From: Prochlorococcus sp. AG-363-A03
GTDB lineage: Bacteria; Cyanobacteriota; Cyanobacteriia; PCC-6307; Cyanobiaceae
DNA: 53,448 bases
Direction of reading: 5' to 3'
Assembly: GCA_003280445.1 (NCBI GenBank)
Contig: QCEW01000007.1
Location: 1 to 53,448, forward strand
Part shown: positions 1 through 53,448 of the stretch, piece after piece
How the letters are laid out: every line of letters starts with the position of its first letter
Numbering within the stretch: the stretch's first letter is position 1
The notes under the pieces: model-generated
The model's input: the letters and a program-made list of their open reading frames with translations, nothing else
Told to the model about the DNA's origin: nothing
The model's database searches: none
Position numbers and translations under genes: made by a program

Positions 1-77
1 AAATCATTGGAAATCAAGGGATTTAACGGACTCAGGAAAATGCTCTTAAGATATTGAATCTACTTACCAAGTTCAAA

Positions 78-221
78 GTGAAAAAGGTTATTCCATTAGT
101 TTTTGCTCTTTCAGTTATTGCTGGTCCTTCCCTTGCTTAGGGATGGAGTGAAGGTGGTTGCTCTAAAGACAAATCAAATCAAGATGCTAAAACTGAGCAA
201 GTAGAAGAAACTGACACTTAA
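78..221 (+). pseudogene. small secreted EGGCS protein, interrupted by TAG
   Basis: The frame opens at GTG with a signal peptide (KKVIPLVFALSVIAGPSLA), meets one TAG, then continues G-W-S-E-G-G-C-S to a TAA that abuts the next gene. An intact relative lies at 30529-30702, where the same junction reads FAWGEGGCS. Next to that copy, this one has about six extra bases holding the TAG. The intact frame on both sides points to a recent lesion or, less likely, readthrough. Function unknown; the mature part would be a tiny exported protein with one Cys. Confidence 0.6.
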
Positions 222-488
222 TTGGAAGACCAAGAATACCAACCATTATTTTTAACGGTCAAATCCAGAGATACTGTTCTTGTTGGAGAGGATGAAATCT
301 GCAAAGTTCTTTCATTTGTTGGAGGTTCTAAAGATTCAGATGCTCCCTCACTATTCCAAGTGGCGAATGTTGATACAGGAGAAATTAAAACTATTCATGC
401 TGCTGAAGTTAAACAGATAGTTTCCACTTACGAGCAAGAGGTCAAGAAAAGATTGGAAAGCCCTACCCAAACCGAACAGCAGTTTTAA
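222..488 (+). CDS. small conserved protein, VLSFVGGS-DPDAPSLFQ family
   Basis: An 88-residue soluble protein starting at TTG directly after the preceding stop. Its core is V-L-V-G-E-D-E-I-x-K-V-L-S-F-V-G-G-S, then DAPSLFQVANVDTGEI and a final helix. The same core occurs intact at 5622-5879 and broken at 13111-13314, so the family is real. Beta-rich spacing and Asp/Gly turns suggest a small barrel; function unknown. The C-terminal KRLESPTQTE is encoded by a copy of a short DNA repeat found elsewhere in the window, so the tail may be a recent join. Confidence 0.75.
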   Translation: MEDQEYQPLFLTVKSRDTVLVGEDEICKVLSFVGGSKDSDAPSLFQVANVDTGEIKTIHAAEVKQIVSTYEQEVKKRLESPTQTEQQF

Positions 489-572
489 ATCAATCCTTTT
501 TATCTTTATTGCATCGAAGGGCTGGAATGTTCAACCTTGTTTCTTCGATAATTTCCTCACACAATTTTTAGT

Positions 573-600
573 TAACCCTCAATCGTGGGGGTTTTCTTTT
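573..600 (+). terminator. intrinsic terminator
   Basis: A short GC-rich stem (AACCC with GGGGGTT) is followed by a T-rich run. It lies about 85 bases after the stop at 488 and probably ends that transcript. A near copy lies at 7491-7519. Confidence 0.6.
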
Positions 601-691
601 GCAAACTCAAAATATACAAATTAGAGAACCTTTTTCCTCGGATAGGGCCTAAAGCTGTTAGTTTGCTCTCTTCGTTTTTAGCCAATGCTGA

Positions 692-823
692 ATGAACTTA
701 GAGAAACAACACGCCAAACTTTTAAAACTTCAAGCTAAAGCGGATGCTTGTACCGATAGAAAAGAGGCTTTAAAAATTTTAAAAATGTCAGATAAGGTTA
801 TCCATAAACTTTCTAAGCCATAG
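692..823 (+). CDS. small basic helical protein
   Basis: 43 residues from ATG, beginning MNLEKQHAKLLKLQAKADAC, then DRKEALKILKMSDKV. It is strongly helical and Lys/Leu rich, with heptad-like spacing that could form a short coiled coil. Its end overlaps the end of the convergent gene at 813-1001 by 11 bases. Composition and frame look coding. Function unknown. Confidence 0.55.
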   Translation: MNLEKQHAKLLKLQAKADACTDRKEALKILKMSDKVIHKLSKP

Positions 824-1001
824 ACCACCGCCTAGCAGTAGTTGGACTTACCCCATAAATATCAGCAATCTTTTTCCAACTCCAGCCATAACTTCTATAT
901 CTGTTAATTCTGGTTCTCTTTGTATCCAACGCCCAGATAAAAAGCATTAGAGGAACCATGAGCACAGCGCAAAGCCATGCGAAAGCACAAGTGAATGACA
1001 T
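813..1001 (-). CDS. membrane-anchored microprotein with helix-turn-helix-like tail
   Basis: 62 residues. An N-terminal hydrophobic segment (residues about 6-25) is followed by a basic stretch and WSWKKIADIYGVSPTTARRW, which has the spacing of a helix-turn-helix (K-I-A-x-x-Y-G-V-S-x-x-T-x-x-R-W). A membrane anchor fused to a DNA-binding-like motif is unusual. Degenerate copies of the tail lie at 6832-6871 and 7888-7960, so this piece has been duplicated. DNA binding is inference. Confidence 0.65.
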   Translation of the reverse strand: MSFTCAFAWLCAVLMVPLMLFIWALDTKRTRINRYRSYGWSWKKIADIYGVSPTTARRWSMA

Positions 1002-1106
1002 TAGATTTTTAAAATAGTTTTGTTAGAAGAGCCTGAAGAGATGGCCTTCTGTACTGAAACTTTAAAGGAAGTATGTAAACCTGTTTAAGACTGTCACCAC
1101 CTTTTA

Positions 1107-1370
1107 ATGAATACCCTGATCGTTTCCACTTTTAGCTGTAGTTTTGATTCTTTTGAAAAAGACGTTACTGAATTATTTCTGGAAGATATGTGCAAGGAAT
1201 TTGTAACAGCTTACGAGTTTGTGAAAGTTGACGAGCATAAATCCCATTTACTGATGAACGTCACTGACTTGGAAAAATTGGGAGCTGCTATGGCTGATCC
1301 AGTTGCGACGGAATGGGATAAAAAGAATAATTGCCAAGATACCGTTTATAAAATTGAACTTGTTGATTAA
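1107..1370 (+). CDS. small alpha/beta protein, first of tandem pair
   Basis: 87 residues, MNTLIVSTFSCSFDSFEKDV, then YEFVKVDEHKSHLLMNVTDL and EWDKKNNCQDTVYKIELVD. The beta-alpha-beta pattern recalls a dimeric ferredoxin-like fold and loosely DUF3764 (compare 35241-35474). The next gene, two bases downstream, is a tandem paralogue and a third, broken copy is at 17914-18174. No catalytic residues can be named. Confidence 0.8.
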   Translation: MNTLIVSTFSCSFDSFEKDVTELFLEDMCKEFVTAYEFVKVDEHKSHLLMNVTDLEKLGAAMADPVATEWDKKNNCQDTVYKIELVD

Positions 1371-1372
1371 AA

Positions 1373-1633
1373 ATGAATAATCTTATCGTTTCCACATTTA
1401 CCTGTACTTTTGAAGTTTTTGAGAAATTTGTTGCTGACTTTCATGAAAAGGAAGGTCATAAATACGTCAAAGAATATGAACTCATCAAAGTAAATGATGG
1501 TAAAAGTCACTTAATACTTGAAGTAACAGATCTCGAAGGTTTTGGTGCGGCGACAAGTTCACCAGAAATGAAAGAGTGGGACAAAGCCAACGGCTACAAA
1601 GATACTGTTTATTCTCTTGAGCTTGTTGAATAA
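1373..1633 (+). CDS. small alpha/beta protein, second of tandem pair
   Basis: 86 residues, MNNLIVSTFTCTFEVFEKFV, then YELIKVNDGKSHLILEVTDL and EWDKANGYKDTVYSLELVE. Roughly half identical to its upstream neighbour by eye and almost certainly cotranscribed with it. Tandem duplication is the simplest origin; the fixed positions of F-E-K, K-S-H and E-W-D-K mark what the family conserves. Function unknown. Confidence 0.8.
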   Translation: MNNLIVSTFTCTFEVFEKFVADFHEKEGHKYVKEYELIKVNDGKSHLILEVTDLEGFGAATSSPEMKEWDKANGYKDTVYSLELVE

Positions 1634-1642
1634 GTAAATGCT

Positions 1643-1842
1643 TTAATGCCGAGTGAGAACCAACAAGCCCCGCGACTTCGACTCGCTTAGTTCATGCTCA
1701 CGATCATCAAGAACCTTGACTCGAGCTTGATAACTCTCTTCCAACCTCTTAGGAGTAGCCTCGATATTTTCGAGTTCTTCTTCTCTTTAATTACGCTTAA
1801 TTTCTTCTAGCTGACTATCAGAGACGAAATAAATTCGGCACT
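1643..1842 (-). pseudogene. charged coiled-coil gene remnant
   Basis: On the minus strand a long frame reads SDSQLEEIKRN, one TAA, then REEELENIEATPKRLEESYQ and onward to SRGLLVLTRH and a stop. The Glu/Arg/Leu composition is that of a coiled coil. No start codon is evident and one stop interrupts it, so this is probably a fragment of a longer gene. It fills most of the gap between 1633 and 1949. Confidence 0.4.
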
Positions 1843-1948
1843 TTTTTGATCTGGGTTATTAACTAACAATTATAAAAATTAATCCTTTTTCATGTAATGC
1901 CTGATTGAACTAGTTGAGCTATAACGAGCTGGTATTTATATATGATTA

Positions 1949-2380
1949 ATGCGCCGTTTTTTACTTCTTGCACTAACAGCTGGTATTTCTATCCCAATAG
2001 TTGCATGTAGCCCAAAGAAGAAAACATCCCTTGAACCTGTTTTAGTAGAAACGCTTATTAGTGCGTCTGATTCGTGGAATGGAGATTCTTTTAGCTATCC
2101 AAGAGGGCAAGCAGAAATGAAACTTGAAAAAATAACTGCTCAACCAGGTTTCAAAACACCTCTTCATTTACATCCACAGCCTGGGATTATTTATGTACAA
2201 AGAGGAACTCTTTATTGTGAAACTACTGATGGACAATCCCTAACCGTAGGAGCTGGTGAAAGCTTCGCTTCATCCCAGGACACTTCTCATTTTTGTCAAA
2301 ACATTGGTGATGAAGAAATGGTGGTTTTTAGTGCCTCAGCAGGATCTAAAGGCAAGAAAACAACTGTCCCGACTGAATAA
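1949..2380 (+). CDS. cupin-domain lipoprotein
   Basis: 143 residues. A signal peptide ends in a lipobox-like IVAC (Cys about 20), suggesting a lipid-anchored periplasmic protein. A single cupin barrel follows: motif 1 as TPLHLHPQPGIIYVQRGTL and motif 2 around GESFASSQDTSHFCQNIGDE. Two His of motif 1 and one His of motif 2 could bind a metal. A paralogue is at 16865-17293. Substrate unknown. A clear terminator follows. Confidence 0.8.
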   Translation: MRRFLLLALTAGISIPIVACSPKKKTSLEPVLVETLISASDSWNGDSFSYPRGQAEMKLEKITAQPGFKTPLHLHPQPGIIYVQRGTLYCETTDGQSLTVGAGESFASSQDTSHFCQNIGDEEMVVFSASAGSKGKKTTVPTE

Positions 2381-2428
2381 ATAAACACTCTCTGATTAAA
2401 TAAAGAAGGTTGACAGCCGATTTCTATT

Positions 2429-2455
2429 AGGACTGACGCAGGTCAGTCCTTTTGC
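2429..2455 (+). terminator. intrinsic terminator after cupin gene
   Basis: A strong stem (AGGACTGAC, loop GCA, GGTCAGTCCT) runs into TTTT. The sequence just before it, GGTTGACAGCCGATT, recurs next to the hairpin downstream of the minus-strand gene at 8619-8966. Confidence 0.8.
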
Positions 2456-2481
2456 AATACTCGTTTACTGAAAAAGGATTA

Positions 2482-2643
2482 ATGATTCCTATTTTCTCAA
2501 CTTCAATACAAGCGAACCTACTGATTTATGTAGGTAGTGGAGGTTTTGTTTTATTAGGAGCTTTTTACTTTGGCCGTCTGGTTACATTCTTTTTTCCAAA
2601 AAATCCATTAATCAGAAAAGGGAAGGAGGAGAACGATGCCTGA
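2482..2643 (+). CDS. single-helix membrane protein
   Basis: 53 residues. ATG at 2482 is chosen because AAGGA lies just upstream and an earlier TTG sits inside the terminator. A transmembrane helix (LLIYVGSGGFVLLGAFYFGRL) is followed by TFFFPKNPLIRKGKEE. Its end overlaps the next gene by eight bases, implying translational coupling. A decayed copy is at 12991-13085. Confidence 0.65.
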   Translation: MIPIFSTSIQANLLIYVGSGGFVLLGAFYFGRLVTFFFPKNPLIRKGKEENDA

Positions 2644-2767
2644 TGTGAAATTAAATTCTGGATCAGATGATGTAGGGTTCAAATTCAAGATCATTGGAAT
2701 CTCAGTGACTTTTGGCTTAAACGCGATTGTTTTTATTTGGTATTTCTTCTTCTCGGGTCTTACCTAA
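2636..2767 (+). CDS. single-helix membrane protein, GLN-IVF-W-FSGLT family
   Basis: 43 residues beginning MPDVKLNSGSDDVGFKFKII. One C-terminal transmembrane helix ends in IWYFFFSGLT. A paralogue on the minus strand at 44782-44916 ends TWFFLFSGLTK, with the same G-L-N-x-I-x-F-x-W core. It overlaps the upstream gene, giving a two-gene unit. Function unknown; the size fits an accessory subunit of a membrane complex, which is inference. Confidence 0.7.
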   Translation: MPDVKLNSGSDDVGFKFKIIGISVTFGLNAIVFIWYFFFSGLT

Positions 2768-2785
2768 AAGAATCATGATGGAAAT

Positions 2786-2970
2786 ATGAACTTCGCTGAT
2801 AACTGGACAAGGGTTTTTGTTGTGATTACGTTTCTGACTTTGGAGAAGCTCAGATCATCGGTGGAATTGTTCCAAATCTGATTGCTTTTGGGTTATTTCT
2901 TGAAGCGATTGGATACTTTGCTTCAACGGGGAAAATGGCTGAAATGTTCGGCTGGAAAAACAAGAAATAA
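2786..2970 (+). pseudogene. frameshifted membrane microprotein, copy 1
   Basis: ATG AAC TTC GCT opens MNFADNWTRVFVVITFLT. A missing base after ACT TT shifts the frame, and beyond it the other frame reads GEAQIIGGIVPNLIAFGLF and ends EMFGWKNKK. A nearly identical inverted copy lies at 7961-8157, which keeps the base missing here but has a different lesion. Together they define an ancestral protein of about 62 residues with one long hydrophobic segment. Confidence 0.7.
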
Positions 2971-3057
2971 AGCTATTACTAGCGAGTTAATACTCAAGAG
3001 GGACCTTGAGCGTGTTCCCATTTAAAAAGACAGGCTGAGAAAGCCCTCTCTGACTGA

Positions 3058-3100
3058 TCGGGGCGACAGGATTCGAACTTGCGACCTAGTGCTCTCAAAG
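3058..3100 (-). pseudogene. 3' fragment of a tRNA-Pro gene
   Basis: Read on the minus strand this gives the 3' half of a cyanobacterial tRNA-Pro: part of the anticodon loop, GCACTAGGTCGC, the T arm with GTTCGAATC, and the acceptor 3' strand CGCCCCGA. The 5' half is missing and at least one T-stem base is changed, so it is not functional. Such fragments are left where integrative elements recombine into tRNA genes. Pro is recalled from typical cyanobacterial tRNAs. Confidence 0.6.
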
Positions 3101-3203
3101 CCCACGGTCTTCTCTACTGAGAAGAGTAATATTTATCTATAACTTCAATTATAGATTGTCTATTTGTCCTTGAGACTGTAAAATAACGACCATTAAAGGT
3201 TGC

Positions 3204-3227
3204 TTTTACCCCCAAGTGGGGGTAAAA
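3204..3227. promoter_or_regulatory. perfect palindrome upstream of the recombinase
   Basis: TTTTACCCCC and GGGGGTAAAA are separated by four bases (AAGT), a perfect ten-base-pair inverted repeat. It lies about 30 bases before the recombinase start and just after the tRNA fragment. It could be a terminator, an operator for the recombinase or part of the recombination site; the sequence does not decide. Confidence 0.5.
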
Positions 3228-3239
3228 ATAAGGCATTAA

Positions 3240-3252
3240 CGACCTAGTGCTC
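3240..3252. repeat. 13-base direct repeat of the tRNA fragment
   Basis: CGACCTAGTGCTC occurs here and again inside the tRNA-Pro fragment at 3082-3094. The repeat covers bases of the anticodon stem/variable region. A tRNA-derived direct repeat immediately before the start of a tyrosine recombinase is typical of an attachment site or its remnant. Confidence 0.55.
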
Positions 3253-3257
3253 CCTAA

Positions 3258-4505
3258 TTGGCGAAAACAGTCGATCAACCAAGTTGGGTAAAAGAATTTA
3301 GGAAAGCTGTTAAAGCTTCTACCCCAAAAGGTTGGTTAGTCATGCAAGGGAAGACAGAATCAACAAGAGTTCAAATTCGTAAGGATGCTAAGAAAATTGC
3401 AGATATAACAATTCCATACGCATGGAAAGAATTAGATTGGCCTGATGCACTTTTAAGAATTAGATCAGCAGCAAAAGCTTATGAAGAATCAAACCAGAAA
3501 TTAGATATAAAAACTTGCTTCAATATTGCTCATACAGTTTCAAGCAAAACTGAAATCAACTGGGAAGAAACAATCAAGGCTTATAGGGAATTTAAGAAAG
3601 ATCGTGTAAAAGATTCGACTTGGCGTAGCAAATATCACCCTGTCTTTAGAAACCTAATCAAGGCCACTAGAAATAGCTCCAAAGCCCCTTTAAATGGGCC
3701 TGCACTTTGTAAGGTTGCACTTAAACAATGGCAACAAGGAACACCAATAAGAAGACACATGCGCCTAGCCCTTTTTGGGTTTCTTCGGTTTTGTGTTCAG
3801 GAACAGCAGTTCGAGTCCACGTGGTTGCCCCCAGCCGTAACAGATAAAGATTTAGTTGCCACTAAAAAAAGAATTGGTTATCCATTAACTGATTCGCAAA
3901 TTCTTCGATTATTAGATTCTTTCCCAGTAGATGAAATTGGCAATAAATGGAGATTTGCGTTTCAATGTATAGCTGTTTATGGTCTAAGACCTGAGGACCT
4001 TCGAACTATCCACACCCGCAATGGTGGACAAGAGATTTGGACTAATTACGAAAAATCCAGAGGTGGTAAGAAAGGAGAAAAAACAGAGGCTAGACGTTTA
4101 TATCCTTTGCTGGTCCATGACATTGATGGTCCCATTAACTGGCATCTAAAAGAACAATTAGCGATATGTGAAAAAGAAGGTTTGAACCTACTTCCTCCAC
4201 TTGGTAAAGAAGGAAATGCTGGCGATGCTTGTAGAACTTATTTAAGTCGCAGAAAAGCTTGGAAGGCTATCAGAAAAGAAGTTTCTAGGGAAAATCAAGA
4301 ATTAACTGCTTATTCATTCAGGCATCGTTATGCCTATTACGGTCACAATCGACCTAAAGCGGATGGAAGTTATAGAGCACCAAAACAAATTGCGGATGCT
4401 ATGGGCCACACTTTGAACACTCACCTTTTGAGCTATTCCAGATTTCAAACGAAAGATCTAGCTAGTGCTTTTGACGAAACATCACTCCTAGTTAAAACTG
4501 CATAA
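3258..4505 (+). CDS. tyrosine recombinase / integrase
   Basis: 415 residues from TTG. The N-terminal 200 residues are helical and basic, as in core-binding domains. The catalytic domain shows the first Arg at 244 (YGLRPEDLRT), the second Arg in YSFRHR (about 355), His 384 in MGHT, and the nucleophile Tyr 393 in SYSRF. The usual HxxR His is replaced by Tyr (YSFR). Full length, no breaks. Lying beside a tRNA-Pro fragment and its direct repeat, it most likely catalyses integration and excision of a tRNA-targeting element of the kind described in Prochlorococcus. Confidence 0.88.
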   Translation: MAKTVDQPSWVKEFRKAVKASTPKGWLVMQGKTESTRVQIRKDAKKIADITIPYAWKELDWPDALLRIRSAAKAYEESNQKLDIKTCFNIAHTVSSKTEINWEETIKAYREFKKDRVKDSTWRSKYHPVFRNLIKATRNSSKAPLNGPALCKVALKQWQQGTPIRRHMRLALFGFLRFCVQEQQFESTWLPPAVTDKDLVATKKRIGYPLTDSQILRLLDSFPVDEIGNKWRFAFQCIAVYGLRPEDLRTIHTRNGGQEIWTNYEKSRGGKKGEKTEARRLYPLLVHDIDGPINWHLKEQLAICEKEGLNLLPPLGKEGNAGDACRTYLSRRKAWKAIRKEVSRENQELTAYSFRHRYAYYGHNRPKADGSYRAPKQIADAMGHTLNTHLLSYSRFQTKDLASAFDETSLLVKTA

Positions 4506-4627
4506 CAAGAAAATCCAGGTATTTAAAGTAAGTTTCATTATTTAAATTTTTGAAAGATCAAGATAAATACTGATTGCCATAAATCAATTTTTTGTAAAAA
4601 TAGATACAAACATTAAGGAAAAAAACA

Positions 4628-4927
4628 TTGAACCTAAAAAATAAATTCACTTCAAAGTCATCGCAAGTTCCAATAGGAACCGAAGAGGCAAGAATAAGAA
4701 ATGACCGCCAAGCAGTTTTTCATGTTGTAAGAGATTTAGTACAGGCTCAATTTGCCCGAGGTGATGAAGAGTTAACCAAGAGACTTTGGCAGGATGTTGC
4801 AGATAGAAAGATTGACCTGGACCGTGTGATAAATCTTATGTATACCTGTTCTTTTCATGAAGATGATGAAGAGATGACCAAAGTTGATGAGACTTATCAA
4901 AAGACGGGATTGGTTGGTATGAATTAA
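4628..4927 (+). CDS. small helical protein of unknown function
   Basis: 99 residues from TTG, preceded by AAGGA. The N-terminus is Ser/Lys rich. The rest is helical and charged (RNDRQAVFHVVRDLVQAQF, then ELTKRLWQDVADRKIDLDRV) and ends with acidic residues. No membrane segment or signal peptide. It follows the recombinase by 120 bases and could belong to the same element, but its function is not recognisable. Confidence 0.6.
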   Translation: MNLKNKFTSKSSQVPIGTEEARIRNDRQAVFHVVRDLVQAQFARGDEELTKRLWQDVADRKIDLDRVINLMYTCSFHEDDEEMTKVDETYQKTGLVGMN

Positions 4928-5034
4928 TTACTATCCCCTACGATCACACAATATAAATAAGACAAAATCTCAGACATCGACAACATTGCGTAGTCATGTC
5001 ATATATATTTCATATTTTTCTCTTTATTAGGCGA

Positions 5035-5184
5035 TTATTTACTATCTTTATCTCGCCAATCTCGTTTCAATGCATAGTCTTTGCTGTTATCTAGGTAAAC
5101 CACCAGACAACCAAATAAAAGTCCAATAAAAGCAACTAAAATCACGAGTTGATTAATTGGAGAAAGATTTTGTAAAAAATTCAT
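5035..5184 (-). CDS. single-helix membrane protein
   Basis: 49 residues, MNFLQNLSPINQLVILVAFI, continuing through a Leu/Val-rich helix to YLDNSKDYALKRDWRDKDSK. One transmembrane helix with a charged cytoplasmic tail. Frame and composition look coding, but no paralogue was seen in the window. Confidence 0.55.
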   Translation of the reverse strand: MNFLQNLSPINQLVILVAFIGLLFGCLVVYLDNSKDYALKRDWRDKDSK

Positions 5185-5253
5185 TTAAAATATCTAATTA
5201 TTAATTTATAGTCACCTTTCTTATTTTTTTATGACTCACTTCATAAATCTTTT

Positions 5254-5472
5254 TTAGACCTTTCGAGTCTTTTGATTGGATGAATTTCTATTTGAAGGAT
5301 GAAACCTAAGCTGATCTCTAAAATCCTCATCATCCCAGTAGTAATCATCGTAAAATGAAAAGGCTGACATAGCGACACCAGCCGTAAGGAGTGCCCCCAA
5401 GATCAAAACAATATAGAGAAGGGAAGAAGAAGGAACCCAATTACTAGTTCCAGAAATAACCGCAAAAGGCAT
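5254..5472 (-). CDS. small membrane protein with acidic-aromatic tail
   Basis: 72 residues. One hydrophobic segment (LLYIVLILGALLTAGVAMSA, about residues 18-37) is followed by FSFYDDYYWDDEDFRDQLRF and a basic C-terminus. The Tyr/Asp cluster is distinctive. Function unknown. Confidence 0.55.
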   Translation of the reverse strand: MPFAVISGTSNWVPSSSLLYIVLILGALLTAGVAMSAFSFYDDYYWDDEDFRDQLRFHPSNRNSSNQKTRKV

Positions 5473-5621
5473 GCTCGGGAGAACATTAAATTTCCATACA
5501 ACTAGATTGGCTAATGAAAATGTTTTTTACTAGCTGAAAGAAATACCCAATTTTTATAAATTCTTATGATTGGTCAAAAAGGATACTTCCCTTGGTTGAT
5601 GGATTTGGACACAATGAACGC

Positions 5622-5879
5622 ATGGATGAACATTTATTTTTAAAAGTCAGACCGGGTGATGCTGTTCTATATGAAAAGGACCAAATTGGGAAAGTTCTTA
5701 CTTTTGTTGGCGGCTCTCGTGATCCTGATGCACCCTCACTCTTTCAAATTGCCAACGTAGATTCTGGCGAAATCCGCTGGATTCATGGTGAAGAAGTTAC
5801 TGACATCGTTAGCGAATATCGGACAACAATCAAAAAGCCTTACACTTTCTACGAGCAAATTCAGCAGCAACAACAGTAG
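5622..5879 (+). CDS. small conserved protein, VLTFVGGS-DPDAPSLFQ family
   Basis: 85 residues, starting at the ATG giving MDEHLFLKVRPGDAVLYEKD because this aligns with its paralogue at 222-488; an in-frame TTG lies 30 bases upstream. The core IGKVLTFVGGSRDPDAPSLF and VDSGEIRWIHGEEV matches the paralogue closely, while the tail ends in a Gln run (QIQQQQQ). Two bases separate it from the next microprotein gene. Function unknown. Confidence 0.75.
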   Translation: MDEHLFLKVRPGDAVLYEKDQIGKVLTFVGGSRDPDAPSLFQIANVDSGEIRWIHGEEVTDIVSEYRTTIKKPYTFYEQIQQQQQ

Positions 5880-5881
5880 AA

Positions 5882-6013
5882 ATGAAGAAATTTAAAAATC
5901 TATTCCCTTTTATCGCTGCTGTTGGAGTTTTTTTCTTGGCTAGTAATTCACCTATGTGGAAACAAAAGGTCGAAAACGAAATCAAATCTATCCCTGTAAA
6001 GGAATTTAAATAG
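5882..6013 (+). CDS. single-helix membrane microprotein, EIKSIPV family
   Basis: 43 residues, MKKFKNLFPFIAAVGVFFLA, then SNSPMWKQKVENEIKSIPVKEFK. A paralogue at 18222-18377 shares FIAALGAFFLASNS and NEIKSIPV. One helix, or an uncleaved signal, with a short conserved tail. Probably cotranscribed with the preceding gene. Confidence 0.7.
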   Translation: MKKFKNLFPFIAAVGVFFLASNSPMWKQKVENEIKSIPVKEFK

Positions 6014-6186
6014 TTATAGAATGCAGCTGTCCCAGCGAAAGAAGTACGCTTACGCCAACGGTTAGCAAGGACGAAGAAACCTTAAGTTCTTTTGCCATTG
6101 TGGAGAGGCAACTCTTGATTTATTTGTATCGCACGCATTTTCAAGGTGCCGCATCCTCGGATACATTTTTGCAGTAGCAATAAAAA

Positions 6187-6210
6187 AAGAGAGGCTATTT
6201 TCCCCTCTTC
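6187..6210 (+). terminator. possible terminator
   Basis: A five-base stem AGAGG/CCTCT lies 170 bases after the stop at 6013. The T tract after it is poor. Bases 6014-6186 hold no convincing frame and could be a 3' UTR or a small RNA. Confidence 0.3.
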
Positions 6211-6340
6211 TGATTATTCCTTTTAATCCTGCAAAGATCACAGTTATCTTTTTTTGGGATGGTGAAGGGAGTAAAGAGTTTCATAAAGCCTCTTTCTTAC
6301 ACCTTTGGTCTAATCCCCTTTTTTATTGGATGGGAGTAGG

Positions 6341-6365
6341 AAAGCACTACCTCAACCGAACATCA
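6341..6365 (+). repeat. AGCACTACC-AACCGAACATCA repeat
   Basis: A copy of the short element also seen at 458, 7304, 14523 and 40643. It lies about 100 bases upstream of the one-helix gene at 6455, the same arrangement as upstream of the paralogues at 14628 and 40731. Confidence 0.45.
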
Positions 6366-6454
6366 TTACTTCAATAGTACTTTTTATATTTATTGCAAAG
6401 TTGAATTGAATGTTCAATCCCTTTCCCAACCAAAAACTTTCACCCCATACCGCA

Positions 6455-6565
6455 ATGACTTCAATCAATAATTCTTCAGCAGCTAAGTTCCTAGCTCTTT
6501 TTTGTATCCCTGCGCTAATTCTTGCATCTGGTTCCATTGATATTGCTACTTCTGTAATCGTTTAA
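6455..6565 (+). CDS. one-helix membrane protein, MTxxxKxxxxKxLVL family
   Basis: 36 residues, MTSINNSSAAKFLALFCIPA, ending SGSIDIATSVIV. Paralogues are at 14628-14741 (ending FQIGTLVIA) and 40731-40841 (ending YQIGSAVIV). An in-frame ATG 45 bases upstream could add 15 residues, but the paralogues argue for this start. The helix with a short N-terminal tail resembles low-mass subunits of photosynthetic complexes, an analogy only. A minus-strand frame over the same bases is spurious. Confidence 0.65.
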   Translation: MTSINNSSAAKFLALFCIPALILASGSIDIATSVIV

Positions 6566-6573
6566 TTACCACA

Positions 6574-6708
6574 ATGCCTAAAAATTTTTCACCTGATTTT
6601 TACGAATCCATTCTTGAAGCTTCAGACAAGGGAGAACTTTGGGGAATAGAGAATAGTGATTTAACCCCGCTAGAAATTCAGTTGCTTCTTTCTCATGACT
6701 TCAGCTGA
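6574..6708 (+). CDS. FYESI-EASD-GELWG family microprotein
   Basis: 44 residues, MPKNFSPDFYESILEASDKG, then ELWGIENSDLTPLEIQLLL. A clear paralogue on the minus strand at 32571-32705 shares F-Y-E-S-I-V/L-E-A-S-D-x-G-E-L-W-G. Acidic, soluble, helical. Its end overlaps the next gene by 14 bases, so the two are probably coupled. Function unknown. Confidence 0.7.
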   Translation: MPKNFSPDFYESILEASDKGELWGIENSDLTPLEIQLLLSHDFS

Positions 6709-6811
6709 TAAGGCAGCATTCGAAAAGAAGGCTTATAAGTTTCTTCCTTTTCTTATTTTGGGAAAAATCATATTTGTCGCTTGGTTTATTTCCTACTTGG
6801 TGCAACTCTAA
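6695..6811 (+). CDS. one-helix membrane protein
   Basis: 38 residues, MTSADKAAFEKKAYKFLPFL, then ILGKIIFVAWFISYLVQL. It belongs with the gene at 14371-14487 (KKFIPYFVVGKLAIFTGFLV), sharing Lys-rich N-terminus, F-(L/I)-P, a G-K and one helix; a broken member is at 25699-25860. Overlap with the upstream gene suggests translational coupling. Confidence 0.65.
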   Translation: MTSADKAAFEKKAYKFLPFLILGKIIFVAWFISYLVQL

Positions 6812-6831
6812 CTTTTGCCTAGTTTATCTTG

Positions 6832-6871
6832 CCATAGACCACCGCCTAGCAGTAGTAGCAGAAACACCTCA
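6832..6871 (-). pseudogene. remnant of the helix-turn-helix-like tail
   Basis: Minus-strand translation gives GVSATTARRWSMA, matching the end of the protein at 813-1001 almost exactly, but a TGA stands immediately before it and nothing upstream resembles the rest. A gene fragment left by duplication. Confidence 0.6.
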
Positions 6872-6902
6872 GAAACATTCGCTTTGTACTACATTACTGC
6901 TA
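6862..6902 (+). promoter_or_regulatory. upstream element of the YHxxM family, copy 3
   Basis: ATTCGCTTTGTACTACA with an AACACC-type sequence before it matches the boxes at 39695-39736 and 45679-45720 (ATTCGCATTGCACTACA). It lies about 45-60 bases before the start at 6945, as in the other copies. Promoter or 5' UTR element by inference. Confidence 0.45.
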
Positions 6903-6944
6903 TATCTCAACTGATTAGATTTTTATAGGTATAGGTTTTAGAAA

Positions 6945-7097
6945 ATGTTTACTGCATATCACGCAATCATGTTCGCAGTTTTATTGATAGATGGGGCCTG
7001 AGTTATTTTTCAAGCCTCCTCAGGAGATGATTCTTTAGCAAATAATCCAATTCAAGTTAAGGCTACTGAATTAAAATTTGACTTAAACACTTACTAG
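6945..7097 (+). pseudogene. YHxxM one-helix protein with in-frame TGA
   Basis: Frame MFTAYHAIMFAVLLIDGA, TGA at 6999, then VIFQASSGDDSLANNPIQ ending KFDLNTY. The paralogue at 45489-45635 reads MFSPYHVVMIGILLITGFAS and ends KFDLNSY, so the frame is preserved over the full 51 codons apart from one TGA. A recent nonsense mutation is most likely; recoding cannot be excluded from sequence. Confidence 0.65.
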
Positions 7098-7303
7098 GTC
7101 GATAGCCGATTTGTCTTGGGGTTTTGACCCACATTTTTATGGATCAAATTAAAACAGGTTTAAACAAGAAACCCCTCTAGAAATTCCAATAACTAAAGGG
7201 GTTATTAATCGACTCGTACTATATAAAGTCAATTATGTCTTGATGAGGTTTGGCCTCAGTTGTATATATAGGCGAAATCAAGTTAGAAAACAAGAAAAGA
7301 TTG

Positions 7304-7328
7304 GATAGCCCTACCTAAACCGAACATC
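7304..7328 (+). repeat. AGCCCTACC-AACCGAACATCA repeat
   Basis: AGCCCTACCTAAACCGAACA preceded by AAGAAAAGATTGGAT, closely matching the 3' part of the gene at 222-488. Downstream, TCTGTAATCGTTTAG at about 7519-7533 resembles the end of the one-helix family, so 7304-7533 looks like a degraded copy of the element-plus-gene unit at 14523-14741. Confidence 0.5.
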
Positions 7329-7490
7329 AGGACTCAACAAATCCTTTCTAAATTAAAACTATATTGATGGCGTGATACGGAAGCATCATCAAGCTAGATC
7401 GGGGGACGGTCGTCGAAATCCCAGTCCCCTCTTCGCTAACTCATTAAAAGTTCATTAGGTCTGTACTTTTTTTGTAAAAAAACCATTCGT

Positions 7491-7519
7491 AAACCCTCCA
7501 ACTTGGGGGTTTTCTTTTT
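7491..7519 (+). terminator. intrinsic terminator
   Basis: AAACCCTCC, a short loop, GGGGGTTTT and a T-rich run. It resembles the terminator at 573-600. No intact gene lies directly upstream; the stretch 7098-7490 holds only the repeat, a GATAGCCGATT sequence and unassigned DNA. Confidence 0.6.
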
Positions 7520-7543
7520 CTGTAATCGTTTAGGACTAAAAAA

Positions 7544-7675
7544 ATGGACATGAATCCTTTCAAGCCGTTTATACAACATTGCGAAGAGTTCTTCGGAAAA
7601 ATACTTTCCATAAAAGAGCCTCTAAACAATTTTTATTTAAAACAACGATTAAGCAAAGCCAACGCCAACGCTTAA
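7544..7675 (+). CDS. MDMNPFKP microprotein
   Basis: 43 residues, MDMNPFKPFIQHCEEFFGKI, ending KQRLSKANANA. A paralogue at 14757-14900 begins MDMNPFKPIFQHLDDFYGKK. Both follow an ATCG-TTAG ending of the one-helix family by a few bases, so the pair of genes was probably duplicated together and the upstream member lost here. Amphipathic and soluble; function unknown. Confidence 0.65.
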   Translation: MDMNPFKPFIQHCEEFFGKILSIKEPLNNFYLKQRLSKANANA

Positions 7676-7716
7676 ATATTATTTACGAAATCAACGAGGC
7701 AACAATTATTGCATGA

Positions 7717-7887
7717 TTGGCTATACCCGCTGGATTGTTTATTGGCTTTTCCACAATCCTTGCTAATAAGACTTCGCCAGTGCATGTAATGACCACATCT
7801 ACTCCAGCACAACCAAAGAAGAAATCATGGTTCGGACTAGGTGAGTTTATTGGTGGGATTCTATTTGATCTTTACGCTAGTTACTAG
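7717..7887 (+). CDS. small membrane protein, possibly truncated
   Basis: From TTG the frame reads LAIPAGLFIGFSTILANKTS, then a linker, KKKSWFGLGEFIGGILFDLY and ASY. One N-terminal helix and a second amphipathic one. The frame is open upstream across a TGA (IYEINEATIIA before it), so the original start may be lost. Treat as a possible pseudogene. Confidence 0.4.
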   Translation: MAIPAGLFIGFSTILANKTSPVHVMTTSTPAQPKKKSWFGLGEFIGGILFDLYASY

Positions 7888-7960
7888 GCAATAGACCACT
7901 GTCTCCCAGTAGTTGGACTAACTCCACAAACCCAGCAATCTTTACCCTCAGCCGTAACAT
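7888..7960 (-). pseudogene. second remnant of the helix-turn-helix-like tail
   Basis: Minus-strand translation gives DCWVCGVSPTTGRQWSI, matching IADIYGVSPTTARRWSMA of the gene at 813-1001 with several changes. No upstream part or start remains. Together with 6832-6871 this marks three copies of the same 3' end within 7 kb. Confidence 0.5.
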
Positions 7961-8157
7961 TTATAGCTGTTTATTCTTGTTTTTCCAGCCGAACATTTCA
8001 GCCATTTTCCCCGTTGAAGCAAAGTATCCAATCGCTTCAAGAAATAACCCAAAAGCAATCCGATTTGGAACAATTCCACCGATGATCTGAGCCTCTCCGA
8101 AAGTCAGGAATGTAATCACAACAAAAAATCCTTACCCAGTTATCAGCGAAGTTCATC
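7961..8157 (-). pseudogene. frameshifted membrane microprotein, copy 2 (inverted)
   Basis: The minus strand repeats 2786-2970 almost base for base over about 185 bases. Here an extra T in a T run near the start breaks the frame (MNFADNWVRIF), while the base missing from copy 1 is present; a second one-base loss near the end changes the terminus. The two copies have different lesions, so the ancestor was probably intact when duplicated and inverted. Confidence 0.7.
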
Positions 8158-8269
8158 TGAACATCATGACAGAGGTTAACCATACCCTCTTTTCTTAGCA
8201 AAGTTAGATTAACGATTAAATAGCTATTACATTAATCCATTTACGTACATTTGCTTGTTTAATCGCTTG

Positions 8270-8440
8270 TTATGAATGAGCTTTCCTAAGCACACGAACT
8301 TCTTCGTTACTTCTCTGAGCTTCTATAAGTGCTTCTTGTTTCGCTTGAGATGGATATTCGGTCAGCTTGGTCATTAGTTCCAAAGTAGTATGGGTGATAA
8401 TTTCTGAATAGATAAACGGCCTATCTAGCGTTGAGGTCAT
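8270..8440 (-). CDS. small helical protein
   Basis: 56 residues, MTSTLDRPFIYSEIITHTTL, then ELMTKLTEYPSQAKQEALIE and RSNEEVRVLRKAHS. Soluble, helical, with no signal peptide. Composition looks coding; no paralogue or known family recognised. Confidence 0.5.
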   Translation of the reverse strand: MTSTLDRPFIYSEIITHTTLELMTKLTEYPSQAKQEALIEAQRSNEEVRVLRKAHS

Positions 8441-8543
8441 TTAATTTGTCATCAATATACACCAAGGGTAGTGTTATTAGAAATCTTTGGTACATGATCT
8501 TTACATAAGAATCTGGAAATCCTCGATCAGTTCCCTTCTCACG

Positions 8544-8568
8544 TAAAAAAGGACTGATCTAAGTCAGC
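8544..8568 (-). terminator. hairpin downstream of the 8619 gene
   Basis: On the minus strand GGCTGA, a loop and TCAGTCC lead into six T. The stem is imperfect. It resembles the cupin-gene terminator at 2429-2455, and both are preceded by GGTTGACAGCCGATT, so the 3' region appears to be shared DNA. Confidence 0.55.
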
Positions 8569-8618
8569 CCCACTGGTTCCGATAGCAATCGGCTGTCAAC
8601 CTTTTTCATATGACAGGT

Positions 8619-8966
8619 TTAGGAGAAAACTCTTGGGTATGGAGTTTGTCCGTTCATTAAAGATGTGTCTATTGGCTTGCAGATATTCATTAATGCACTT
8701 AGTCCAAAACCAGGCCCTGTTGGACCATCAATGAATTCCTGGAATTCTTCTATGGAAATCCCTTCTTTTGTTTCCCAAATACAGTAGACAGGACCATTTG
8801 CAGTAACAGCATTAGCTGAGTGGTTGAAAAACCCTTTTTCTTTGTTGGCTGCTACAGCCTCATCCCATCCTCCACCAGGAGCCATTGCTGCATAAGCAGT
8901 CTTCCACCACTTAGAGGAAGTACCAGCTCTGAATTCGTGATGAACGATATAAAAGTTAGAGGCCAT
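8619..8966 (-). CDS. conserved small alpha/beta protein
   Basis: 115 residues, MASNFYIVHHEFRAGTSSKW, then WKTAYAAMAPGGGWDEAVAA, with PVYCIWETKEGISIEEFQEF and a Pro/Gly-rich C-terminus. The arrangement (strand, W-W-helix, C-I-W-E strand, EFQEF helix) suggests a dimeric alpha/beta barrel like the nearby monooxygenase-like and DUF3303 proteins. Family not named with confidence. Confidence 0.7.
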   Translation of the reverse strand: MASNFYIVHHEFRAGTSSKWWKTAYAAMAPGGGWDEAVAANKEKGFFNHSANAVTANGPVYCIWETKEGISIEEFQEFIDGPTGPGFGLSALMNICKPIDTSLMNGQTPYPRVFS

Positions 8967-9118
8967 TGAGTATTTATTTTGCAGGATATTTTTAACTTAA
9001 AAAACGATTTTTTAGTTGATTCATCCTGCTTTCATGACTTTGATCTTTTTAAAGGTAAAAATTAACACAAGCATTAACTATCGCCTAGGGATAGCTATAA
9101 GCAAGGAGTAAATGATTG

Positions 9119-9301
9119 ATGCGCATGTCTAAGAGAACATGGATGAGCGGTTTTAAATTAAATATTCATGCACGAGGGACTGGATTTGCACTGATGCTTT
9201 TTGCTCTAACTCAAGTTCCAGTAGCAATTAAAACCACAGCGGATATTAATTGTATGGAAAAGCTAGGTCAGAAATGTAGAAATATAATTCAGCAGTCGTA
9301 G
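9119..9301 (+). CDS. small membrane protein, FxLNIHARGTGFAL family
   Basis: 60 residues. A start at 9119 (MRMSKRTWMSGFKLNIHARG) fits AAGGAG upstream and the paralogue at 42985-43206 (MRKKNWLKSFRLNIHAPGTG). A basic amphipathic N-terminus is followed by one helix (TGFALMLFALTQVPVAIK) and a tail with conserved Cys. The N-I-H-A-x-G-T-G-F-A-L motif is the invariant part. Function unknown. Confidence 0.75.
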   Translation: MRMSKRTWMSGFKLNIHARGTGFALMLFALTQVPVAIKTTADINCMEKLGQKCRNIIQQS

Positions 9302-9341
9302 CGATTATTCAATGTAATGATGGTAATAGTTTTTCCATTAA

Positions 9342-9728
9342 TTAGACCCTGCTATATCCAAGCTTGCTTTCAAAGATTTGTAATGGCAATCCAGTTGCTT
9401 CCATAGCTGCTTTACATTTATCGCCAACAGTTCCATAAACTTCCACAGTGAAATTATCGCCAAGTTCTGCATGACCTTGTAAATATTCTCCTACAGGTGG
9501 ATTTGCTAGATGAGCAAGGAAAGCCTCGTCATTTTTATAAACTTCGGACCAAACAAAACAAAGAGGATTTTCAGGATCTTGATCAAAAGTATGGTGAATC
9601 ATTCCTGGTTCTGAATCTTCAACAGCCTTATCAGTTTTAGCTGCAAGTAATAAATATTCTTGAACTTTGTCTGGCTTCACTTGAATACGAGCAAGAAGAA
9701 TAAAGGGCGACTCGGCTCCGAATGACAT
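9342..9728 (-). CDS. antibiotic biosynthesis monooxygenase (ABM) domain protein
   Basis: 128 residues. SPFILLARIQVKPDKVQEYL, then EDSEPGMIHHTFDQDPENPL, FVWSEVYKNDEAFLAHLANP and a C-terminal strand are the order expected of the ABM dimeric ferredoxin-like fold. Members act on quinol-like substrates without metal or cofactor, but many have unknown substrates. Full length, no signal peptide. Confidence 0.8.
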   Translation of the reverse strand: MSFGAESPFILLARIQVKPDKVQEYLLLAAKTDKAVEDSEPGMIHHTFDQDPENPLCFVWSEVYKNDEAFLAHLANPPVGEYLQGHAELGDNFTVEVYGTVGDKCKAAMEATGLPLQIFESKLGYSRV

Positions 9729-9909
9729 TAATCTATTTCAGTTAAAGCTCACCATTACATATTTCTCTTAAAGTTTCAGTATAGAAAGCCATCTCTTCAG
9801 GCTCTTCTAACAAAAGTACTTATTTCTGAGAGATCAAATCAAGCCGCTTTAACTGTTGAATTTCTACTTGCGTATAGATCAGCAGTTAGGGCGAGGAGTA
9901 AAAAGCGTT

Positions 9910-10302
9910 TCATTTTAATTCTCTTAAAACAGCTCGTGAAAATTCAAAAACCCCCTGAACGAATACCCTTGAATAGACGGAAGTAATTGCTAATGTCCAA
10001 TAAACCAATGGAATAACAAGGAGAATCCACCAAATCCTGAAAATATTTGACCAGATAAAATTTAAAGTTGGTATAACTCCAACAAATACCAAGCTTAAAA
10101 GAAAAGCCAATATCAATACAAATTTCTTACCACCTTTCGTCTTGATAAATGTCAGTAAAGGTCTTATAAAATTTTCAGGTAGCAAATATCCCCAACGAGA
10201 TGGTCTATACTTTATCCAAAAGCCCATATCTTTTCTTATCTGTCTGTCATAGGCTAAAAGAATTTCTTTTAGTGTATTCTTATTAGTCAAGCGGTTCATC
10301 AC
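9910..10302 (-). CDS. membrane protein of unknown function
   Basis: 130 residues with two central transmembrane helices (KFVLILAFLLSLVFVGVIPT and WWILLVIPLVYWTLAITSVY) and charged ends. Its start overlaps the stop of the upstream gene (TGATG type), so the two are coupled. Last gene of the minus-strand group 10898-9910. Bases 9729-9909 hold no clear gene. Confidence 0.7.
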   Translation of the reverse strand: MMNRLTNKNTLKEILLAYDRQIRKDMGFWIKYRPSRWGYLLPENFIRPLLTFIKTKGGKKFVLILAFLLSLVFVGVIPTLNFIWSNIFRIWWILLVIPLVYWTLAITSVYSRVFVQGVFEFSRAVLRELK

Positions 10303-10490
10303 TAAAGTCTCCTTTTTCCAGTCCAGTTATATAGCAACCAAATTACAAATCCAACCATAAACAAAGGCATAAAACTATCGAGTAATAAATAGGCTGAATA
10401 GACGATGAATGGAAAGAAGATGGCACGTTTTATATTGAGACGTCTACCTCTTGATAGCTTTTTGAATCGCTTAAGGAAGAAGCCTTTCAT
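10302..10490 (-). CDS. small basic membrane protein
   Basis: 62 residues, MKGFFLKRFKKLSRGRRLNI, then one or two helices (FFPFIVYSAYLLLDSFMPLF, MVGFVIWLLYNW) and a basic end. Immediately follows the secreted-protein gene and overlaps the next by one base. It loosely resembles the minus-strand protein at 19184-19465. Confidence 0.65.
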   Translation of the reverse strand: MKGFFLKRFKKLSRGRRLNIKRAIFFPFIVYSAYLLLDSFMPLFMVGFVIWLLYNWTGKRRL

Positions 10491-10898
10491 CTAATTCCAC
10501 CCAAAGCAATACTTTTTACTTTTTTCTATTCTCTCTTCAGGTGTTCCTTCAATGCCAATACAAGTCTTAAAGGCTTTTAGAATTAATGATTTTTTTTCTT
10601 TTTTATCGAGTTTTCGATAACTGCATTGAGTACCAGCAGTAGAAGGGAAGTATTTATATGTTTCGTCGGAGGCTTCTGGAAATAAATAAATTATCGGCCA
10701 TGAGTATTGATCATCTCCATGTCCTTCTAACTTCATACCTCTACCAGACTTAGTAATTTCTACAAGGTGCTTAGGCTTGCCATCTTTGCAACGAACTTCT
10801 ATTCCATCTTGATAAGAGGGGTAGTAATAGATTCCTGCATTAACAGGTACAGCAATTCCAAATATTAACGGTGCAAGTAGTAGGCGTTTCATTCTCAT
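10491..10898 (-). CDS. small secreted protein with conserved Cys
   Basis: 135 residues. A signal peptide (MKRLLLAPLIFGIAVPVNAG) precedes IYYYPSYQDGIEVRCKDGKP. Four Cys in the mature part (about 37, 92, 112, 131) could form two disulfides in the periplasm. First of three tightly packed genes that run to 9910. Function unknown. Confidence 0.7.
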   Translation of the reverse strand: MRMKRLLLAPLIFGIAVPVNAGIYYYPSYQDGIEVRCKDGKPKHLVEITKSGRGMKLEGHGDDQYSWPIIYLFPEASDETYKYFPSTAGTQCSYRKLDKKEKKSLILKAFKTCIGIEGTPEERIEKSKKYCFGWN

Positions 10899-10906
10899 AA
10901 AGATAG

Positions 10907-11407
10907 TTATCCAGAAGATTTAACTTGTCCCATTTGCAAACCAGTGAATTTAATTAATTCTTTTCGAAGTTTTTTTGCTGTTCTCTTATTTAAAAATCTA
11001 AAACTTTGAACGTAATTTGAACCATCATCTTGTTGTCCCATCACAGTAAAAAAGACATTTTTCCCATTTCCTAATCTTGCACCTGTTTTTCCTCCTCCAA
11101 ACACACCAACGGCCAATGCCACTGGACAAAATACTCCAGTCATACAAGCTGCAGTACCAACAGCTAATCCAACCGTACCTCCAGCAGCACCTCCAGTAGC
11201 ACCTGAAGCAAGGTTGTATTCATCTCCACCTGTATACCATTGAGTAATTTTTTCTTTAGCAATTAAGCCTTGAGGACCAGCCAAACCAGATTCATTAATA
11301 GTTATTTGACAATTATTGTCATTGCACAGTGCATCATAGGTGTCTGCAATCGCGGCGGTGGGTGATAAAAGCCCAGCAGTCAGTGCAACAAATAAAAGGC
11401 GGCGCAT
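10907..11407 (-). CDS. secreted glycine-zipper protein
   Basis: 166 residues. Start at 11407 gives the signal peptide MRRLLFVALTAGLLSPTAAI; a longer frame upstream would bury it. Mature part: YDALCNDNNCQITINESGLA, a Gly/Ala-rich zipper (SGATGGAAGGTVGLAVGTAA, FGGGKTGARLGNG), then a basic helical end LRKELIKFTGLQMGQVK. A paralogue at 26741-27295 has the same order. Glycine zippers insert in or pack against membranes. Eight bases before the next gene, probably cotranscribed. Confidence 0.8.
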   Translation of the reverse strand: MRRLLFVALTAGLLSPTAAIADTYDALCNDNNCQITINESGLAGPQGLIAKEKITQWYTGGDEYNLASGATGGAAGGTVGLAVGTAACMTGVFCPVALAVGVFGGGKTGARLGNGKNVFFTVMGQQDDGSNYVQSFRFLNKRTAKKLRKELIKFTGLQMGQVKSSG

Positions 11408-11570
11408 AAAATAAACGAGTCGAAGTCGTAGGGCATGAGCCCTCACTCGACATAAAAGCACTCTTTTAAACTAATGACACCTTTCCGTATGTTTTGGCAT
11501 GGTTTGTTGCTTTGCTCAAATTAACAAGATTGCCAATTGATATCAGCATTTTAAGCGACATTCGTAAAAA

Positions 11571-11598
11571 AAACCTCCTTTTTAGGGGAGGCCTTTTT
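11571..11598. terminator. bidirectional intrinsic terminator
   Basis: ACCTCC, a T/A-rich loop, GGGGAGGCC, with an A run before and a T run after. It can serve transcripts from both sides; a minus-strand gene ends nearby at 11671. Confidence 0.65.
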
Positions 11599-11670
11599 AC
11601 ATCTTAGACCTGAGCTAGCAGTTGCTAGCAGAGCTAAGTCGTTAACTTGATAAAAGCATAATAGTCTTTT

Positions 11671-11826
11671 TTAATCCTCTTCGCTTTCTACTTTCTCAGC
11701 AAGTTCTCTAAGCATCTTGGCAATTACATCTTTTGTCCAACTGAACTCTTCTTTCATCCCATCCACGCAATCTAAAACAGATTCCCATGCTGCCTCATAT
11801 TCTTTTGGGTCTATTTTTTCAGTCAT
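11671..11826 (-). CDS. small acidic helical protein
   Basis: 51 residues, MTEKIDPKEYEAAWESVLDC, then VDGMKEEFSWTKDVIAKMLR and ELAEKVESEED. Layout resembles 40060-40272 (MTEKCETKWSPTEDQI, with LMLRDIADTFEE), suggesting a family of two. Probably cytoplasmic; function unknown. Confidence 0.6.
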   Translation of the reverse strand: MTEKIDPKEYEAAWESVLDCVDGMKEEFSWTKDVIAKMLRELAEKVESEED

Positions 11827-11922
11827 ACTTAATGAATGATTTTTTTTTATTAAACCTTCTAAATCTTTTTAAGCCAAAGACCAACTAGGATTTATCTTTA
11901 GAGGATTACGTCCTCTTTCTTT

Positions 11923-12141
11923 ATGGGAGAAGCTAAAAGAAGAAAAGAATTGGGACTCCCTCCAAGAGAAAAACCAGTTGAATTAAAGTTGCCCGTACTT
12001 GATAAAGAAAATATTCAAAAAAAAGTTAGATCTTTTTTATATAAAAATCCAATTGTTCCATTTGTTTTTTATAGCCTTGTACTTGGTGCTTTTGGTTGGG
12101 GGCTATATAACCTCGTGAAGGGCTATCAATTAATTAAGTAA
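11923..12141 (+). CDS. DUF2839-like membrane protein
   Basis: 72 residues. The N-terminus MGEAKRRKELGLPPREK is the hallmark of DUF2839-type cyanobacterial proteins, followed by a linker and a C-terminal transmembrane helix (PFVFYSLVLGAFGWGLYNLV). A related gene with MAEAKKNKKLGF is at 31422-31634. Role unknown. Confidence 0.75.
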   Translation: MGEAKRRKELGLPPREKPVELKLPVLDKENIQKKVRSFLYKNPIVPFVFYSLVLGAFGWGLYNLVKGYQLIK

Positions 12142-12159
12142 TAGACTACTCCCTAGCAA

Positions 12160-12312
12160 TCACACATATTGGTCAGAAGCACTATCAAAAGTTAATGTTC
12201 CTAGCTGATCAGGAAACGAAGGATTCCAACCAGAGGGGAAATTCTCTCCACCTCTACTATTAGTGCAACCTGTCAGTAATACCGTCAGAAAGAAAAAATG
12301 TAAATTACTTAA
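12160..12312 (-). pseudogene. small lipoprotein lacking a start
   Basis: Minus-strand frame SNLHFFFLTVLLTGCTNSRG with a good lipobox (LLTGC), then GENFPSGWNPSFPDQLGTLT and FDSASDQYV. A TGA closes the frame a few codons upstream and no ATG, GTG or TTG lies between. A 5'-truncated lipoprotein gene is most likely. Confidence 0.45.
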
Positions 12313-12487
12313 GTGTGTCGAAGCTCACCCACATATATAAACATTCGCCTAACAAAATGCCATCGCATAACATGAGTTGCTAAACCTTAGCCTTATTTTG
12401 GTTGTACTTAAATAAAACTTCTTTTCCGTATTAACCACTTGAAAGTGTCTGCCCTGTCGTTATAAAGGACACAGCTTGAATAGTTTT

Positions 12488-12628
12488 ATGGCTTTCATTT
12501 CTCGTTTAATTAACAAAAGAATCTCTAGCTTAATTAGTAAATTTAATGTTTCAACTAAAGTTGTTGAACAGTTCGCTAACGACTACCCATATGATGGTAT
12601 GGGGGATCATCATAGGTTCTTGCTTTAA
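12488..12628 (+). CDS. small basic protein
   Basis: 46 residues, MAFISRLINKRISSLISKFN, then VSTKVVEQFANDYPYDGMGD and HHRFLL. Amphipathic basic N-terminus and an aromatic/acidic end. Coding status rests on composition and a start codon 7 bases after GTTTT; no paralogue seen. Confidence 0.45.
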   Translation: MAFISRLINKRISSLISKFNVSTKVVEQFANDYPYDGMGDHHRFLL

Positions 12629-12744
12629 GTAATCGCTATAGCTTGCATAATCGATGGTGAGCATATAGTGAGGCAAGTTCCCAGTAGGTGCAACAGGTCT
12701 TTATGCCCATAAAAAAGCAATAGTAAAAGTAATATGATTGCGTT

Positions 12745-12870
12745 ATGAAATACAACTGGAAAGATCTTTTAGTAGACGCTGCGATTGTGGCTGTAGTTCT
12801 TGGTGTTTTGGCACTGATCGTTGGATCATTGCCTGCAACCTTCAGCAAATTTCTTCCTTTTCTTAAATAA
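12745..12870 (+). CDS. single-helix membrane protein
   Basis: 41 residues, MKYNWKDLLVDAAIVAVVLG, then VLALIVGSLPATFSKFLPFL. One long transmembrane helix. The next small membrane-protein gene begins two bases after the stop, so they form a pair. A minus-strand frame overlapping both is a shadow. Confidence 0.6.
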   Translation: MKYNWKDLLVDAAIVAVVLGVLALIVGSLPATFSKFLPFLK

Positions 12871-12872
12871 GC

Positions 12873-12965
12873 ATGGATATCAACTATCACTTGCTTATTG
12901 ATATTGTTCTCGTATCAGGGGCAGTATCTTTTGTCTTAATCGCAAAGAAATTAAAAAAAGAGTGA
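12873..12965 (+). CDS. single-helix membrane microprotein
   Basis: 30 residues, MDINYHLLIDIVLVSGAVSF, then VLIAKKLKKE. One helix with a basic cytoplasmic end. Coupled to the gene before it by close spacing. Function unknown. Confidence 0.55.
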   Translation: MDINYHLLIDIVLVSGAVSFVLIAKKLKKE

Positions 12966-12990
12966 TTCCAATCCTCGCACCTTTACAAAA

Positions 12991-13085
12991 GTGAATTTAC
13001 TTATCTTTTTTGTTGTGGTGGCTTCGTTTTATTGGGAAGTTTCTTCTTTGGTCGATTAGTCACGTTTTTTTTTCATATAACCCAT
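12991..13085 (+). pseudogene. decayed copy of the 2482 membrane protein
   Basis: Pieces in two frames (VNLLIFFV, then GGFVLLGSFFFGRLVTFFF) match LLIYVGSGGFVLLGAFYFGR of the gene at 2482-2643, and DNA for NPLIRNS follows. At least two frameshifts. Confidence 0.55.
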
Positions 13086-13110
13086 TAATCAGAAACAGCA
13101 AAAAAAAAAG

Positions 13111-13314
13111 ATGAATGAGCCTCAATTTCTTAAAGTTAAACCTTGAGATACTGTTCTTGTTGAAGAAGATGAGATTGCGAAAGTTCTCTCATTCGTCGGA
13201 GCGGCACGAGATCCAGATGCTGCTACATTTTTTCAAGTCGCAAATGTTGATTCAGGTGAAATCAAATTTGTTCATGGTTAGGAAGTGAAACAAATTCTGT
13301 CTAAGCGTGAATAG
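13111..13314 (+). pseudogene. broken VLSFVG-DPDA protein
   Basis: One frame from ATG to TAG reads MNEPQFLKVKP, TGA (13144), DTVLVEEDEIAKVLSFVGAA, RDPDAATFFQVANVDSGEIK, FVHG, TAG (13279), EVKQILSKRE. Apart from the two stops it aligns end to end with 222-488 and 5622-5879. Third member of that family in the window. Confidence 0.7.
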
Positions 13315-13348
13315 AGGCTAAAAATAATGTTTGAAGCTTTCTTTTCCA

Positions 13349-13450
13349 ATGCCCTTGAATAAACCTATTCCTGATTCTGTTATTAATTACTGGAAAAATA
13401 TATTTAATAATTTTTGGTCGAAATTCAGTGATCTTAAAATAGCCAATTAG
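13349..13450 (+). CDS. 33-residue microprotein
   Basis: MPLNKPIPDSVINYWKNIFN, then NFWSKFSDLKIAN, ending two bases before the next gene. Aromatic and amphipathic; the N-K-P-I start loosely recalls MDMNPFKPIF of 14757-14900. Close spacing to the downstream gene supports translation. Function unknown. Confidence 0.45.
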   Translation: MPLNKPIPDSVINYWKNIFNNFWSKFSDLKIAN

Positions 13451-13452
13451 TT

Positions 13453-13884
13453 ATGGATCCAATACAAGTTTTAGGCCTAAAGGATCTTAGGAGAGAGCTT
13501 CAAGTTAAAGATGAAAATACGGCAGGTCAGTTGTTAGTTAAAAATATACATGCAGGAGAACGGTACAAAAGAGGAATTTCTAAGACTGCGAAAAAGCATT
13601 ACATCAACAGGAAGGATTGTCCTGTTAAAAATCATTTTCTTGGCCTACCAAAGTGGAGCAGAGAGGAGGCTGTTAAAGCCTTTGATACTTATCTATGGTC
13701 TCAACAGCAAAAAGATGCAATAGAGAAACCCCTTAAGGATTGGTTCAATGCCAGAGTAAAGGAGCTAATGGCGGGACACAATATAGACCTTATTGATGAT
13801 ATTGATTGTGTAAAAGGGAATGATGATTCTCATGGTTTTACTTTGAAAAATTATATTGAATATTTAGCCAAAGAAGTCAAGTGA
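13453..13884 (+). CDS. RKDCPVxN family protein, shorter member
   Basis: 143 residues, soluble. MDPIQVLGLKDLRRELQVKD, then HYINRKDCPVKNHFLGLPKW, a helical middle (EEAVKAFDTYLW, KPLKDWFNARVKELM) and HGFTLKNYIEYLAKEV. The paralogue at 15732-16277 conserves I-x-R-K-D-C-P-V-x-N, the F-D-x-x-x-W region and H-G-(F/Y)-T-L-K-x-Y-I-E. The invariant Cys, His and Arg/Lys/Asp cluster could be an active or metal site, but no known family is recognised. Confidence 0.75.
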   Translation: MDPIQVLGLKDLRRELQVKDENTAGQLLVKNIHAGERYKRGISKTAKKHYINRKDCPVKNHFLGLPKWSREEAVKAFDTYLWSQQQKDAIEKPLKDWFNARVKELMAGHNIDLIDDIDCVKGNDDSHGFTLKNYIEYLAKEVK

Positions 13885-14257
13885 AGACAGTACCTCCCAA
13901 CTTTTTAGGACTTACCACAAATACGTGATCTATTCTTCTAGTGACAATTGCTAGTGAAAAGTTATAAGAACTAAACTTTCAAAACTGTTTGATTGGTTTT
14001 GTTAAGCCTTTGCCATTTACTTTTGATTATTTGCATAAAGAATAATGGGAAAGAGCTTTTGAGGGATGAATCTCTGTGGGCAATTATTTTGGAGCAATTT
14101 CCTAGCTGGCTTCTTCAATTACTTTGAAATGAAAGAGATTCTGAATCATAAGTTTAGCTAATTCTCGATAACCCCACCTTTGAACTGTCACGTGTGTGGG
14201 TATTTGTTCTTACTTTTTATAGTATCTTTCCAAACTCACCTGCGAGTACAAGGTCAA

Positions 14258-14374
14258 ATGGCTCAACGAATTAACGTTGCTTTAAATTCAATCCCATCAG
14301 GATGCAGAGATCTAGTTGAATTTGCTTTCTTCTGCGGAATTGGTTTCACTTTTGGTAGCTTAGGACTCATATGA
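14258..14374 (+). CDS. one-helix membrane protein, first of coupled pair
   Basis: 38 residues if started at the ATG at 14258: MAQRINVALNSIPSGCRDLV, then EFAFFCGIGFTFGSLGLI. A TTG/ATG further upstream would add 26 residues. Its stop overlaps the next start (ATGA), a classic coupling signal. Single C-terminal helix. Confidence 0.55.
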   Translation: MAQRINVALNSIPSGCRDLVEFAFFCGIGFTFGSLGLI

Positions 14375-14487
14375 CTTCAACTACTAAAGTAATATCTAAA
14401 GCAAGAATCAAAAAGTTTATCCCATATTTTGTAGTAGGTAAGCTAGCGATTTTTACTGGCTTTCTTGTTTACATGATGCAGGGCTAG
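14371..14487 (+). CDS. one-helix membrane protein, second of coupled pair
   Basis: 38 residues, MTSTTKVISKARIKKFIPYF, then VVGKLAIFTGFLVYMMQG. Related to 6695-6811 and to the broken copy at 25699-25860 (ending GFLAYMTTI). ATGA overlap with the preceding gene. Confidence 0.65.
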   Translation: MTSTTKVISKARIKKFIPYFVVGKLAIFTGFLVYMMQG

Positions 14488-14520
14488 TAGATCTTCAGAT
14501 TCATAACGAATTAATTCGAA

Positions 14521-14546
14521 GGTTAGCCCTACCCCGACCGAACCTC
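14521..14546 (+). repeat. AGCCCTACC-ACCGAACCTCA repeat
   Basis: GGTTAGCCCTACCCCGACCG is a copy of the window's recurring short element. It lies about 85-105 bases upstream of the one-helix gene at 14628. Confidence 0.5.
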
Positions 14547-14627
14547 ACTCAAACCACATACTTTTTTGAGTTTATTTTCTCAGACTGCTGGTTTGAGTTC
14601 TTCTGAAATCATCCCTCCTAAATCAAA

Positions 14628-14741
14628 ATGACTGCTGCGACTTATAAAAAAACTGCTTTGAAAGTTTTAGTCCTATGGAACGTTCCTACGTTACTTTTAC
14701 TTGCTGGTGCATTCCAAATTGGCACTTTGGTAATCGCTTAG
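14628..14741 (+). CDS. one-helix membrane protein, MTxxxKxxxxKxLVL family
   Basis: 37 residues, MTAATYKKTALKVLVLWNVP, then TLLLLAGAFQIGTLVIA. Closest relative is 40731-40841 (MTAINKITAAKLLVLINLPV). The conserved pattern is MTA, Lys, a Leu/Val helix broken by N-x-P, and Q-I-G-x-x-V-I. It is followed 15 bases on by an MDMNPFKP gene. Confidence 0.7.
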   Translation: MTAATYKKTALKVLVLWNVPTLLLLAGAFQIGTLVIA

Positions 14742-14756
14742 CTTTAGGGAAAGAAA

Positions 14757-14900
14757 ATGGATATGAACCCTTTCAAGCCGATATTTCAACACTTGGATGA
14801 TTTTTATGGAAAAAAACTTTTCAGTAAAGTATCCGCTAAGCAAATACTATCTAAAGTTACGCCTAACCAAAGTCACTACATAATTGGTTTTTTTAGTTAG
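14757..14900 (+). CDS. MDMNPFKP microprotein
   Basis: 47 residues, MDMNPFKPIFQHLDDFYGKK, then SKVSAKQILSKVTPNQSHYI. Paralogue of 7544-7675; the first eight residues are identical and the Q-H-x-x-(D/E)-F-(Y/F)-G-K core is kept. Both sit just downstream of a one-helix gene or its remnant. Function unknown. Confidence 0.65.
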   Translation: MDMNPFKPIFQHLDDFYGKKLFSKVSAKQILSKVTPNQSHYIIGFFS

Positions 14901-14917
14901 GATTTTCCAAAAACGAA

Positions 14918-15127
14918 ATGGAGTTCAAAGAATTTAATGATCATGGATTAGATAGCTTGGGGATTCATTGGATGCAATACCTTTCAATGACCTTGGTTTC
15001 CTTCTTGATTTTTTTTATTGGCCTAGATAAGGCTGTTCCAAGTTTCCATAATTTTGTTTTATCTCTCTTGTTCAAGCTTCAGTGCAGCGGCTTCAACTGT
15101 AATGGTGTGAAAATCAATTACTCATAG
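14918..15127 (+). CDS. small membrane protein
   Basis: 69 residues, MEFKEFNDHGLDSLGIHWMQ, a helix (YLSMTLVSFLIFFIGLDKAV), then a second hydrophobic stretch and a Cys-containing end (LQCSGFNCNGVKINYS). Follows the MDMNPFKP gene by 17 bases. Function unknown. Confidence 0.5.
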   Translation: MEFKEFNDHGLDSLGIHWMQYLSMTLVSFLIFFIGLDKAVPSFHNFVLSLLFKLQCSGFNCNGVKINYS

Positions 15128-15329
15128 CTTTTTAGTTGTAAATCCCAGCATCTACATTTATCTGAAAAATTTAGAAAGTCAATTCGATGCATTCTTAGGA
15201 AGCAAATTGACTTAATATTGAATATTTAGTTGATACATGGTTGAGCCAACTCTTCTTTCTCTTATCAAGGAGTTGGATTGCATTACTTAATTTAGTTTGA
15301 GATATGAACTTTCAAATCACTATCGCTTT

Positions 15330-15671
15330 ATGAAACGCTCGTTATTGATTGCAATATTTTTGATTCTTTACCCTTCTCTTAATGCAGAAACTTTTGATGA
15401 AATATACGCAAAAAGGGAATGTGATCAATGGGTTCATGAAGGAGGAACTTATCTAATGTGGAAAAAAGACTGGAAACAAGTTGATGGTGGAATGCAAAGG
15501 AAATGGAAAATAAAAAGAGTTTTCAAAAGAGTCTGTCAAATGGATCAATTAAGCAATCAATTTATTGGATTAGAGTACCAAGTCAGAAATGGAAAAGTTC
15601 TTTCAAAAAATGAGATAATTGGGAAGAGACATCAATTAATAATTAAAAGGACTTTTCTCATTAAGCCATAG
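15330..15671 (+). CDS. small secreted basic protein
   Basis: 113 residues. Start at 15330 gives the signal peptide MKRSLLIAIFLILYPSLNAE. Mature part TFDEIYAKRECDQWVHEGGT, then a Trp/Lys-rich middle (MWKKDWKQVDGG, RKWKIKRVFKRVC) and a basic end. Two Cys may form a disulfide. No family recognised. Confidence 0.65.
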   Translation: MKRSLLIAIFLILYPSLNAETFDEIYAKRECDQWVHEGGTYLMWKKDWKQVDGGMQRKWKIKRVFKRVCQMDQLSNQFIGLEYQVRNGKVLSKNEIIGKRHQLIIKRTFLIKP

Positions 15672-15731
15672 ATGGTTTTGAACAAATTAGAATAAAATCA
15701 TTCAATCTAATGGAAGAAGAGTTGCATCTAG

Positions 15732-16277
15732 ATGACTGAACAAATCGAAGTGCTTGGACAATTTGATGTTAGAAGAGATGATGTCGCCACCACTGAAAGT
15801 GAAACGGAACTGACTGGTCAGATTTCAATTGATAAAGCGAGAATAACCAATACATTTGGAGGAGATCAATTAAATGCTGCTTTAGAGGCAGTAAATAAAA
15901 AAAAAACATATGTCAGAGGTTATGAGGATCAAGCTAAAAGGTTTTATATCAGTAGAAAGGACTGTCCAGTAAGAAATTTTTGTGAAGACTTGGCAGGGCC
16001 AAATAAAAGAGCAGAAGCAATACAAATGTTTGATGCACTGTTTTGGGGTTCATGGATTGCTTGTAATGAGATGCCAGAGCAAGCAAAAAAATGGCTAGAT
16101 GAGAGAGTGAAAGACTATAATGATGGAACCAAGATGGACTTTATATGTGATTGTCGGAAATTTAGAGGTAATGACGCTGATAAGACTCAGGCAAGCGAGA
16201 TGACTAGGGCAGAATATCCATTTGATTGTCATGGTTATACGCTTAAAAAATACATTGAAGAAGAGGCAAATAAATAA
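15732..16277 (+). CDS. RKDCPVxN family protein, longer member
   Basis: 181 residues, soluble. After an acidic N-terminus comes KRFYISRKDCPVRNFCEDLA, then AIQMFDALFWGSWIACNEMP, QAKKWLDERVKDYNDGTKMD and a C-terminal CHGYTLKKYIEEEANK. Compared with 13453-13884 it has an N-terminal extension and an insert rich in Cys (FICDCRKFRGNDADKTQ). Invariant Cys, His and charged residues suggest a functional site. Likely a segmental duplicate; unknown function. Confidence 0.75.
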   Translation: MTEQIEVLGQFDVRRDDVATTESETELTGQISIDKARITNTFGGDQLNAALEAVNKKKTYVRGYEDQAKRFYISRKDCPVRNFCEDLAGPNKRAEAIQMFDALFWGSWIACNEMPEQAKKWLDERVKDYNDGTKMDFICDCRKFRGNDADKTQASEMTRAEYPFDCHGYTLKKYIEEEANK

Positions 16278-16502
16278 TTGATGTTCAATAATTTATTTGC
16301 TTGTTAAAGAATTTGATATTTTAAGTTTAATGCTTTGCTTGATTTAATAAATCACCATAATAGTTTTTATCTATTTTTAGATTCTAACTAAATAAATTAA
16401 CCAAAACTATCATTTTGTTTTTGGAGAACTTGATCTCAAGTCCAAATCCTTCCGCCAATATCATTCAGAGACAGGTCTCGACTCTGCCTTTCAGTCAGTG
16501 CT

Positions 16503-16685
16503 CTAGGAAAACCACATTCCACCATTCTTGCTTGCTTCCAAGAAACACTTGTTTTGCTCGGCAATATCTTCAATCACCTTCTTGGAGTTGCGCAACTCAA
16601 CTGATTGATTGTTGAGGTTTTTTTCTGTATCAGGCCATAGCCTTGAAAGCAATGATCTTGTTCTTGCTCTTGCAAATGAAACCAT
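16503..16685 (-). CDS. doubtful small ORF
   Basis: 60 residues, MVSFARARTRSLLSRLWPDT, then EKNLNNQSVELRNSKKVIED and a Cys/Gly-rich end. Helical middle is plausible, but no paralogue or ribosome site supports it and a plus-strand frame (16415-16615) overlaps. Possibly a fragment of a larger gene. The rest of 16278-16864 shows nothing else. Confidence 0.25.
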   Translation of the reverse strand: MVSFARARTRSLLSRLWPDTEKNLNNQSVELRNSKKVIEDIAEQNKCFLEASKNGGMWFS

Positions 16686-16864
16686 CGATCAATAGTCCTA
16701 TAGATAAGTGGCAGCTGATTAGCTTCCTATATTTTTTATAGCCTTAAAATGGAGATAACATATTACATATGTTATGAGATAAAGATCAGCTTTCATATCC
16801 CTTGCATGGCTTCAGGATTTATAAATATATGATTGAATTTTTATATAACAAAACCTGGGACTAA

Positions 16865-17293
16865 CTATTTATTAACTGTTGTAGGTAGACCAATAGCAGA
16901 TGAAACACCGACAAAAAGAACTGCTGGCTTTTTGCCTACGCTCTCAACGTAGTGAGGAGAACCACTATTGCTTTCGACAAATGATTCACCAGCACTAAAA
17001 TAATTAATAGTCTCACCTCTTGAGTGTTTTAGTTTTCCTTGTTGCACATAAACCAGCATTGGTGCTGGATGTATATGTAAGGGAGTCTTTAATCCGACTG
17101 GAATATTGACTTTTAAAAGTCTTAGTTCAGCTTGTTTCCATCTTGGGTATGAGATTTTTTTACCGCTAAGTCCCCTGATTGATTGAATTAATGGAATAAC
17201 TTCTATCTTTTCTTGAGACTTTGCATGTTCAAGATTTATAAAAGCATTTGATAAAGCTATCGCTGACAGCAAAATGGGTTTAAAAATATTCAT
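16865..17293 (-). CDS. secreted cupin protein
   Basis: About 142 residues if started at 17293, where MNIFKPILLSAIALSNAFIN forms a signal peptide; an ATG at 17341 would add 16 residues. Cupin motif 1: LKTPLHIHPAPMLVYVQQGK. Motif 2: GESFVESNSGSPHYVESVGK. Paralogue of the lipoprotein cupin at 1949-2380, with the same K-T-P-L-H-x-H-P core but no lipobox. Probably periplasmic and metal binding; ligand unknown. Confidence 0.78.
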   Translation of the reverse strand: MNIFKPILLSAIALSNAFINLEHAKSQEKIEVIPLIQSIRGLSGKKISYPRWKQAELRLLKVNIPVGLKTPLHIHPAPMLVYVQQGKLKHSRGETINYFSAGESFVESNSGSPHYVESVGKKPAVLFVGVSSAIGLPTTVNK

Positions 17294-17447
17294 TAGTGAT
17301 TTTAAAAATTTAACGTTAGTGCTTTTTGGATAGGACTCCAACCAATGGTGTTAATTCTCTTGATTTATTTGTGACTGATATTAGCCCTTTTTATCACTTT
17401 GCTTAGAGTAAGAAGATGAGTTTAGAAAGATCAGCTAGAAAGGGTGA

Positions 17448-17774
17448 ATGAAATTCTTTTTACCCATCTATCAAGACCTTAATGATTACTTCGCTGTAAG
17501 AACTAAAACTATATCTCGTATAGCGATAGCTGACATTATGGATAACAGTATGCTGATCAGATGGTATAGCAAAATTTTTGATAGTTATTTACTCGTAAAA
17601 GATTTGAAAGGTTTTGGATATTTTGAATCTGATTACTCGCATGGATATGTACAAGCCACCTTTCGATTTAACAATCTTGCATTGGAGGTAATACGCTTTC
17701 AATTAAACTTGCGTGGACTTAATAGGAAAAACACCAGAGAGATTTCTATTATTGAAGATGCTATGAAAAGCTAA
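17448..17774 (+). CDS. small soluble protein of unknown function
   Basis: 108 residues, MKFFLPIYQDLNDYFAVRTK, then IAIADIMDNSMLIRWYSKIF and YFESDYSHGYVQATFRFNNL. Mixed alpha/beta with aromatic-rich strands. No signal peptide, no recognised family. Confidence 0.6.
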   Translation: MKFFLPIYQDLNDYFAVRTKTISRIAIADIMDNSMLIRWYSKIFDSYLLVKDLKGFGYFESDYSHGYVQATFRFNNLALEVIRFQLNLRGLNRKNTREISIIEDAMKS

Positions 17775-17913
17775 TTAAATTCTCGACCGTTCTACTCTAT
17801 TAGGATTGAAAGTGTGAAATTTCGTGATATGTCAGAGGAACCTAAACAGATGTATATCCTTACAGAAAAGTTGTATGAAAATGCAATGCTAACTATTGTT
17901 CTAATCAATTTTC

Positions 17914-18174
17914 ATGAATACCCTCATTATTTCGAACTTGAGCTGTACTTTTGAAGAATTTGAAAAGGAAGTTACTTAGAATTCTTTGGTTGCTTGGTTA
18001 AGGATTATGTAAGTCATTATGAGTTTGTAAAAGTAAACGTCCATAAAGCTCATACGCAAATTCATATCACCGATATGGATAATTTTGGGGCCTCTTTAGA
18101 AAGCGATGAGGCTAAAGAGTTCGATAAAAGAAATAACTGCAAAGATACTGTTATAAAATTGATCTTATTTAATA
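17914..18174 (+). pseudogene. broken third copy of the 1107/1373 family
   Basis: ATG opens MNTLIISNLSCTFEEFEKEV, a TAG follows after one codon, and the family resumes in another frame: YVSHYEFVKVNVHKAHTQIH, ITDMDNFGASLESDEAKEFD, KRNNCKDTVIKLILF. At least one nonsense and one frameshift lesion, and the natural stop is lost so the frame runs toward the next gene. Confidence 0.7.
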
Positions 18175-18221
18175 AGAAAATTCTCTGGAGGCTGAAAAGA
18201 TCGTTTCTACTGAAAAAAACC

Positions 18222-18377
18222 ATGAAAACTATAAAAACCCTTTTCCTATTTATTGCTGCACTTGGGGCTTTCTTCTTGGCAAGTAATTCGGAGATGCAGA
18301 AAAAAATGAATCAAAATTACTCAACTGATAACGAAATTAAATCCATTCCTGTTGAGAGATTCAAACCGAATAAATGA
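18222..18377 (+). CDS. single-helix membrane microprotein, EIKSIPV family
   Basis: 51 residues, MKTIKTLFLFIAALGAFFLA, then SNSEMQKKMNQNYSTDNEIK and SIPVERFKPNK. Paralogue of 5882-6013. Here it follows a broken alpha/beta gene, whereas the other copy follows a VLTFVGGS-family gene. An uncleaved anchor with a short exported tail is likely. Confidence 0.65.
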   Translation: MKTIKTLFLFIAALGAFFLASNSEMQKKMNQNYSTDNEIKSIPVERFKPNK

Positions 18378-18425
18378 ATTCCATAATAGCCATTTACAAT
18401 TTATGGGAGATAAGCTCCTACCTTT

Positions 18426-18785
18426 GTGATTGAAACTAACGATTTAGAAGTAAAGTTCAAACTTTGTACAAGCTTTATAGTTAAAGAAGTTATCGCATTA
18501 GACCCAATAGCAAGGAGGCAGTGGCTTTTTACTTATAAAGGGATTATTCAATACGCTGATTCTCATGGAAGCGAACTTACTAAGGAACAGGTTTTGGGAG
18601 CAGATATCTATAGAGACCTTATTAAGCAAGTAGAAGAATTAATTAAAGAAGAAGATTTTGAAGGGCAAAATTATAACGCCTATAAAAGTCGTGATCCAGA
18701 TTACGAAACTATTTACAAAAAACGTTTAAAACAAATACGAGAAGATTTTCCAATACCTGATCAATTTAAAGAGAGAACTTCATAA
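18426..18785 (+). CDS. soluble helical protein of unknown function
   Basis: 119 residues from GTG, preceded by GGGAGA. Helical and charged throughout: KFKLCTSFIVKEVIALDPIA, RRQWLFTYKGIIQYADSHGS, DLIKQVEELIKEEDFEGQNY. No membrane segment. Family not recognised. Confidence 0.65.
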   Translation: MIETNDLEVKFKLCTSFIVKEVIALDPIARRQWLFTYKGIIQYADSHGSELTKEQVLGADIYRDLIKQVEELIKEEDFEGQNYNAYKSRDPDYETIYKKRLKQIREDFPIPDQFKERTS

Positions 18786-18828
18786 AACTTCCACAGCAAG
18801 AAAATAAAAAAGGGGTCGGAGCACATAT

Positions 18829-18993
18829 TCAGGTGATTCTTTTATTCATTCTTTTACTTAAAGCCTTTAGTTGATAATTAACTCTCAATTTTTTTATATG
18901 TTGCAATTTCTCGGCTAAATCGACTGGCATTGACCTTGCAGCTTTAACTAGCTCAAAAGCGTACCTATGCGTATCTTTGGTATAAGAATCCAT
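18829..18993 (-). CDS. small helical protein, RYAF-L family
   Basis: 54 residues, MDSYTKDTHRYAFELVKAAR, then SMPVDLAEKLQHIKKLRVNY and a basic end. The RYAFxLxK opening is shared with 24865-25029, and the general layout with 19689-19910 and 32059-32304. Probably a two-helix hairpin. Confidence 0.55.
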   Translation of the reverse strand: MDSYTKDTHRYAFELVKAARSMPVDLAEKLQHIKKLRVNYQLKALSKRMNKRIT

Positions 18994-19183
18994 AGTCGAA
19001 GTTGGAACTTTTTACAATATCTTGGCAATTGAAAACGGTTTTTGTCTATGTAAAAAATAAAGTTGAGTATTAACTCTGTTCGGTTGGAATAAAAATGTCC
19101 TATTTAGAGATCTAAATCGTATATTTAAGATATCTTTCTTCCGCTATGTCCATTAGGACACTATTTTCTTGCTTTTGTTCTTT

Positions 19184-19465
19184 TTATTTTTTGACAATAT
19201 CTCCTTTCTCAAATTTTTTATAAAGTACATAACCAATCAGAAAAAGAGCAATCAAAGAGAGATTCTGATTAAATATTCCAATTATGAGATAAGCAAATAC
19301 TGGAAGAAACAAGAATCTTTTGGCTGAAACTTTCTCTTCAGGTGTTAAATCTCTCCAGTTAAGATACCTTCTCCATTGGAAAACCCTTTTCATCTCTCTT
19401 TTCTTTGATCTGCTGTTATTAAAAAAACTATAAAAAAAATCCTTTAGTTCATTTAATCGATTCAT
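19184..19465 (-). CDS. small membrane protein
   Basis: 93 residues. A basic N-terminal half (NNSRSKKREMKRVFQWRRYL) precedes two helices (FLFLPVFAYLIIGIFNQNLS, LIALFLIGYVLYKKFEKG). It shares layout with 10302-10490. A later Met (MKRVFQ) is an alternative start. 19466-19688 shows no gene. Confidence 0.55.
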   Translation of the reverse strand: MNRLNELKDFFYSFFNNSRSKKREMKRVFQWRRYLNWRDLTPEEKVSAKRFLFLPVFAYLIIGIFNQNLSLIALFLIGYVLYKKFEKGDIVKK

Positions 19466-19688
19466 AGAATTTTAAATCAACTCTTTTCTTAAGTTACCTG
19501 AAAGCCAGAATAGATTTTATTTTTCATGATGATTTCAATAATGAATTATGGCTAATCGATAAACGCATCAGTTAAAAAAATCTTTTTTCTAAGCGATTTG
19601 TAGATATTCTTCTTTAAAAATTTTTGTTGTTTAGATAACTGATAACTTTATCTACAATTCAGCCAAAATTAGATAGAGTTTAACTCTA

Positions 19689-19910
19689 TTAACTTTTTAG
19701 ATTACTTAGTTTTTCCCATATTGCCATTGACTCTTTAATCAAAATATCTGCATCCTCATTACCAAGGAATGAATGAGCATCTCTCATGAGTTGTACGTAT
19801 CTGAGTCTAAGTTCACCTATTTTTATCTCTCGATCAACATTACTTGTACCCTTTTTGTTTTTGTAGGGAGCATGTGAGAAATTTAGTGTCGTGCTGTGAT
19901 GACTATTCAT
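19689..19910 (-). CDS. small helical protein, LRxRYxxLMxDA/IWxKL family
   Basis: 73 residues. After a polar N-terminus, GELRLRYVQLMRDAHSFLGN and ILIKESMAIWEKLSNLKS align with LRERYIKLMNDAERAVGRKE and LIRDADIIWQKINS of 32059-32304; 24865-25029 fits more loosely. Predicted helical hairpin; function unknown. Confidence 0.65.
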   Translation of the reverse strand: MNSHHSTTLNFSHAPYKNKKGTSNVDREIKIGELRLRYVQLMRDAHSFLGNEDADILIKESMAIWEKLSNLKS

Positions 19911-20191
19911 TTAATTGATACCTATAAATTAAGTTATGGGAAGGGTGGTATACAGGACACACCTCCCATAACTCGTTGGTGCTGACGCCAACGTTTATAC
20001 ATTCTGACTTCAAGATTTAATAAGCGTGCTAAGAGTTTGTTCGGTTTTAGGAACCGTATAATTATTAGTTATTAATTGACGAGTAAAGGTTTGACTGTTT
20101 GCAATGAAAAAGCTTTTTTTATCAAAATCCCCACCTTGACTTATAAATCAACTGGGATTAGGGCTCGTTTTATTTAGTTTCAGTTTTATTT

Positions 20192-20464
20192 TTAACTGTA
20201 GATTTTTGCGCATATGGGACCAGCTTCTTCATCAGTAAATACTGGAGTAGTTTCCCACTCTAGATATTCAGCCCATTCAGCTGCATGCTCGTATAGTGCT
20301 TTTGGATCCTCTGTTTTAACAATAATCCATCCTTCAAGTGATCCTGGAGCATGATATCTACCCAACATTTCTGCTCCTGCGTATGGTGCACCAGTGGCTA
20401 AAAATCTTTCTGCACCTTTTTGGTGGTAACCAGGTTTGAATTTCCAATGCTGAATGTAGAGCAT
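20192..20464 (-). CDS. DUF3303 protein
   Basis: 90 residues, MLYIQHWKFKPGYHQKGAER, LGRYHAPGSLEGWIIVKTED, PKALYEHAAEWAEYLEWETT and PVFTDEEAGPICAKIYS. This is the characteristic order of DUF3303: an I-x-H/x-W strand, R-Y-H, E-G-W, the A-E-W helix and P-V-x-T-D-E-E. Small dimeric alpha/beta fold expected; biochemical role unknown. Relatives: 23169-23465 and the pseudogene at 27704-28002. Confidence 0.85.
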   Translation of the reverse strand: MLYIQHWKFKPGYHQKGAERFLATGAPYAGAEMLGRYHAPGSLEGWIIVKTEDPKALYEHAAEWAEYLEWETTPVFTDEEAGPICAKIYS

Positions 20465-20842
20465 GAATTAATTTTGAAATCTTGATCCTTATAAACGAAT
20501 TTTGGTTTTCTTGCACGTAATGATTATTACATTTAGATAGTACCTTTCGTTCCTTCAGTCCCTAACTAGTTCTCCATAGCTAGAGAATTGTTTATTTTTA
20601 CTCTTTTTTGGTTCGTGAAGAAAATGGGATTTAACGGATTTCTATATCAGTATTGTTTATTGCTTTTTATGTCGCTAATTTAATAATTATCCACTTTCAA
20701 GATCTAAAGATTTTTCAGTTAGAGAATCTTTCCGATTAATTCTACAGTAGTTAAAAATTCGCTTCAATTAGGAAATTAGGTGTTAAGACGCACTTGATTA
20801 CTATCGTTAATGACGCATTAATTGTTTAACGATTTTATTTAA

Positions 20843-21010
20843 ATGACATCACGCGTTCTGGATGATTTTATCGATGATTGTTTTCTCAGTGGTGATGAGA
20901 TTTGTAAATTTCAAATCTATAGATCAAGAAAATATGAAAAAAAGATCAATCCAATCGCTTCTCAATTAATAGATTCCAAGCAACAGATTGGTCTAAGTAA
21001 GACTATGTAA
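20843..21010 (+). CDS. small acidic/basic helical protein
   Basis: 55 residues, MTSRVLDDFIDDCFLSGDEI, then CKFQIYRSRKYEKKINPIAS and QLIDSKQQIGLSKTM. Soluble, helical. No relative recognised. 20465-20842 shows no other gene. Confidence 0.45.
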   Translation: MTSRVLDDFIDDCFLSGDEICKFQIYRSRKYEKKINPIASQLIDSKQQIGLSKTM

Positions 21011-21144
21011 AATACTTATAAAGATTCATACTTCATAGGATTAGATTCTCGTTATTATCACAATAGCTTTGATCTTTATTAGCATTAACTGGATTATCGC
21101 AAGAATTGCATGTAAAATAAAAAATATGGTATGTAATTTTTAAA

Positions 21145-21411
21145 ATGCCATTAAAGAAAAAGCCAGTACCAGTTCCATGGGATTTAAATGAGGGCGACGA
21201 TAATTATCTAAAAGAGCCTTGGATTCTAAAAAAAGGAAAAGAATTTATTACTATTGAGACAAATAACAATAACAGAGGAAATTTCTATCTTCAAAAAGAT
21301 GATGAAAAACGTTTATCTTTAAGTGCATTACAAGCTAAATTGACATATCATAAACTTCTTGAGTTTGGGTATAAGCTTCAAAAACCAAAGAGAAAAAAAA
21401 CAAAGACATAA
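21145..21411 (+). CDS. small basic protein
   Basis: 88 residues, MPLKKKPVPVPWDLNEGDDN, EPWILKKGKEFITIETNNNN, then SALQAKLTYHKLLEFGYKLQ and a Lys-rich tail. A beta hairpin plus helix is plausible. The basic tail could bind nucleic acid, inference only. Confidence 0.55.
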   Translation: MPLKKKPVPVPWDLNEGDDNYLKEPWILKKGKEFITIETNNNNRGNFYLQKDDEKRLSLSALQAKLTYHKLLEFGYKLQKPKRKKTKT

Positions 21412-21603
21412 TAGATTACTGATGATAAATTTGTGATCAACTACTATTTTGTTTTTGGCAGAAATTCTTAATCTTCTTCTTAGATCAGATTGATTGCCAA
21501 TCTTAAGTGTTCTTAGTCTTGATGAGCACTTGTGAAAGTGTCTTAATATCTCTTGAATTTGTATATACATAGGTTTTGCTGATGTTAGCTATGGTCAGCT
21601 TTA

Positions 21604-21786
21604 ATGGATACTCAAAAAGTAATTCTTACTAAACTTGCTAAACAAAAAATGATAGCCAAGCAATTCTCTTTTGAATGTGAGATTGGTTTATCTTCTTACG
21701 ACTTAGCCTTGATTTCTTTTAATAAAATCAATAAAAAAAGTAAATCATCAATGAATGATTCTCCAAAATCTACTTTTTTAATCTAA
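21604..21786 (+). CDS. small protein of unknown function
   Basis: 60 residues, MDTQKVILTKLAKQKMIAKQ, FSFECEIGLSSYDLALISFN, then a Lys/Ser-rich end. Lys-rich helix followed by mixed sequence. No relative seen; coding status rests on length and composition. Confidence 0.45.
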   Translation: MDTQKVILTKLAKQKMIAKQFSFECEIGLSSYDLALISFNKINKKSKSSMNDSPKSTFLI

Positions 21787-21953
21787 GCCAGAGTTGAACT
21801 AATCAGCTTTATAAAGGTATCTAGGAATACCGTTCTTAAGTAGATATTTAAATTATTTATAGCTGTAATCAACTATACTGACTAATAAATGTAGCTATTG
21901 AAACTGAATTTCTATAGCTTTACATTAATCTTCAATTAATTCTATAGTAACTA

Positions 21954-22100
21954 ATGAAAGAAACTACAACTCAATGGTTTCCTCCGAATTTTGATTCAAG
22001 CAAAGCTGAAAAATACAATGGATGGGCTGCCATGATTGGAATTATTTCTGGCATAGGTGCATATGCTATTACTGGACAAATTATTCCCGGAGTTTTCTAG
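21954..22100 (+). CDS. high-light-inducible protein (Hli/ELIP-like)
   Basis: 48 residues, MKETTTQWFPPNFDSSKAEK, then YNGWAAMIGIISGIGAYAIT and GQIIPGVF. This is the one-helix chlorophyll a/b-binding-like fold: the helix carries N-G-W/R-A-A-M-I-G and the protein ends in the typical TGQ-IIPG. Hli proteins bind pigment in the thylakoid membrane and protect photosystems under excess light and other stress. The usual Arg in NGRxAM is Trp here, as in some short Hli proteins. A second Hli is at 53185-53391. Confidence 0.88.
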   Translation: MKETTTQWFPPNFDSSKAEKYNGWAAMIGIISGIGAYAITGQIIPGVF

Positions 22101-22278
22101 TCGTAATAAATACTGAGGTGATAAAACGGAGGTCATAATACTCCCGCATTAAGACGGATTTACTGTTGTTGGTTATTTCAATTAAATCAGATACATAAAC
22201 ATGACTAACGCTAAGAACCACTAAAAGCTTAGGAGAGGATATAAATGTTCTCTACTATTAAAAACTAATGTTATTACA

Positions 22279-22482
22279 ATGAAAAATCAACTTTCAAGAA
22301 AAACATCTAATCAAAATGATGATTATGTAACAAGGTCTCAAGCAGAGATGCAGAGAAGGTTCGTTGATCTACAATTTAAGAGAAGTGAATTGGAGAAGCA
22401 GTTGAAAATAGTTAATGAAGTTCTTTTCTCTTTAGGTAAAGAAATGGAACAACACTTTTCATATCATCAACTTTATAAGTAA
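22279..22482 (+). CDS. small coiled-coil protein
   Basis: 67 residues. QAEMQRRFVDLQFKRSELEK, QLKIVNEVLFSLGKEM has heptad-like hydrophobic spacing suited to a coiled coil. Polar N-terminus and aromatic C-terminus. Similar in kind, but not clearly homologous, to 52852-53052. Confidence 0.55.
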   Translation: MKNQLSRKTSNQNDDYVTRSQAEMQRRFVDLQFKRSELEKQLKIVNEVLFSLGKEMEQHFSYHQLYK

Positions 22483-22635
22483 GTATTACAGCCTAAAATA
22501 TCATGAAAATGAGTCAAGGCTTAACGATGAGATTCTTTAAGAAAAGATAATTTATGTATATTTACTATAAGTTATAGATAAGTATATTTTTTTAGTTCAT
22601 TTTTGTAGGCATAATTATAAAAATAGCTATAAATA

Positions 22636-23025
22636 ATGATTACTTTACGAAAATTTATACACCAGGGCTTCCTCTTTTGTTGCATCTTCTTTATAATATT
22701 CTGTTCTTTTTCTTTTATGATATCTGCTGAGCAGATCGAATGGGTAGAGGTATCTAAGACAGATAATGAATTACTATCTATAAATCCTAAATCAATCAAA
22801 TATAATAACCAAGGTTTTCTTTCAGTTATGGCTAAACACTCTGAGATCAATCCAGGTGATCAAACAGTTATCATTGATGATATCTTTTTAATGGCTATTG
22901 ATTGTGAAAATAGATTATTTAATAAATTCCCAGCAAATGCTGATCTTAAGCAAGTAAAAAATTGGGCAAAGCCCATAAATAATAAGTTGATTAAAAAAAC
23001 TATTATTAACAGTTGTTCTTACTAA
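22636..23025 (+). CDS. secreted protein of adhesin-E-like layout
   Basis: 129 residues. A signal sequence (FLFCCIFFIIFCSFSFMISA) precedes EQIEWVEVSKTDNELLSINP, KSIKYNNQGFLSVMAKHSEI and IDDIFLMAIDCENRLF, ending in a Cys. The W-V-E-V...S-I...D-C pattern recalls periplasmic surface-adhesin-E-type domains; this is weak resemblance. Two Cys could pair. Confidence 0.6.
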   Translation: MITLRKFIHQGFLFCCIFFIIFCSFSFMISAEQIEWVEVSKTDNELLSINPKSIKYNNQGFLSVMAKHSEINPGDQTVIIDDIFLMAIDCENRLFNKFPANADLKQVKNWAKPINNKLIKKTIINSCSY

Positions 23026-23168
23026 TTGATTTTATACAAAACCACCCCAATACTTTTTTATATCTCTCGGTCAAAAGTTTTTAATACAAAGTTCTAGAAA
23101 GATAATATTTAATTGAATTTTTTATAACTCAATGCATAGTAGTTTTGTTGTTTTGTTTCCCTAGAATT

Positions 23169-23465
23169 ATGCAGCGTTATCTGATCTCCTATGAATTTAA
23201 TGATGGCGAAGATCAAGAAATAGGTGGCGATATGTTAGTTAAATGGTATGAAACAGGAGGAGTAGAGAATAGACCAGAAACTTATGAGGTTCATTCATGG
23301 TCCTTCATGATTCAGAATGGTACTGGTCACTGCGTTGTTAGGGCAGACTCTTTAGGTACGATATGGAAACTCTGGCATCCTTGGAGAAAATTGATGGATA
23401 TTTCTATTCAACCTTGTTTAGACCTGGAAGAAACAATCTCATTGATCAAAAAAACTAGGCAATAG
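23169..23465 (+). CDS. DUF3303-like protein
   Basis: 98 residues started at the ATG giving MQRYLISYEFNDGEDQEIGG; a TTG upstream would add eight. VHSWSFMIQNGTGHCVVRAD, SLGTIWKLWHPWRKLMDISI and QPCLDLEETISLI match the second half of DUF3303 (E-G-W strand, W helix, P-x-L-x-x-E-E). More diverged than 20192-20464. Confidence 0.65.
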   Translation: MQRYLISYEFNDGEDQEIGGDMLVKWYETGGVENRPETYEVHSWSFMIQNGTGHCVVRADSLGTIWKLWHPWRKLMDISIQPCLDLEETISLIKKTRQ

Positions 23466-23522
23466 AGCAAATTCTAGATTGTTAATATAACAACGATTCT
23501 AAAAACCACAGGATCTCTGCAC

Positions 23523-23879
23523 TTGCTATTAGGTGTAACTCTTATAGGAATATTGCTTTTATCAGTTGAGACTATTGCGCCATCTGTTTCAGCAGAAACA
23601 TTGCTATATGTTCGAGGCTTTGCTGATGTTGTTGCCGCATGCAAATTAGGTATAGGCTTTTTGTTAATTATTTCTAGTTCAATAAGAGATTTCCATTCTG
23701 CTAGAAAAATTTTGTTAGGAGAGTTGGTCTTAATGTCTTGCTTATTAGGTGTTGCTGTCTTCAACACAATAAATGCAGGCATTCTTGTTGATGCTGGTCC
23801 ACCCCTACCTTTTTGGATTGTTCTAATCGCAAATCCTTTGTTGTGTATCTATGGATTGCTGAAAGCTAAGAATTGTTGA
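23523..23879 (+). CDS. multi-pass membrane protein
   Basis: About 118 residues from a TTG; the frame is open back to 23478 with ATT/CTG codons, so the true start is uncertain. Four hydrophobic segments: LLGVTLIGILLLSVETIAPS, LGIGFLLIISSSIRDF, LVLMSCLLGVAVFNTINAGI and WIVLIANPLLCIYGLL. Function unknown. Confidence 0.6.
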   Translation: MLLGVTLIGILLLSVETIAPSVSAETLLYVRGFADVVAACKLGIGFLLIISSSIRDFHSARKILLGELVLMSCLLGVAVFNTINAGILVDAGPPLPFWIVLIANPLLCIYGLLKAKNC

Positions 23880-24014
23880 TCCTATAAATTCTATACTTTT
23901 GTATCGCTGTAAATACATTCCTAGCTATAAGAAATGGTAGTGATAATTTTTACTAAGCAATGGGTAAAATGAACACAATACCCTTATAAGCTCTACCTGA
24001 ATTGAAGAGAATTT

Positions 24015-24212
24015 ATGCCAATGACTTTATTTGCTTCTGCATTTCCTTGGCTCTGGCTTGCTGGAACAGATCTTGGAATAAATCATTTTACTACTGACTT
24101 AATTCTTGTTGTTTCGTTCGCAATTTTGACAGCTCTACCTATGTCATTTTTAAGGCCGACAATTAAAAAGTGGGAACAAGCTGGAGTCAAGAGCTCTCTT
24201 TTTACAAAGTAG
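24015..24212 (+). CDS. two-helix membrane protein
   Basis: 65 residues, MPMTLFASAFPWLWLAGTDL, then LILVVSFAILTALPMSFLRP and a basic tail. A paralogue on the minus strand at 25906-26076 keeps the same plan (MQITLLALAFSEWGIG, DLIVFLSVVLIFALPAGINR). Followed by a strong terminator. Function unknown. Confidence 0.7.
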   Translation: MPMTLFASAFPWLWLAGTDLGINHFTTDLILVVSFAILTALPMSFLRPTIKKWEQAGVKSSLFTK

Positions 24213-24240
24213 AACTTAGAAGTTGACAACAGATTCCTCT

Positions 24241-24266
24241 TGGGGGGCTTAAGCCCTCCTTTTTAT
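24241..24266 (+). terminator. intrinsic terminator
   Basis: GGGGGGCTTAAGCCCTCCTTTTT: a GC-rich stem with a short AT loop and a T run, 30 bases after the stop at 24212. Confidence 0.75.
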
Positions 24267-24331
24267 TGGTAATTCTTACGCATTGAATCTTTTTGACATA
24301 ACGATTTAATTGATACAACTTTGATTGTTCT

Positions 24332-24454
24332 ATGACCATTACAGCTTTCTTGAAGAAAAAGATTTCTAAAATAAAAAACAGGTTTGATGTGCAAAAAGTT
24401 CCAATCATGATGCAGAAAAATCTGGATACAATGGAATATTTGAAGAAGATTTAA
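24332..24454 (+). CDS. small basic microprotein
   Basis: 40 residues, MTITAFLKKKISKIKNRFDV, then QKVPIMMQKNLDTMEYLKKI. Basic amphipathic helix followed by a Met-rich part. No paralogue seen. Opposite-strand frame 24202-24408 is rejected in its favour. Confidence 0.4.
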   Translation: MTITAFLKKKISKIKNRFDVQKVPIMMQKNLDTMEYLKKI

Positions 24455-24524
24455 AACGAAATAATTAAGGCATAAGCCAAACTTATGAGTAAGAAAGTAG
24501 TGTAGATCTAGTTAAGGCAAGGTT

Positions 24525-24842
24525 ATGACTGCTACTGCTGCTTCAACAGTAAAAGATCACGAATTGATGCCACATGGATTGGTTGAATCAGCAAGTGTAA
24601 GTTCATTTGCAGATTTCGTTTCATCAAATTTGAATGAAACGGAGGCAAGTAAAGAAAAGGAGGTAAATGATTTTATAAATACTTTCATTTGTCATCTTAT
24701 TTTTTATGCTTTTTTTTGCGTTTCCCTTGTTTTGCACATCCTTATTGATCTTGGCCTTGGTTCGTTAATTAAAAATAAATTTCTTCAACTAATGGAAATT
24801 GCAAAAAATACTTTGGTTGTAAAAAATCCTGCTTTCGCTTGA
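24525..24842 (+). CDS. membrane protein, DTFICHLIFYxxFC family
   Basis: 105 residues. An acidic soluble half (MPHGLVESASVSSFADFVSS, ASKEKEVNDFINTFI) precedes one or two helices (CHLIFYAFFCVSLVLHILID, LGLGSLIKNKF). The paralogue at 42548-42865 shares x-W/L-V-E-S, E-K-E-x-D, D/N-T-F-I-C-H-L-I-F-Y and I-D-L-G-x-G-S-x-x-K-N-K. The CH...C arrangement at the membrane entry is conserved. Function unknown. Confidence 0.75.
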   Translation: MTATAASTVKDHELMPHGLVESASVSSFADFVSSNLNETEASKEKEVNDFINTFICHLIFYAFFCVSLVLHILIDLGLGSLIKNKFLQLMEIAKNTLVVKNPAFA

Positions 24843-24864
24843 TTACGGAATATTTCTAAATTAG

Positions 24865-25029
24865 CTATGCACGGCAGTTGATTCGTGGTGTGTTTTTAGA
24901 TTTTTGGCTAACTATTTGATGCCATATGAGATTGGCTTCTTTTGCTAAATCCATATATTCATTTCTGCCTTCAGCATTTTTCATCTTCAATAATGTGAAT
25001 GCATATCGATAGGTGAGTTTTTTAGTCAT
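24865..25029 (-). CDS. small helical protein, RYAF-L/IWxxI family
   Basis: 54 residues, MTKKLTYRYAFTLLKMKNAE, GRNEYMDLAKEANLIWHQIV and a basic tail. Resembles 19689-19910 and 32059-32304 (RY-x-x-L-M ... A-x-x-I-W-x-K/Q-I), and 18829-18993 in its first part. Likely helical hairpin. Confidence 0.6.
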   Translation of the reverse strand: MTKKLTYRYAFTLLKMKNAEGRNEYMDLAKEANLIWHQIVSQKSKNTPRINCRA

Positions 25030-25414
25030 AATCCTCATGTCATTGGATAGAAGGATGTATCAAAGGATCAAAATTGATTGTATTGAATGTAACAATTTGA
25101 ACTTTTTTTCTTGAAAGACCAGTCATTGCAATTGTTTCATTAGCTAGTAATTCTTCATCATACAATTCTTTTTATCTGGCATGTGCAATAAAAGTCAATA
25201 TTATTTTGGACTCTATTTTTTTGATTTAGTGGCTTTTGTGATTGCTTATTGGTTCAGTATTCCAACCAATAAAAATTGAATTCAACTTATTTATTAAATG
25301 GTTTTTCTTAATACTGATAAAGTTGAGAAATGATTTATTGATAAAAACTTTAAATTTGATACCCCAACAAGCACATTACCTTCTACTAAAATCAAAAAAT
25401 AAATTTTAATTTTT

Positions 25415-25501
25415 ATGGGAGATAAGAAGAAAAAGAAGAAGTGTAAAAAGAAAAAATGCTCTGCCTGGAAGGGTGGTAAATGTATTTGTCATGGTCAATA
25501 A
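25415..25501 (+). CDS. 28-residue Lys/Cys-rich peptide
   Basis: MGDKKKKKKCKKKKCSAWKG, then GKCICHGQ. It follows a purine-poor leader with ATTTTTATGG at the start. Four Cys in C-x4-C-x7-C-x-C and one His make a plausible metal site beside an extremely basic stretch. The flanking DNA (25030-25414) shows no gene. Coding status is by composition only. Confidence 0.5.
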   Translation: MGDKKKKKKCKKKKCSAWKGGKCICHGQ

Positions 25502-25698
25502 TAAGAGTCAAAAATATCAGGTCTAGTGAGTCGATACTCTTTTTGATTAAAGTCAAAGTCTTAATAAAATGACTTCATCTCTAGGGTTAGCACCACCTCG
25601 AACGAACTAAGTAGTAAGTGATGTTGTCTTAATATTATAAATAAATAAGCAAAGGCTTTGTCTTAAACGTAGTTCCTCAAGCAATTTAATCTTCAAAA

Positions 25699-25860
25699 AT
25701 GACCTCATTTAAGAGTCCTAGAAACTGGTCCGAGTGAAACAACTCTAAGCATTTTACTGATTACTCAAGAGATTAAGGCACAGCCAAGTTTGTTCGTTTT
25801 ACCATTGCTGCTTTACTTTTTGTCCCTGTTGGTTTTCTTGCTTACATGACCACTATCTAA
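25699..25860 (+). pseudogene. broken one-helix membrane protein
   Basis: One frame of 54 codons: MTSFKSPRNWSE, TGA, NNSKHFTDYSRD, TAA, GTAKFVRFTIAALLFVPVGF, LAYMTTI. The C-terminal helix resembles 14371-14487 (KKFIPYF ... GFLVYMMQG). Two in-frame stops. Confidence 0.5.
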
Positions 25861-25905
25861 ATTTGTTGGTCTTACTGATTTAATAGGACAATGATCTTTT
25901 CCTTA

Positions 25906-26076
25906 CTAGCTTTTTAATCTAGTAGTGAAAGCATCACCCTCAACAAAAATCTTTTTTCGATTAATACCCGCTGGTAAAGCAAAAATCAGTACTACAGATA
26001 GGAAAACAATTAAATCCAGTGGAAATCGACCAATTCCCCACTCTGAGAAAGCTAAAGCTAAAAGTGTGATTTGCAT
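25906..26076 (-). CDS. two-helix membrane protein
   Basis: 56 residues, MQITLLALAFSEWGIGRFPL, DLIVFLSVVLIFALPAGINR, then KKIFVEGDAFTTRLKS. Paralogue of 24015-24212: same start (M-x-x-T-L-x-A-x-A-F), same D-L-I helix and A-L-P turn. This identifies the minus strand as the coding one, against a plus-strand frame over the same bases. 26138-26740 shows no convincing gene. Confidence 0.65.
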   Translation of the reverse strand: MQITLLALAFSEWGIGRFPLDLIVFLSVVLIFALPAGINRKKIFVEGDAFTTRLKS

Positions 26077-26740
26077 CAGTATTTTTTTATCTCATCAAAA
26101 TTTATATGAGATTATTAACTTTGGAATGTTGGCTTAGCAAAAATTATTGATATGGCTTGGAATTAATAAAGTTGATAGAAACTGCACACCAGCGTCAATC
26201 AAAGATTTCATTTTTCGCAGAATTGTCAACATGATTTAGATAAGGAATTCCAATTTTTTTTGAATAATTGGCTATGTACTAAAAATGCATGTTCTCGTGA
26301 ATTCTACGTTGATTTTGTTGGGTAACCATTTGTTTTAGATTCATCCCTAAGTTAACTCATGGGCATGAATAGTCAGGGAAATAGCTACTTACTCCAATAA
26401 GATGATGGCTGTTCATGAGAGCCATAGTGTTGAAAGAACAGGTGCGGATCTAAACCACTTTGTTCGAAAGATTTTAAACATAAAATTGTGTGTACATTAA
26501 TTAATAGTCTTTTTGTAAGCTTTTCGAAAGCTATAAAGGCTTAACTTATCTCTCATTGGTGGAGGAAAAGTGAAAGGAGCTTAACTAGGTATATTTGATA
26601 GCTACAGTCTTAAACCCTTAGATTGAAGAGTGAGAGAGGGAAACCACTACTTTGATAGTTTTATCTGTTTTAGTGGTCCACTTAAATACTTTGGCTAATA
26701 TCAAAAAGTAAAAAAATAATGACTTCGACTCACGTAATAA

Positions 26741-27295
26741 ATGGCAAAACTGTTGATTTCCCCCCTGCTAATCTTTGGACTATTGTCTCCAGTCGCTACA
26801 AACGCAGAAGTATATAATGCATTATGCGATGTTAGTCAATCCACTTCAAGTGATGACGGCGCAAGTATTGAGGTTTCTAATTGTCAAATAACTCTTTCCG
26901 AAGAGGGGTTCACAGGCCCAAGCGATTTTATCCCCAAAGGTAGTATTTCGCAGTGGTACTCAGTACGACAAGAAGATAATCTTCTCCTTGGAGTTGCAGG
27001 GGCGGCTGGTGGTACTTATACAGGAGCATTTGTCGGCATTGCAGTATGTGGTGCAAGTGCAGGACTACTGTGTATACCAGCTTTACTTGGAGGCGTATAT
27101 GGAGGAGGACGTTTGGGATCTAAAGTGGGGGAAGGGAAAAATTTCTTATTTTCAGTCATTGGTCAGAATTCTGAAGGAAACACTGTTGCTCAGAATTTCA
27201 GAACGCTAAAAAGGACAACTTCCAAAAAACTAAAAAAGGATTTAGCTGAAATAAGTGGTTTAAAAATGGGGCAAGTCAAAATTCTTGGGAAATGA
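26741..27295 (+). CDS. secreted glycine-zipper protein
   Basis: 184 residues. Signal peptide MAKLLISPLLIFGLLSPVAT, then VYNALCDVSQSTSSDDGASI, a strand region SNCQITLSEEGFTGPSDFIP, Gly-rich segments (GVAGAAGGTYTGAFVGIAVC, LLGGVYGGGRLGSKVGEGKN) and LKKDLAEISGLKMGQVKIL. Paralogue of 10907-11407 along its whole length, with an N-terminal insert. Membrane-associated periplasmic protein by inference. Confidence 0.8.
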   Translation: MAKLLISPLLIFGLLSPVATNAEVYNALCDVSQSTSSDDGASIEVSNCQITLSEEGFTGPSDFIPKGSISQWYSVRQEDNLLLGVAGAAGGTYTGAFVGIAVCGASAGLLCIPALLGGVYGGGRLGSKVGEGKNFLFSVIGQNSEGNTVAQNFRTLKRTTSKKLKKDLAEISGLKMGQVKILGK

Positions 27296-27415
27296 AAGTA
27301 TTTTTCTAGAACTATTAGCTGGTAAATAATATTGGTATTAGAATAAAAATTGGGCGCTATGAAAAGTTGTGTTTATATATAGTTTCAGTCCATCAAATAA
27401 ATAACCTTGAAGCTG

Positions 27416-27589
27416 ATGAGTAAGAAAAAGAAGACAAAAAAAACAAATATCAAAAATGTTCAAAAAGTTGTTGAACAACAACAATCTGAAAAAAACAATA
27501 CTCTTGTTTTTGGTGGAATTTTACTTGCAATGAGTTCGATCGGCCTTTTGATTTTTGTACTTAGCGATAAGGTATTTCATTTGAGTTAA
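27416..27589 (+). CDS. basic single-helix membrane protein
   Basis: 57 residues from ATG at 27416 (a TTG nine bases upstream is possible): MSKKKKTKKTNIKNVQKVVE, then NNTLVFGGILLAMSSIGLLI and FVLSDKVFHLS. Lys-rich cytoplasmic head and one helix. Function unknown. Confidence 0.55.
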   Translation: MSKKKKTKKTNIKNVQKVVEQQQSEKNNTLVFGGILLAMSSIGLLIFVLSDKVFHLS

Positions 27590-27703
27590 GACTTAGTGTT
27601 TATCAAAATTACTTCTACGAGAAATACCTTTTAATTTCTTAATCGAGTACAAATCGTTTGGAGTGGTTGTTTAAATAAACCCTCTGACTTAAAGCCTTGA
27701 TTT

Positions 27704-28002
27704 CTAATCTAACTCTTTATAAACGGCAAGATATTCACAATCGGTAAGAACAGGATTGACCTCAACATCATTTCCAAAGCCTTTACAACAAGGCTGTCAC
27801 CATTTCCAAACTGCTTCGTGATCAGATGCTTTTACAATTGCCCATCTATTTGCCCCTTCAGGATTCACTACTCTATTGATAACCTCAAAACCTTCAAACT
27901 TATTTGATTCGCAACTACCTTCAAGATATTGAGCAAAACCTCAGCTGCCTTGATGTGTGCCTCTTGCTTAGGAAACTGCCAATGAATTAAATAAGTTTGC
28001 AT
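27704..28002 (-). pseudogene. DUF3303 pseudogene
   Basis: Minus strand: MQTYLIHWQFPKQEAHIKAA, then a frameshift, FAQYLEGSCESNKFEGFEVI, VNPEGANRWAIVKASDHEAV, WKW, TGA, QPCCKGFGNDVEVNPVLTDC, EYLAVYKEL. The order matches DUF3303 (compare 20192-20464): I-H-W, R-W-A-I-V-K, W helix, P-V-L-T-D. One frameshift and one stop. Confidence 0.65.
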
Positions 28003-28047
28003 CAATTAATAAAAATAAATTATCACAACACACTTTTAAAAATAAAA

Positions 28048-28143
28048 ATGTTATTTCAGCTCCATGATGTTGATAAGCAAATTAGTTTCATCAAAGCTAT
28101 CTCTTTCTATGAGCTGTGTAGGGGGAAAGTGGAAGAGCAATGA
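28048..28143 (+). CDS. 31-residue ORF, doubtful
   Basis: MLFQLHDVDKQISFIKAISF, then YELCRGKVEEQ. Open from ATG to TGA and helical, but nothing else supports translation. Confidence 0.25.
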   Translation: MLFQLHDVDKQISFIKAISFYELCRGKVEEQ

Positions 28144-28152
28144 GTAAATCAA

Positions 28153-28185
28153 ACCGAACCATGTAAACCGAATATCACTCACTCA
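28153..28185 (+). repeat. variant of the ACCGAAC repeat
   Basis: AACCGAACCATGTAAACCGA followed by ATATCACTCA resembles the AACCGAACATCA half of the element at 7304 and 14521. It lies about 50-80 bases upstream of the gene at 28234. Confidence 0.35.
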
Positions 28186-28233
28186 CGTTTTTGTTTCTTT
28201 TACAAGAAGATGATTTTAATTGTTTAAATCTGT

Positions 28234-28335
28234 ATGACTTATTTTAACAGGGTTTCTTTGGAAGAAGTTTTAGAAGAGGATGTTTTTTTTGATTACGAGC
28301 TATATTCAAATCTTTTAGAGGATTCAGAGTGGTAA
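28234..28335 (+). CDS. acidic microprotein
   Basis: 33 residues, MTYFNRVSLEEVLEEDVFFD, then YELYSNLLEDSEW. Strongly acidic and aromatic. Its stop overlaps the start of the next gene (TAATG), supporting both. Confidence 0.5.
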   Translation: MTYFNRVSLEEVLEEDVFFDYELYSNLLEDSEW

Positions 28336-28415
28336 TGAAAACTGCTGAATTACTTTTGATATTTTTCTCATTGTCATTTTCTTTTTTAGGAATATCTTTA
28401 CTTGTTTTTTATTAG
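28335..28415 (+). CDS. 26-residue transmembrane peptide
   Basis: MKTAELLLIFFSLSFSFLGI, then SLLVFY: essentially a single helix. Coupled by TAATG overlap to the acidic microprotein before it. Such peptides can be photosystem or transporter accessory subunits; unproven here. Confidence 0.5.
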   Translation: MKTAELLLIFFSLSFSFLGISLLVFY

Positions 28416-28539
28416 ACATTACTCAACCTTTTTTCATACAACTTACTTCTATTGGATTAATTACTTATTCTCATTGGATTTAAAAAGTGCTTTTATATAG
28501 ATTAAATAATCACAATCTTAGACTTAGATTTTTTACCTG

Positions 28540-28872
28540 ATGGAAGACCAAATTAATGCTGCCGAAAAAAGCACCTCTATTTCAGCCGAAATATGCCAAT
28601 GGTCAGGAGCTGTATTTGGTATTCTGTTTGGCATAGGGTTTTTCCTAGCTGAAGTTCAAAAGAACGACTTAAAATCTTTACCTTGGTGGAAACCAGTCTC
28701 TGCACTTGTCGCTGGAGCAGCAGTTTCAGCTCATGGTAACAATGTTGTTAATAATAAAAGGACAGCAAAATTAACTGCTTTATTAGTGAGATCAACAAAT
28801 AGCGCGTCTGAGTTGCCAATAGCAAAGTTATCGGAATATTCTGATCTTTTGGAGGACTCTGATAATCAATGA
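28540..28872 (+). CDS. small membrane-associated protein
   Basis: 110 residues, MEDQINAAEKSTSISAEICQ, a helix WSGAVFGILFGIGFFLAEVQ, then WWKPVSALVAGAAVSAHGNN and a charged helical end. Two hydrophobic segments. No known family. Confidence 0.6.
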   Translation: MEDQINAAEKSTSISAEICQWSGAVFGILFGIGFFLAEVQKNDLKSLPWWKPVSALVAGAAVSAHGNNVVNNKRTAKLTALLVRSTNSASELPIAKLSEYSDLLEDSDNQ

Positions 28873-28934
28873 CATATTAAGCTTCTCAGCAATTAAATAT
28901 TCATACTATTTTTTATAAAGTTTTCTTTTCTTAA

Positions 28935-29012
28935 ATGGCGAGAAAGGAAAAACCTAAAAACGTCAATGACAATGAAGAAAATATTAAAATTAGTTCTGTG
29001 TATTTCATTTGA
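28935..29012 (+). CDS. 25-residue charged peptide, doubtful
   Basis: MARKEKPKNVNDNEENIKIS, then SVYFI. Start is preceded by TTCTTAA only. It ends six bases before the convergent gene at 29019. Weak support. Confidence 0.3.
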   Translation: MARKEKPKNVNDNEENIKISSVYFI

Positions 29013-29018
29013 GACACT

Positions 29019-29207
29019 CTAGAAATTTACTCTTTGTGGTTGAGCCTGATAAGAACAGATACCAAATTGTAAACACTCCATTTCTTCATCGCTGTGTGAT
29101 GGATGCTTTGAAAAACTTAGTCTTTCAGATAGTTGACTAAGAACAAGTCGAGCAGCATTTTCTGCAGCCTCTGTAGTTAATTGAGCAAAGCGATTTCCGT
29201 AGGACAT
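29019..29207 (-). CDS. ECLQFGIC-motif protein 1
   Basis: 62 residues started at the Met of MSYGNRFAQLTTEAAENAAR (an ATG 21 bases upstream is possible). A helical amphipathic body is followed by SDEEMECLQFGICSYQAQPQ and RVNF. The C-terminal block E-C-L-Q-F-G-I-C-S/A-x-x-A-x-x-P is shared with 29616-29858 and 31190-31372, whose N-terminal parts differ. C-x5-C could form a disulfide or bind metal. Family unknown to me. Confidence 0.7.
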   Translation of the reverse strand: MSYGNRFAQLTTEAAENAARLVLSQLSERLSFSKHPSHSDEEMECLQFGICSYQAQPQRVNF

Positions 29208-29514
29208 AGGAGGTTCGATGATCCACAATTTATTTCTACTCCTATGGGGTGAATGACGACTAGAGAATAAACACTTAAGTATTTATCCCAATTCAATAAT
29301 CAATAATATGCCTATCAAATTTTGTACATTTTGACAAAGTTATTTCTCTGGAAATTCTGTGAAGATTTTAAGTGAGGTATGCAAAATTTATATAGTTGTA
29401 GAATTTGGTTTTTTTAGATTATTAGGTTTAATAGATTGAAAATCTAGTGGAACTTGATTGATCAGTGGTGATAACCTCCTTTCTAATTTGTCAGTAAAAC
29501 TTTATTCTGATTAA

Positions 29515-29601
29515 ATGACGGAAACCAAAAAGAACATATATCTAGAACAAAAATTTAGAGAATTAGATGAATTTATTCAAATGATTACTCAAGTGGCATA
29601 G
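29515..29601 (+). CDS. 28-residue microprotein, doubtful
   Basis: MTETKKNIYLEQKFRELDEF, then IQMITQVA. A single charged helix ending 14 bases before a convergent gene. Confidence 0.35.
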   Translation: MTETKKNIYLEQKFRELDEFIQMITQVA

Positions 29602-29615
29602 TGCTGGATTTGGTT

Positions 29616-29858
29616 TCATCCAAAATACAACTCATCTGGTCTAGGTGATTGGGCTTGCACAGCACAGATTCCAAACTGCAAGCATTCCTGTTCCTCATCT
29701 TTTCGTTGTTTTTCCGTCTGGATATTATTGAGGAATAATGATTGGATGTTGTGAGTTATAGTTTTGAATGGATTGAAAAACATAATTAAGATCCCACTAA
29801 ATATCCCTAACATTAATACTCTAATCGGGTAGCAAAAAACTAGAGAGGTTAACCCCAA
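29616..29858 (-). CDS. ECLQFGIC-motif membrane protein 2
   Basis: 80 residues. One or two N-terminal helices (MGLTSLVFCYPIRVLMLGIF, SGILIMFFNPF), a linker with HNIQSLFLNNIQTEKQR, then KDEEQECLQFGICAVQAQSP and RPDELYFG. The tail matches 29019-29207 and 31190-31372, here attached to a membrane anchor. Confidence 0.7.
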   Translation of the reverse strand: MGLTSLVFCYPIRVLMLGIFSGILIMFFNPFKTITHNIQSLFLNNIQTEKQRKDEEQECLQFGICAVQAQSPRPDELYFG

Positions 29859-29945
29859 AGTATTTATACGCCTTTACAGGGTGTGAAGAGACCGTTTTAA
29901 GTATCAAATGATGTGCCTAGATTTAACAATATCTAAATTCACCGA

Positions 29946-30488
29946 ATGATCAAAACAATAATAAGAGCAATGTATTCTGCTTTTATTTTTATTGTCTTAC
30001 TCTCAATTATTCTGACTGGCTGGACTTGTTTCGCTTTTATTTCCCAGCCCACAAAATCTGATGAAATAATTAATGTTATGAAAGATATGTACAAAAGTCA
30101 AAAGTCAGTAATCATTGACGTTGTTGACCTTTCGAAATTACTAATAATGGATAAAAGTAAAATAATAGCTAGGGAAGATAATAATCTTTTAATAGAAACA
30201 GAAATTGAATTGCTTACAGATGAAGAAGACAAGTCTTCTTTAGATGATCCGTTAATTCTAGAAGACAAGTCTCCTTTAGATGATCCGTTAATTCTAGAAG
30301 ACAAGTCTCCTTTAGATAATCCGTTAATTCTAGAAGACAATGGTGATAATCCTCTAGGGATAGTTATTGAACCATCTTTACCTGAACTAAGCGAAGAAAA
30401 TTATCCAGAAATTAGTGTAGGAACATTAGATAATAATGAGAGTGAGGTTTCTATGAATGAAATGAAAATTGGAATGGACATGAATTAA
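29946..30488 (+). CDS. membrane-anchored protein with 12-residue acidic repeats
   Basis: 180 residues. An N-terminal helix (YSAFIFIVLLSIILTGWTCF) is followed by a mixed region and then near-perfect 12-residue repeats of the type LDDPLILEDKSP (about residues 98-135), and an acidic Met/Asn-rich end. The low-complexity acidic part is probably extended. Function unknown. Confidence 0.7.
   Translation: MIKTIIRAMYSAFIFIVLLSIILTGWTCFAFISQPTKSDEIINVMKDMYKSQKSVIIDVVDLSKLLIMDKSKIIAREDNNLLIETEIELLTDEEDKSSLDDPLILEDKSPLDDPLILEDKSPLDNPLILEDNGDNPLGIVIEPSLPELSEENYPEISVGTLDNNESEVSMNEMKIGMDMN
30229..30340 (+). repeat. 36-base tandem repeat, about three units
   Basis: Units starting GAAGACAAGTCT and containing TTAGATGATCCGTTAATTCT repeat three times in frame, the second and third nearly identical. 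Unit length is a multiple of three, so copy-number change keeps the protein in frame. Very close identity suggests recent expansion. Confidence 0.8.
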
Positions 30489-30528
30489 GTCAGTTAAACG
30501 ATCTTTCTAAAAAGTCTTTAATATTGCT

Positions 30529-30702
30529 TTGCTTTCGATTTTTCTTAAGAATAATATTCTAACCTTAGTATTTGCACTTTGTGTTTCTACACCGCCTGTT
30601 TTCGCATGGGGAGAAGGTGGATGCTCCTTATCTAATAAGAATAAACCAAGTCAAGATGAGACGGTTGAGAAAGTTGATAGATCCTATCCTTCTGATAGCT
30701 AA
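30529..30702 (+). CDS. small secreted EGGCS protein
   Basis: 57 residues from TTG: MLSIFLKNNILTLVFALCVS, TPPVFAWGEGGCSLSNKNKP, then a charged tail. Signal peptide with cleavage after VFA, leaving W-G-E-G-G-C-S at the mature N-terminus. Intact relative of the broken gene at 78-221. Overlapping frame at 30572 is only the extension of the next gene. Confidence 0.6.
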   Translation: MLSIFLKNNILTLVFALCVSTPPVFAWGEGGCSLSNKNKPSQDETVEKVDRSYPSDS

Positions 30703-30712
30703 TTTCAAGAAA

Positions 30713-30970
30713 ATGGATGACTCATTTTTAATTCGATTTGTTTTTTTCTCTCTTGGTCTTCTTTTGATTGTTTTTCCCGTAGGTCTTAATGCAGATGAAA
30801 TAGATTCATCGCATGTAGAATCAGACCCTACTGAAATCGTTCAAGCTCCTGCTCCTAGGCAAATGACAGAAAAGCAAATGAATGATCTTTTTGGCGAGGA
30901 TCCCTATTTAGGCCAAACTTCTTATCTTCAGTCTCCGGATGGCTTTAGTCAAAGAGAAAAATCAAGATAA
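30713..30970 (+). CDS. small secreted acidic protein
   Basis: 85 residues from ATG at 30713: signal peptide FLIRFVFFSLGLLLIVFPVG (ends about LNA), then DEIDSSHVESDPTEIVQAPA and PRQMTEKQMNDLFGEDPYLG. Starts ten bases after the preceding gene, so probably cotranscribed. Function unknown. Confidence 0.65.
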   Translation: MDDSFLIRFVFFSLGLLLIVFPVGLNADEIDSSHVESDPTEIVQAPAPRQMTEKQMNDLFGEDPYLGQTSYLQSPDGFSQREKSR

Positions 30971-31189
30971 TTAAAATATTATTATCGAGAAAAGCCAAAG
31001 TAAAGTGTTGAGAAAAAGTTGCCTCCTATTAATAATTTCTTTCAAGAAAAGCATTATTTGATCCTTTGACAATTGTCTCTATGTATTGAATTGACTGTCA
31101 GTGACTGTATAAATACTTGAGTGTTCCTTACCATAGATTTCTTAATCCAATATGAGTAGAAATTAAGCAGGTTGTTTAGATGTCTAACC

Positions 31190-31372
31190 ATGCCATTCTC
31201 AAAGCAATTATTTCGAAATTTTTCCGGGTTTTCCATTCAAGGAAATGAAATGTCTGAGTTGTTTTCTAATTACAAGCCAAAATATGATGATGATGTTATG
31301 GAGTGCTTGCAATTTGGTATCTGTTCCACGCCTCCAGCGCCCCCAAGAGAAATACCCTATTTTCACTTTTGA
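31190..31372 (+). CDS. ECLQFGIC-motif protein 3
   Basis: 60 residues from ATG at 31190 (MPFSKQLFRNFSGFSIQGNE); a later Met at 31250 would give 40. Ends DDDVMECLQFGICSTPPAPP and REIPYFHF. The motif is identical over eight residues to those at 29019 and 29616 although the N-terminal parts are unrelated. Minus-strand frames over it are shadows. Confidence 0.7.
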   Translation: MPFSKQLFRNFSGFSIQGNEMSELFSNYKPKYDDDVMECLQFGICSTPPAPPREIPYFHF

Positions 31373-31421
31373 AAACACCTTCATTCGATACCTTTTCACT
31401 ATTTACTAGTAATTAATTAAG

Positions 31422-31634
31422 CTAATTAGCCAAAGTTAGCCAGCGTAAAATTATTAAAATCAAAATAGTCGTAACCAAAGGGAATGCTGGGTAACGAGTT
31501 TTGAAATTAGCAGGAGGCCAAGGAGACCAGGAGATTAGTCTTCCTTTGGGTTCTTTAATTATCTCTTTTTTTTCTGAAGTTTTTGACGTCTTTGGGATAA
31601 ACCCAAGTTTTTTGTTTTTCTTCGCTTCTGCCAT
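31422..31634 (-). CDS. DUF2839-like membrane protein
   Basis: 70 residues, MAEAKKNKKLGFIPKTSKTS, a linker with RLISWSPWPPANFKTRYPAF, and a C-terminal helix PLVTTILILIILRWLTLAN. The M-x-E-A-K-x-x-K-x-L-G start and one C-terminal helix parallel 11923-12141. Confidence 0.65.
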   Translation of the reverse strand: MAEAKKNKKLGFIPKTSKTSEKKEIIKEPKGRLISWSPWPPANFKTRYPAFPLVTTILILIILRWLTLAN

Positions 31635-31745
31635 AGTTGTTTCATTTAAATAAATATTAAAAGGTCAATTTGCAGAGTGTGACTTTGAGAGTAACTATAT
31701 TGAGCTTATTTTTTGTTTTTTTTAAGATGATTTGTACACACATCT

Positions 31746-32003
31746 ATGCAGAAGTTGAATAGGATTTTAGTTGTTATTTTTTGTGCACTCTTCACTAAAG
31801 AAGCTTTAGCTCTAAGAATCTCTCGTGCAATGTTCAATGAGAGAAAAAGTATTGAGAGCTTTAATGCTTATCAATGTATCCGAAGTTATCTAGTTGACTT
31901 GTCAATGCAAGAGTTAATTGAACTCGCGAAAGACTATGGAATCGAAGTGGGTAAAGCTTCCTCGTTGAATAAAAAATTGGAGGTTAACCCTACACGCGGT
32001 TGA
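31746..32003 (+). CDS. small secreted helical protein
   Basis: 85 residues. Signal peptide (RILVVIFCALFTKEALA), then LRISRAMFNERKSIESFNAY, QCIRSYLVDLSMQELIELAK. Helical with one Cys. Resembles in size the Cys-containing exported proteins at 34931, 49895 and 52434. Confidence 0.55.
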   Translation: MQKLNRILVVIFCALFTKEALALRISRAMFNERKSIESFNAYQCIRSYLVDLSMQELIELAKDYGIEVGKASSLNKKLEVNPTRG

Positions 32004-32058
32004 TAATTTCCTTTTTCAGAATATTCAAGTGATAAATCAGTAACCAAGATTTTGCAAA

Positions 32059-32304
32059 ATGAGTAGGCACAACGTTCGGGTAAAAGCTAAATACCCTCAT
32101 GGCTTCATAAAGAATGTAGTCAATAGCAAAGTTGACGAACGACATGAAGAGCTTCATATGTTCACCAATGTTGTCATGGAAAAGCAGGCTTTGAGAGAGA
32201 GGTATATTAAGTTGATGAATGATGCTGAAAGAGCCGTTGGCAGAAAAGAAGCTATTTACCTTATTAGAGATGCAGATATTATTTGGCAAAAAATTAATAG
32301 TTGA
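32059..32304 (+). CDS. small helical protein, LRxRYxxLMxDA/IWxKI family
   Basis: 81 residues. MSRHNVRVKAKYPHGFIKNV, then LRERYIKLMNDAERAVGRKE and LIRDADIIWQKINS. Paralogue of 19689-19910; the R-x-R-Y-x-x-L-M-x-D-A and I-W-x-K-(I/L) positions are conserved. Soluble. Function unknown. Confidence 0.7.
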   Translation: MSRHNVRVKAKYPHGFIKNVVNSKVDERHEELHMFTNVVMEKQALRERYIKLMNDAERAVGRKEAIYLIRDADIIWQKINS

Positions 32305-32412
32305 GAATTTTCCTTTTTAACTTTAGAGTTCCACTAAATTTTTACAATGAGAAGGTATTGAAAAAAATGAAATTTTAAGTCCAATGAATTTATATTGAAT
32401 TTTATTTTCTAT

Positions 32413-32571
32413 TTATAGATCTTCAGTCATTAAATCAATAATGTCATTATCTATCTCGTCTCCATCTTGCCCAATAATAGATTGGGTCCCAAGGTCAAAG
32501 GTAGATTTTAAATCAGAAAGTAATTCTCTATCTTCTTGGTTTAGAGGATTTATTTTATCAATGTTATGCAT
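32413..32571 (-). CDS. small acidic protein
   Basis: 52 residues, MHNIDKINPLNQEDRELLSD, LKSTFDLGTQSIIGQDGDEI and an Asp-rich end. Overlaps the stop of the upstream gene by one base (TAATG). Function unknown. Confidence 0.55.
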   Translation of the reverse strand: MHNIDKINPLNQEDRELLSDLKSTFDLGTQSIIGQDGDEIDNDIIDLMTEDL

Positions 32572-32705
32572 TATTTATAAATAGAAGGATCAAAAATAAA
32601 TTCAAGTTGAATAGTGTTATTTGAAAATTGATCTAGCCCCCATAACTCACCTCTGTCAGAAGCTTCAACTATTGATTCGTAGAATTCGGGAATATGTGAT
32701 GACAT
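32571..32705 (-). CDS. FYESI-EASD-GELWG family microprotein
   Basis: 44 residues, MSSHIPEFYESIVEASDRGE, then LWGLDQFSNNTIQLEFIF. Paralogue of 6574-6708 with the block FYESI(V/L)EASD(R/K)GELWG(L/I) nearly identical. First gene of a two-gene unit. Function unknown. Confidence 0.7.
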   Translation of the reverse strand: MSSHIPEFYESIVEASDRGELWGLDQFSNNTIQLEFIFDPSIYK

Positions 32706-32728
32706 AGTTCTAAATCGATATGGGTAAA

Positions 32729-32845
32729 ATGTCAGCAGAAAGTTGGTGGAAATTAATCACTCCAAAAGAAATGAGAGCGGGAATGAACCAACTAAATGGA
32801 AGAAAAATTCTGATTTTAGATTTTGTATCTTCGGACATGATTTAA
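32729..32845 (+). CDS. 38-residue microprotein
   Basis: MSAESWWKLITPKEMRAGMN, then QLNGRKILILDFVSSDMI. Amphipathic with two Trp; starts 24 bases from the divergent gene at 32705, so a shared promoter region would be very short. Weak support. Confidence 0.4.
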   Translation: MSAESWWKLITPKEMRAGMNQLNGRKILILDFVSSDMI

Positions 32846-33023
32846 ACTCAACTAATTAATCATGCATTAAATAATTCTTTATCGAGAGAATGATTGGTTC
32901 GGTTACCTATAAAAAAATCATCCAAAGAATCTTCTTATGTTTGTTGCTCCTATTGAAGATAATGAAACTTTGTTTTTAACTTATATAGCCTTAACTTCGT
33001 AGGTTTTAAATTCTGGTATTGAT

Positions 33024-34718
33024 TCATGAGGAACAGCTGTAATGGGAAATCCCACCGGCTCCAAAGAATTTCTTGGGCTTGAGTCTGTCGTATTTTTTCT
33101 GTACCTCTAATGATTGTTCTTCGTAAGGTTTGTCTAAAACAGCCTGTAGTTCCATTATGAGACCATAGTCGCCTTTCTCTGCCATTTCATATGCTGGTGT
33201 GATGAGCCATTCCCGCCATGTGTATTTTGGATTAATACGTTTCATTTTTGTTGATATTTCATTTTGATCACCTTTGTTAATTACGTGCTCCCGCCATCTT
33301 TGTAGCCAACTGATCCATTTGGTTTCAATCTCTTCTGAAATTGGTTGATAGAAACAATCTTTTAAGTCATTAAGTTTTTTTGGGATACTTGAAAGTTTTC
33401 GGAAAAAGATTGTGTAGTCGACCTTTGTGTGAACCATGAGCTGTAGCATTTCATTTACTAGAGCTTCGTCATAAGTGACTAAGCCTAGTTTCTTTGTCCA
33501 CATGTTCTTCATTTTCTGGTTCATTAGTGTAGTAAATCCATCCCGGATGCTATCTAGCCTGTCCAGTGCCTCTGCGTTGCCGGTAAGCAGAGGTCGAATC
33601 GCTCCCCAAAACATTTGATAATTTGCTTCAGCAGCAACTTGTTGGTTAAAGAATGCAAAATGTTCACCACCTCCTGTCCAAGGTTGGAATCTGGGATTGA
33701 AGAGTTCGCAAAAACCAAATGGACCGTAATCAAGGGTGAAACCTCCTGCAGCGCAGTTGTCACTGTTGAAATTCCCCTGGCAGTAGCCAATACGCATCCA
33801 ATTAGCTACTAATGATGTGAGCCGTTCTCGGAATGAATTTGCGAGCTCAACGACTTGATCGCTAAAGCTAAGGCTCGGATCAATTTCCTCCTTGTAATTT
33901 CTTATAATTAAGTGCTTCACAATCATCTCGAGCTCTTTCATTGCATCCTGATGCTCATTGTTGCGTACTCGACGTGCAAAGAGTTCTATCTGACCTACAC
34001 GTAAAAATGATGGTGCGACTCGTGTTGAGATTGCAGCTGGTGTCTCTACCAATATGTCTCCATCGATTGAATTCGAGTCTTTTGTATACCAAGGCCTGCG
34101 GACTGTTTCAGATTTAGAGACATATAGTGTTAGAGATCGTGATGTTGGTACTCCGAGTGACTGCATATATTCCTGAGCTAAAAACTCACGAACACTTGAA
34201 CGAAGCACTGTTCGTCCATCAGCTCCTCTGCAGTATGGTGTTGGCCCTCCTCCTTTAAGTTGCATCTCCCATCTTTTGCCATTAAAAAGACCTTCAAATA
34301 CTGAAATAGCTCTCCCATCTCCATAGCCGTTACCTGTCCCAAATGGACATTGCTGAGTATATTCAGTTCCATAGATAGATAGTGCGTAACCGGTAGCCCA
34401 ACCAACTGGTCGCATCGGTGTTGTCGCAACACTTATGTCGCCGGAGAATAGACGACGAAAAAGCTCATCTAGAGCAAGTTCCTGACTCAAGCCTAATTCG
34501 TTAAATAATATTTTACTGTGAGCGACATATTCTGGTTTTGGAATTGCTGTTGGAGTGACAGGTACATAGTGACCAGAAAAGACCTCTCTGGTTAGGTGGT
34601 CATCACCATCATCTGTTGCCTGAGGATCAGGTTCGAGAGAATCCATGAATGAGTAGTCAGCTTGTTTTGCAAACTCAGAGAAAGTTCTAGTTGTCTGCAT
34701 AGCTTTAGTACTGCTCAT
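33024..34718 (-). CDS. selO: protein adenylyltransferase SelO (YdiU family)
   Basis: 564 residues. The family uses ATP to AMPylate Ser/Thr/Tyr on target proteins, acting through an atypical kinase fold with flipped ATP. Visible landmarks: [19 protein letters not shown] (about 127-145), [20 protein letters not shown] with the conserved Lys (about 150-169), then GNFNSDN and DYGPFGF, which carry the catalytic and metal-binding Asp/Asn. It ends SCSS, the C-terminal redox Cys typical of bacterial SelO. Complete, with no lesions. Reverse frames inside it are shadows. The longest gene here, with no operon partner. Confidence 0.92.
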
Positions 34719-34930
34719 TTAGATCTTTTTGTAGTTGGTTAAGTCTTTAATTTGATGATTCTTTCATTTATATTTCTAGCATATATTCGAAGTTTTAATG
34801 TTCTTGAATTTTGTTTTGAACTAGCCGATAAGTCTAAAAAATGGAGAGTAAAATATTTTTGATTCAGCTTTATCGTTGAGAAAGTTTCAAAACATAAAAC
34901 CACAGGGCTAATTCAATTCCATGTAAAAAG

Positions 34931-35182
34931 TTAATTCGTGTCAGCTACATTTTTAAAGAACTCACAATAAACCATTAAATCCGACTCTTTTTCTGTTTTG
35001 AGATTTAGGTCTGAAATTGCTTTAGCAGTTTCAATTCTGTAAGCATACCAATCTAGGCAAAGATCTCTTTGTCTTTGAGTCTCAGAGATTACATTTGGTT
35101 TTAAGGAACTGACTCGAGAAGTGTTCTTGGTACAGCCAATTATAAATACAGCAAAGACAACAAGAGTAAGAAAGTGTTTCAT
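34931..35182 (-). CDS. small lipoprotein
   Basis: 83 residues. Signal peptide with lipobox IIGC (Cys about 17), then a linker and RQRDLCLDWYAYRIETAKAI, ESDLMVYCEFFKNV. The C-x-x-(W/R)-Y/F ... A-x-x-x-L ... I/V-Y-C arrangement recurs in 52434-52673 and more loosely in 49895-50101, suggesting one family of exported two-Cys helical proteins. Confidence 0.7.
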   Translation of the reverse strand: MKHFLTLVVFAVFIIGCTKNTSRVSSLKPNVISETQRQRDLCLDWYAYRIETAKAISDLNLKTEKESDLMVYCEFFKNVADTN

Positions 35183-35240
35183 CTTTTAATTAACTTTGTA
35201 AGTAACTAGTGATGATGGTTGAATCATAAATGTGTCCAGC

Positions 35241-35474
35241 TTACTCAATTAAAGGTCTTACTTCAGGATTGGAAAACATTGCGTTTGATTTACCTTCTTC
35301 AGCTTGCTCAATAACAACGGCACTACTTGAATCCTCTTTCTTAATACCTCTATACAGACAAAAAATTTTTTCTTCTTTCATAAGTTGTTTGTTTTCCCCA
35401 CTGTCATAGACCGCTGCCCATTGTTCAAACGGAACAGAAATCTTAAAGCTGAATAAGGTTGTTTCAAGAGCCAC
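35241..35474 (-). CDS. DUF3764-like protein
   Basis: 77 residues, MALETTLFSFKISVPFEQWA, IFCLYRGIKKEDSSSAVVIE and QAEEGKSNAMFSNPEVRPLI. E-T-x-x-F-x-F-x-I, L-Y-R-G-x, and V-V-I-x-Q-A-E-E-G are features I associate with DUF3764. Small ferredoxin-like fold expected. The usual C-terminal extension is short. Confidence 0.7.
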   Translation of the reverse strand: MALETTLFSFKISVPFEQWAAVYDSGENKQLMKEEKIFCLYRGIKKEDSSSAVVIEQAEEGKSNAMFSNPEVRPLIE

Positions 35475-35616
35475 TTATTTGATCAGATGATTAGAACTAA
35501 AAAGAGCATTGCATATTTTAAACAAAATTCTGTCACATCGATCATATCTTCAACCTCTTCTAACATAACTATGATTTTTTACTGTGATAACTTTTAATCT
35601 TCTAAATGGCTGATGA

Positions 35617-35961
35617 TTATCTAAAAAGACCTACTTTTTTCTTTGGAGTCTTTGCCTGAAGCTGTTCTTCTACAGCTAGGATTGCCTTCTTATGAGCAAT
35701 TTTAGCTTCAACCATTGTTGTGATTGAGATCAAAAATAAGCCTCCTATTCCAATTAATTGTTCGGTTTTTGTTGGCTCTGTATCACCATTTGATATGGCT
35801 CCAAGAACGAACCAAGCTGTAGCGGCGCCTCCAGTTACAAAGTAAGGAATCCAGCGACGTTGGTAAAGATATCCAGCACCTAAGCCAGGAAGGAAATTTA
35901 AAATTGTAGCTACCCATCCACTGGATGCCGCAAGAATTCGTTCCTTAGACGGATTATCCAT
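35617..35961 (-). CDS. multi-helix membrane protein
   Basis: 114 residues from the ATG giving MDNPSKERILAASSGWVATI (an ATG 18 bases upstream is possible). Hydrophobic segments GWVATILNFLPGLGAGYLY, WIPYFVTGGAATAWFVLGAI and LIGIGGLFLISITTMVEAKI, then a basic tail. The P-G-L-G-x-G-Y turn resembles TM2-type small membrane proteins; role unknown. Confidence 0.65.
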   Translation of the reverse strand: MDNPSKERILAASSGWVATILNFLPGLGAGYLYQRRWIPYFVTGGAATAWFVLGAISNGDTEPTKTEQLIGIGGLFLISITTMVEAKIAHKKAILAVEEQLQAKTPKKKVGLFR

Positions 35962-36070
35962 GAAAATCTCTAAAATCAAATTATGTCGATATCAATTGTT
36001 GTCTGTGGACTGAACTTGCTGTTGTGAGTTACACCACACAATTAGAATTTAGTTTCGATTTTCTTTTTAA

Positions 36071-36141
36071 GCGGATGACCAGACTCGAACTGGCGACATT
36101 CAGCTTGGGAAGCTGACGTTCTACCACTGAACTACACCCGC
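36071..36141 (-). tRNA. tRNA-Gly (CCC)
   Basis: 71 bases, minus strand. All four stems pair: acceptor GCGGGTG/CATCCGC (one G-T), D arm GTTC...GAAC, anticodon stem TCAGC/GCTGA around loop TTCCCAA (anticodon CCC), T stem GCCAG/CTGGT around TTCGAGT. No 3' CCA is encoded. Intact, unlike the tRNA fragment at 3058. Confidence 0.92.
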
Positions 36142-36205
36142 AGATCTTTAAGTTAGCGAAGTTAAATGGCCTACACCTATTTTTAGACACTTTTGAAATG
36201 AGAGT

Positions 36206-36370
36206 CTAATCAGTTCTTTGAATGCCCATATTTCTGTTTTTGCTGCCTTTTTCTATTTCTTTTTTGACTATTTCATAAAAGGCCAATTCTTCTGGATCTT
36301 CAGAACCAAGTCCATACCCCATCGTTGCAGCAATATAAATTTTGTGTTGCCTATGAGAACTCAGACTCAT
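36206..36370 (-). CDS. small charged protein
   Basis: 54 residues, MSLSSHRQHKIYIAATMGYG, LGSEDPEELAFYEIVKKEIE and a basic end. Soluble; one acidic helix. It lies just beyond the tRNA-Gly gene. Function unknown. Confidence 0.5.
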   Translation of the reverse strand: MSLSSHRQHKIYIAATMGYGLGSEDPEELAFYEIVKKEIEKGSKNRNMGIQRTD

Positions 36371-36479
36371 TAGCTTTTAAACACTTATCATGGTACGGGA
36401 TGAATCATATTATCTAAGTAGATAACTGCAAATGTAATTTTACTAAATCATAGGGATCTTGATGTTGATCAATATCTTA

Positions 36480-37076
36480 TTAAGCAGAAATGCTTTCTTT
36501 TTTTCTTGATCTCTTTAAAACTGAGTAAAAAGTTAAAACACTTATCGTTCCAGATGGACCTATAAATACATGCCATATTTGTTCACCTGAACTTGAAAGT
36601 AGAATCCCAAAAAATGTTGTAAATATTACTCCGGTGATTGGATAAAGAAAGAAGACCCAATCTTTAAATCGTCTCCACCATTGCAATATAAGTACAATAC
36701 TTATTAATACTTGAATTAAAAGAGTTGTTGACTTGCCTAGAAACCAATAAGAAAAAACCGCGGCAATTATTAATAAAATATTGCTAGTTATAATCGACTT
36801 GTTTTTAGCTACTGAAATAGCAAGGAACGATAATCCAATAGAAAGAAATGAATAAAACAGCCAATTATATATAGAGGAGTGATCTAAATATATCCAATCC
36901 GTAGTCGTATGATCAAACATCTCAAACATTGAGGCAAGACCTAATGAGATAAAGGCAAAAGGCGGTAGCAGAGGAAATCTAATTTGTTTGAATCTATTTA
37001 TGGACTTAATTCCAATAAGGATAGGGATGAAAACTGCTTGTAGATGTACTAATAACAATAATGCTCTGAAGGTCAA
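36480..37076 (-). CDS. seven-helix-like membrane protein
   Basis: 198 residues with about seven hydrophobic segments (RALLLLVHLQAVFIPILIGI, PPFAFISLGLASMFEMFDHT, NWLFYSFLSIGLSFLAISVA, SNILLIIAAVFSYWFLG and others). A conserved-looking E-M-F-D-H-T-T-T-D-W lies in the second loop. No signal peptide. Family not recognised. Confidence 0.75.
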   Translation of the reverse strand: MTFRALLLLVHLQAVFIPILIGIKSINRFKQIRFPLLPPFAFISLGLASMFEMFDHTTTDWIYLDHSSIYNWLFYSFLSIGLSFLAISVAKNKSIITSNILLIIAAVFSYWFLGKSTTLLIQVLISIVLILQWWRRFKDWVFFLYPITGVIFTTFFGILLSSSGEQIWHVFIGPSGTISVLTFYSVLKRSRKKESISA

Positions 37077-37376
37077 TTAAATTAATTGGAGCTAATATGA
37101 AATTAGCAACATTATTGGAATCTTTCTAATACAACAACTAATATTTTTTAAAGAAAGTTACCAGAGATTGAAACCGGGTTTGTTGTTTAACAGAGAACAC
37201 CCGAGGACGGACTAGTCGAATATTTGGACGCTGGCCGCACATACGAAAAAAAATTAAAATAAGTATGTATATTCAAGCTAGTACTAAGATAAAAGCAACA
37301 AGTAAATCAGTAAGAGGATATGTTCTTGATTCCTCCAGACTCACTTTCAAGATTAATGGTGGCGTAAGTTGTTGAG

Positions 37377-37523
37377 ATGATGAATTGCTTTGCGGTTTTA
37401 GATCCTCTAATAAAAACCTTTTTCCAAGTTGCTCTTGTTATGGGACCATTGAGTCTTTTGGGTGTCGTACTGATACTTAGGAAAATTGAAAAACATCATC
37501 CAGAACGTATACGTTGGAAATAA
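37377..37523 (+). CDS. small membrane protein, first of four-gene unit
   Basis: 48 residues, MMNCFAVLDPLIKTFFQVAL, VMGPLSLLGVVLILRKIEKH and a basic end. One helix. Its stop overlaps the next start (TAATG). 37077-37376 holds only a short frame ending DGLVEYLDAGRTYEKKLK after a TAA, probably debris. Confidence 0.55.
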   Translation: MMNCFAVLDPLIKTFFQVALVMGPLSLLGVVLILRKIEKHHPERIRWK

Positions 37524-37624
37524 TGAGAAAAGAAAATGAATTCAACTCTGATTCGAATTATCAAGAAAAATTTTGGCCGAAAATATTAATCTTCTCTGTA
37601 TTGGGGCTTTTATTTATTGGGTAA
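37523..37624 (+). CDS. 33-residue membrane peptide, second of unit
   Basis: MRKENEFNSDSNYQEKFWPK, then ILIFSVLGLLFIG. Polar head and one helix. Overlaps both neighbours by one base (TAATG at each end). Confidence 0.5.
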   Translation: MRKENEFNSDSNYQEKFWPKILIFSVLGLLFIG

Positions 37625-37719
37625 TGACTCCGCAAAATGCTGATAAAACTCTCGATCAATATCTTTTTGACCCAATTCTCAGACTATTTGACAGAATAAA
37701 AATAAATGGGTTTTCGTAA
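37624..37719 (+). CDS. 31-residue microprotein, third of unit
   Basis: MTPQNADKTLDQYLFDPILR, then LFDRIKINGFS. Soluble amphipathic helix. Chained by a one-base overlap upstream and direct abutment downstream. Confidence 0.5.
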   Translation: MTPQNADKTLDQYLFDPILRLFDRIKINGFS

Positions 37720-37902
37720 ATGATTAACAGACTTATTTCAAGTGAAAGATCAAAATGGATTTTTGTGATTGGAGTGGTCGCGATTGGTGCAGGATTCACA
37801 GCAAAGAATGTGATCTCATATCCAACTGAATGTATGAGCGAGGAAGTGGTACAAGACTTTGTTACACCTGAAGAAACTACAAGGAATTTCATCATTTTCT
37901 AG
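37720..37902 (+). CDS. small membrane protein, fourth of unit
   Basis: 60 residues, MINRLISSERSKWIFVIGVV, AIGAGFTAKNVISYPTECMS, then an acidic end. One helix followed by a Cys-containing exported tail. Starts at the base after the previous stop. Confidence 0.55.
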   Translation: MINRLISSERSKWIFVIGVVAIGAGFTAKNVISYPTECMSEEVVQDFVTPEETTRNFIIF

Positions 37903-37958
37903 TTTTTCCCCCTCAATAAGTCAAAAAAGTCTCTAAATTTGAATAAAGAAATTTTAAG

Positions 37959-38243
37959 ATGTTTTTCTTTAACCCTTTCTGGCCTTTAACAGCTTTAAGA
38001 ATCGCTTCGTTAAAAGCAACTTCAACATTACTTTTACTTCTTTTAATGAAATCAAACCTTCTTCGTTTGAAAGGAGGCCTGATAGGTGGACTTGTTGCAC
38101 TTACACTTATTTCTGGATTAATTGTCTCAACAACAGTTGCAGGCGGAGCTGCCTACTATATTTTTCAAAATAAGAAATCAAATGATGATGACGTAAACAT
38201 CTCTGGCGATGATGTGATTAATGCTGAAGCAGTTTCAGCTTGA
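37959..38243 (+). CDS. two-helix membrane protein
   Basis: 94 residues. N-terminal helix region with a Leu run (ATSTLLLLLLMKSNLLRLKG), a second helix (GLIGGLVALTLISGLIVSTT, VAGGAAYYIF) and an Asp-rich tail. A later Met (MKSNLLRLKG) is an alternative start. 38244-38402 shows nothing. Confidence 0.55.
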   Translation: MFFFNPFWPLTALRIASLKATSTLLLLLLMKSNLLRLKGGLIGGLVALTLISGLIVSTTVAGGAAYYIFQNKKSNDDDVNISGDDVINAEAVSA

Positions 38244-38402
38244 TTTCGTTTTGCAGTTACGTCCTAAAGACTGATAATGCATAATTAACTAATTGTTTTA
38301 AGCACCTTTTTAACAAATTCAATTTAAGAAATTATCTTATAAGGATTTTTCTTTGGGAAACTGAATAATTGCAAGAATTAAAAAATTAGATTATTGGATT
38401 AT

Positions 38403-39201
38403 CTATTGGTTTCTAAACAAATTTAGAATCTCATTTCTTAAATTGCCCATCGATTTAATAATCAAGTCTGCACCTGCTTTTCTCAACTCTGCCTCATATC
38501 TGAGACGTTTCTTTCGACTTGAGGCTACATGTAAATGGGGGGGGGGCAACAGCGAGACTGATAAATTTCTGATCAGGGATCTTAATTCGAGCATTTATAA
38601 CTGTTTTAACATCTGCAACAGTATCACCAATATATGCAATTGGTGGGTTGGAAAGGCCTAAGGGTTTTTTTGAAAGTTTAGAAGATAGTGAAATAAAACC
38701 TGTTGGATCTGGTTTTTCAGGCGCTTCACCCATTGCAATCAAGGGAGCAGAGGCTAAGCCGAGCCTCTGCTCTAAGACGAATTTCGCTGATGGTAATTCA
38801 GCTCCACTTACAAAACCCCAACCAATTCTTCGCTGGGTTAATTCATCAAAAAGTGTTTGTGTGACTAATAACTTTTCATTTTTAATAAAACCTGACCATT
38901 CACTAGAGTCATGGTTTGGATTTCCACCAAAATAAAACTTTTCAAAGCATTCAATTAATATTTTTCTAGACGGGGCTGAAATAGACAGATTGTTTTTTTG
39001 TACATGTCTATTGATCATTTCTAGGCTCAAATCCCAATCATTGTTCCAACAGCCTTCACTTTTTATAGAATCAATATCTTCTATTGAGGGTCTCCACCCA
39101 CAAAAAAAATGTACAGTTTCTTGGATAGCTAATCGATAGCTGTTGGTTACGTCACGAATAACCCCATCGATATCAAATAAAATTAGGCCAATATTATTCA
39201 T
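38403..39201 (-). pseudogene. HAD-superfamily hydrolase, frame broken at a C10 tract
   Basis: 235 codons are open from ATG at 39201, and the last 20 or so are out of frame. HAD motifs: FDIDGVIRDV (nucleophile Asp), GFVSG, EKPDPTGF (Lys) and YIGDTVADV. Similar to a cyanobacterial HAD-IA group (TIGR01548-like). At ten consecutive C (minus strand) the frame slips; with nine, the protein would read VAPPHLHVASSRKKRLRYEA and end at 38403 with about 265 residues. Either a sequencing error, a phase-variable tract or a recent mutation. All catalytic motifs precede the tract, so activity may survive. Confidence 0.8.
38537..38546. repeat. G10 homopolymer inside the HAD gene
   Basis: Ten consecutive G in an AT-rich genome, within a coding region, exactly where the reading frame breaks. 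Such tracts slip readily. Confidence 0.9.
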
Positions 39202-39227
39202 TATTGAATTTTGCTAATCAAAAATGT

Positions 39228-39380
39228 TTAATCGAGTTTGTTATTTAGTTGAAGCTTAAGTTCTAATTCACGATCTTTGAGTACTTTTTCATTTTTAATA
39301 ATTCGACTACCGACCCAGGCAATTCCCATCCCAATTATCGCGGGTATACCAATAGCTGAAAATCTTGTAATGCTATTCAT
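39228..39380 (-). CDS. single-helix membrane protein
   Basis: 50 residues, MNSITRFSAIGIPAIIGMGI, AWVGSRIIKNEKVLKDRELE and a helical charged end. One helix and a coiled-coil-like tail. Same strand as, and just downstream of, the 39557 pair. Confidence 0.5.
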   Translation of the reverse strand: MNSITRFSAIGIPAIIGMGIAWVGSRIIKNEKVLKDRELELKLQLNNKLD

Positions 39381-39467
39381 GCGTTTTGCTAGATGATGAA
39401 GAAGATTTTGTTTTAGTCTTCTTTGAAGTTACCAAGCAATTTTGAAAATTAGAATATTAAGTGAATT

Positions 39468-39557
39468 TCAACTTGTTTTGGTTCTTCTTAAATCTCTCCA
39501 TAAGCAGGCCATCAAATAGAAATAACCAGCCATAGCAATTATGAAAAATGATGTCAT
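39468..39557 (-). CDS. 29-residue membrane peptide
   Basis: MTSFFIIAMAGYFYLMACLW, then RDLRRTKTS. One helix with a basic end. Start overlaps the stop of the upstream YHxxL gene by one base (TGATG). Confidence 0.5.
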   Translation of the reverse strand: MTSFFIIAMAGYFYLMACLWRDLRRTKTS

Positions 39558-39649
39558 CAGCCTTGCTCTGAAGTGGACATTTGAAAAATTGAAGCAGAAC
39601 TAACTACTAAAAGGATTGCGAATAAAATTATGTGATATGGAGTAAGCAT
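39557..39649 (-). CDS. YHxxL one-helix protein
   Basis: 30 residues, MLTPYHIILFAILLVVSSAS, then IFQMSTSEQG. Paralogues: 45489-45635 (MFSPYHVVMIGILLITGFAS, ILQMSEGEKG) and the broken 6945-7097. A longer frame runs upstream to 39760 but covers the conserved upstream box, so the short start is preferred. Function unknown. Confidence 0.7.
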   Translation of the reverse strand: MLTPYHIILFAILLVVSSASIFQMSTSEQG

Positions 39650-39694
39650 GATAAAAATTTGAAGACTAAAAGAATCTAACCAACGAACTAAGTC

Positions 39695-39736
39695 GATGTT
39701 GTAGTGCAATGCGAAATTTTTTGGGGTGGTTACACC
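39695..39736 (-). promoter_or_regulatory. conserved upstream element of the YHxxL gene, copy 1
   Basis: On the minus strand: GGTGTAACCACCCC, an A run, then TTTCGCATTGCACTACAACA. About 36 of 42 bases match the element before 45635. It ends 46 bases before the start codon. Conservation of non-coding DNA between diverged paralogues suggests a promoter, 5' UTR or RNA function. Confidence 0.6.
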
Positions 39737-39784
39737 AATATTTGAGAATATGAGGTACAACCATATTGAATATTTTGGAATGCA

Positions 39785-39970
39785 ATGGTTAGTTTCCTTT
39801 TCTTAATACTTAAGCCAGTACTCTTTTTGATGTTGAAAAAAATTTTCAAGAAGCAAATGAAAGCTTTTATTATTAGTGCAATTGAGTGGCTAGTTCTTCA
39901 AACAGACAATGACTTAGACGACAAGATTCTTGCCAAGGTGAAAAGTGGAATGAAATTAGGTGTTGTTTAA
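39785..39970 (+). CDS. small membrane-associated protein
   Basis: 61 residues, MVSFLFLILKPVLFLMLKKI, then KAFIISAIEWLVLQTDNDLD and a Lys-rich end. N-terminal helix and a second amphipathic helix. Divergent from the YHxxL gene. Confidence 0.5.
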   Translation: MVSFLFLILKPVLFLMLKKIFKKQMKAFIISAIEWLVLQTDNDLDDKILAKVKSGMKLGVV

Positions 39971-40059
39971 TCAAATTCTTGAGCAAAGGGGAAATGGATT
40001 TAATACATTGACTCCATGCAAAATCCATTTATGTTTTTGTTGTTAGGTGACTGCAAACT

Positions 40060-40272
40060 ATGACTGAAAAATGTGAAACGAAGTGGTCGCCCACTGAAGA
40101 TCAAATCGATAACATCATTATTCCAGCAATGCAGGGAACTGCTCAACAATACGCTAAGTATGCTAGTGAGCTCCAATGTCCTCCTGCATTTATTGCACTA
40201 ATGCTTCGAGATATTGCTGATACTTTTGAAGAAAATGCAATAATAGGAGATAAAGGTTGCGATTGTTGTTAA
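40060..40272 (+). CDS. small Cys-tailed helical protein
   Basis: 70 residues, MTEKCETKWSPTEDQIDNII, IPAMQGTAQQYAKYASELQC, PPAFIALMLRDIADTFEENA, ending GCDCC. The C-terminal CDCC and an inner Cys could bind metal. Related in plan to 11671-11826 and 40873-41088 (ELDCPDEFICDFLE versus ELQCPPAFIALMLR). Confidence 0.65.
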   Translation: MTEKCETKWSPTEDQIDNIIIPAMQGTAQQYAKYASELQCPPAFIALMLRDIADTFEENAIIGDKGCDCC

Positions 40273-40355
40273 ACCACCTTCAATTCGTCTACTAATCAAA
40301 AGTCAGTAAGTTAACTATCCAGTTGTACCAATAAGGTATTTTGTTTGATACTTTT

Positions 40356-40562
40356 TTATTTGCCTATTAAGCACAAGTAACGAGGAATACCCGAGCTTTT
40401 TGTGTACTGCATGCCTTGTTCCTCGCATTGCGACATGTTTTTCATTTCTATTTTTTCTATTCCGTAAGTACTGTTTTGAAGGATCAACCAAAAACTTTCA
40501 GCTTGTGCATTCATAACTGTCAAAAACATAGCCGATGACAAAAATAATAAATTGCGTTTCAT
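40356..40562 (-). CDS. small secreted protein
   Basis: 68 residues from ATG at 40562. Signal peptide MKRNLLFLSSAMFLTVMNAQ-A, then SFWLILQNSTYGIEKIEMKN, SQCEEQGMQY and RYLCLIGK. Two Cys likely pair. Small exported protein, function unknown. Confidence 0.7.
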   Translation of the reverse strand: MKRNLLFLSSAMFLTVMNAQAESFWLILQNSTYGIEKIEMKNMSQCEEQGMQYTKSSGIPRYLCLIGK

Positions 40563-40642
40563 AGATCTTCTCCTAATGTCCAACTCTATCCAGAATTAAT
40601 TCACGTTTTTGGAGGGATTTCCTCTTTTTGTACCCGAACTGG

Positions 40643-40670
40643 TTAGCCCTACCTGAACCGACCTTTAGGG
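40643..40670 (+). repeat. AGCCCTACC-AACCGACC repeat
   Basis: GGTTAGCCCTACCTGAACCG matches the copies at 14521, 7304 and 6341. It lies 60-90 bases upstream of the one-helix gene at 40731, paralogue of the gene behind the 14521 copy. Confidence 0.55.
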
Positions 40671-40730
40671 ATAGATTATTCCTGGTTATATTCCCAATAA
40701 TTAATTCAAATTTTAAAAAACATTTTAGCA

Positions 40731-40841
40731 ATGACAGCAATTAATAAAATTACTGCCGCTAAGCTTTTAGTTTTAATAAACCTTCCTGTTTTGCTTTTAA
40801 TAGCAGGTGTATACCAAATAGGTTCTGCAGTAATAGTTTAA
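40731..40841 (+). CDS. one-helix membrane protein, MTxxxKxxxxKxLVL family
   Basis: 36 residues, MTAINKITAAKLLVLINLPV, then LLLIAGVYQIGSAVIV. Best match 14628-14741; third member 6455-6565. Helix with an N-x-P kink and Q-I-G before the end. All three have the same upstream repeat. Confidence 0.7.
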   Translation: MTAINKITAAKLLVLINLPVLLLIAGVYQIGSAVIV

Positions 40842-40872
40842 TTATTGTTTTAGCTAATTATTGTTTCTAGTT

Positions 40873-41088
40873 ATGGCCAAATGGATTCCGTCCCAAAAGC
40901 AAAAGTCAGGTTTAATAAGTAGAACATTCGAATTTTTTATTGATGAGTTAGCTGAATTGCAGGATGAACTTGATTGCCCAGATGAATTCATATGTGATTT
41001 CCTTGAAGTTGTTAAAAATCGTTGGTCACCAGATAGTTGTCATTCAAAGGCTAGGCAGCATAAAAGAGATAATCCAAGCTCCTACTAA
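40873..41088 (+). CDS. small Cys-containing helical protein
   Basis: 71 residues from ATG at 40873 (TTG at 40861 possible): MAKWIPSQKQKSGLISRTFE, FFIDELAELQDELDCPDEFI, CDFLEVVKNRWSPDSCHSKA. Resembles the core of 40060-40272. Two bases separate it from the next gene. Confidence 0.6.
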   Translation: MAKWIPSQKQKSGLISRTFEFFIDELAELQDELDCPDEFICDFLEVVKNRWSPDSCHSKARQHKRDNPSSY

Positions 41089-41090
41089 AA

Positions 41091-41354
41091 ATGCAAAATG
41101 AAAGTTGGCTTGTAAAAAAAAATCGAGTCTGGGCAATGAGGTTTTTAAAAGATAAACACCCTGATGAAGACGGAACTACATACATAAGGGTTCACTACGC
41201 TAGCTGCAGGTTCAGATTCCTACACGGCATTACTCCTCATGTTCAATTACATGAAAGTGAGAAGCTAACTTATGAAAAAGCAAGAGACCTATGGAGGTCA
41301 TCAGTGGAAACAGAATGGGAAGTCTCTAAGAAACCCTTATGGGAGACCTCTTAA
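41091..41354 (+). CDS. DUF1651-like protein
   Basis: 87 residues, MQNESWLVKKNRVWAMRFLK, then RVHYASCRFRFLHGITPHVQ and EKLTYEKARDLWRSSVETEW. The W-L-x(5)-R/G-x-W-x-x-R-F start and the A-x-x-L-W helix before a terminal Trp match DUF1651, clearer in 45925-46158. Function unknown. Confidence 0.65.
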   Translation: MQNESWLVKKNRVWAMRFLKDKHPDEDGTTYIRVHYASCRFRFLHGITPHVQLHESEKLTYEKARDLWRSSVETEWEVSKKPLWETS

Positions 41355-41426
41355 AGCTTAAAAAAAAATTAGCAGAATTCTCTTTTAAGTTGATATTTAA
41401 GAAAAAAAATTTTTGAAATTTGAGTA

Positions 41427-41432
41427 TATAAT
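41427..41432 (+). promoter_or_regulatory. -10 box of the DUF4278 unit
   Basis: A consensus TATAAT in ATATAATACT. No clear -35 at normal spacing. Transcription would begin near 41439, giving a leader of about 150 bases before the DUF4278 start. Confidence 0.6.
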
Positions 41433-41473
41433 ACTAGATAGTTTTGTATCAAGATGAACTACACGTGCCATCC

Positions 41474-41572
41474 ATGCATAACATAATAGCTTTTGTAGCA
41501 ACCGCTACCAAAACGTTCAACTCGTTACATAGCGAGCCGCATCTCGATTTAAGCCAAGGAACGGGGACTTAA
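41474..41572 (+). CDS. 32-residue upstream ORF in the DUF4278 leader
   Basis: MHNIIAFVATATKTFNSLHS, then EPHLDLSQGTGT, ATG to TAA. It lies between the -10 box and the DUF4278 start, ending 19 bases before it. Base composition is markedly richer in G+C than the surroundings. It may be a leader peptide, or the conserved-looking DNA may act as structured RNA and the frame be incidental. Confidence 0.4.
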   Translation: MHNIIAFVATATKTFNSLHSEPHLDLSQGTGT

Positions 41573-41575
41573 ATC
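41546..41575 (+). promoter_or_regulatory. leader hairpin before DUF4278
   Basis: GATTTAAG and CTTAAATC form a perfect eight-base-pair stem with a 14-base loop containing AAGGAACGGGG. The loop's AAGGA is ribosome-site-like and 17 bases of spacer lead to the start codon, so the hairpin could control initiation or stability. Confidence 0.5.
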
Positions 41576-41591
41576 AACATTCGGAGTATGG

Positions 41592-41768
41592 ATGATGACA
41601 ACTCTTTTATATCGTGGACAAAACTATGTCCAGCACAAAGAGCAAAAAGCGCAAAAAGATTGTGTTGAGCTGACTTACAGGCGTAATCACTACAACACAT
41701 GCAGAAGCGATGCTAAGGCTGAGCTAAATGCCCAATTGGCTTATCGCGGTCATAGCTATCAACATTAG
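41592..41768 (+). CDS. DUF4278 protein
   Basis: 58 residues, MMTTLLYRGQNYVQHKEQKA, QKDCVELTYRRNHYNTCRSD, AKAELNAQLAYRGHSYQH. The L-x-Y-R-G-x-x-Y motif appears at both ends with a degenerate L-T-Y-R-R-x-x-Y in the middle, the signature of DUF4278. Two Met codons open it. It has its own promoter, leader and terminator, implying strong and independent expression. Molecular role unknown. Confidence 0.82.
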   Translation: MMTTLLYRGQNYVQHKEQKAQKDCVELTYRRNHYNTCRSDAKAELNAQLAYRGHSYQH

Positions 41769-41788
41769 TTTGTTAACTCTTTTTATAA

Positions 41789-41817
41789 GGCCCTGCTATG
41801 CAGGGCCCTTTTTTTTG
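41789..41817 (+). terminator. strong intrinsic terminator after DUF4278
   Basis: GGCCCTGC, loop TAT, GCAGGGCC and a run of eight or more T. The best terminator in the window. Confidence 0.92.
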
Positions 41818-41873
41818 CTTAGATAATTCTTGTTTGGTTGAACAGCTATTAACTCGTACAAAGTTTATTTTTA

Positions 41874-42038
41874 TTAGCCCTCATAAACTTTGCAAGTAGA
41901 AGCTGTTGGATGATTACTACATTCTTTTTCCCAAAACTCATCTCTAGTTTCATTGGGAACCGTGTAAGAAAAGTCATGCATTGTTCGAATATCACTTAAT
42001 GCATTTTTGATTATGTTCAAAGGAGTTTTTAGTTTCAT
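41874..42038 (-). CDS. small soluble protein
   Basis: 54 residues, MKLKTPLNIIKNALSDIRTM, HDFSYTVPNETRDEFWEKEC, SNHPTASTCKVYEG. Two Cys near the C-terminus. Convergent with the DUF4278 unit. Function unknown. Confidence 0.55.
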   Translation of the reverse strand: MKLKTPLNIIKNALSDIRTMHDFSYTVPNETRDEFWEKECSNHPTASTCKVYEG

Positions 42039-42263
42039 AACCCTCCGTATCGGTATATAAATGTTCTAATCGATCTTGTTAAATTTATACACCTCGGCTT
42101 TTACTCAAGTAGAATTAACTATTAGTCGATTAACGAATCAAAGATAAGAATTATAGGAGTAGAGGCTATGCTTAAAGCTTTACCAAGTTAAAAAAATATA
42201 GTCTGTGGTTGTTATCAGTTAAAAATCAATTGATTGTCTCATTTTCTAAATGGTTGTGTAGTA

Positions 42264-42422
42264 ATGAATAATCTTGGATTGAACGATGATAAACGCATTT
42301 TACGTCTATTTACCAATCTGGATATAAGTAATCGTCTCCTATGGGCTCTTCATAGAATTGACCAACTTCAATTCCATAAAAATATTTTGATAGTTTGGCG
42401 AAAAAACTTTGCATTTAAATAA
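42264..42422 (+). CDS. small basic protein
   Basis: 52 residues from ATG at 42264 (frame open to a TTG at 42234): MNNLGLNDDKRILRLFTNLD, ISNRLLWALHRIDQLQFHKN and a Trp/Lys end. Helical and basic. A hairpin terminator follows immediately, which supports a real transcript. Confidence 0.5.
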   Translation: MNNLGLNDDKRILRLFTNLDISNRLLWALHRIDQLQFHKNILIVWRKNFAFK

Positions 42423-42423
42423 A

Positions 42424-42452
42424 AAAACGGTCTGTGCAGACTCAGACCGTTA
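42424..42452. terminator. hairpin terminator
   Basis: AACGGTCTG, an eight-base loop, CAGACCGTT: a perfect nine-base-pair stem flanked by an A run on the left. The right T run is weak, so it works best for minus-strand transcripts, though it directly follows a plus-strand stop. Confidence 0.55.
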
Positions 42453-42547
42453 GTGAATTACTTCTTTCCTATCTAAATACATTATTTTAGTTATTGCGAT
42501 AGTAAGGAATACCCAAATAATTTGTTTAAGGACAAGCCTAGTCTGTA

Positions 42548-42865
42548 TTAATTGGAATGAGTACTGATAAAGGAAAGCGGTTCAAACTTTTTGTGGAGTT
42601 TAAATAATGTATTTACTTTATTCTTTAAAAAGGAACCAAAACCTAAATCAATAAAAATATATAGAAATAGGGAATAGCAAAAAACCACATAGAAAATAAG
42701 ATGACATATGAATGTGTCTATGAGATCAGATTCTTTTTCATTAGTTGTTTGTTCTTCAACATCTATCTTGGGTGACTTAAAATCACTTATTGAATTAGTA
42801 GCTATTGACTCAACCCAGCCAAACTGTGCTAGTTCTTGATCGATTATTTTTAGCGCTGAAGTCAT
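42548..42865 (-). CDS. membrane protein, DTFICHLIFYxxFC family
   Basis: 105 residues. WVESIATNSISDFKSPKIDV, EKESDLIDTFICHLIFYVVF, CYSLFLYIFIDLGFGSFLKN. Same length as its paralogue at 24525-24842 and colinear with it. Acidic soluble half, then the conserved C-H-L-I-F-Y-x-x-F-C membrane entry. Function unknown. Confidence 0.75.
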   Translation of the reverse strand: MTSALKIIDQELAQFGWVESIATNSISDFKSPKIDVEEQTTNEKESDLIDTFICHLIFYVVFCYSLFLYIFIDLGFGSFLKNKVNTLFKLHKKFEPLSFISTHSN

Positions 42866-42984
42866 AAAAAAGAAGAATTTTCAAATATTCATCTTTTTAT
42901 CGTGTTAAAAATCAAGTTCTAGGCCAACGTTACATTTTTTAGTTTTTTATCTAATTTTGCTTGAAGACGAACACATGATTCCAG

Positions 42985-43206
42985 TTAATTTCTTCCATTG
43001 CATCTTTGAACTGCAAGCATGTTTGCATCCGCATGATTCTTTTCTGATTTCCAAATCTTATTTGAAGTTTGACCAATACAAGCAACTTCAGCTGCATTTT
43101 TTATTCCTACTGGTATTTGAGTTAAAACCAAGATCATTAGGGCAAAACCTGTTCCAGGGGCGTGAATATTTAATCGAAAGCTTTTGAGCCAATTTTTCTT
43201 ACGCAT
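42985..43206 (-). CDS. small membrane protein, FxLNIHAPGTGFAL family
   Basis: 73 residues, MRKKNWLKSFRLNIHAPGTG, FALMILVLTQIPVGIKNAAE, then VACIGQTSNKIWKSEKN and a Cys-containing tail. Paralogue of 9119-9301, sharing F-x-L-N-I-H-A-x-G-T-G-F-A-L-M and T-Q-x-P-V-x-I-K. A plus-strand frame over it is a shadow. Confidence 0.75.
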   Translation of the reverse strand: MRKKNWLKSFRLNIHAPGTGFALMILVLTQIPVGIKNAAEVACIGQTSNKIWKSEKNHADANMLAVQRCNGRN

Positions 43207-43306
43207 TGATCAATTCCTTTTTAATAATCCTTTATAGCTAATTTTGTTATGTATGCTTGAGTTGAATGAAATGGCTCAAAAGCAAAAGACGAAAATTTAA
43301 TTAAAA

Positions 43307-44257
43307 ATGTTATTTCCAGAAATAGAACCTAAGGAACAAGGGATATTGAAAGTGAGCCCACTACACTCAATCTACTGGGAAAGAAGCGGCAATCCAAATG
43401 GATCCTCTGTCTTGATTGTTCATGGAGGCCCAGGGGGTGGGAGTAGTCCTTCTTATAGAAGATATTTTGACCCAAAGAAATTCAATATTGTTCAATTTGA
43501 TCAAAGAGGATGTGGTAGATCTTCTCCTCATTCTGAGTTGAAAGAAAATACGACTCATTATTTAATTGAAGACATTGAAAAATTAAGACAACTCTTAAAA
43601 ATTGAATCATGGCATGTCTTTGGGGGCTCATGGGGCTCAACATTAAGCTTGATTTATGCCATTCAACACACGGAAAAAGTTTTAAGTCTTACTCTTAGGG
43701 GTATATTTTTGTGCAGAAAAACCGAATTAAGTTGGTTCTATCAAAAAGGTGCTAGTGAGATTTTTCCTGAAGAATTTGATCTTTATCAGTCTGTTATTCC
43801 GAAAAATGAGAGAGGCGATTTGATTAATGCTTTCCATAAGAGATTAACCAGTCAAGATAGGTCTGAGAGAGCCAAAGCGGCACATGCTTGGACGAGATGG
43901 GAAATGTCAACAAGCTTTCTCATGCCAAAGGAATTATCCATTAAAAAAGCTGCAAATGATAATTTCTCAGATTCTTTTGCGCGTATAGAATGCCATTATT
44001 TTGTTAATAACATTTTTTTAGAGGAAAATTATATTTTAAAAAACATTACTAAGCTAAAAGATATTCCTGTTTCGATTGTTCAGGGAAGATATGACGTGGT
44101 TTGTCCCATGAGAAGTGCATGGGATCTTAATAAATCATTGCCCTCTTCAAAACTTTATGTAATCGATAGTGCAGGACACTCAATGAAAGAGATTGGAATC
44201 TCTAAAAAATTAATTGAGTTGACGAATGAGTTAGCTAATTCCTCCTTTAACACCTAA
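43307..44257 (+). CDS. pip: prolyl aminopeptidase (proline iminopeptidase)
   Basis: 316 residues, an alpha/beta hydrolase of peptidase family S33 that removes N-terminal proline from peptides. HGGPGGGSSP (39-48) forms the oxyanion loop; the nucleophile is Ser108 in GGSWGS; Asp263 in GRYDVVCP and His291 in SAGHS complete the triad. DQRGCGRSSPH (65-75) is the family hallmark. Full length, with no signal peptide, so cytoplasmic. A conventional gene amid microproteins. Confidence 0.93.
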   Translation: MLFPEIEPKEQGILKVSPLHSIYWERSGNPNGSSVLIVHGGPGGGSSPSYRRYFDPKKFNIVQFDQRGCGRSSPHSELKENTTHYLIEDIEKLRQLLKIESWHVFGGSWGSTLSLIYAIQHTEKVLSLTLRGIFLCRKTELSWFYQKGASEIFPEEFDLYQSVIPKNERGDLINAFHKRLTSQDRSERAKAAHAWTRWEMSTSFLMPKELSIKKAANDNFSDSFARIECHYFVNNIFLEENYILKNITKLKDIPVSIVQGRYDVVCPMRSAWDLNKSLPSSKLYVIDSAGHSMKEIGISKKLIELTNELANSSFNT

Positions 44258-44349
44258 TTTTCATTAGCTGTTACTTGATCTCAATGATATTTAATTAATC
44301 CTACACCCATTAGAAATTACAAGAAAATCGTTTAAATTCACTCATTGAT

Positions 44350-44574
44350 TTAATCTTGCTTGCAGTCTTTTTTTAATTCGCCAATAGCTTTAACTGGGAA
44401 CTTCATACCCTGTCTCCATACAGCTGTAATTATTAAAGCAATGAAAGCAATAATGGGTATGAATCTAAGTACTTCCATCGTGGAAGGTTCCGCAACTAAA
44501 GATTTAAAAGGATCACTAAGAGATACGGGAACGACCTCGTATGAATTTACTAGTTCATTTAGATCTACTTGCAT
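44350..44574 (-). CDS. small membrane protein
   Basis: 74 residues. A polar N-terminal half (MQVDLNELVNSYEVVPVSLS, DPFKSLVAEPSTM) is followed by one helix (FIPIIAFIALIITAVWRQGM) and a Lys/Cys tail. Function unknown. Confidence 0.55.
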   Translation of the reverse strand: MQVDLNELVNSYEVVPVSLSDPFKSLVAEPSTMEVLRFIPIIAFIALIITAVWRQGMKFPVKAIGELKKDCKQD

Positions 44575-44781
44575 TTTTTTAGGGAATTATTTCTGAACCT
44601 TATAAAAAAAAAATGCGTATTTTCTTTTGACTCGTTTGTTTGTGATTTGTATGTAAAAAATATACCTGTATAAGTAAATAAAGCTAATCCTTTAGGTGAT
44701 TTAAGTTTTCTTAACCCGCTTCCTTTGACTTGTTGATACTCTGATTAAATTCATATTTGTACGTCTTTTAATTTAGATATT

Positions 44782-44916
44782 TTATTTGGTCAACCCTGAA
44801 AAGAGAAAGAACCAAGTAAAGATAATTATATTTAGACCAACTGTTAAAGATATTGCGATCACCTTATAAGTGTTTCCAACTTCCTCAGATTTTTGATTGA
44901 GCTTTATTCTTTTCAT
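44782..44916 (-). CDS. single-helix membrane protein, GLN-I-F-W-FSGLT family
   Basis: 44 residues from ATG at 44916: MKRIKLNQKSEEVGNTYKVI, AISLTVGLNIIIFTWFFLFS, GLTK. Paralogue of 2636-2767. The frame extends 24 codons further upstream but the paralogue supports the short start. Confidence 0.65.
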   Translation of the reverse strand: MKRIKLNQKSEEVGNTYKVIAISLTVGLNIIIFTWFFLFSGLTK

Positions 44917-45288
44917 TTCGCTTTTTTGTAAAAAAAACTTCTGATTCACTCTCTGACTATAGCTATAGGAGGAGAGGTGACATTTCACTTTTCCTTAATC
45001 ACAAGAATTTTTCTTTTGAAACGGCTTAGATTTTTTGCCCTTTTAGTTAAAGCCAGTTCATGCCTATTTCAGAAATTTTATTAGTAGTGGGAGTATTTAC
45101 ATTTGAGCTGAATTACTTTTTTCGTGAAGGTTCATGAGAAGCATTTATATGATCCGCTGTCTTTGAGTTGGCTTTAAAATTTATTTTTATTAAGTTTATA
45201 TGTTTTGCACTTGATTCAATGTCAATGGATTTATTTACTGATTGATAAAACTTTTTTACGAGCTAAAAATGTATAGTTACAGATTAAT

Positions 45289-45465
45289 ATGAACAGAGCT
45301 CAGATTGCGGCACCTCCTTTACTAAAAGGCTCTACTGAGGTGAAAATCATTGAACGAAGTTGGGGCATTGAAAGGTGCTACGTAACACCAGATGGTGAGA
45401 AGGTTTGCACACCAGCTCCGTTTTTGACAAATCATCGAAACCTAGATTGGACTCTCTTTGCTTAA
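45289..45465 (+). CDS. small protein with WGIERCYVTPDGEKVC motif
   Basis: 58 residues, MNRAQIAAPPLLKGSTEVKI, IERSWGIERCYVTPDGEKVC, TPAPFLTNHRNLDWTLFA. A two-Cys beta hairpin (C-Y-V-T-P-D-G-E-K-V-C) is prominent and could hold a disulfide or metal. Composition strongly coding. Family unknown. Confidence 0.65.
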   Translation: MNRAQIAAPPLLKGSTEVKIIERSWGIERCYVTPDGEKVCTPAPFLTNHRNLDWTLFA

Positions 45466-45488
45466 ATAGTTTTCTTGTCAAAAATAAT

Positions 45489-45635
45489 TTAATAACTGTT
45501 CAAATCGAATTTTGATTTTGAAATCTTTGCTTGATTTTTTCTTAAACCTTTTTCTCCTTCTGACATCTGAAGAATTGATGCAAAACCTGTTATTAATAGA
45601 ATTCCAATCATGACTACATGGTAGGGAGAAAACAT
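45489..45635 (-). CDS. YHxxM one-helix protein
   Basis: 48 residues, MFSPYHVVMIGILLITGFAS, ILQMSEGEKGLRKNQAKISK, ending KFDLNSY. Intact counterpart of the broken gene at 6945-7097 and longer relative of 39557-39649. A different minus-strand frame (45478-45723) covers it but lacks paralogues. The conserved box lies 44 bases upstream. Confidence 0.72.
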   Translation of the reverse strand: MFSPYHVVMIGILLITGFASILQMSEGEKGLRKNQAKISKSKFDLNSY

Positions 45636-45678
45636 TGTGATTTTGCTTTAAGATGAAATTAGCTACTACTACACATCT

Positions 45679-45720
45679 GATGTTGTAGTGCAATGCGAAT
45701 ATTTTTAGGGTAGTTTCACC
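45679..45720 (-). promoter_or_regulatory. conserved upstream element of the YHxxM gene, copy 2
   Basis: Minus strand: GGTGAAACTACCCT, an A-rich stretch, then ATTCGCATTGCACTACAACA. Matches the element at 39695-39736 closely and that at 6862-6902 more loosely. Confidence 0.6.
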
Positions 45721-45924
45721 CATGCATTAAATTTTTTGGTGATCTTAAAATTCAATTATCTGAAATATCCATCTACACTATGAAATTGTTTACTCCATTC
45801 AGCATTCCTAAGTCTGATATGACAGCTCTACCGAAACGTAAAAATAAAGTTACATCCAAAAAGTCTCATTAAAAACACCAACAACATTTTGTAGTACAGT
45901 TGTACTGTTAACTTGTTTGCTAGT

Positions 45925-46158
45925 ATGAAGCGAGATGGTTGGATTAGGGAAGTAAATGGAATATGGATACTTAGGTTTCGATATGATTGGGAGAGCTGGG
46001 ATCAAAACCCCAAGGTTTGGATTGAGAGGGGAAGGCTTGAATCAAATGGACCCCCACTTTTAAAAAATCGTAAGAGGATGAGAAGAGGGTTGGCAATAAA
46101 ACTATGGAAGGAATTATTGTCAACTGGATGGAGACGTATTCCCCCACAGTGGGATTAA
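45925..46158 (+). CDS. DUF1651 protein
   Basis: 77 residues from ATG: MKRDGWIREVNGIWILRFRY, DWESWDQNPKVWIERGRLES, NGPPLLKNRKRMRRGLAIKL, WKELLSTGWRRIPPQWD. Order and residues (G-W, L-R-F, D-x-x-S, L-L-x-x-R, A-x-x-L-W, G-W) fit DUF1651, a family of marine picocyanobacteria. Function unknown. Related to 41091-41354. Confidence 0.8.
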   Translation: MKRDGWIREVNGIWILRFRYDWESWDQNPKVWIERGRLESNGPPLLKNRKRMRRGLAIKLWKELLSTGWRRIPPQWD

Positions 46159-46345
46159 TAATTGAAATGATGAAGTTCTTATTATTTCCAAGTTAAATTA
46201 GTTTTTATACTTTATCTTTTCCACTTCAACCGGAAAATCTGTAAAACGTTTGATTTCGCAGACTACTTAATGTATAGATTTTGAACATCTCATCACTATA
46301 TAAAAGTAAATTCATTAGGTTAGATTTTTAAATAAACAAATAATC

Positions 46346-46633
46346 ATGACATCGGACATTGAATACTATAAGCAATTGTCTAAAAAGGTTAGTACAAAGC
46401 AAGATAAAATTATTTTCTTTGATCAAAATCAAAAGGCATTTTACGTAGATATTTATTCTGATAGTTGGTCAAAGATGATGCTGGAATATGCTAAAGCAGA
46501 GAATCTAAGTTTAGAGCAATTGAATAAAATTGAGGAAATGAAATGGATTGAGATTCCAGAAAATTTAAAGCTTTTTGCATATGATTTCTGTATTCTTAAT
46601 GGATTTGTTTTTACTGGAGTGGGAGGTAAATAA
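46346..46633 (+). CDS. small soluble protein
   Basis: 95 residues, MTSDIEYYKQLSKKVSTKQD, KIIFFDQNQKAFYVDIYSDS, then a helical middle and ENLKLFAYDFCILNGFVFTG. Alpha/beta, cytoplasmic. No family recognised. Confidence 0.6.
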   Translation: MTSDIEYYKQLSKKVSTKQDKIIFFDQNQKAFYVDIYSDSWSKMMLEYAKAENLSLEQLNKIEEMKWIEIPENLKLFAYDFCILNGFVFTGVGGK

Positions 46634-46825
46634 TACTGATTAATCTGGGATTAAAAAAATATTTAGGCGTTTATTCATTTGATTAATTTACCACGTTTCG
46701 TTTTAAGTAGATTGATTTTTTTATTGTAATTGCTCTAGTAATACGTCAGATGCTTGTTGCCTCTAGGTTCATTGTGTTCTAAATGGAGCACGCACAAAGC
46801 TTTTTAATTTTCTGGAAGATGCAAT

Positions 46826-46966
46826 TTATTTTTTCTTTTTCGTCCTCTTGCTTTTTGACTCAAATCCGTCTTTAAAGTCCGAACCGGATTTGTTAAACCA
46901 AGCCAAGAAGGCGGCAATAGATGTTCCAATTAAAGCAGCAATAACCCATTGAGATATTTCACCCAT
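46826..46966 (-). CDS. small membrane protein
   Basis: 46 residues from ATG at 46966: MGEISQWVIAALIGTSIAAF, LAWFNKSGSDFKDGFESKSK and a Lys run. One helix and a basic tail. The start overlaps the stop of the upstream gene (TAATG). Confidence 0.55.
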   Translation of the reverse strand: MGEISQWVIAALIGTSIAAFLAWFNKSGSDFKDGFESKSKRTKKKK

Positions 46967-47214
46967 TAGCAAAAGATTTTTCTTCCAGTAGCTGAGTAAA
47001 AGTAGCAAGTTCCATCAGCGCCGATATAAAACATACGGTTTTTGTATTTTGACTTTGAAAATTGTTCAAGCCTTCTTTCATGCATATCGAAGTTTTTTGT
47101 ATTTAACTCTGGATTTCGTTCTCTTTGTTCATTGGTTCCCTCTTCTACATTCCATGCCAATTTTCTTATGAGCCAAATTGCGGCAATAAATAAAACAATA
47201 ACTAGTAAATCCAT
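46966..47214 (-). CDS. single-helix protein with charged domain
   Basis: 82 residues. Helix MDLLVIVLFIAAIWLIRKLA, then NVEEGTNEQRERNPELNTKN, HERRLEQFSKSKYKNRMFYI and a C-terminal GADGTCYFYSATGRKIFC. The GADGTCYFY...C hairpin resembles a small zinc-ribbon-like or disulfide turn. Coupled to 46826-46966. Confidence 0.6.
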   Translation of the reverse strand: MDLLVIVLFIAAIWLIRKLAWNVEEGTNEQRERNPELNTKNFDMHERRLEQFSKSKYKNRMFYIGADGTCYFYSATGRKIFC

Positions 47215-47236
47215 TTATTTTGCAAGAGAAAAGTTG

Positions 47237-47566
47237 TTAGCAATAGTCTCTCAATTCTCTCCATTTATCTAGCCCCGCTTGAAGATTCTCCATTTCAGTT
47301 TTAGAACCATTTGCTTTAAATGCTTTAATCAACGACTCTGTAGCTTCGATTCCATAGCTGGCAGCTTCTCTTTGCCTCGCACAAACTCTGTCTCTGGATC
47401 CATCTTTTAAATCTGTCTCAATTTCTTTCAGTATTTTGCTTGCTTTCTCTTGTTTTTGATAAAAATCACTTAAATACATCTCAAATTCCGACTCAGCATT
47501 AGCTGATATGACTGAAAAAAATAAGAGAACTAAGGATACTAATAATAGAGGAATTAAGCGCTTCAT
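47237..47566 (-). CDS. small secreted helical protein
   Basis: 109 residues. Signal peptide LIPLLLVSLVLLFFSVISAN-A, then SEFEMYLSDFYQKQEKASKI, LKEIETDLKDGSRDRVCARQ, REAASYGIEATESLIKAFKA and a terminal Cys. A helical bundle with one disulfide is plausible. Starts the group that continues into 47214. Confidence 0.7.
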   Translation of the reverse strand: MKRLIPLLLVSLVLLFFSVISANAESEFEMYLSDFYQKQEKASKILKEIETDLKDGSRDRVCARQREAASYGIEATESLIKAFKANGSKTEMENLQAGLDKWRELRDYC

Positions 47567-47575
47567 ATTTTAATA

Positions 47576-47773
47576 ATGGCGATCTTGCTAATCTTCACAA
47601 CCTATTTATATGCAATGTTATATGGGGAACCCGAACACGCAGCACGTAGAAAATGTATAGATGATGTTTACATGAAATCAAATCTATATTATTTCTCCGT
47701 TTTTACAAGTAAACCACTGGAAATGTGTTTGCTATTTATTTACTGTGCTTCATTAGCATGCTTCGCCAGTTGA
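47576..47773 (+). CDS. small membrane protein
   Basis: 65 residues, MAILLIFTTYLYAMLYGEPE, HAARRKCIDDVYMKSNLYYF, then a second hydrophobic stretch. Starts ten bases from the divergent secreted-protein gene. Moderate support. Confidence 0.45.
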   Translation: MAILLIFTTYLYAMLYGEPEHAARRKCIDDVYMKSNLYYFSVFTSKPLEMCLLFIYCASLACFAS

Positions 47774-47882
47774 TAGATATTTAAATGAACTCACTAAATG
47801 AACTATTTCAAAAACCCTTGGCAATGACATTTGCATTTGTGGTTTGTTCTTTCAATACTGATTCTTTGGTGAGCAATTTAGT

Positions 47883-48077
47883 ATGAAGATACCTTCAATA
47901 AGTTTAAAAAGATCGCTTGACGTGACCATGAAGGACACTTTCCGAAGGATAAAAGAATTAGGTGAGAAAGACAGTCAAGCATTAAGAGAAGAATACAAAG
48001 AATGGATAGACGCTAGTGAAGGCGGGAGTAAACACCCTCATGTTCTATATATGAATCAGATGAAACCCAAAAGTTAA
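47883..48077 (+). CDS. small charged helical protein
   Basis: 64 residues, MKIPSISLKRSLDVTMKDTF, RRIKELGEKDSQALREEYKE, WIDASEGGSKHPHVLYMNQM. Soluble. The terminator at 48089 follows 12 bases later, supporting it as a transcript end. Confidence 0.55.
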   Translation: MKIPSISLKRSLDVTMKDTFRRIKELGEKDSQALREEYKEWIDASEGGSKHPHVLYMNQMKPKS

Positions 48078-48088
48078 GTTGATCATTA

Positions 48089-48116
48089 AAAAGGGGCTTA
48101 AGTTGCCCCTTTTTAA
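48089..48116. terminator. intrinsic terminator
   Basis: AAAAAGGGGC, loop TTAAGTT, GCCCCTTTTT: a perfect ten-base-pair stem usable in both directions, between the plus gene ending at 48077 and the minus gene ending at 48156. Confidence 0.85.
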
Positions 48117-48155
48117 TCGTCTGACAATCAGAATTTACTAGTAGTGTTTAGATTT

Positions 48156-48536
48156 TTAAGCAGCTAACAGTTCTTCCTCCACTGGTGATGTTTGAGTTGT
48201 TGACTCATCCAATTCATCACTTCCCTTTATTTCTAGAGAAATAACGTCTCCTGATTCTAGACTCGGCTCGACATTTTGCTCAGAAGCTATTTCCAGATTA
48301 GGTTCCATTTTTACTGACGAGGTGATTTCAGATAGAACCACTTGTGCTAACTCAGCTTCTTTAACAACTTGAGACCATGGGTTAACTGTTGCTGCAATGA
48401 AGTCCCGATTTGCTTCTGTTTTGTTTCCACGGGTGATGAGTAAGAAAGGAAGGGCAACGGTAAACAGACAAAAAATGGCTAGGAAAAAGTTGGCGATGGC
48501 CATTTCTCTACCAGGTTCAAATGCTGCTAGAAGCAT
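48156..48536 (-). CDS. membrane-anchored acidic protein
   Basis: 126 residues. One or two N-terminal helices (MAIANFFLAIFCLFTVALPF, LLITRGN), then SQVVKEAELAQVVLSEITSS and a long Glu/Ser-rich tail. A Met at residue 12 is an alternative start. Tail probably disordered. Function unknown. Confidence 0.6.
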   Translation of the reverse strand: MLLAAFEPGREMAIANFFLAIFCLFTVALPFLLITRGNKTEANRDFIAATVNPWSQVVKEAELAQVVLSEITSSVKMEPNLEIASEQNVEPSLESGDVISLEIKGSDELDESTTQTSPVEEELLAA

Positions 48537-48674
48537 AAAAAGAAAAGCAATTTGTATAAAAAATCACTTACTTTTTACGCTTAAGCCATACCTTCGCAAA
48601 CAAACTTAATCGAAAAATTTATTATGTTCAAAATCAATGACTTTTCAGGGGTATTTAAATTTGATTTTTTTATC

Positions 48675-49088
48675 TCAGTTAGTGATGTCTCTTTCTGTCA
48701 TTAGACGATAAGCAAAATCATCAACTCTCTTCTGATTCACACCATTATCTCCAATTCCTACTCTTGATTCTGATCTGACTTGAATAATACCTTTTTCTGG
48801 AATTGCTTTGAGCAGTAGATCATCGGTATATCTTCTCCATTTTGTCTTCGCTTCAGCATGAATAAATGAATCAGTCTTTTCAACTATTTTTGTTCTGGCT
48901 GTTTCAGAAACTATTTTGGTTGCTTTCTTAAAAGCATTTTCTAAATCATTTACTTTAAAGTCTTCTCTCACGCAGTGCGTTACGACAACACACTCTGGCA
49001 GATCAGTTATTATTGCATTTGCTTTATGGGGGGTAATCGTGAGAAGAATAAGAATTGAAAAGAAGAAAGTTAAAAATTGATTAATCAT
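48675..49088 (-). CDS. DUF1499 protein
   Basis: 137 residues from ATG at 49088, which gives the signal peptide MINQFLTFFFSILILLTITP. Mature: LPECVVVTHCVREDFKVNDL, AFKKATKIVSETARTKIVEK, FIHAEAKTKWRRYTDDLLLK, IIQVRSESRVGIGDNGVNQK, RVDDFAYRL. I-V-x-x-x-x-R-T-x-I-V, Y/F-I-H-A-E and Q-V-R-S-x-S-R-x-G-x-x-D-x-G-V-N are DUF1499 hallmarks. Periplasmic; function unknown. Confidence 0.85.
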   Translation of the reverse strand: MINQFLTFFFSILILLTITPHKANAIITDLPECVVVTHCVREDFKVNDLENAFKKATKIVSETARTKIVEKTDSFIHAEAKTKWRRYTDDLLLKAIPEKGIIQVRSESRVGIGDNGVNQKRVDDFAYRLMTERDITN

Positions 49089-49279
49089 TGATCCGAAAGA
49101 TCTAGTAAATGAATTTAAAAACAATACAAATGAATATATCCTAGGTAAAAATTAAATGTGATTTAACTCTACGACTTTAAGGGTTTTATGGCTTGAGAAT
49201 TAGATCTATCAAAGCTGTAAAAAAGAATTATAGATAATTATTGATAAAAAGACTTTTCTAAACCCATCTGAGCATTTTT

Positions 49280-49450
49280 TTAACTTGCTAATTCATTTCC
49301 CCATTCTTTGTGTTTTCTATCTAAATCTACTATTGAATTTTTTTGAGCATTAAGTATTAGTAAGCGATGAACTAGCTCGATTTTGGTTTCAGTTACCTCT
49401 TCTGAGTAAAACTTTAGAGGTTGTTCTCCAAGCAAATTGTCGCCGCTCAT
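49280..49450 (-). CDS. small helical protein
   Basis: 56 residues, MSGDNLLGEQPLKFYSEEVT, ETKIELVHRLLILNAQKNSI, VDLDRKHKEWGNELAS. Soluble and helical. No relative recognised. Confidence 0.5.
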   Translation of the reverse strand: MSGDNLLGEQPLKFYSEEVTETKIELVHRLLILNAQKNSIVDLDRKHKEWGNELAS

Positions 49451-49684
49451 TAAATAAAAATTTTAAATCATTGCTTTTTTAGGACGAAATCAACTATAAG
49501 CATTTGTTTTTAAGGTTTTTTTTCTTTTTGCGTTACATCACTCTTGCTGGTTGTCCCTACCTTTACCATCCATTTAGCAAGAGTAGAAGTGGTTAAGCTA
49601 TTTTAGGTATATTTTCCCTTTTATCGCTTTTCCTCCTGGCGGGTTCATACCAAGTTAGTTCTTCAATTTCTTTTTGATTTAGTA

Positions 49685-49888
49685 ATGCATCCTGTTTTTC
49701 ATTCTGAATTTATAGGTCTTGACTGGCCCATCCTTTTTTTTGGTCACATCATTATGTTCTGGTCTTTAACTGTAAGACTTAATTGGTCTTGGATTCCGTT
49801 AACGGATCATGAGAAATTATGCGGCTCTAAAGGTGATGCATATCGTTCTCAAGTGAGTTTATTGGAGAAAACTTTTCAAAATAGCTAA
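49685..49888 (+). CDS. small membrane protein
   Basis: 67 residues, MHPVFHSEFIGLDWPILFFG, HIIMFWSLTVRLNWSWIPLT, then EKLCGSKGDAYRSQVSLLEK. One aromatic-rich helix. Seven bases before the next gene, so likely cotranscribed. Confidence 0.5.
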   Translation: MHPVFHSEFIGLDWPILFFGHIIMFWSLTVRLNWSWIPLTDHEKLCGSKGDAYRSQVSLLEKTFQNS

Positions 49889-49894
49889 AACCAA

Positions 49895-50101
49895 ATGAAA
49901 TTACTTCTTGTTTTACCAATATCCTTTTGCTTTTTATTTCCCACAAAAACGCAAGCATCAAGAACTGATCAAGTTAGTTCCGTTTGTGAAAGTTTTGCGG
50001 CTGGTAAAATTGATGCCGCAAAAACCTTAGAGGCTTTAGATCTAAATATTGATGATTTTTCAATAGGCGTGAATAATACTGCAAAAATAATTTGTGCTTA
50101 G
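49895..50101 (+). CDS. small secreted two-Cys protein
   Basis: 68 residues. Signal peptide MKLLLVLPISFCFLFPTKTQ-A, then TDQVSSVCESFAAGKIDAAK, TLEALDLNIDDFSIGVNNTA, KIICA. Two Cys spaced as in 52434-52673 and 34931-35182 (C ... A-x-x-x-L ... I-x-C). Likely a helical exported protein with one disulfide. Confidence 0.65.
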   Translation: MKLLLVLPISFCFLFPTKTQASRTDQVSSVCESFAAGKIDAAKTLEALDLNIDDFSIGVNNTAKIICA

Positions 50102-50188
50102 TTTTTGAGTTCTTTGTATTATTTATAGCTACTACATTTAGATAATTATTGATCTATGACTAAGAAATTGTGGTTGTAAAAGAAATTG

Positions 50189-50380
50189 ATGTTTATCCAA
50201 ATAATATAGACTTCAATACTTCTGAGTATATTATTTATTCTTCCTTTAGTAATACTACTTACACGAAGTAGATCAAATATTGATTTAGGAACAGTATTCT
50301 CATCTGATTTTAAATGGATAGCGTATAATGAAACAGATTTATACACTTGTGAAATAATAGTTCTGTATTCAATGCACTGA
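50189..50380 (+). pseudogene. membrane protein frame with early TAG
   Basis: MFIQII, TAG, TSILLSILFILPLVILLTRS, then RSNIDLGTVFSSDFKWIAYN, ETDLYTCEIIVLYSMH. The helix and charged tail look coding, with one TAG at codon 7. A minus-strand frame here is less plausible. Confidence 0.35.
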
Positions 50381-50448
50381 TGTGAAAATGTATATCTAAG
50401 TAAATGTAATTTCTAATTTTACTTAATTTTCATTCTCACTAAACAGAT

Positions 50449-50925
50449 ATGAATATCGCTCAATCTTCGCCTTTGTATGAATATTGGAATTCTGCTCAAG
50501 ACGATAACGATGAAAAAAAGAGATTGTTAAAGCTTAATTCAAAGGAGCCTGCTTCTAACCTTTTTAGGAACGAACCCTACAAATGGGAGAATCTCTATCA
50601 AAGTGTTCTTAATAACGTTATTAGTGGAGATGATTCATCAATAAAAGGATTGATGGTTTTGTTATCTACAATCAGTAAAAGGGAGAAAGATATAGCCCTT
50701 AACTCTCTAGAGGCTTTGTTAGATAAGCGTATAATTAATAAATTGAGAAATGAAAAATATCAGGATATAAAGTCTAGTAAAAATTTTTATGTTGCCTTTA
50801 GAATATTGTTGACTATTTTTATCAATCCATATGATTTAGAACTTAAAAAAGAACCAAAACATCTTTATGAGAAAACAGGAATGTTTTTTTATAAATTTAG
50901 AAAGATAATTCTATCAAATAAGTGA
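50449..50925 (+). CDS. soluble helical protein of unknown function
   Basis: 158 residues. MNIAQSSPLYEYWNSAQDDN, SLYQSV-type helix, GDDSSIKGLMVLLSTISKRE, NSLEALLDKRIINKLRNEKY, and VAFRILLTIFINPYD. All-alpha and Lys/Leu/Ser rich, cytoplasmic. One of the longer unassigned proteins. Confidence 0.7.
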   Translation: MNIAQSSPLYEYWNSAQDDNDEKKRLLKLNSKEPASNLFRNEPYKWENLYQSVLNNVISGDDSSIKGLMVLLSTISKREKDIALNSLEALLDKRIINKLRNEKYQDIKSSKNFYVAFRILLTIFINPYDLELKKEPKHLYEKTGMFFYKFRKIILSNK

Positions 50926-50985
50926 GATTTATATCTCTTGTGAAACTTTTCAAATCTATTAAATTTAAATCTTAGAGAAGGATAA

Positions 50986-51270
50986 CTATTGGAGAGAAAA
51001 TTTTTCTATTAATTTTTTAAGTTGTTCTGTTCGAGAGTTTTTTTGTGGTCTGGCATCATCAAGTACTGCTGCACAACATAATTGCCATGATGAACCATCT
51101 TTTAATTTCAATTCTTTAGAAATATTGACTGGAGCAGAGGTTAAGGAAGTTATTTCATCGATATGCTCGAGGGTCTCCCACAGTTCACTCTCCAAGAAAT
51201 CTAGTTCAACTTTTGAGAGGAGGTTTGTTGCTATAAAATCCTTGATTAAATCTGTAAGCTCTAAAGACAT
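50986..51270 (-). CDS. small soluble protein
   Basis: 94 residues. MSLELTDLIKDFIATNLLSK, VELDFLESELWETLEHIDEI, a strand region LKLKDGSSWQLCCAAVLDDA and a Lys-rich helix. Cytoplasmic alpha/beta. No family recognised. Confidence 0.65.
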   Translation of the reverse strand: MSLELTDLIKDFIATNLLSKVELDFLESELWETLEHIDEITSLTSAPVNISKELKLKDGSSWQLCCAAVLDDARPQKNSRTEQLKKLIEKFSLQ

Positions 51271-51306
51271 TTTTCAATTTATTGTAATCTACAAACCATA
51301 GGTTTA

Positions 51307-51381
51307 ATGGAAAGAGCAGTTAGTAAAAATTTATTTGATTTTGAGGATAGCACTTATTTAAATTATTTTTTTACGAGCTGA
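51307..51381 (+). CDS. 24-residue ORF, doubtful
   Basis: MERAVSKNLFDFEDSTYLNY, then FFTS. Short open frame between two genes; composition fits but there is no further support. Confidence 0.25.
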   Translation: MERAVSKNLFDFEDSTYLNYFFTS

Positions 51382-51456
51382 TATTCAAATTTTGTTCTTA
51401 AAGACATAACTCAGATAACTACAATATAAGAAAGAACTCACTTCCTTAAAGAAAAA

Positions 51457-51831
51457 ATGAGTATGGAGATTACAACTGAATCTGCAAAAAAGGCCCAAAA
51501 GGAAGCTGAATGGGCATATAACAAAGCAATGGAAAAGTTTTATTACTCAATGTTGGAGGTTGTTTTCTTAAGGATTAAAAGTCACCTGTCTACGGAGGGG
51601 CTAAAGAAAGTGGTGGAGATAGATAAAAAAAGAGCTAACAACGAAAATCTGGGAGTTGAATTTAGTCAAAAAACCTGGTCGGTATTAGCAGAAGCATGGA
51701 CAGGTGCAGAAGGTTTGGCGATGACTAAGATCGCTGAACTTTATGGGCTGGAGATATCTGACTTGGATATATCCCAAATTCAAAAGCTTGATGGTAATGA
51801 TAGTTCTCCAAAATGCACTCCATCAAAATAA
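51457..51831 (+). CDS. soluble helical protein of unknown function
   Basis: 124 residues. KKAQKEAEWAYNKAMEKFYY, SMLEVVFLRIKSHLSTEGLK, VEFSQKTWSVLAEAWTGAEG and LAMTKIAELYGLEISDLDIS. A long N-terminal helix then a Trp-rich helical core. No signal peptide. Family unknown. Confidence 0.65.
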   Translation: MSMEITTESAKKAQKEAEWAYNKAMEKFYYSMLEVVFLRIKSHLSTEGLKKVVEIDKKRANNENLGVEFSQKTWSVLAEAWTGAEGLAMTKIAELYGLEISDLDISQIQKLDGNDSSPKCTPSK

Positions 51832-52021
51832 CTTTGATGTACATTGTATTTGCTGAATATCTTCACCGATCGATTTGAAGTTACAACAATTAAAAAGGTT
51901 CTTGAAAGAAAGAAAAAAGCTACTCAAAAAGAAATATCTTAAGGAACTTGTTGAAAAACAACCAAATTAGCTTTGACTTGAATGGGTAGTATTTATTCCT
52001 ATGTCGTATTAGTCTAGGTAT

Positions 52022-52267
52022 ATGACATATTATGCAAAGCCAAATTATATTCAATACGATAAGTGGTTTGATGACAACATTGATCCGTGCGAATTAGAGT
52101 ATGAGAAGGAAAAAAAGTTTAGTGATTCTGTTCACGAGAAATTTTATAAAATGTCAAATTATAATTTAATTATCGGTGGATCGGAGTCCGTTGCAGATTT
52201 AAATAAATCTGAAAGATGCTCAGGTGGTCTTTGCTCATTAACAGATGAAGAACTCAAGCAACTTTAA
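52022..52267 (+). CDS. small acidic protein
   Basis: 81 residues. MTYYAKPNYIQYDKWFDDNI, DPCELEYEKEKKFSDSVHEK, then SERCSGGLCSLTDEELKQL. The C-S-G-G-L-C loop near the C-terminus is notable. Aromatic/acidic N-terminus. Function unknown. Confidence 0.6.
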   Translation: MTYYAKPNYIQYDKWFDDNIDPCELEYEKEKKFSDSVHEKFYKMSNYNLIIGGSESVADLNKSERCSGGLCSLTDEELKQL

Positions 52268-52289
52268 TCAAATCTAAATTAAGAAAAAT

Positions 52290-52424
52290 ATGAATTTGAA
52301 TGATCATTTTTTTATTTATTTAGAAGCGCTTACTTTTATTCTTTTGTCTACAATTTTTCTCCTTTTGTATAGAAGCAATAAATGGTTCCAATGTTCTATA
52401 GCTTTATCTAAAAAAGATGATTGA
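52290..52424 (+). CDS. single-helix membrane protein
   Basis: 44 residues, MNLNDHFFIYLEALTFILLS, TIFLLLYRSNKWFQCSIALS, KKDD. One helix with a Cys-containing basic tail. Follows the acidic gene by 22 bases. Confidence 0.5.
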   Translation: MNLNDHFFIYLEALTFILLSTIFLLLYRSNKWFQCSIALSKKDD

Positions 52425-52433
52425 ATTATCTAT

Positions 52434-52673
52434 ATGAAATATCTATTATTATTTACTGTCTTTTTGGGCCTAAGCACTCCTTCGGGAGCAGTTACAACCC
52501 GAATGTTTAAAGTTCTAGATACTTGTGCAAGATATAGGTTGAAAGAGAAAACTGCTTTAGTCGCAATAAAAGACCTTAAACTCAAATATCAGGGTAAAGA
52601 TGAAAGTGAGGCAGAGCTGTTTATCAAGTTGTATTGCTCGGTTTTTACGCCAAATGAAAATGTAGACTTTTAA
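52434..52673 (+). CDS. small secreted two-Cys protein
   Basis: 79 residues. Signal peptide MKYLLLFTVFLGLSTPSGAV, then RMFKVLDTCARYRLKEKTAL, VAIKDLKLKYQGKDESEAEL, FIKLYCSVFTPNENVDF. C-x-x-Y/W ... A-x-x-x-L ... I-x-L-Y-C matches 34931-35182 and 49895-50101. Exported helical pair with one disulfide by inference. Confidence 0.68.
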   Translation: MKYLLLFTVFLGLSTPSGAVTTRMFKVLDTCARYRLKEKTALVAIKDLKLKYQGKDESEAELFIKLYCSVFTPNENVDF

Positions 52674-52851
52674 TTTATTTATGAGTCGTTTACTTGTTCT
52701 TCAGCATTACGGGCAAACGGTCAATCTATTTTAAAACAACAACAAAAAGAATTTGGTCATGAAACATTAGATTCTAGATTAGAATTTTTAAACACTTTAT
52801 TTAACCTATTAATCTAAGTAAGATTTTTAGCCGCTTAAAATATTTACTAAA

Positions 52852-53052
52852 ATGATTGATGACTTCACACTGGCACAGTGCAGAAAAGATAGGGAGGTTC
52901 TTCAATTAAAAATTAAAAATCTTGAGCATGGTATTAATGAAGCCGAAAAAATGATTGCTGAGTCAAATATGAATGATGAGGCATTAAGTTTTTTAAGAAG
53001 GAAAGTCGCAGAATCTAATCAGGATTTAGCAATTCTGTATTTAATTCACTAA
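52852..53052 (+). CDS. small coiled-coil protein
   Basis: 66 residues. RKDREVLQLKIKNLEHGINE, AEKMIAESNMNDEALSFLRR, KVAESNQDLAILYLIH. Regular heptads; two helices joined by a short turn. Bases 52674-52851 hold a start-less frame (LRANGQSILKQQQKEFGHET), perhaps a gene fragment. Confidence 0.6.
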   Translation: MIDDFTLAQCRKDREVLQLKIKNLEHGINEAEKMIAESNMNDEALSFLRRKVAESNQDLAILYLIH

Positions 53053-53106
53053 GTAACCTTCATTCGGATTTTTTGTTGAAAATCGACCTTAGGATCTTCA
53101 TAAAGT

Positions 53107-53130
53107 GAGTAAGCCGTACCCGACCGTATC
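53107..53130 (+). repeat. weak variant of the CCCTACC-ACCG repeat
   Basis: AAGCCGTACCCGACCGTATC resembles the element at 14521. It lies about 55-80 bases before the Hli gene. Similarity is partial. Confidence 0.3.
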
Positions 53131-53184
53131 TTCCATTTAGAAAATTCATACTTTACATTTATTCACATCAACGCAATTTCAGTA

Positions 53185-53391
53185 ATGACAACTTCATCCT
53201 CATCTCAAGTAATCACTGAGTACGGCAAACAAAACATTTTTGGCCGTGAAACACAGCCACAGCTTGTAGAGGACTACACCAGTTATCCAGAAGAAGCTGA
53301 AAAGACAAATGGCCGTTGGGCAATGATCGGAATGGTCAGTCTTTTGGTTTCATATTTCTCAACTGGTCAGATCATTCCTGGAATTTTCTAA
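53185..53391 (+). CDS. high-light-inducible protein (Hli/ELIP-like)
   Basis: 68 residues. A polar N-terminal extension (MTTSSSSQVITEYGKQNIFG) precedes EEAEKTNGRWAMIGMVSLLV and SYFSTGQIIPGIF. The helix carries the chlorophyll-binding E-x-x-N-G-R-x-A-M-I-G motif. Thylakoid one-helix photoprotective protein, induced by light or stress in this family. Longer than the short Hli at 21954-22100 and ends with the same TGQIIPG. Confidence 0.93.
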   Translation: MTTSSSSQVITEYGKQNIFGRETQPQLVEDYTSYPEEAEKTNGRWAMIGMVSLLVSYFSTGQIIPGIF

Positions 53392-53448
53392 GCCAATAAC
53401 TACTAACAAGTAACTACTAAAAACAATGCAACCATCTAACAAAACAAT

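Follow-up and report, generated by a model that had tools for sequence, protein, structure and literature searches.

Prochlorococcus microproteins with diverged bodies and a near-invariant C-x5-C tail: an apparently undescribed family with a CP12-like layout

Few photosynthetic organisms of the ocean match Prochlorococcus in abundance, and it carries many small genes without a known role. The short multi-copy proteins of picocyanobacteria include the prochlorosins and Nif11 lanthipeptide precursors, which bear cysteines in their C-terminal region; in the prochlorosins the leader is conserved and the core is variable. Another small protein with a C-terminal cysteine pair is CP12 (PF02672), where the pair lies by a short helix and a turn, followed by a short tail. 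The C-terminal part of CP12 in its complex is reported to consist of one helix and a disulfide; eight forms of the cyanobacterial protein are described, with the cysteine pairs retained or missing, and cyanophages carry proteins resembling the C-terminal region of CP12 (PMC3906501). Among the cysteine peptides of Synechocystis tabulated as light-responsive, the C-terminal pair of CP12 stands first, and the same study describes the C-terminal pair of phosphoribulokinase, C229-C235, as having C-x5-C spacing and being reducible by thioredoxin (PMC13214033).

The DNA analysed here (the window) is a stretch of 53,448 nucleotides from Prochlorococcus sp. AG-363-A03. A first-pass annotation had pointed to three open reading frames, at 29019-29207, 29616-29858 and 31190-31372, that carry the identical residues E-C-L-Q-F-G-I-C behind an acidic stretch, and both the frames and the shared core are indeed there. 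Gene models were drawn from the frames and their relatives. Gene A (29019-29207, minus strand) encodes a microprotein of 62 aa that ends in DEEMECLQFGICSYQAQPQRVNF and has its core at 29055-29078, and gene C (31190-31372, plus strand, core at 31301-31324) encodes one of 60 aa ending in EIPYFHF. The starts of these two were unchanged after comparison with relatives. The frame of gene B opens at a TTG (29858), but its relatives start at an ATG corresponding to position 29783 of the window, with M-[SF]-x-N-P-F-K. Gene B is thus given as 29616-29783 (minus strand, 55 aa, core at 29664-29687), and the membrane anchor once ascribed to it is rejected, since it was upstream sequence read through the wrong start codon. 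Of the three proteins, B alone has the A-x-x-P proposed to follow the core (AQSP); A reads AQPQ there, and C reads APPR.

The cores were located by the coding pattern for CLQFGIC, which has three matches in the window versus none in any of 100 dinucleotide shuffles; the shared ECLQFGIC core is genuine and exceeds what chance would give. In the assembly of the same genome (1.37 Mb, 76.8% complete) the exact pattern returns these three copies and no other; a fourth family copy, with the core ECLQFGNC, lies on another contig (G000:C11). The DNA of the three cores differs at synonymous positions, each copy using different codons, so they do not derive from one recent DNA copy and their identity is at the protein level.

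The proteins collected are 48-70 aa long and display a common layout. They often start with MSCGNPF and continue with an N-terminal helix, an acidic linker and a short second helix that bears E-C-L-Q-F. A glycine turn, the second cysteine and 3-19 further residues follow, often closing with E-[IV]-P-[YF]-F-H-[FY]. AlphaFold models of A (helices 3-33 and 40-48; pLDDT 72.8, pTM 0.36) and of a type G copy (helices 6-24 and 33-41; pLDDT 61.0, pTM 0.25), both weak, agree in having an N-helix, a linker and a short second helix that ends just before the core glycine. The amphipathicity of the N-helix exceeds that of shuffled sequences in part of the types only, the mean shuffle fraction being 0.01 for D, 0.06 and 0.12 for A, 0.09-0.17 for B, F/H, G and the g18 copies, and 0.37-0.46 for C and E.

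The first-pass annotation had read the three proteins as unrelated bodies that share a mobile tail. Searches with an upstream element and with a profile found further types of the same protein: D and D' (MSCGNPFKHAIEDV..., core ECLQFGIC or ECLQFGNC), E (ECLTYGFC), F/H (ECLHFGFC, ECLQFGFC), G (MSCGNPFNHLLKNV..., ECMQFGIC), and copies from the genus labelled g18 (MTYGNLIKNKIQ... or MTCGNPIKHK..., core mostly ECMQFGIC). The core and everything after it were then removed, one C copy whose start lay some residues too early was dropped, and the remaining bodies were compared profile against profile in 45 pairs, 16 of which were also scored against 100 column shuffles. Without its tail, A is linked to F/H (87.5%), B to G (77%) and to F/H (75%), and C to G (95%) and to D (94%). 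None of the 100 shuffles reached the observed score for A-F/H, B-G, B-F/H, C-G, C-D, D-G, g18-G or E-G, and the link A-G was marginal (1/100). The direct comparisons were not significant (shuffles reaching the score: A-B 2/100, A-C 62/100, B-C 46/100). Kinship among A, B and C is thus demonstrated through intermediates only, and it could not be seen from the window alone. Taken together with the upstream DNA common to A-D, the links leave the mobile tail unsupported, and it is rejected on the tail-less profile comparisons. As judged from these comparisons, A, B and C are diverged paralogs of one Prochlorococcus microprotein family, whose bodies have diverged around a fixed tail.

Conserved upstream elements are found at 29211-29288 for A (minus strand, ATAAATACTTAAGTGTTTATTCTCTAG...AGGAGTAGAAAT), at 29781-29870 for B (minus strand) and at 31106-31192 for C (plus strand). 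What A, B, C and D have in common is (T)ATAAATACTT...GTT...CTCTA...GAGTAG, with GAGTAG some 35-40 nt ahead of the ATG. R1, a sequence model built from 22 upstream regions, was run on 16 genomes; the copies from the window and two D copies belong to its training set, so their R1 scores are not independent. At loci not known from the core pattern, 14 matches were read at E <= 1e-6, leaving out two further matches at such loci. Twelve of these are followed by a family ORF (eight D', close to the trained D, three E and one F), and the other two are an E locus with the coding part deleted (G000:C19) and a decayed copy (G146). The element was not seen as such before the g18 copies, where the upstream DNA differs. 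Judged from its sequence, it may be a promoter with a 5' leader, perhaps with an operator. An RNA-structured leader is rejected, as the 22 upstream regions showed no consensus base pair and Rfam had nothing up to E=5 for 28400-31800. Simple scans gave no excess over shuffles, either for promoters (13 vs 12.9) or for terminators (1 vs 1.6). The element is partly palindromic in A, and at the D locus a weaker copy of it stands before an unrelated gene of 56 aa.

The motif also occurs in other genomes, a check that the first-pass annotation had proposed. Among 400 genomes from the taxonomic family of the window, many of them incomplete, the CLQFGIC pattern is found in 39 and a 19-member profile in 94, in each case within five of 59 genera; the profile had no match in the other 54 genera sampled. 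Profile-positive genomes make up 39/41 in the genus of the window, 45/68 in g18, 8/14 in g11, 1/3 in g4 and 1/1 in g28, with denominators counted on the genome list of the pattern search and assuming the same draw for both searches. Profile matches number 3 to 6 in each of seven genomes (G056, G086, G110, G130, G146, G161, G173) from the window's genus with a completeness of at least 99%. In a sample at class level, 10 of 291 genomes matched, nine of them in the same family. The tenth, a weak match in another cyanobacterial family (G421, E 2.6e-4), has one internal stop and no preceding ATG was seen, and it is read as chance. A scan of 84,980 species, restricted to the exact ECLQFGIC pattern, returned 55 stretches, of which 42 are titled Prochlorococcus. 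The other 13 score 12-28 bits with the family profile versus 81.6 for gene A, which is about what the core alone could give, and they are read as chance matches; six lie within 11 aa of a stop. Four of the 13 are one conserved Dyadobacter stretch. Viral contigs gave no match for three patterns and phages none for A and one g18 copy, and a phage origin is rejected on this basis. Four g18 loci measured have a GC content of 28-30%, which together with genome size and gene content suggests that g18 is high-light Prochlorococcus.

Conservation of the tail was followed in two ways. Among 141 unique coding sequences, pN/pS, where defined, is 0.00-0.07 for the core, 0.10-0.82 for the body and 0.10-0.69 for the residues behind the core. 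The pattern by which these sequences were collected fixes both cysteines, the glycine and some further positions of the core; the invariance of cysteine and glycine among them is therefore by construction. Eight of the 141, including B of the window with its wrong start, fell in an unclassified bin and were excluded from the per-group values, and two C copies in the table start some residues too early. The contrast is small for type D (body 0.10, core 0.07). Because the pattern fixed those core positions, the test was repeated with profiles of the A and C bodies alone on 41 genomes of the window's genus, with the same result for both types. The A profile matched in 26 genomes and the C profile in 30 (31 matches, 30 read), and EC[LM]QFGIC is present in 26/26 A and 30/30 C (M in two of each). 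In A, pN/pS is 0.009/0.527 = 0.02 for the core and 0.130/0.322 = 0.40 for the body (24 sequences); in C it is 0.004/0.334 = 0.01 and 0.074/0.214 = 0.35 (29 sequences), three of the copies read being left out of these values. Genes located by way of an adjoining micropeptide (17 genomes) likewise have the core in 8/8 A loci and 3/3 intact E loci. The strong conservation first noticed in the C-x5-C tail is thus borne out as purifying selection in A and C, and the comparison of synonymous and non-synonymous change gives no sign of a tail more relaxed than the body. Decayed copies do occur, with ECLQFDNG in G146, ECMQFGIY in G374 and a frame with ECLEVYIC in L053.

Eight contiguous near-invariant residues on freely changing bodies resemble a binding motif, and the core variants found among paralogs are conservative at several positions (L/M, F/Y). 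The tail could be a constitutive ligand for one receptor, such as an enzyme, a protease adaptor or a subunit of the carboxysome or a photosystem, with no redox switching and with the cysteines making contacts or a fixed fold. Two constant cysteines are, however, unusual for a plain peptide ligand in a reducing cytosol, and we regard such a tag as rather unlikely. The cysteines might instead be part of a metal or Fe-S site, where those of the tail, with further ones in some types, would coordinate Zn, Cu or Fe, probably within a dimer, and the protein would serve as a metal chaperone, a store or a sensor. Both cysteines are kept in all the A and C copies found by body alone, and additional ones bring the number to five in D (14/14), three in E (4/4), three in G (5/5) and three in F/H (5/6). 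The window's own A, B (counted from its ATG) and C have only two each and no histidine beside the core, so a two-ligand site would need a dimer, and Pfam scans of 15 neighbouring ORFs in the window found no metal-related family. This makes a metal site unlikely, a little more so than the tag. Both are nevertheless serious rivals of a redox switch.

The first annotation knew of no described family with this signature, and none was found in Pfam, NCBIfam, the PDB or a full-text search for the motif strings. The Pfam scans, up to E=10, covered A, B, C, D', E, F, an A from another genus, another B and a g18-type copy, and gave no significant match; NCBIfam had nothing near cut-off. A 71-sequence profile had no match in the PDB up to E=10, and Foldseek against the PDB none at E <= 0.001. 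The motif strings are absent from the full-text literature searched, and titles and abstract openings of work on small and island proteins of Prochlorococcus contain no description of the family; subscription papers were mostly outside the scope of both searches. The family is apparently undescribed so far.

Short proteins with several paralogs per genome and a cysteine-bearing C-terminus could also be precursors of a modified or secreted peptide (a RiPP or a pheromone), the tail being the product and the body the leader. This likeness to the prochlorosins ends with the pattern of conservation, for this family has a constant tail on a variable body, and prochlorosins show the opposite. Nif11 and other Pfam families gave no significant match to the members scanned, and a LanC-like domain (PF05147), the one modification enzyme domain searched for, is absent at E <= 0.01 from 8/8 genomes, of which the window's own is incomplete. 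A lanthipeptide precursor is rejected on the absence of that domain, and a peptide precursor of any kind appears very improbable.

Some of the genes are followed by a hydrophobic peptide. In the window, a micropeptide of 25 aa, MKYTELILIFSSLSLTFLGFSFLAI (28931-29008, minus strand), starts 10 nt after the stop of A. Micropeptides of this kind lie 9-13 nt after A in 19/21 sequences, and a close homolog follows E in 4/4; their length in A and E is 23-27 aa. D has a different hydrophobic protein, of 44 aa, 27-30 nt downstream in 12/14. The pN/pS of these peptides, 0.038/0.341 for A (19 sequences) and 0.055/0.298 for D (12), indicates purifying selection. The pattern of the A and E micropeptide was found in 8/17 genomes searched, all in the window's genus, with one or two sites each. 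No micropeptide follows B (0/18), C (0/35, that is 0/26 and 0/9) or G (0/5), so the pairing is not general. Hydrophobic ORFs unlike these come after A of other genera (2/9), F/H (1/6) and g18 copies (3/19). A further small protein in g18, with a hydrophobic start and the tail FC-x-[KE]-S-x-[STG]-[ND]-P-Y-C, is present in 15/20 loci of about 8-10 kb by raw count, and in three loci it is the immediate upstream neighbour on the same strand.

A two-gene unit with so short a hydrophobic peptide in A and E is reminiscent of a toxin-antitoxin pair, where the micropeptide would be the toxin and the tail protein its antidote. At the E locus of two genomes (a deletion in G000 and a relic in G110) the tail gene has been lost and the micropeptide kept, although A could still cross-protect there, and B, C and G have no such partner; this explanation is very improbable. 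Least probable of all is a translation-arrest or leader peptide that controls the downstream micropeptide. A conserved motif near the C-terminus and a micropeptide 9-30 nt after A, D and E, with GGAGG beside the stop of E, are what such a peptide would have. Against this, conserved hydrophobic ORFs, the one kind of downstream gene scored, follow A, D and E but not B, C and G, and anything between 3 and 19 residues separates the core from the stop.

The closest likeness in layout is to CP12, as both are small proteins with a C-terminal cysteine pair by a short helix and turn, before a short tail. The comparison is one of layout and not of homology, and by sequence the family is not CP12. CP12 has C-x8-C-x-V-Y (CDANPDEPECLVY in the window's genome), whereas the family has C-x5-C in 26/26 A and 30/30 C; the members scanned gave no PF02672 match up to E=10, and CP12 is a separate gene in 6/6 genomes. 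At first sight an N-terminus common with CP12-tail microproteins seemed plausible, but its score is also reached by column shuffles. The spacing of the family is that of the phosphoribulokinase pair of Synechocystis (PMC13214033), but there the pair belongs to a large enzyme, and the phosphoribulokinase of the window's own genome has two cysteines 24 residues apart and no C-x5-C. High-light-inducible proteins (HLIPs) are also encoded by small genes, and HLIP-like ORFs lie in 5/20 g18 loci and at 21954-22100 in the window. The family lacks their NG..A..G...GQ.PG motif, and no sequence relation was seen.

By analogy with the CP12 layout, with the light response of the CP12 pair and with the C-x5-C spacing in phosphoribulokinase, we tentatively favour a redox-switchable docking tail, at a confidence well short of even. 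The proteins would be small adaptors near the membrane. The C-x5-C pair would be a dithiol in the cytosol that closes to a disulfide upon oxidation, in the dark or under stress, and the tail would dock on one common partner at or near the photosynthetic membrane, much like the C-terminal cysteine-pair element of CP12. Through its diverged N-helix each paralog would have a target or location of its own, the hydrophobic micropeptides encoded with A, D and E would bring these proteins to the membrane, and the upstream element would switch the whole set on together. A more elaborate form, itself unlikely, is a two-part switch in which promoter-linked adaptors with a near-invariant, redox-closing tail and single-span membrane micropeptides would reversibly clamp a photosynthetic or stress complex, as a lineage-specific counterpart of the CP12 principle with another target.

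In this family eight residues stay almost constant as the remainder of the protein drifts, and with several copies per genome this makes the peptide a single module open to testing. A synthetic version of the tail could be used to capture the partner of several paralogs in one step, and the family may be an unstudied regulatory device of Prochlorococcus.

The genome to which the window belongs carries an E locus of the microprotein family with the C-x5-C tail (E-type core ECLTYGFC, followed by a gene for a hydrophobic micropeptide) from which the E coding part is missing, as seen around 2530-2700 of L152 (G000:C19:21500-25307) when compared with L149. The missing segment is the stretch between two copies of AGGAGGTTT as seen in L149, and after its loss the conserved upstream element of the family precedes the micropeptide gene. 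The H-type family genes (L219, L221, and L223) have a strongly conserved upstream region of about 100 nt that is unlike the element shared by A, B, C and D, and it contains the inverted stretches GGTCTC/GAGACC and CCCTG/CAGGG.

The window encodes two small hydrophobic proteins, at 24015-24212 (+) and 25906-26076 (-), whose matches in L041 fall at a single shared position. An A-type family gene is found within about 2.5 kb of homologs of the former in L041, L042, and L046, which come from other genomes. In the related genus g18, read as high-light Prochlorococcus, other tiny Cys-bearing proteins surround the family gene at the 20 loci L192-L211. As raw counts, a protein with a hydrophobic start and the C-terminal motif FCx[KE]Sx[STG][ND]PYC is found at 15 of these, a twin C-x3-C protein (CLRSCE...) at 12, and HLIP-like ORFs at five.

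A match to the small RNA Yfr13 (RF02364, 64.7 bits) lies at window 7184-7257 (-), and a Glutamine-II riboswitch (RF01704, 65.8 bits) at 41511-41573 (+), shortly followed by a 58-aa ORF (41592-41768). At 41874-42038 (-) a 54-aa microprotein (MKLKTPLNIIKNALSDIRTMHDF...FWEKECSNHPTASTCKVYEG) displays the CP12-like C-terminal signature C-x2-HP-x4-C-K-V-Y. Similar tails are found at 13 of the 20 g18 loci as well as in L156 and L215, and a protein of cyanophage P-TIM68 is 63.5% identical to that of L156. Pfam scans of three relatives gave nothing significant. The microprotein is perhaps one of the already published CP12 C-terminal forms.

The PRK ORF of the window's genome (L246) has only two cysteines, spaced 24 residues apart, and its CP12 (L226) has only the C-terminal Cys pair. 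Judged from these sequences, the Calvin cycle may be redox-controlled here in a different way than in other cyanobacteria.
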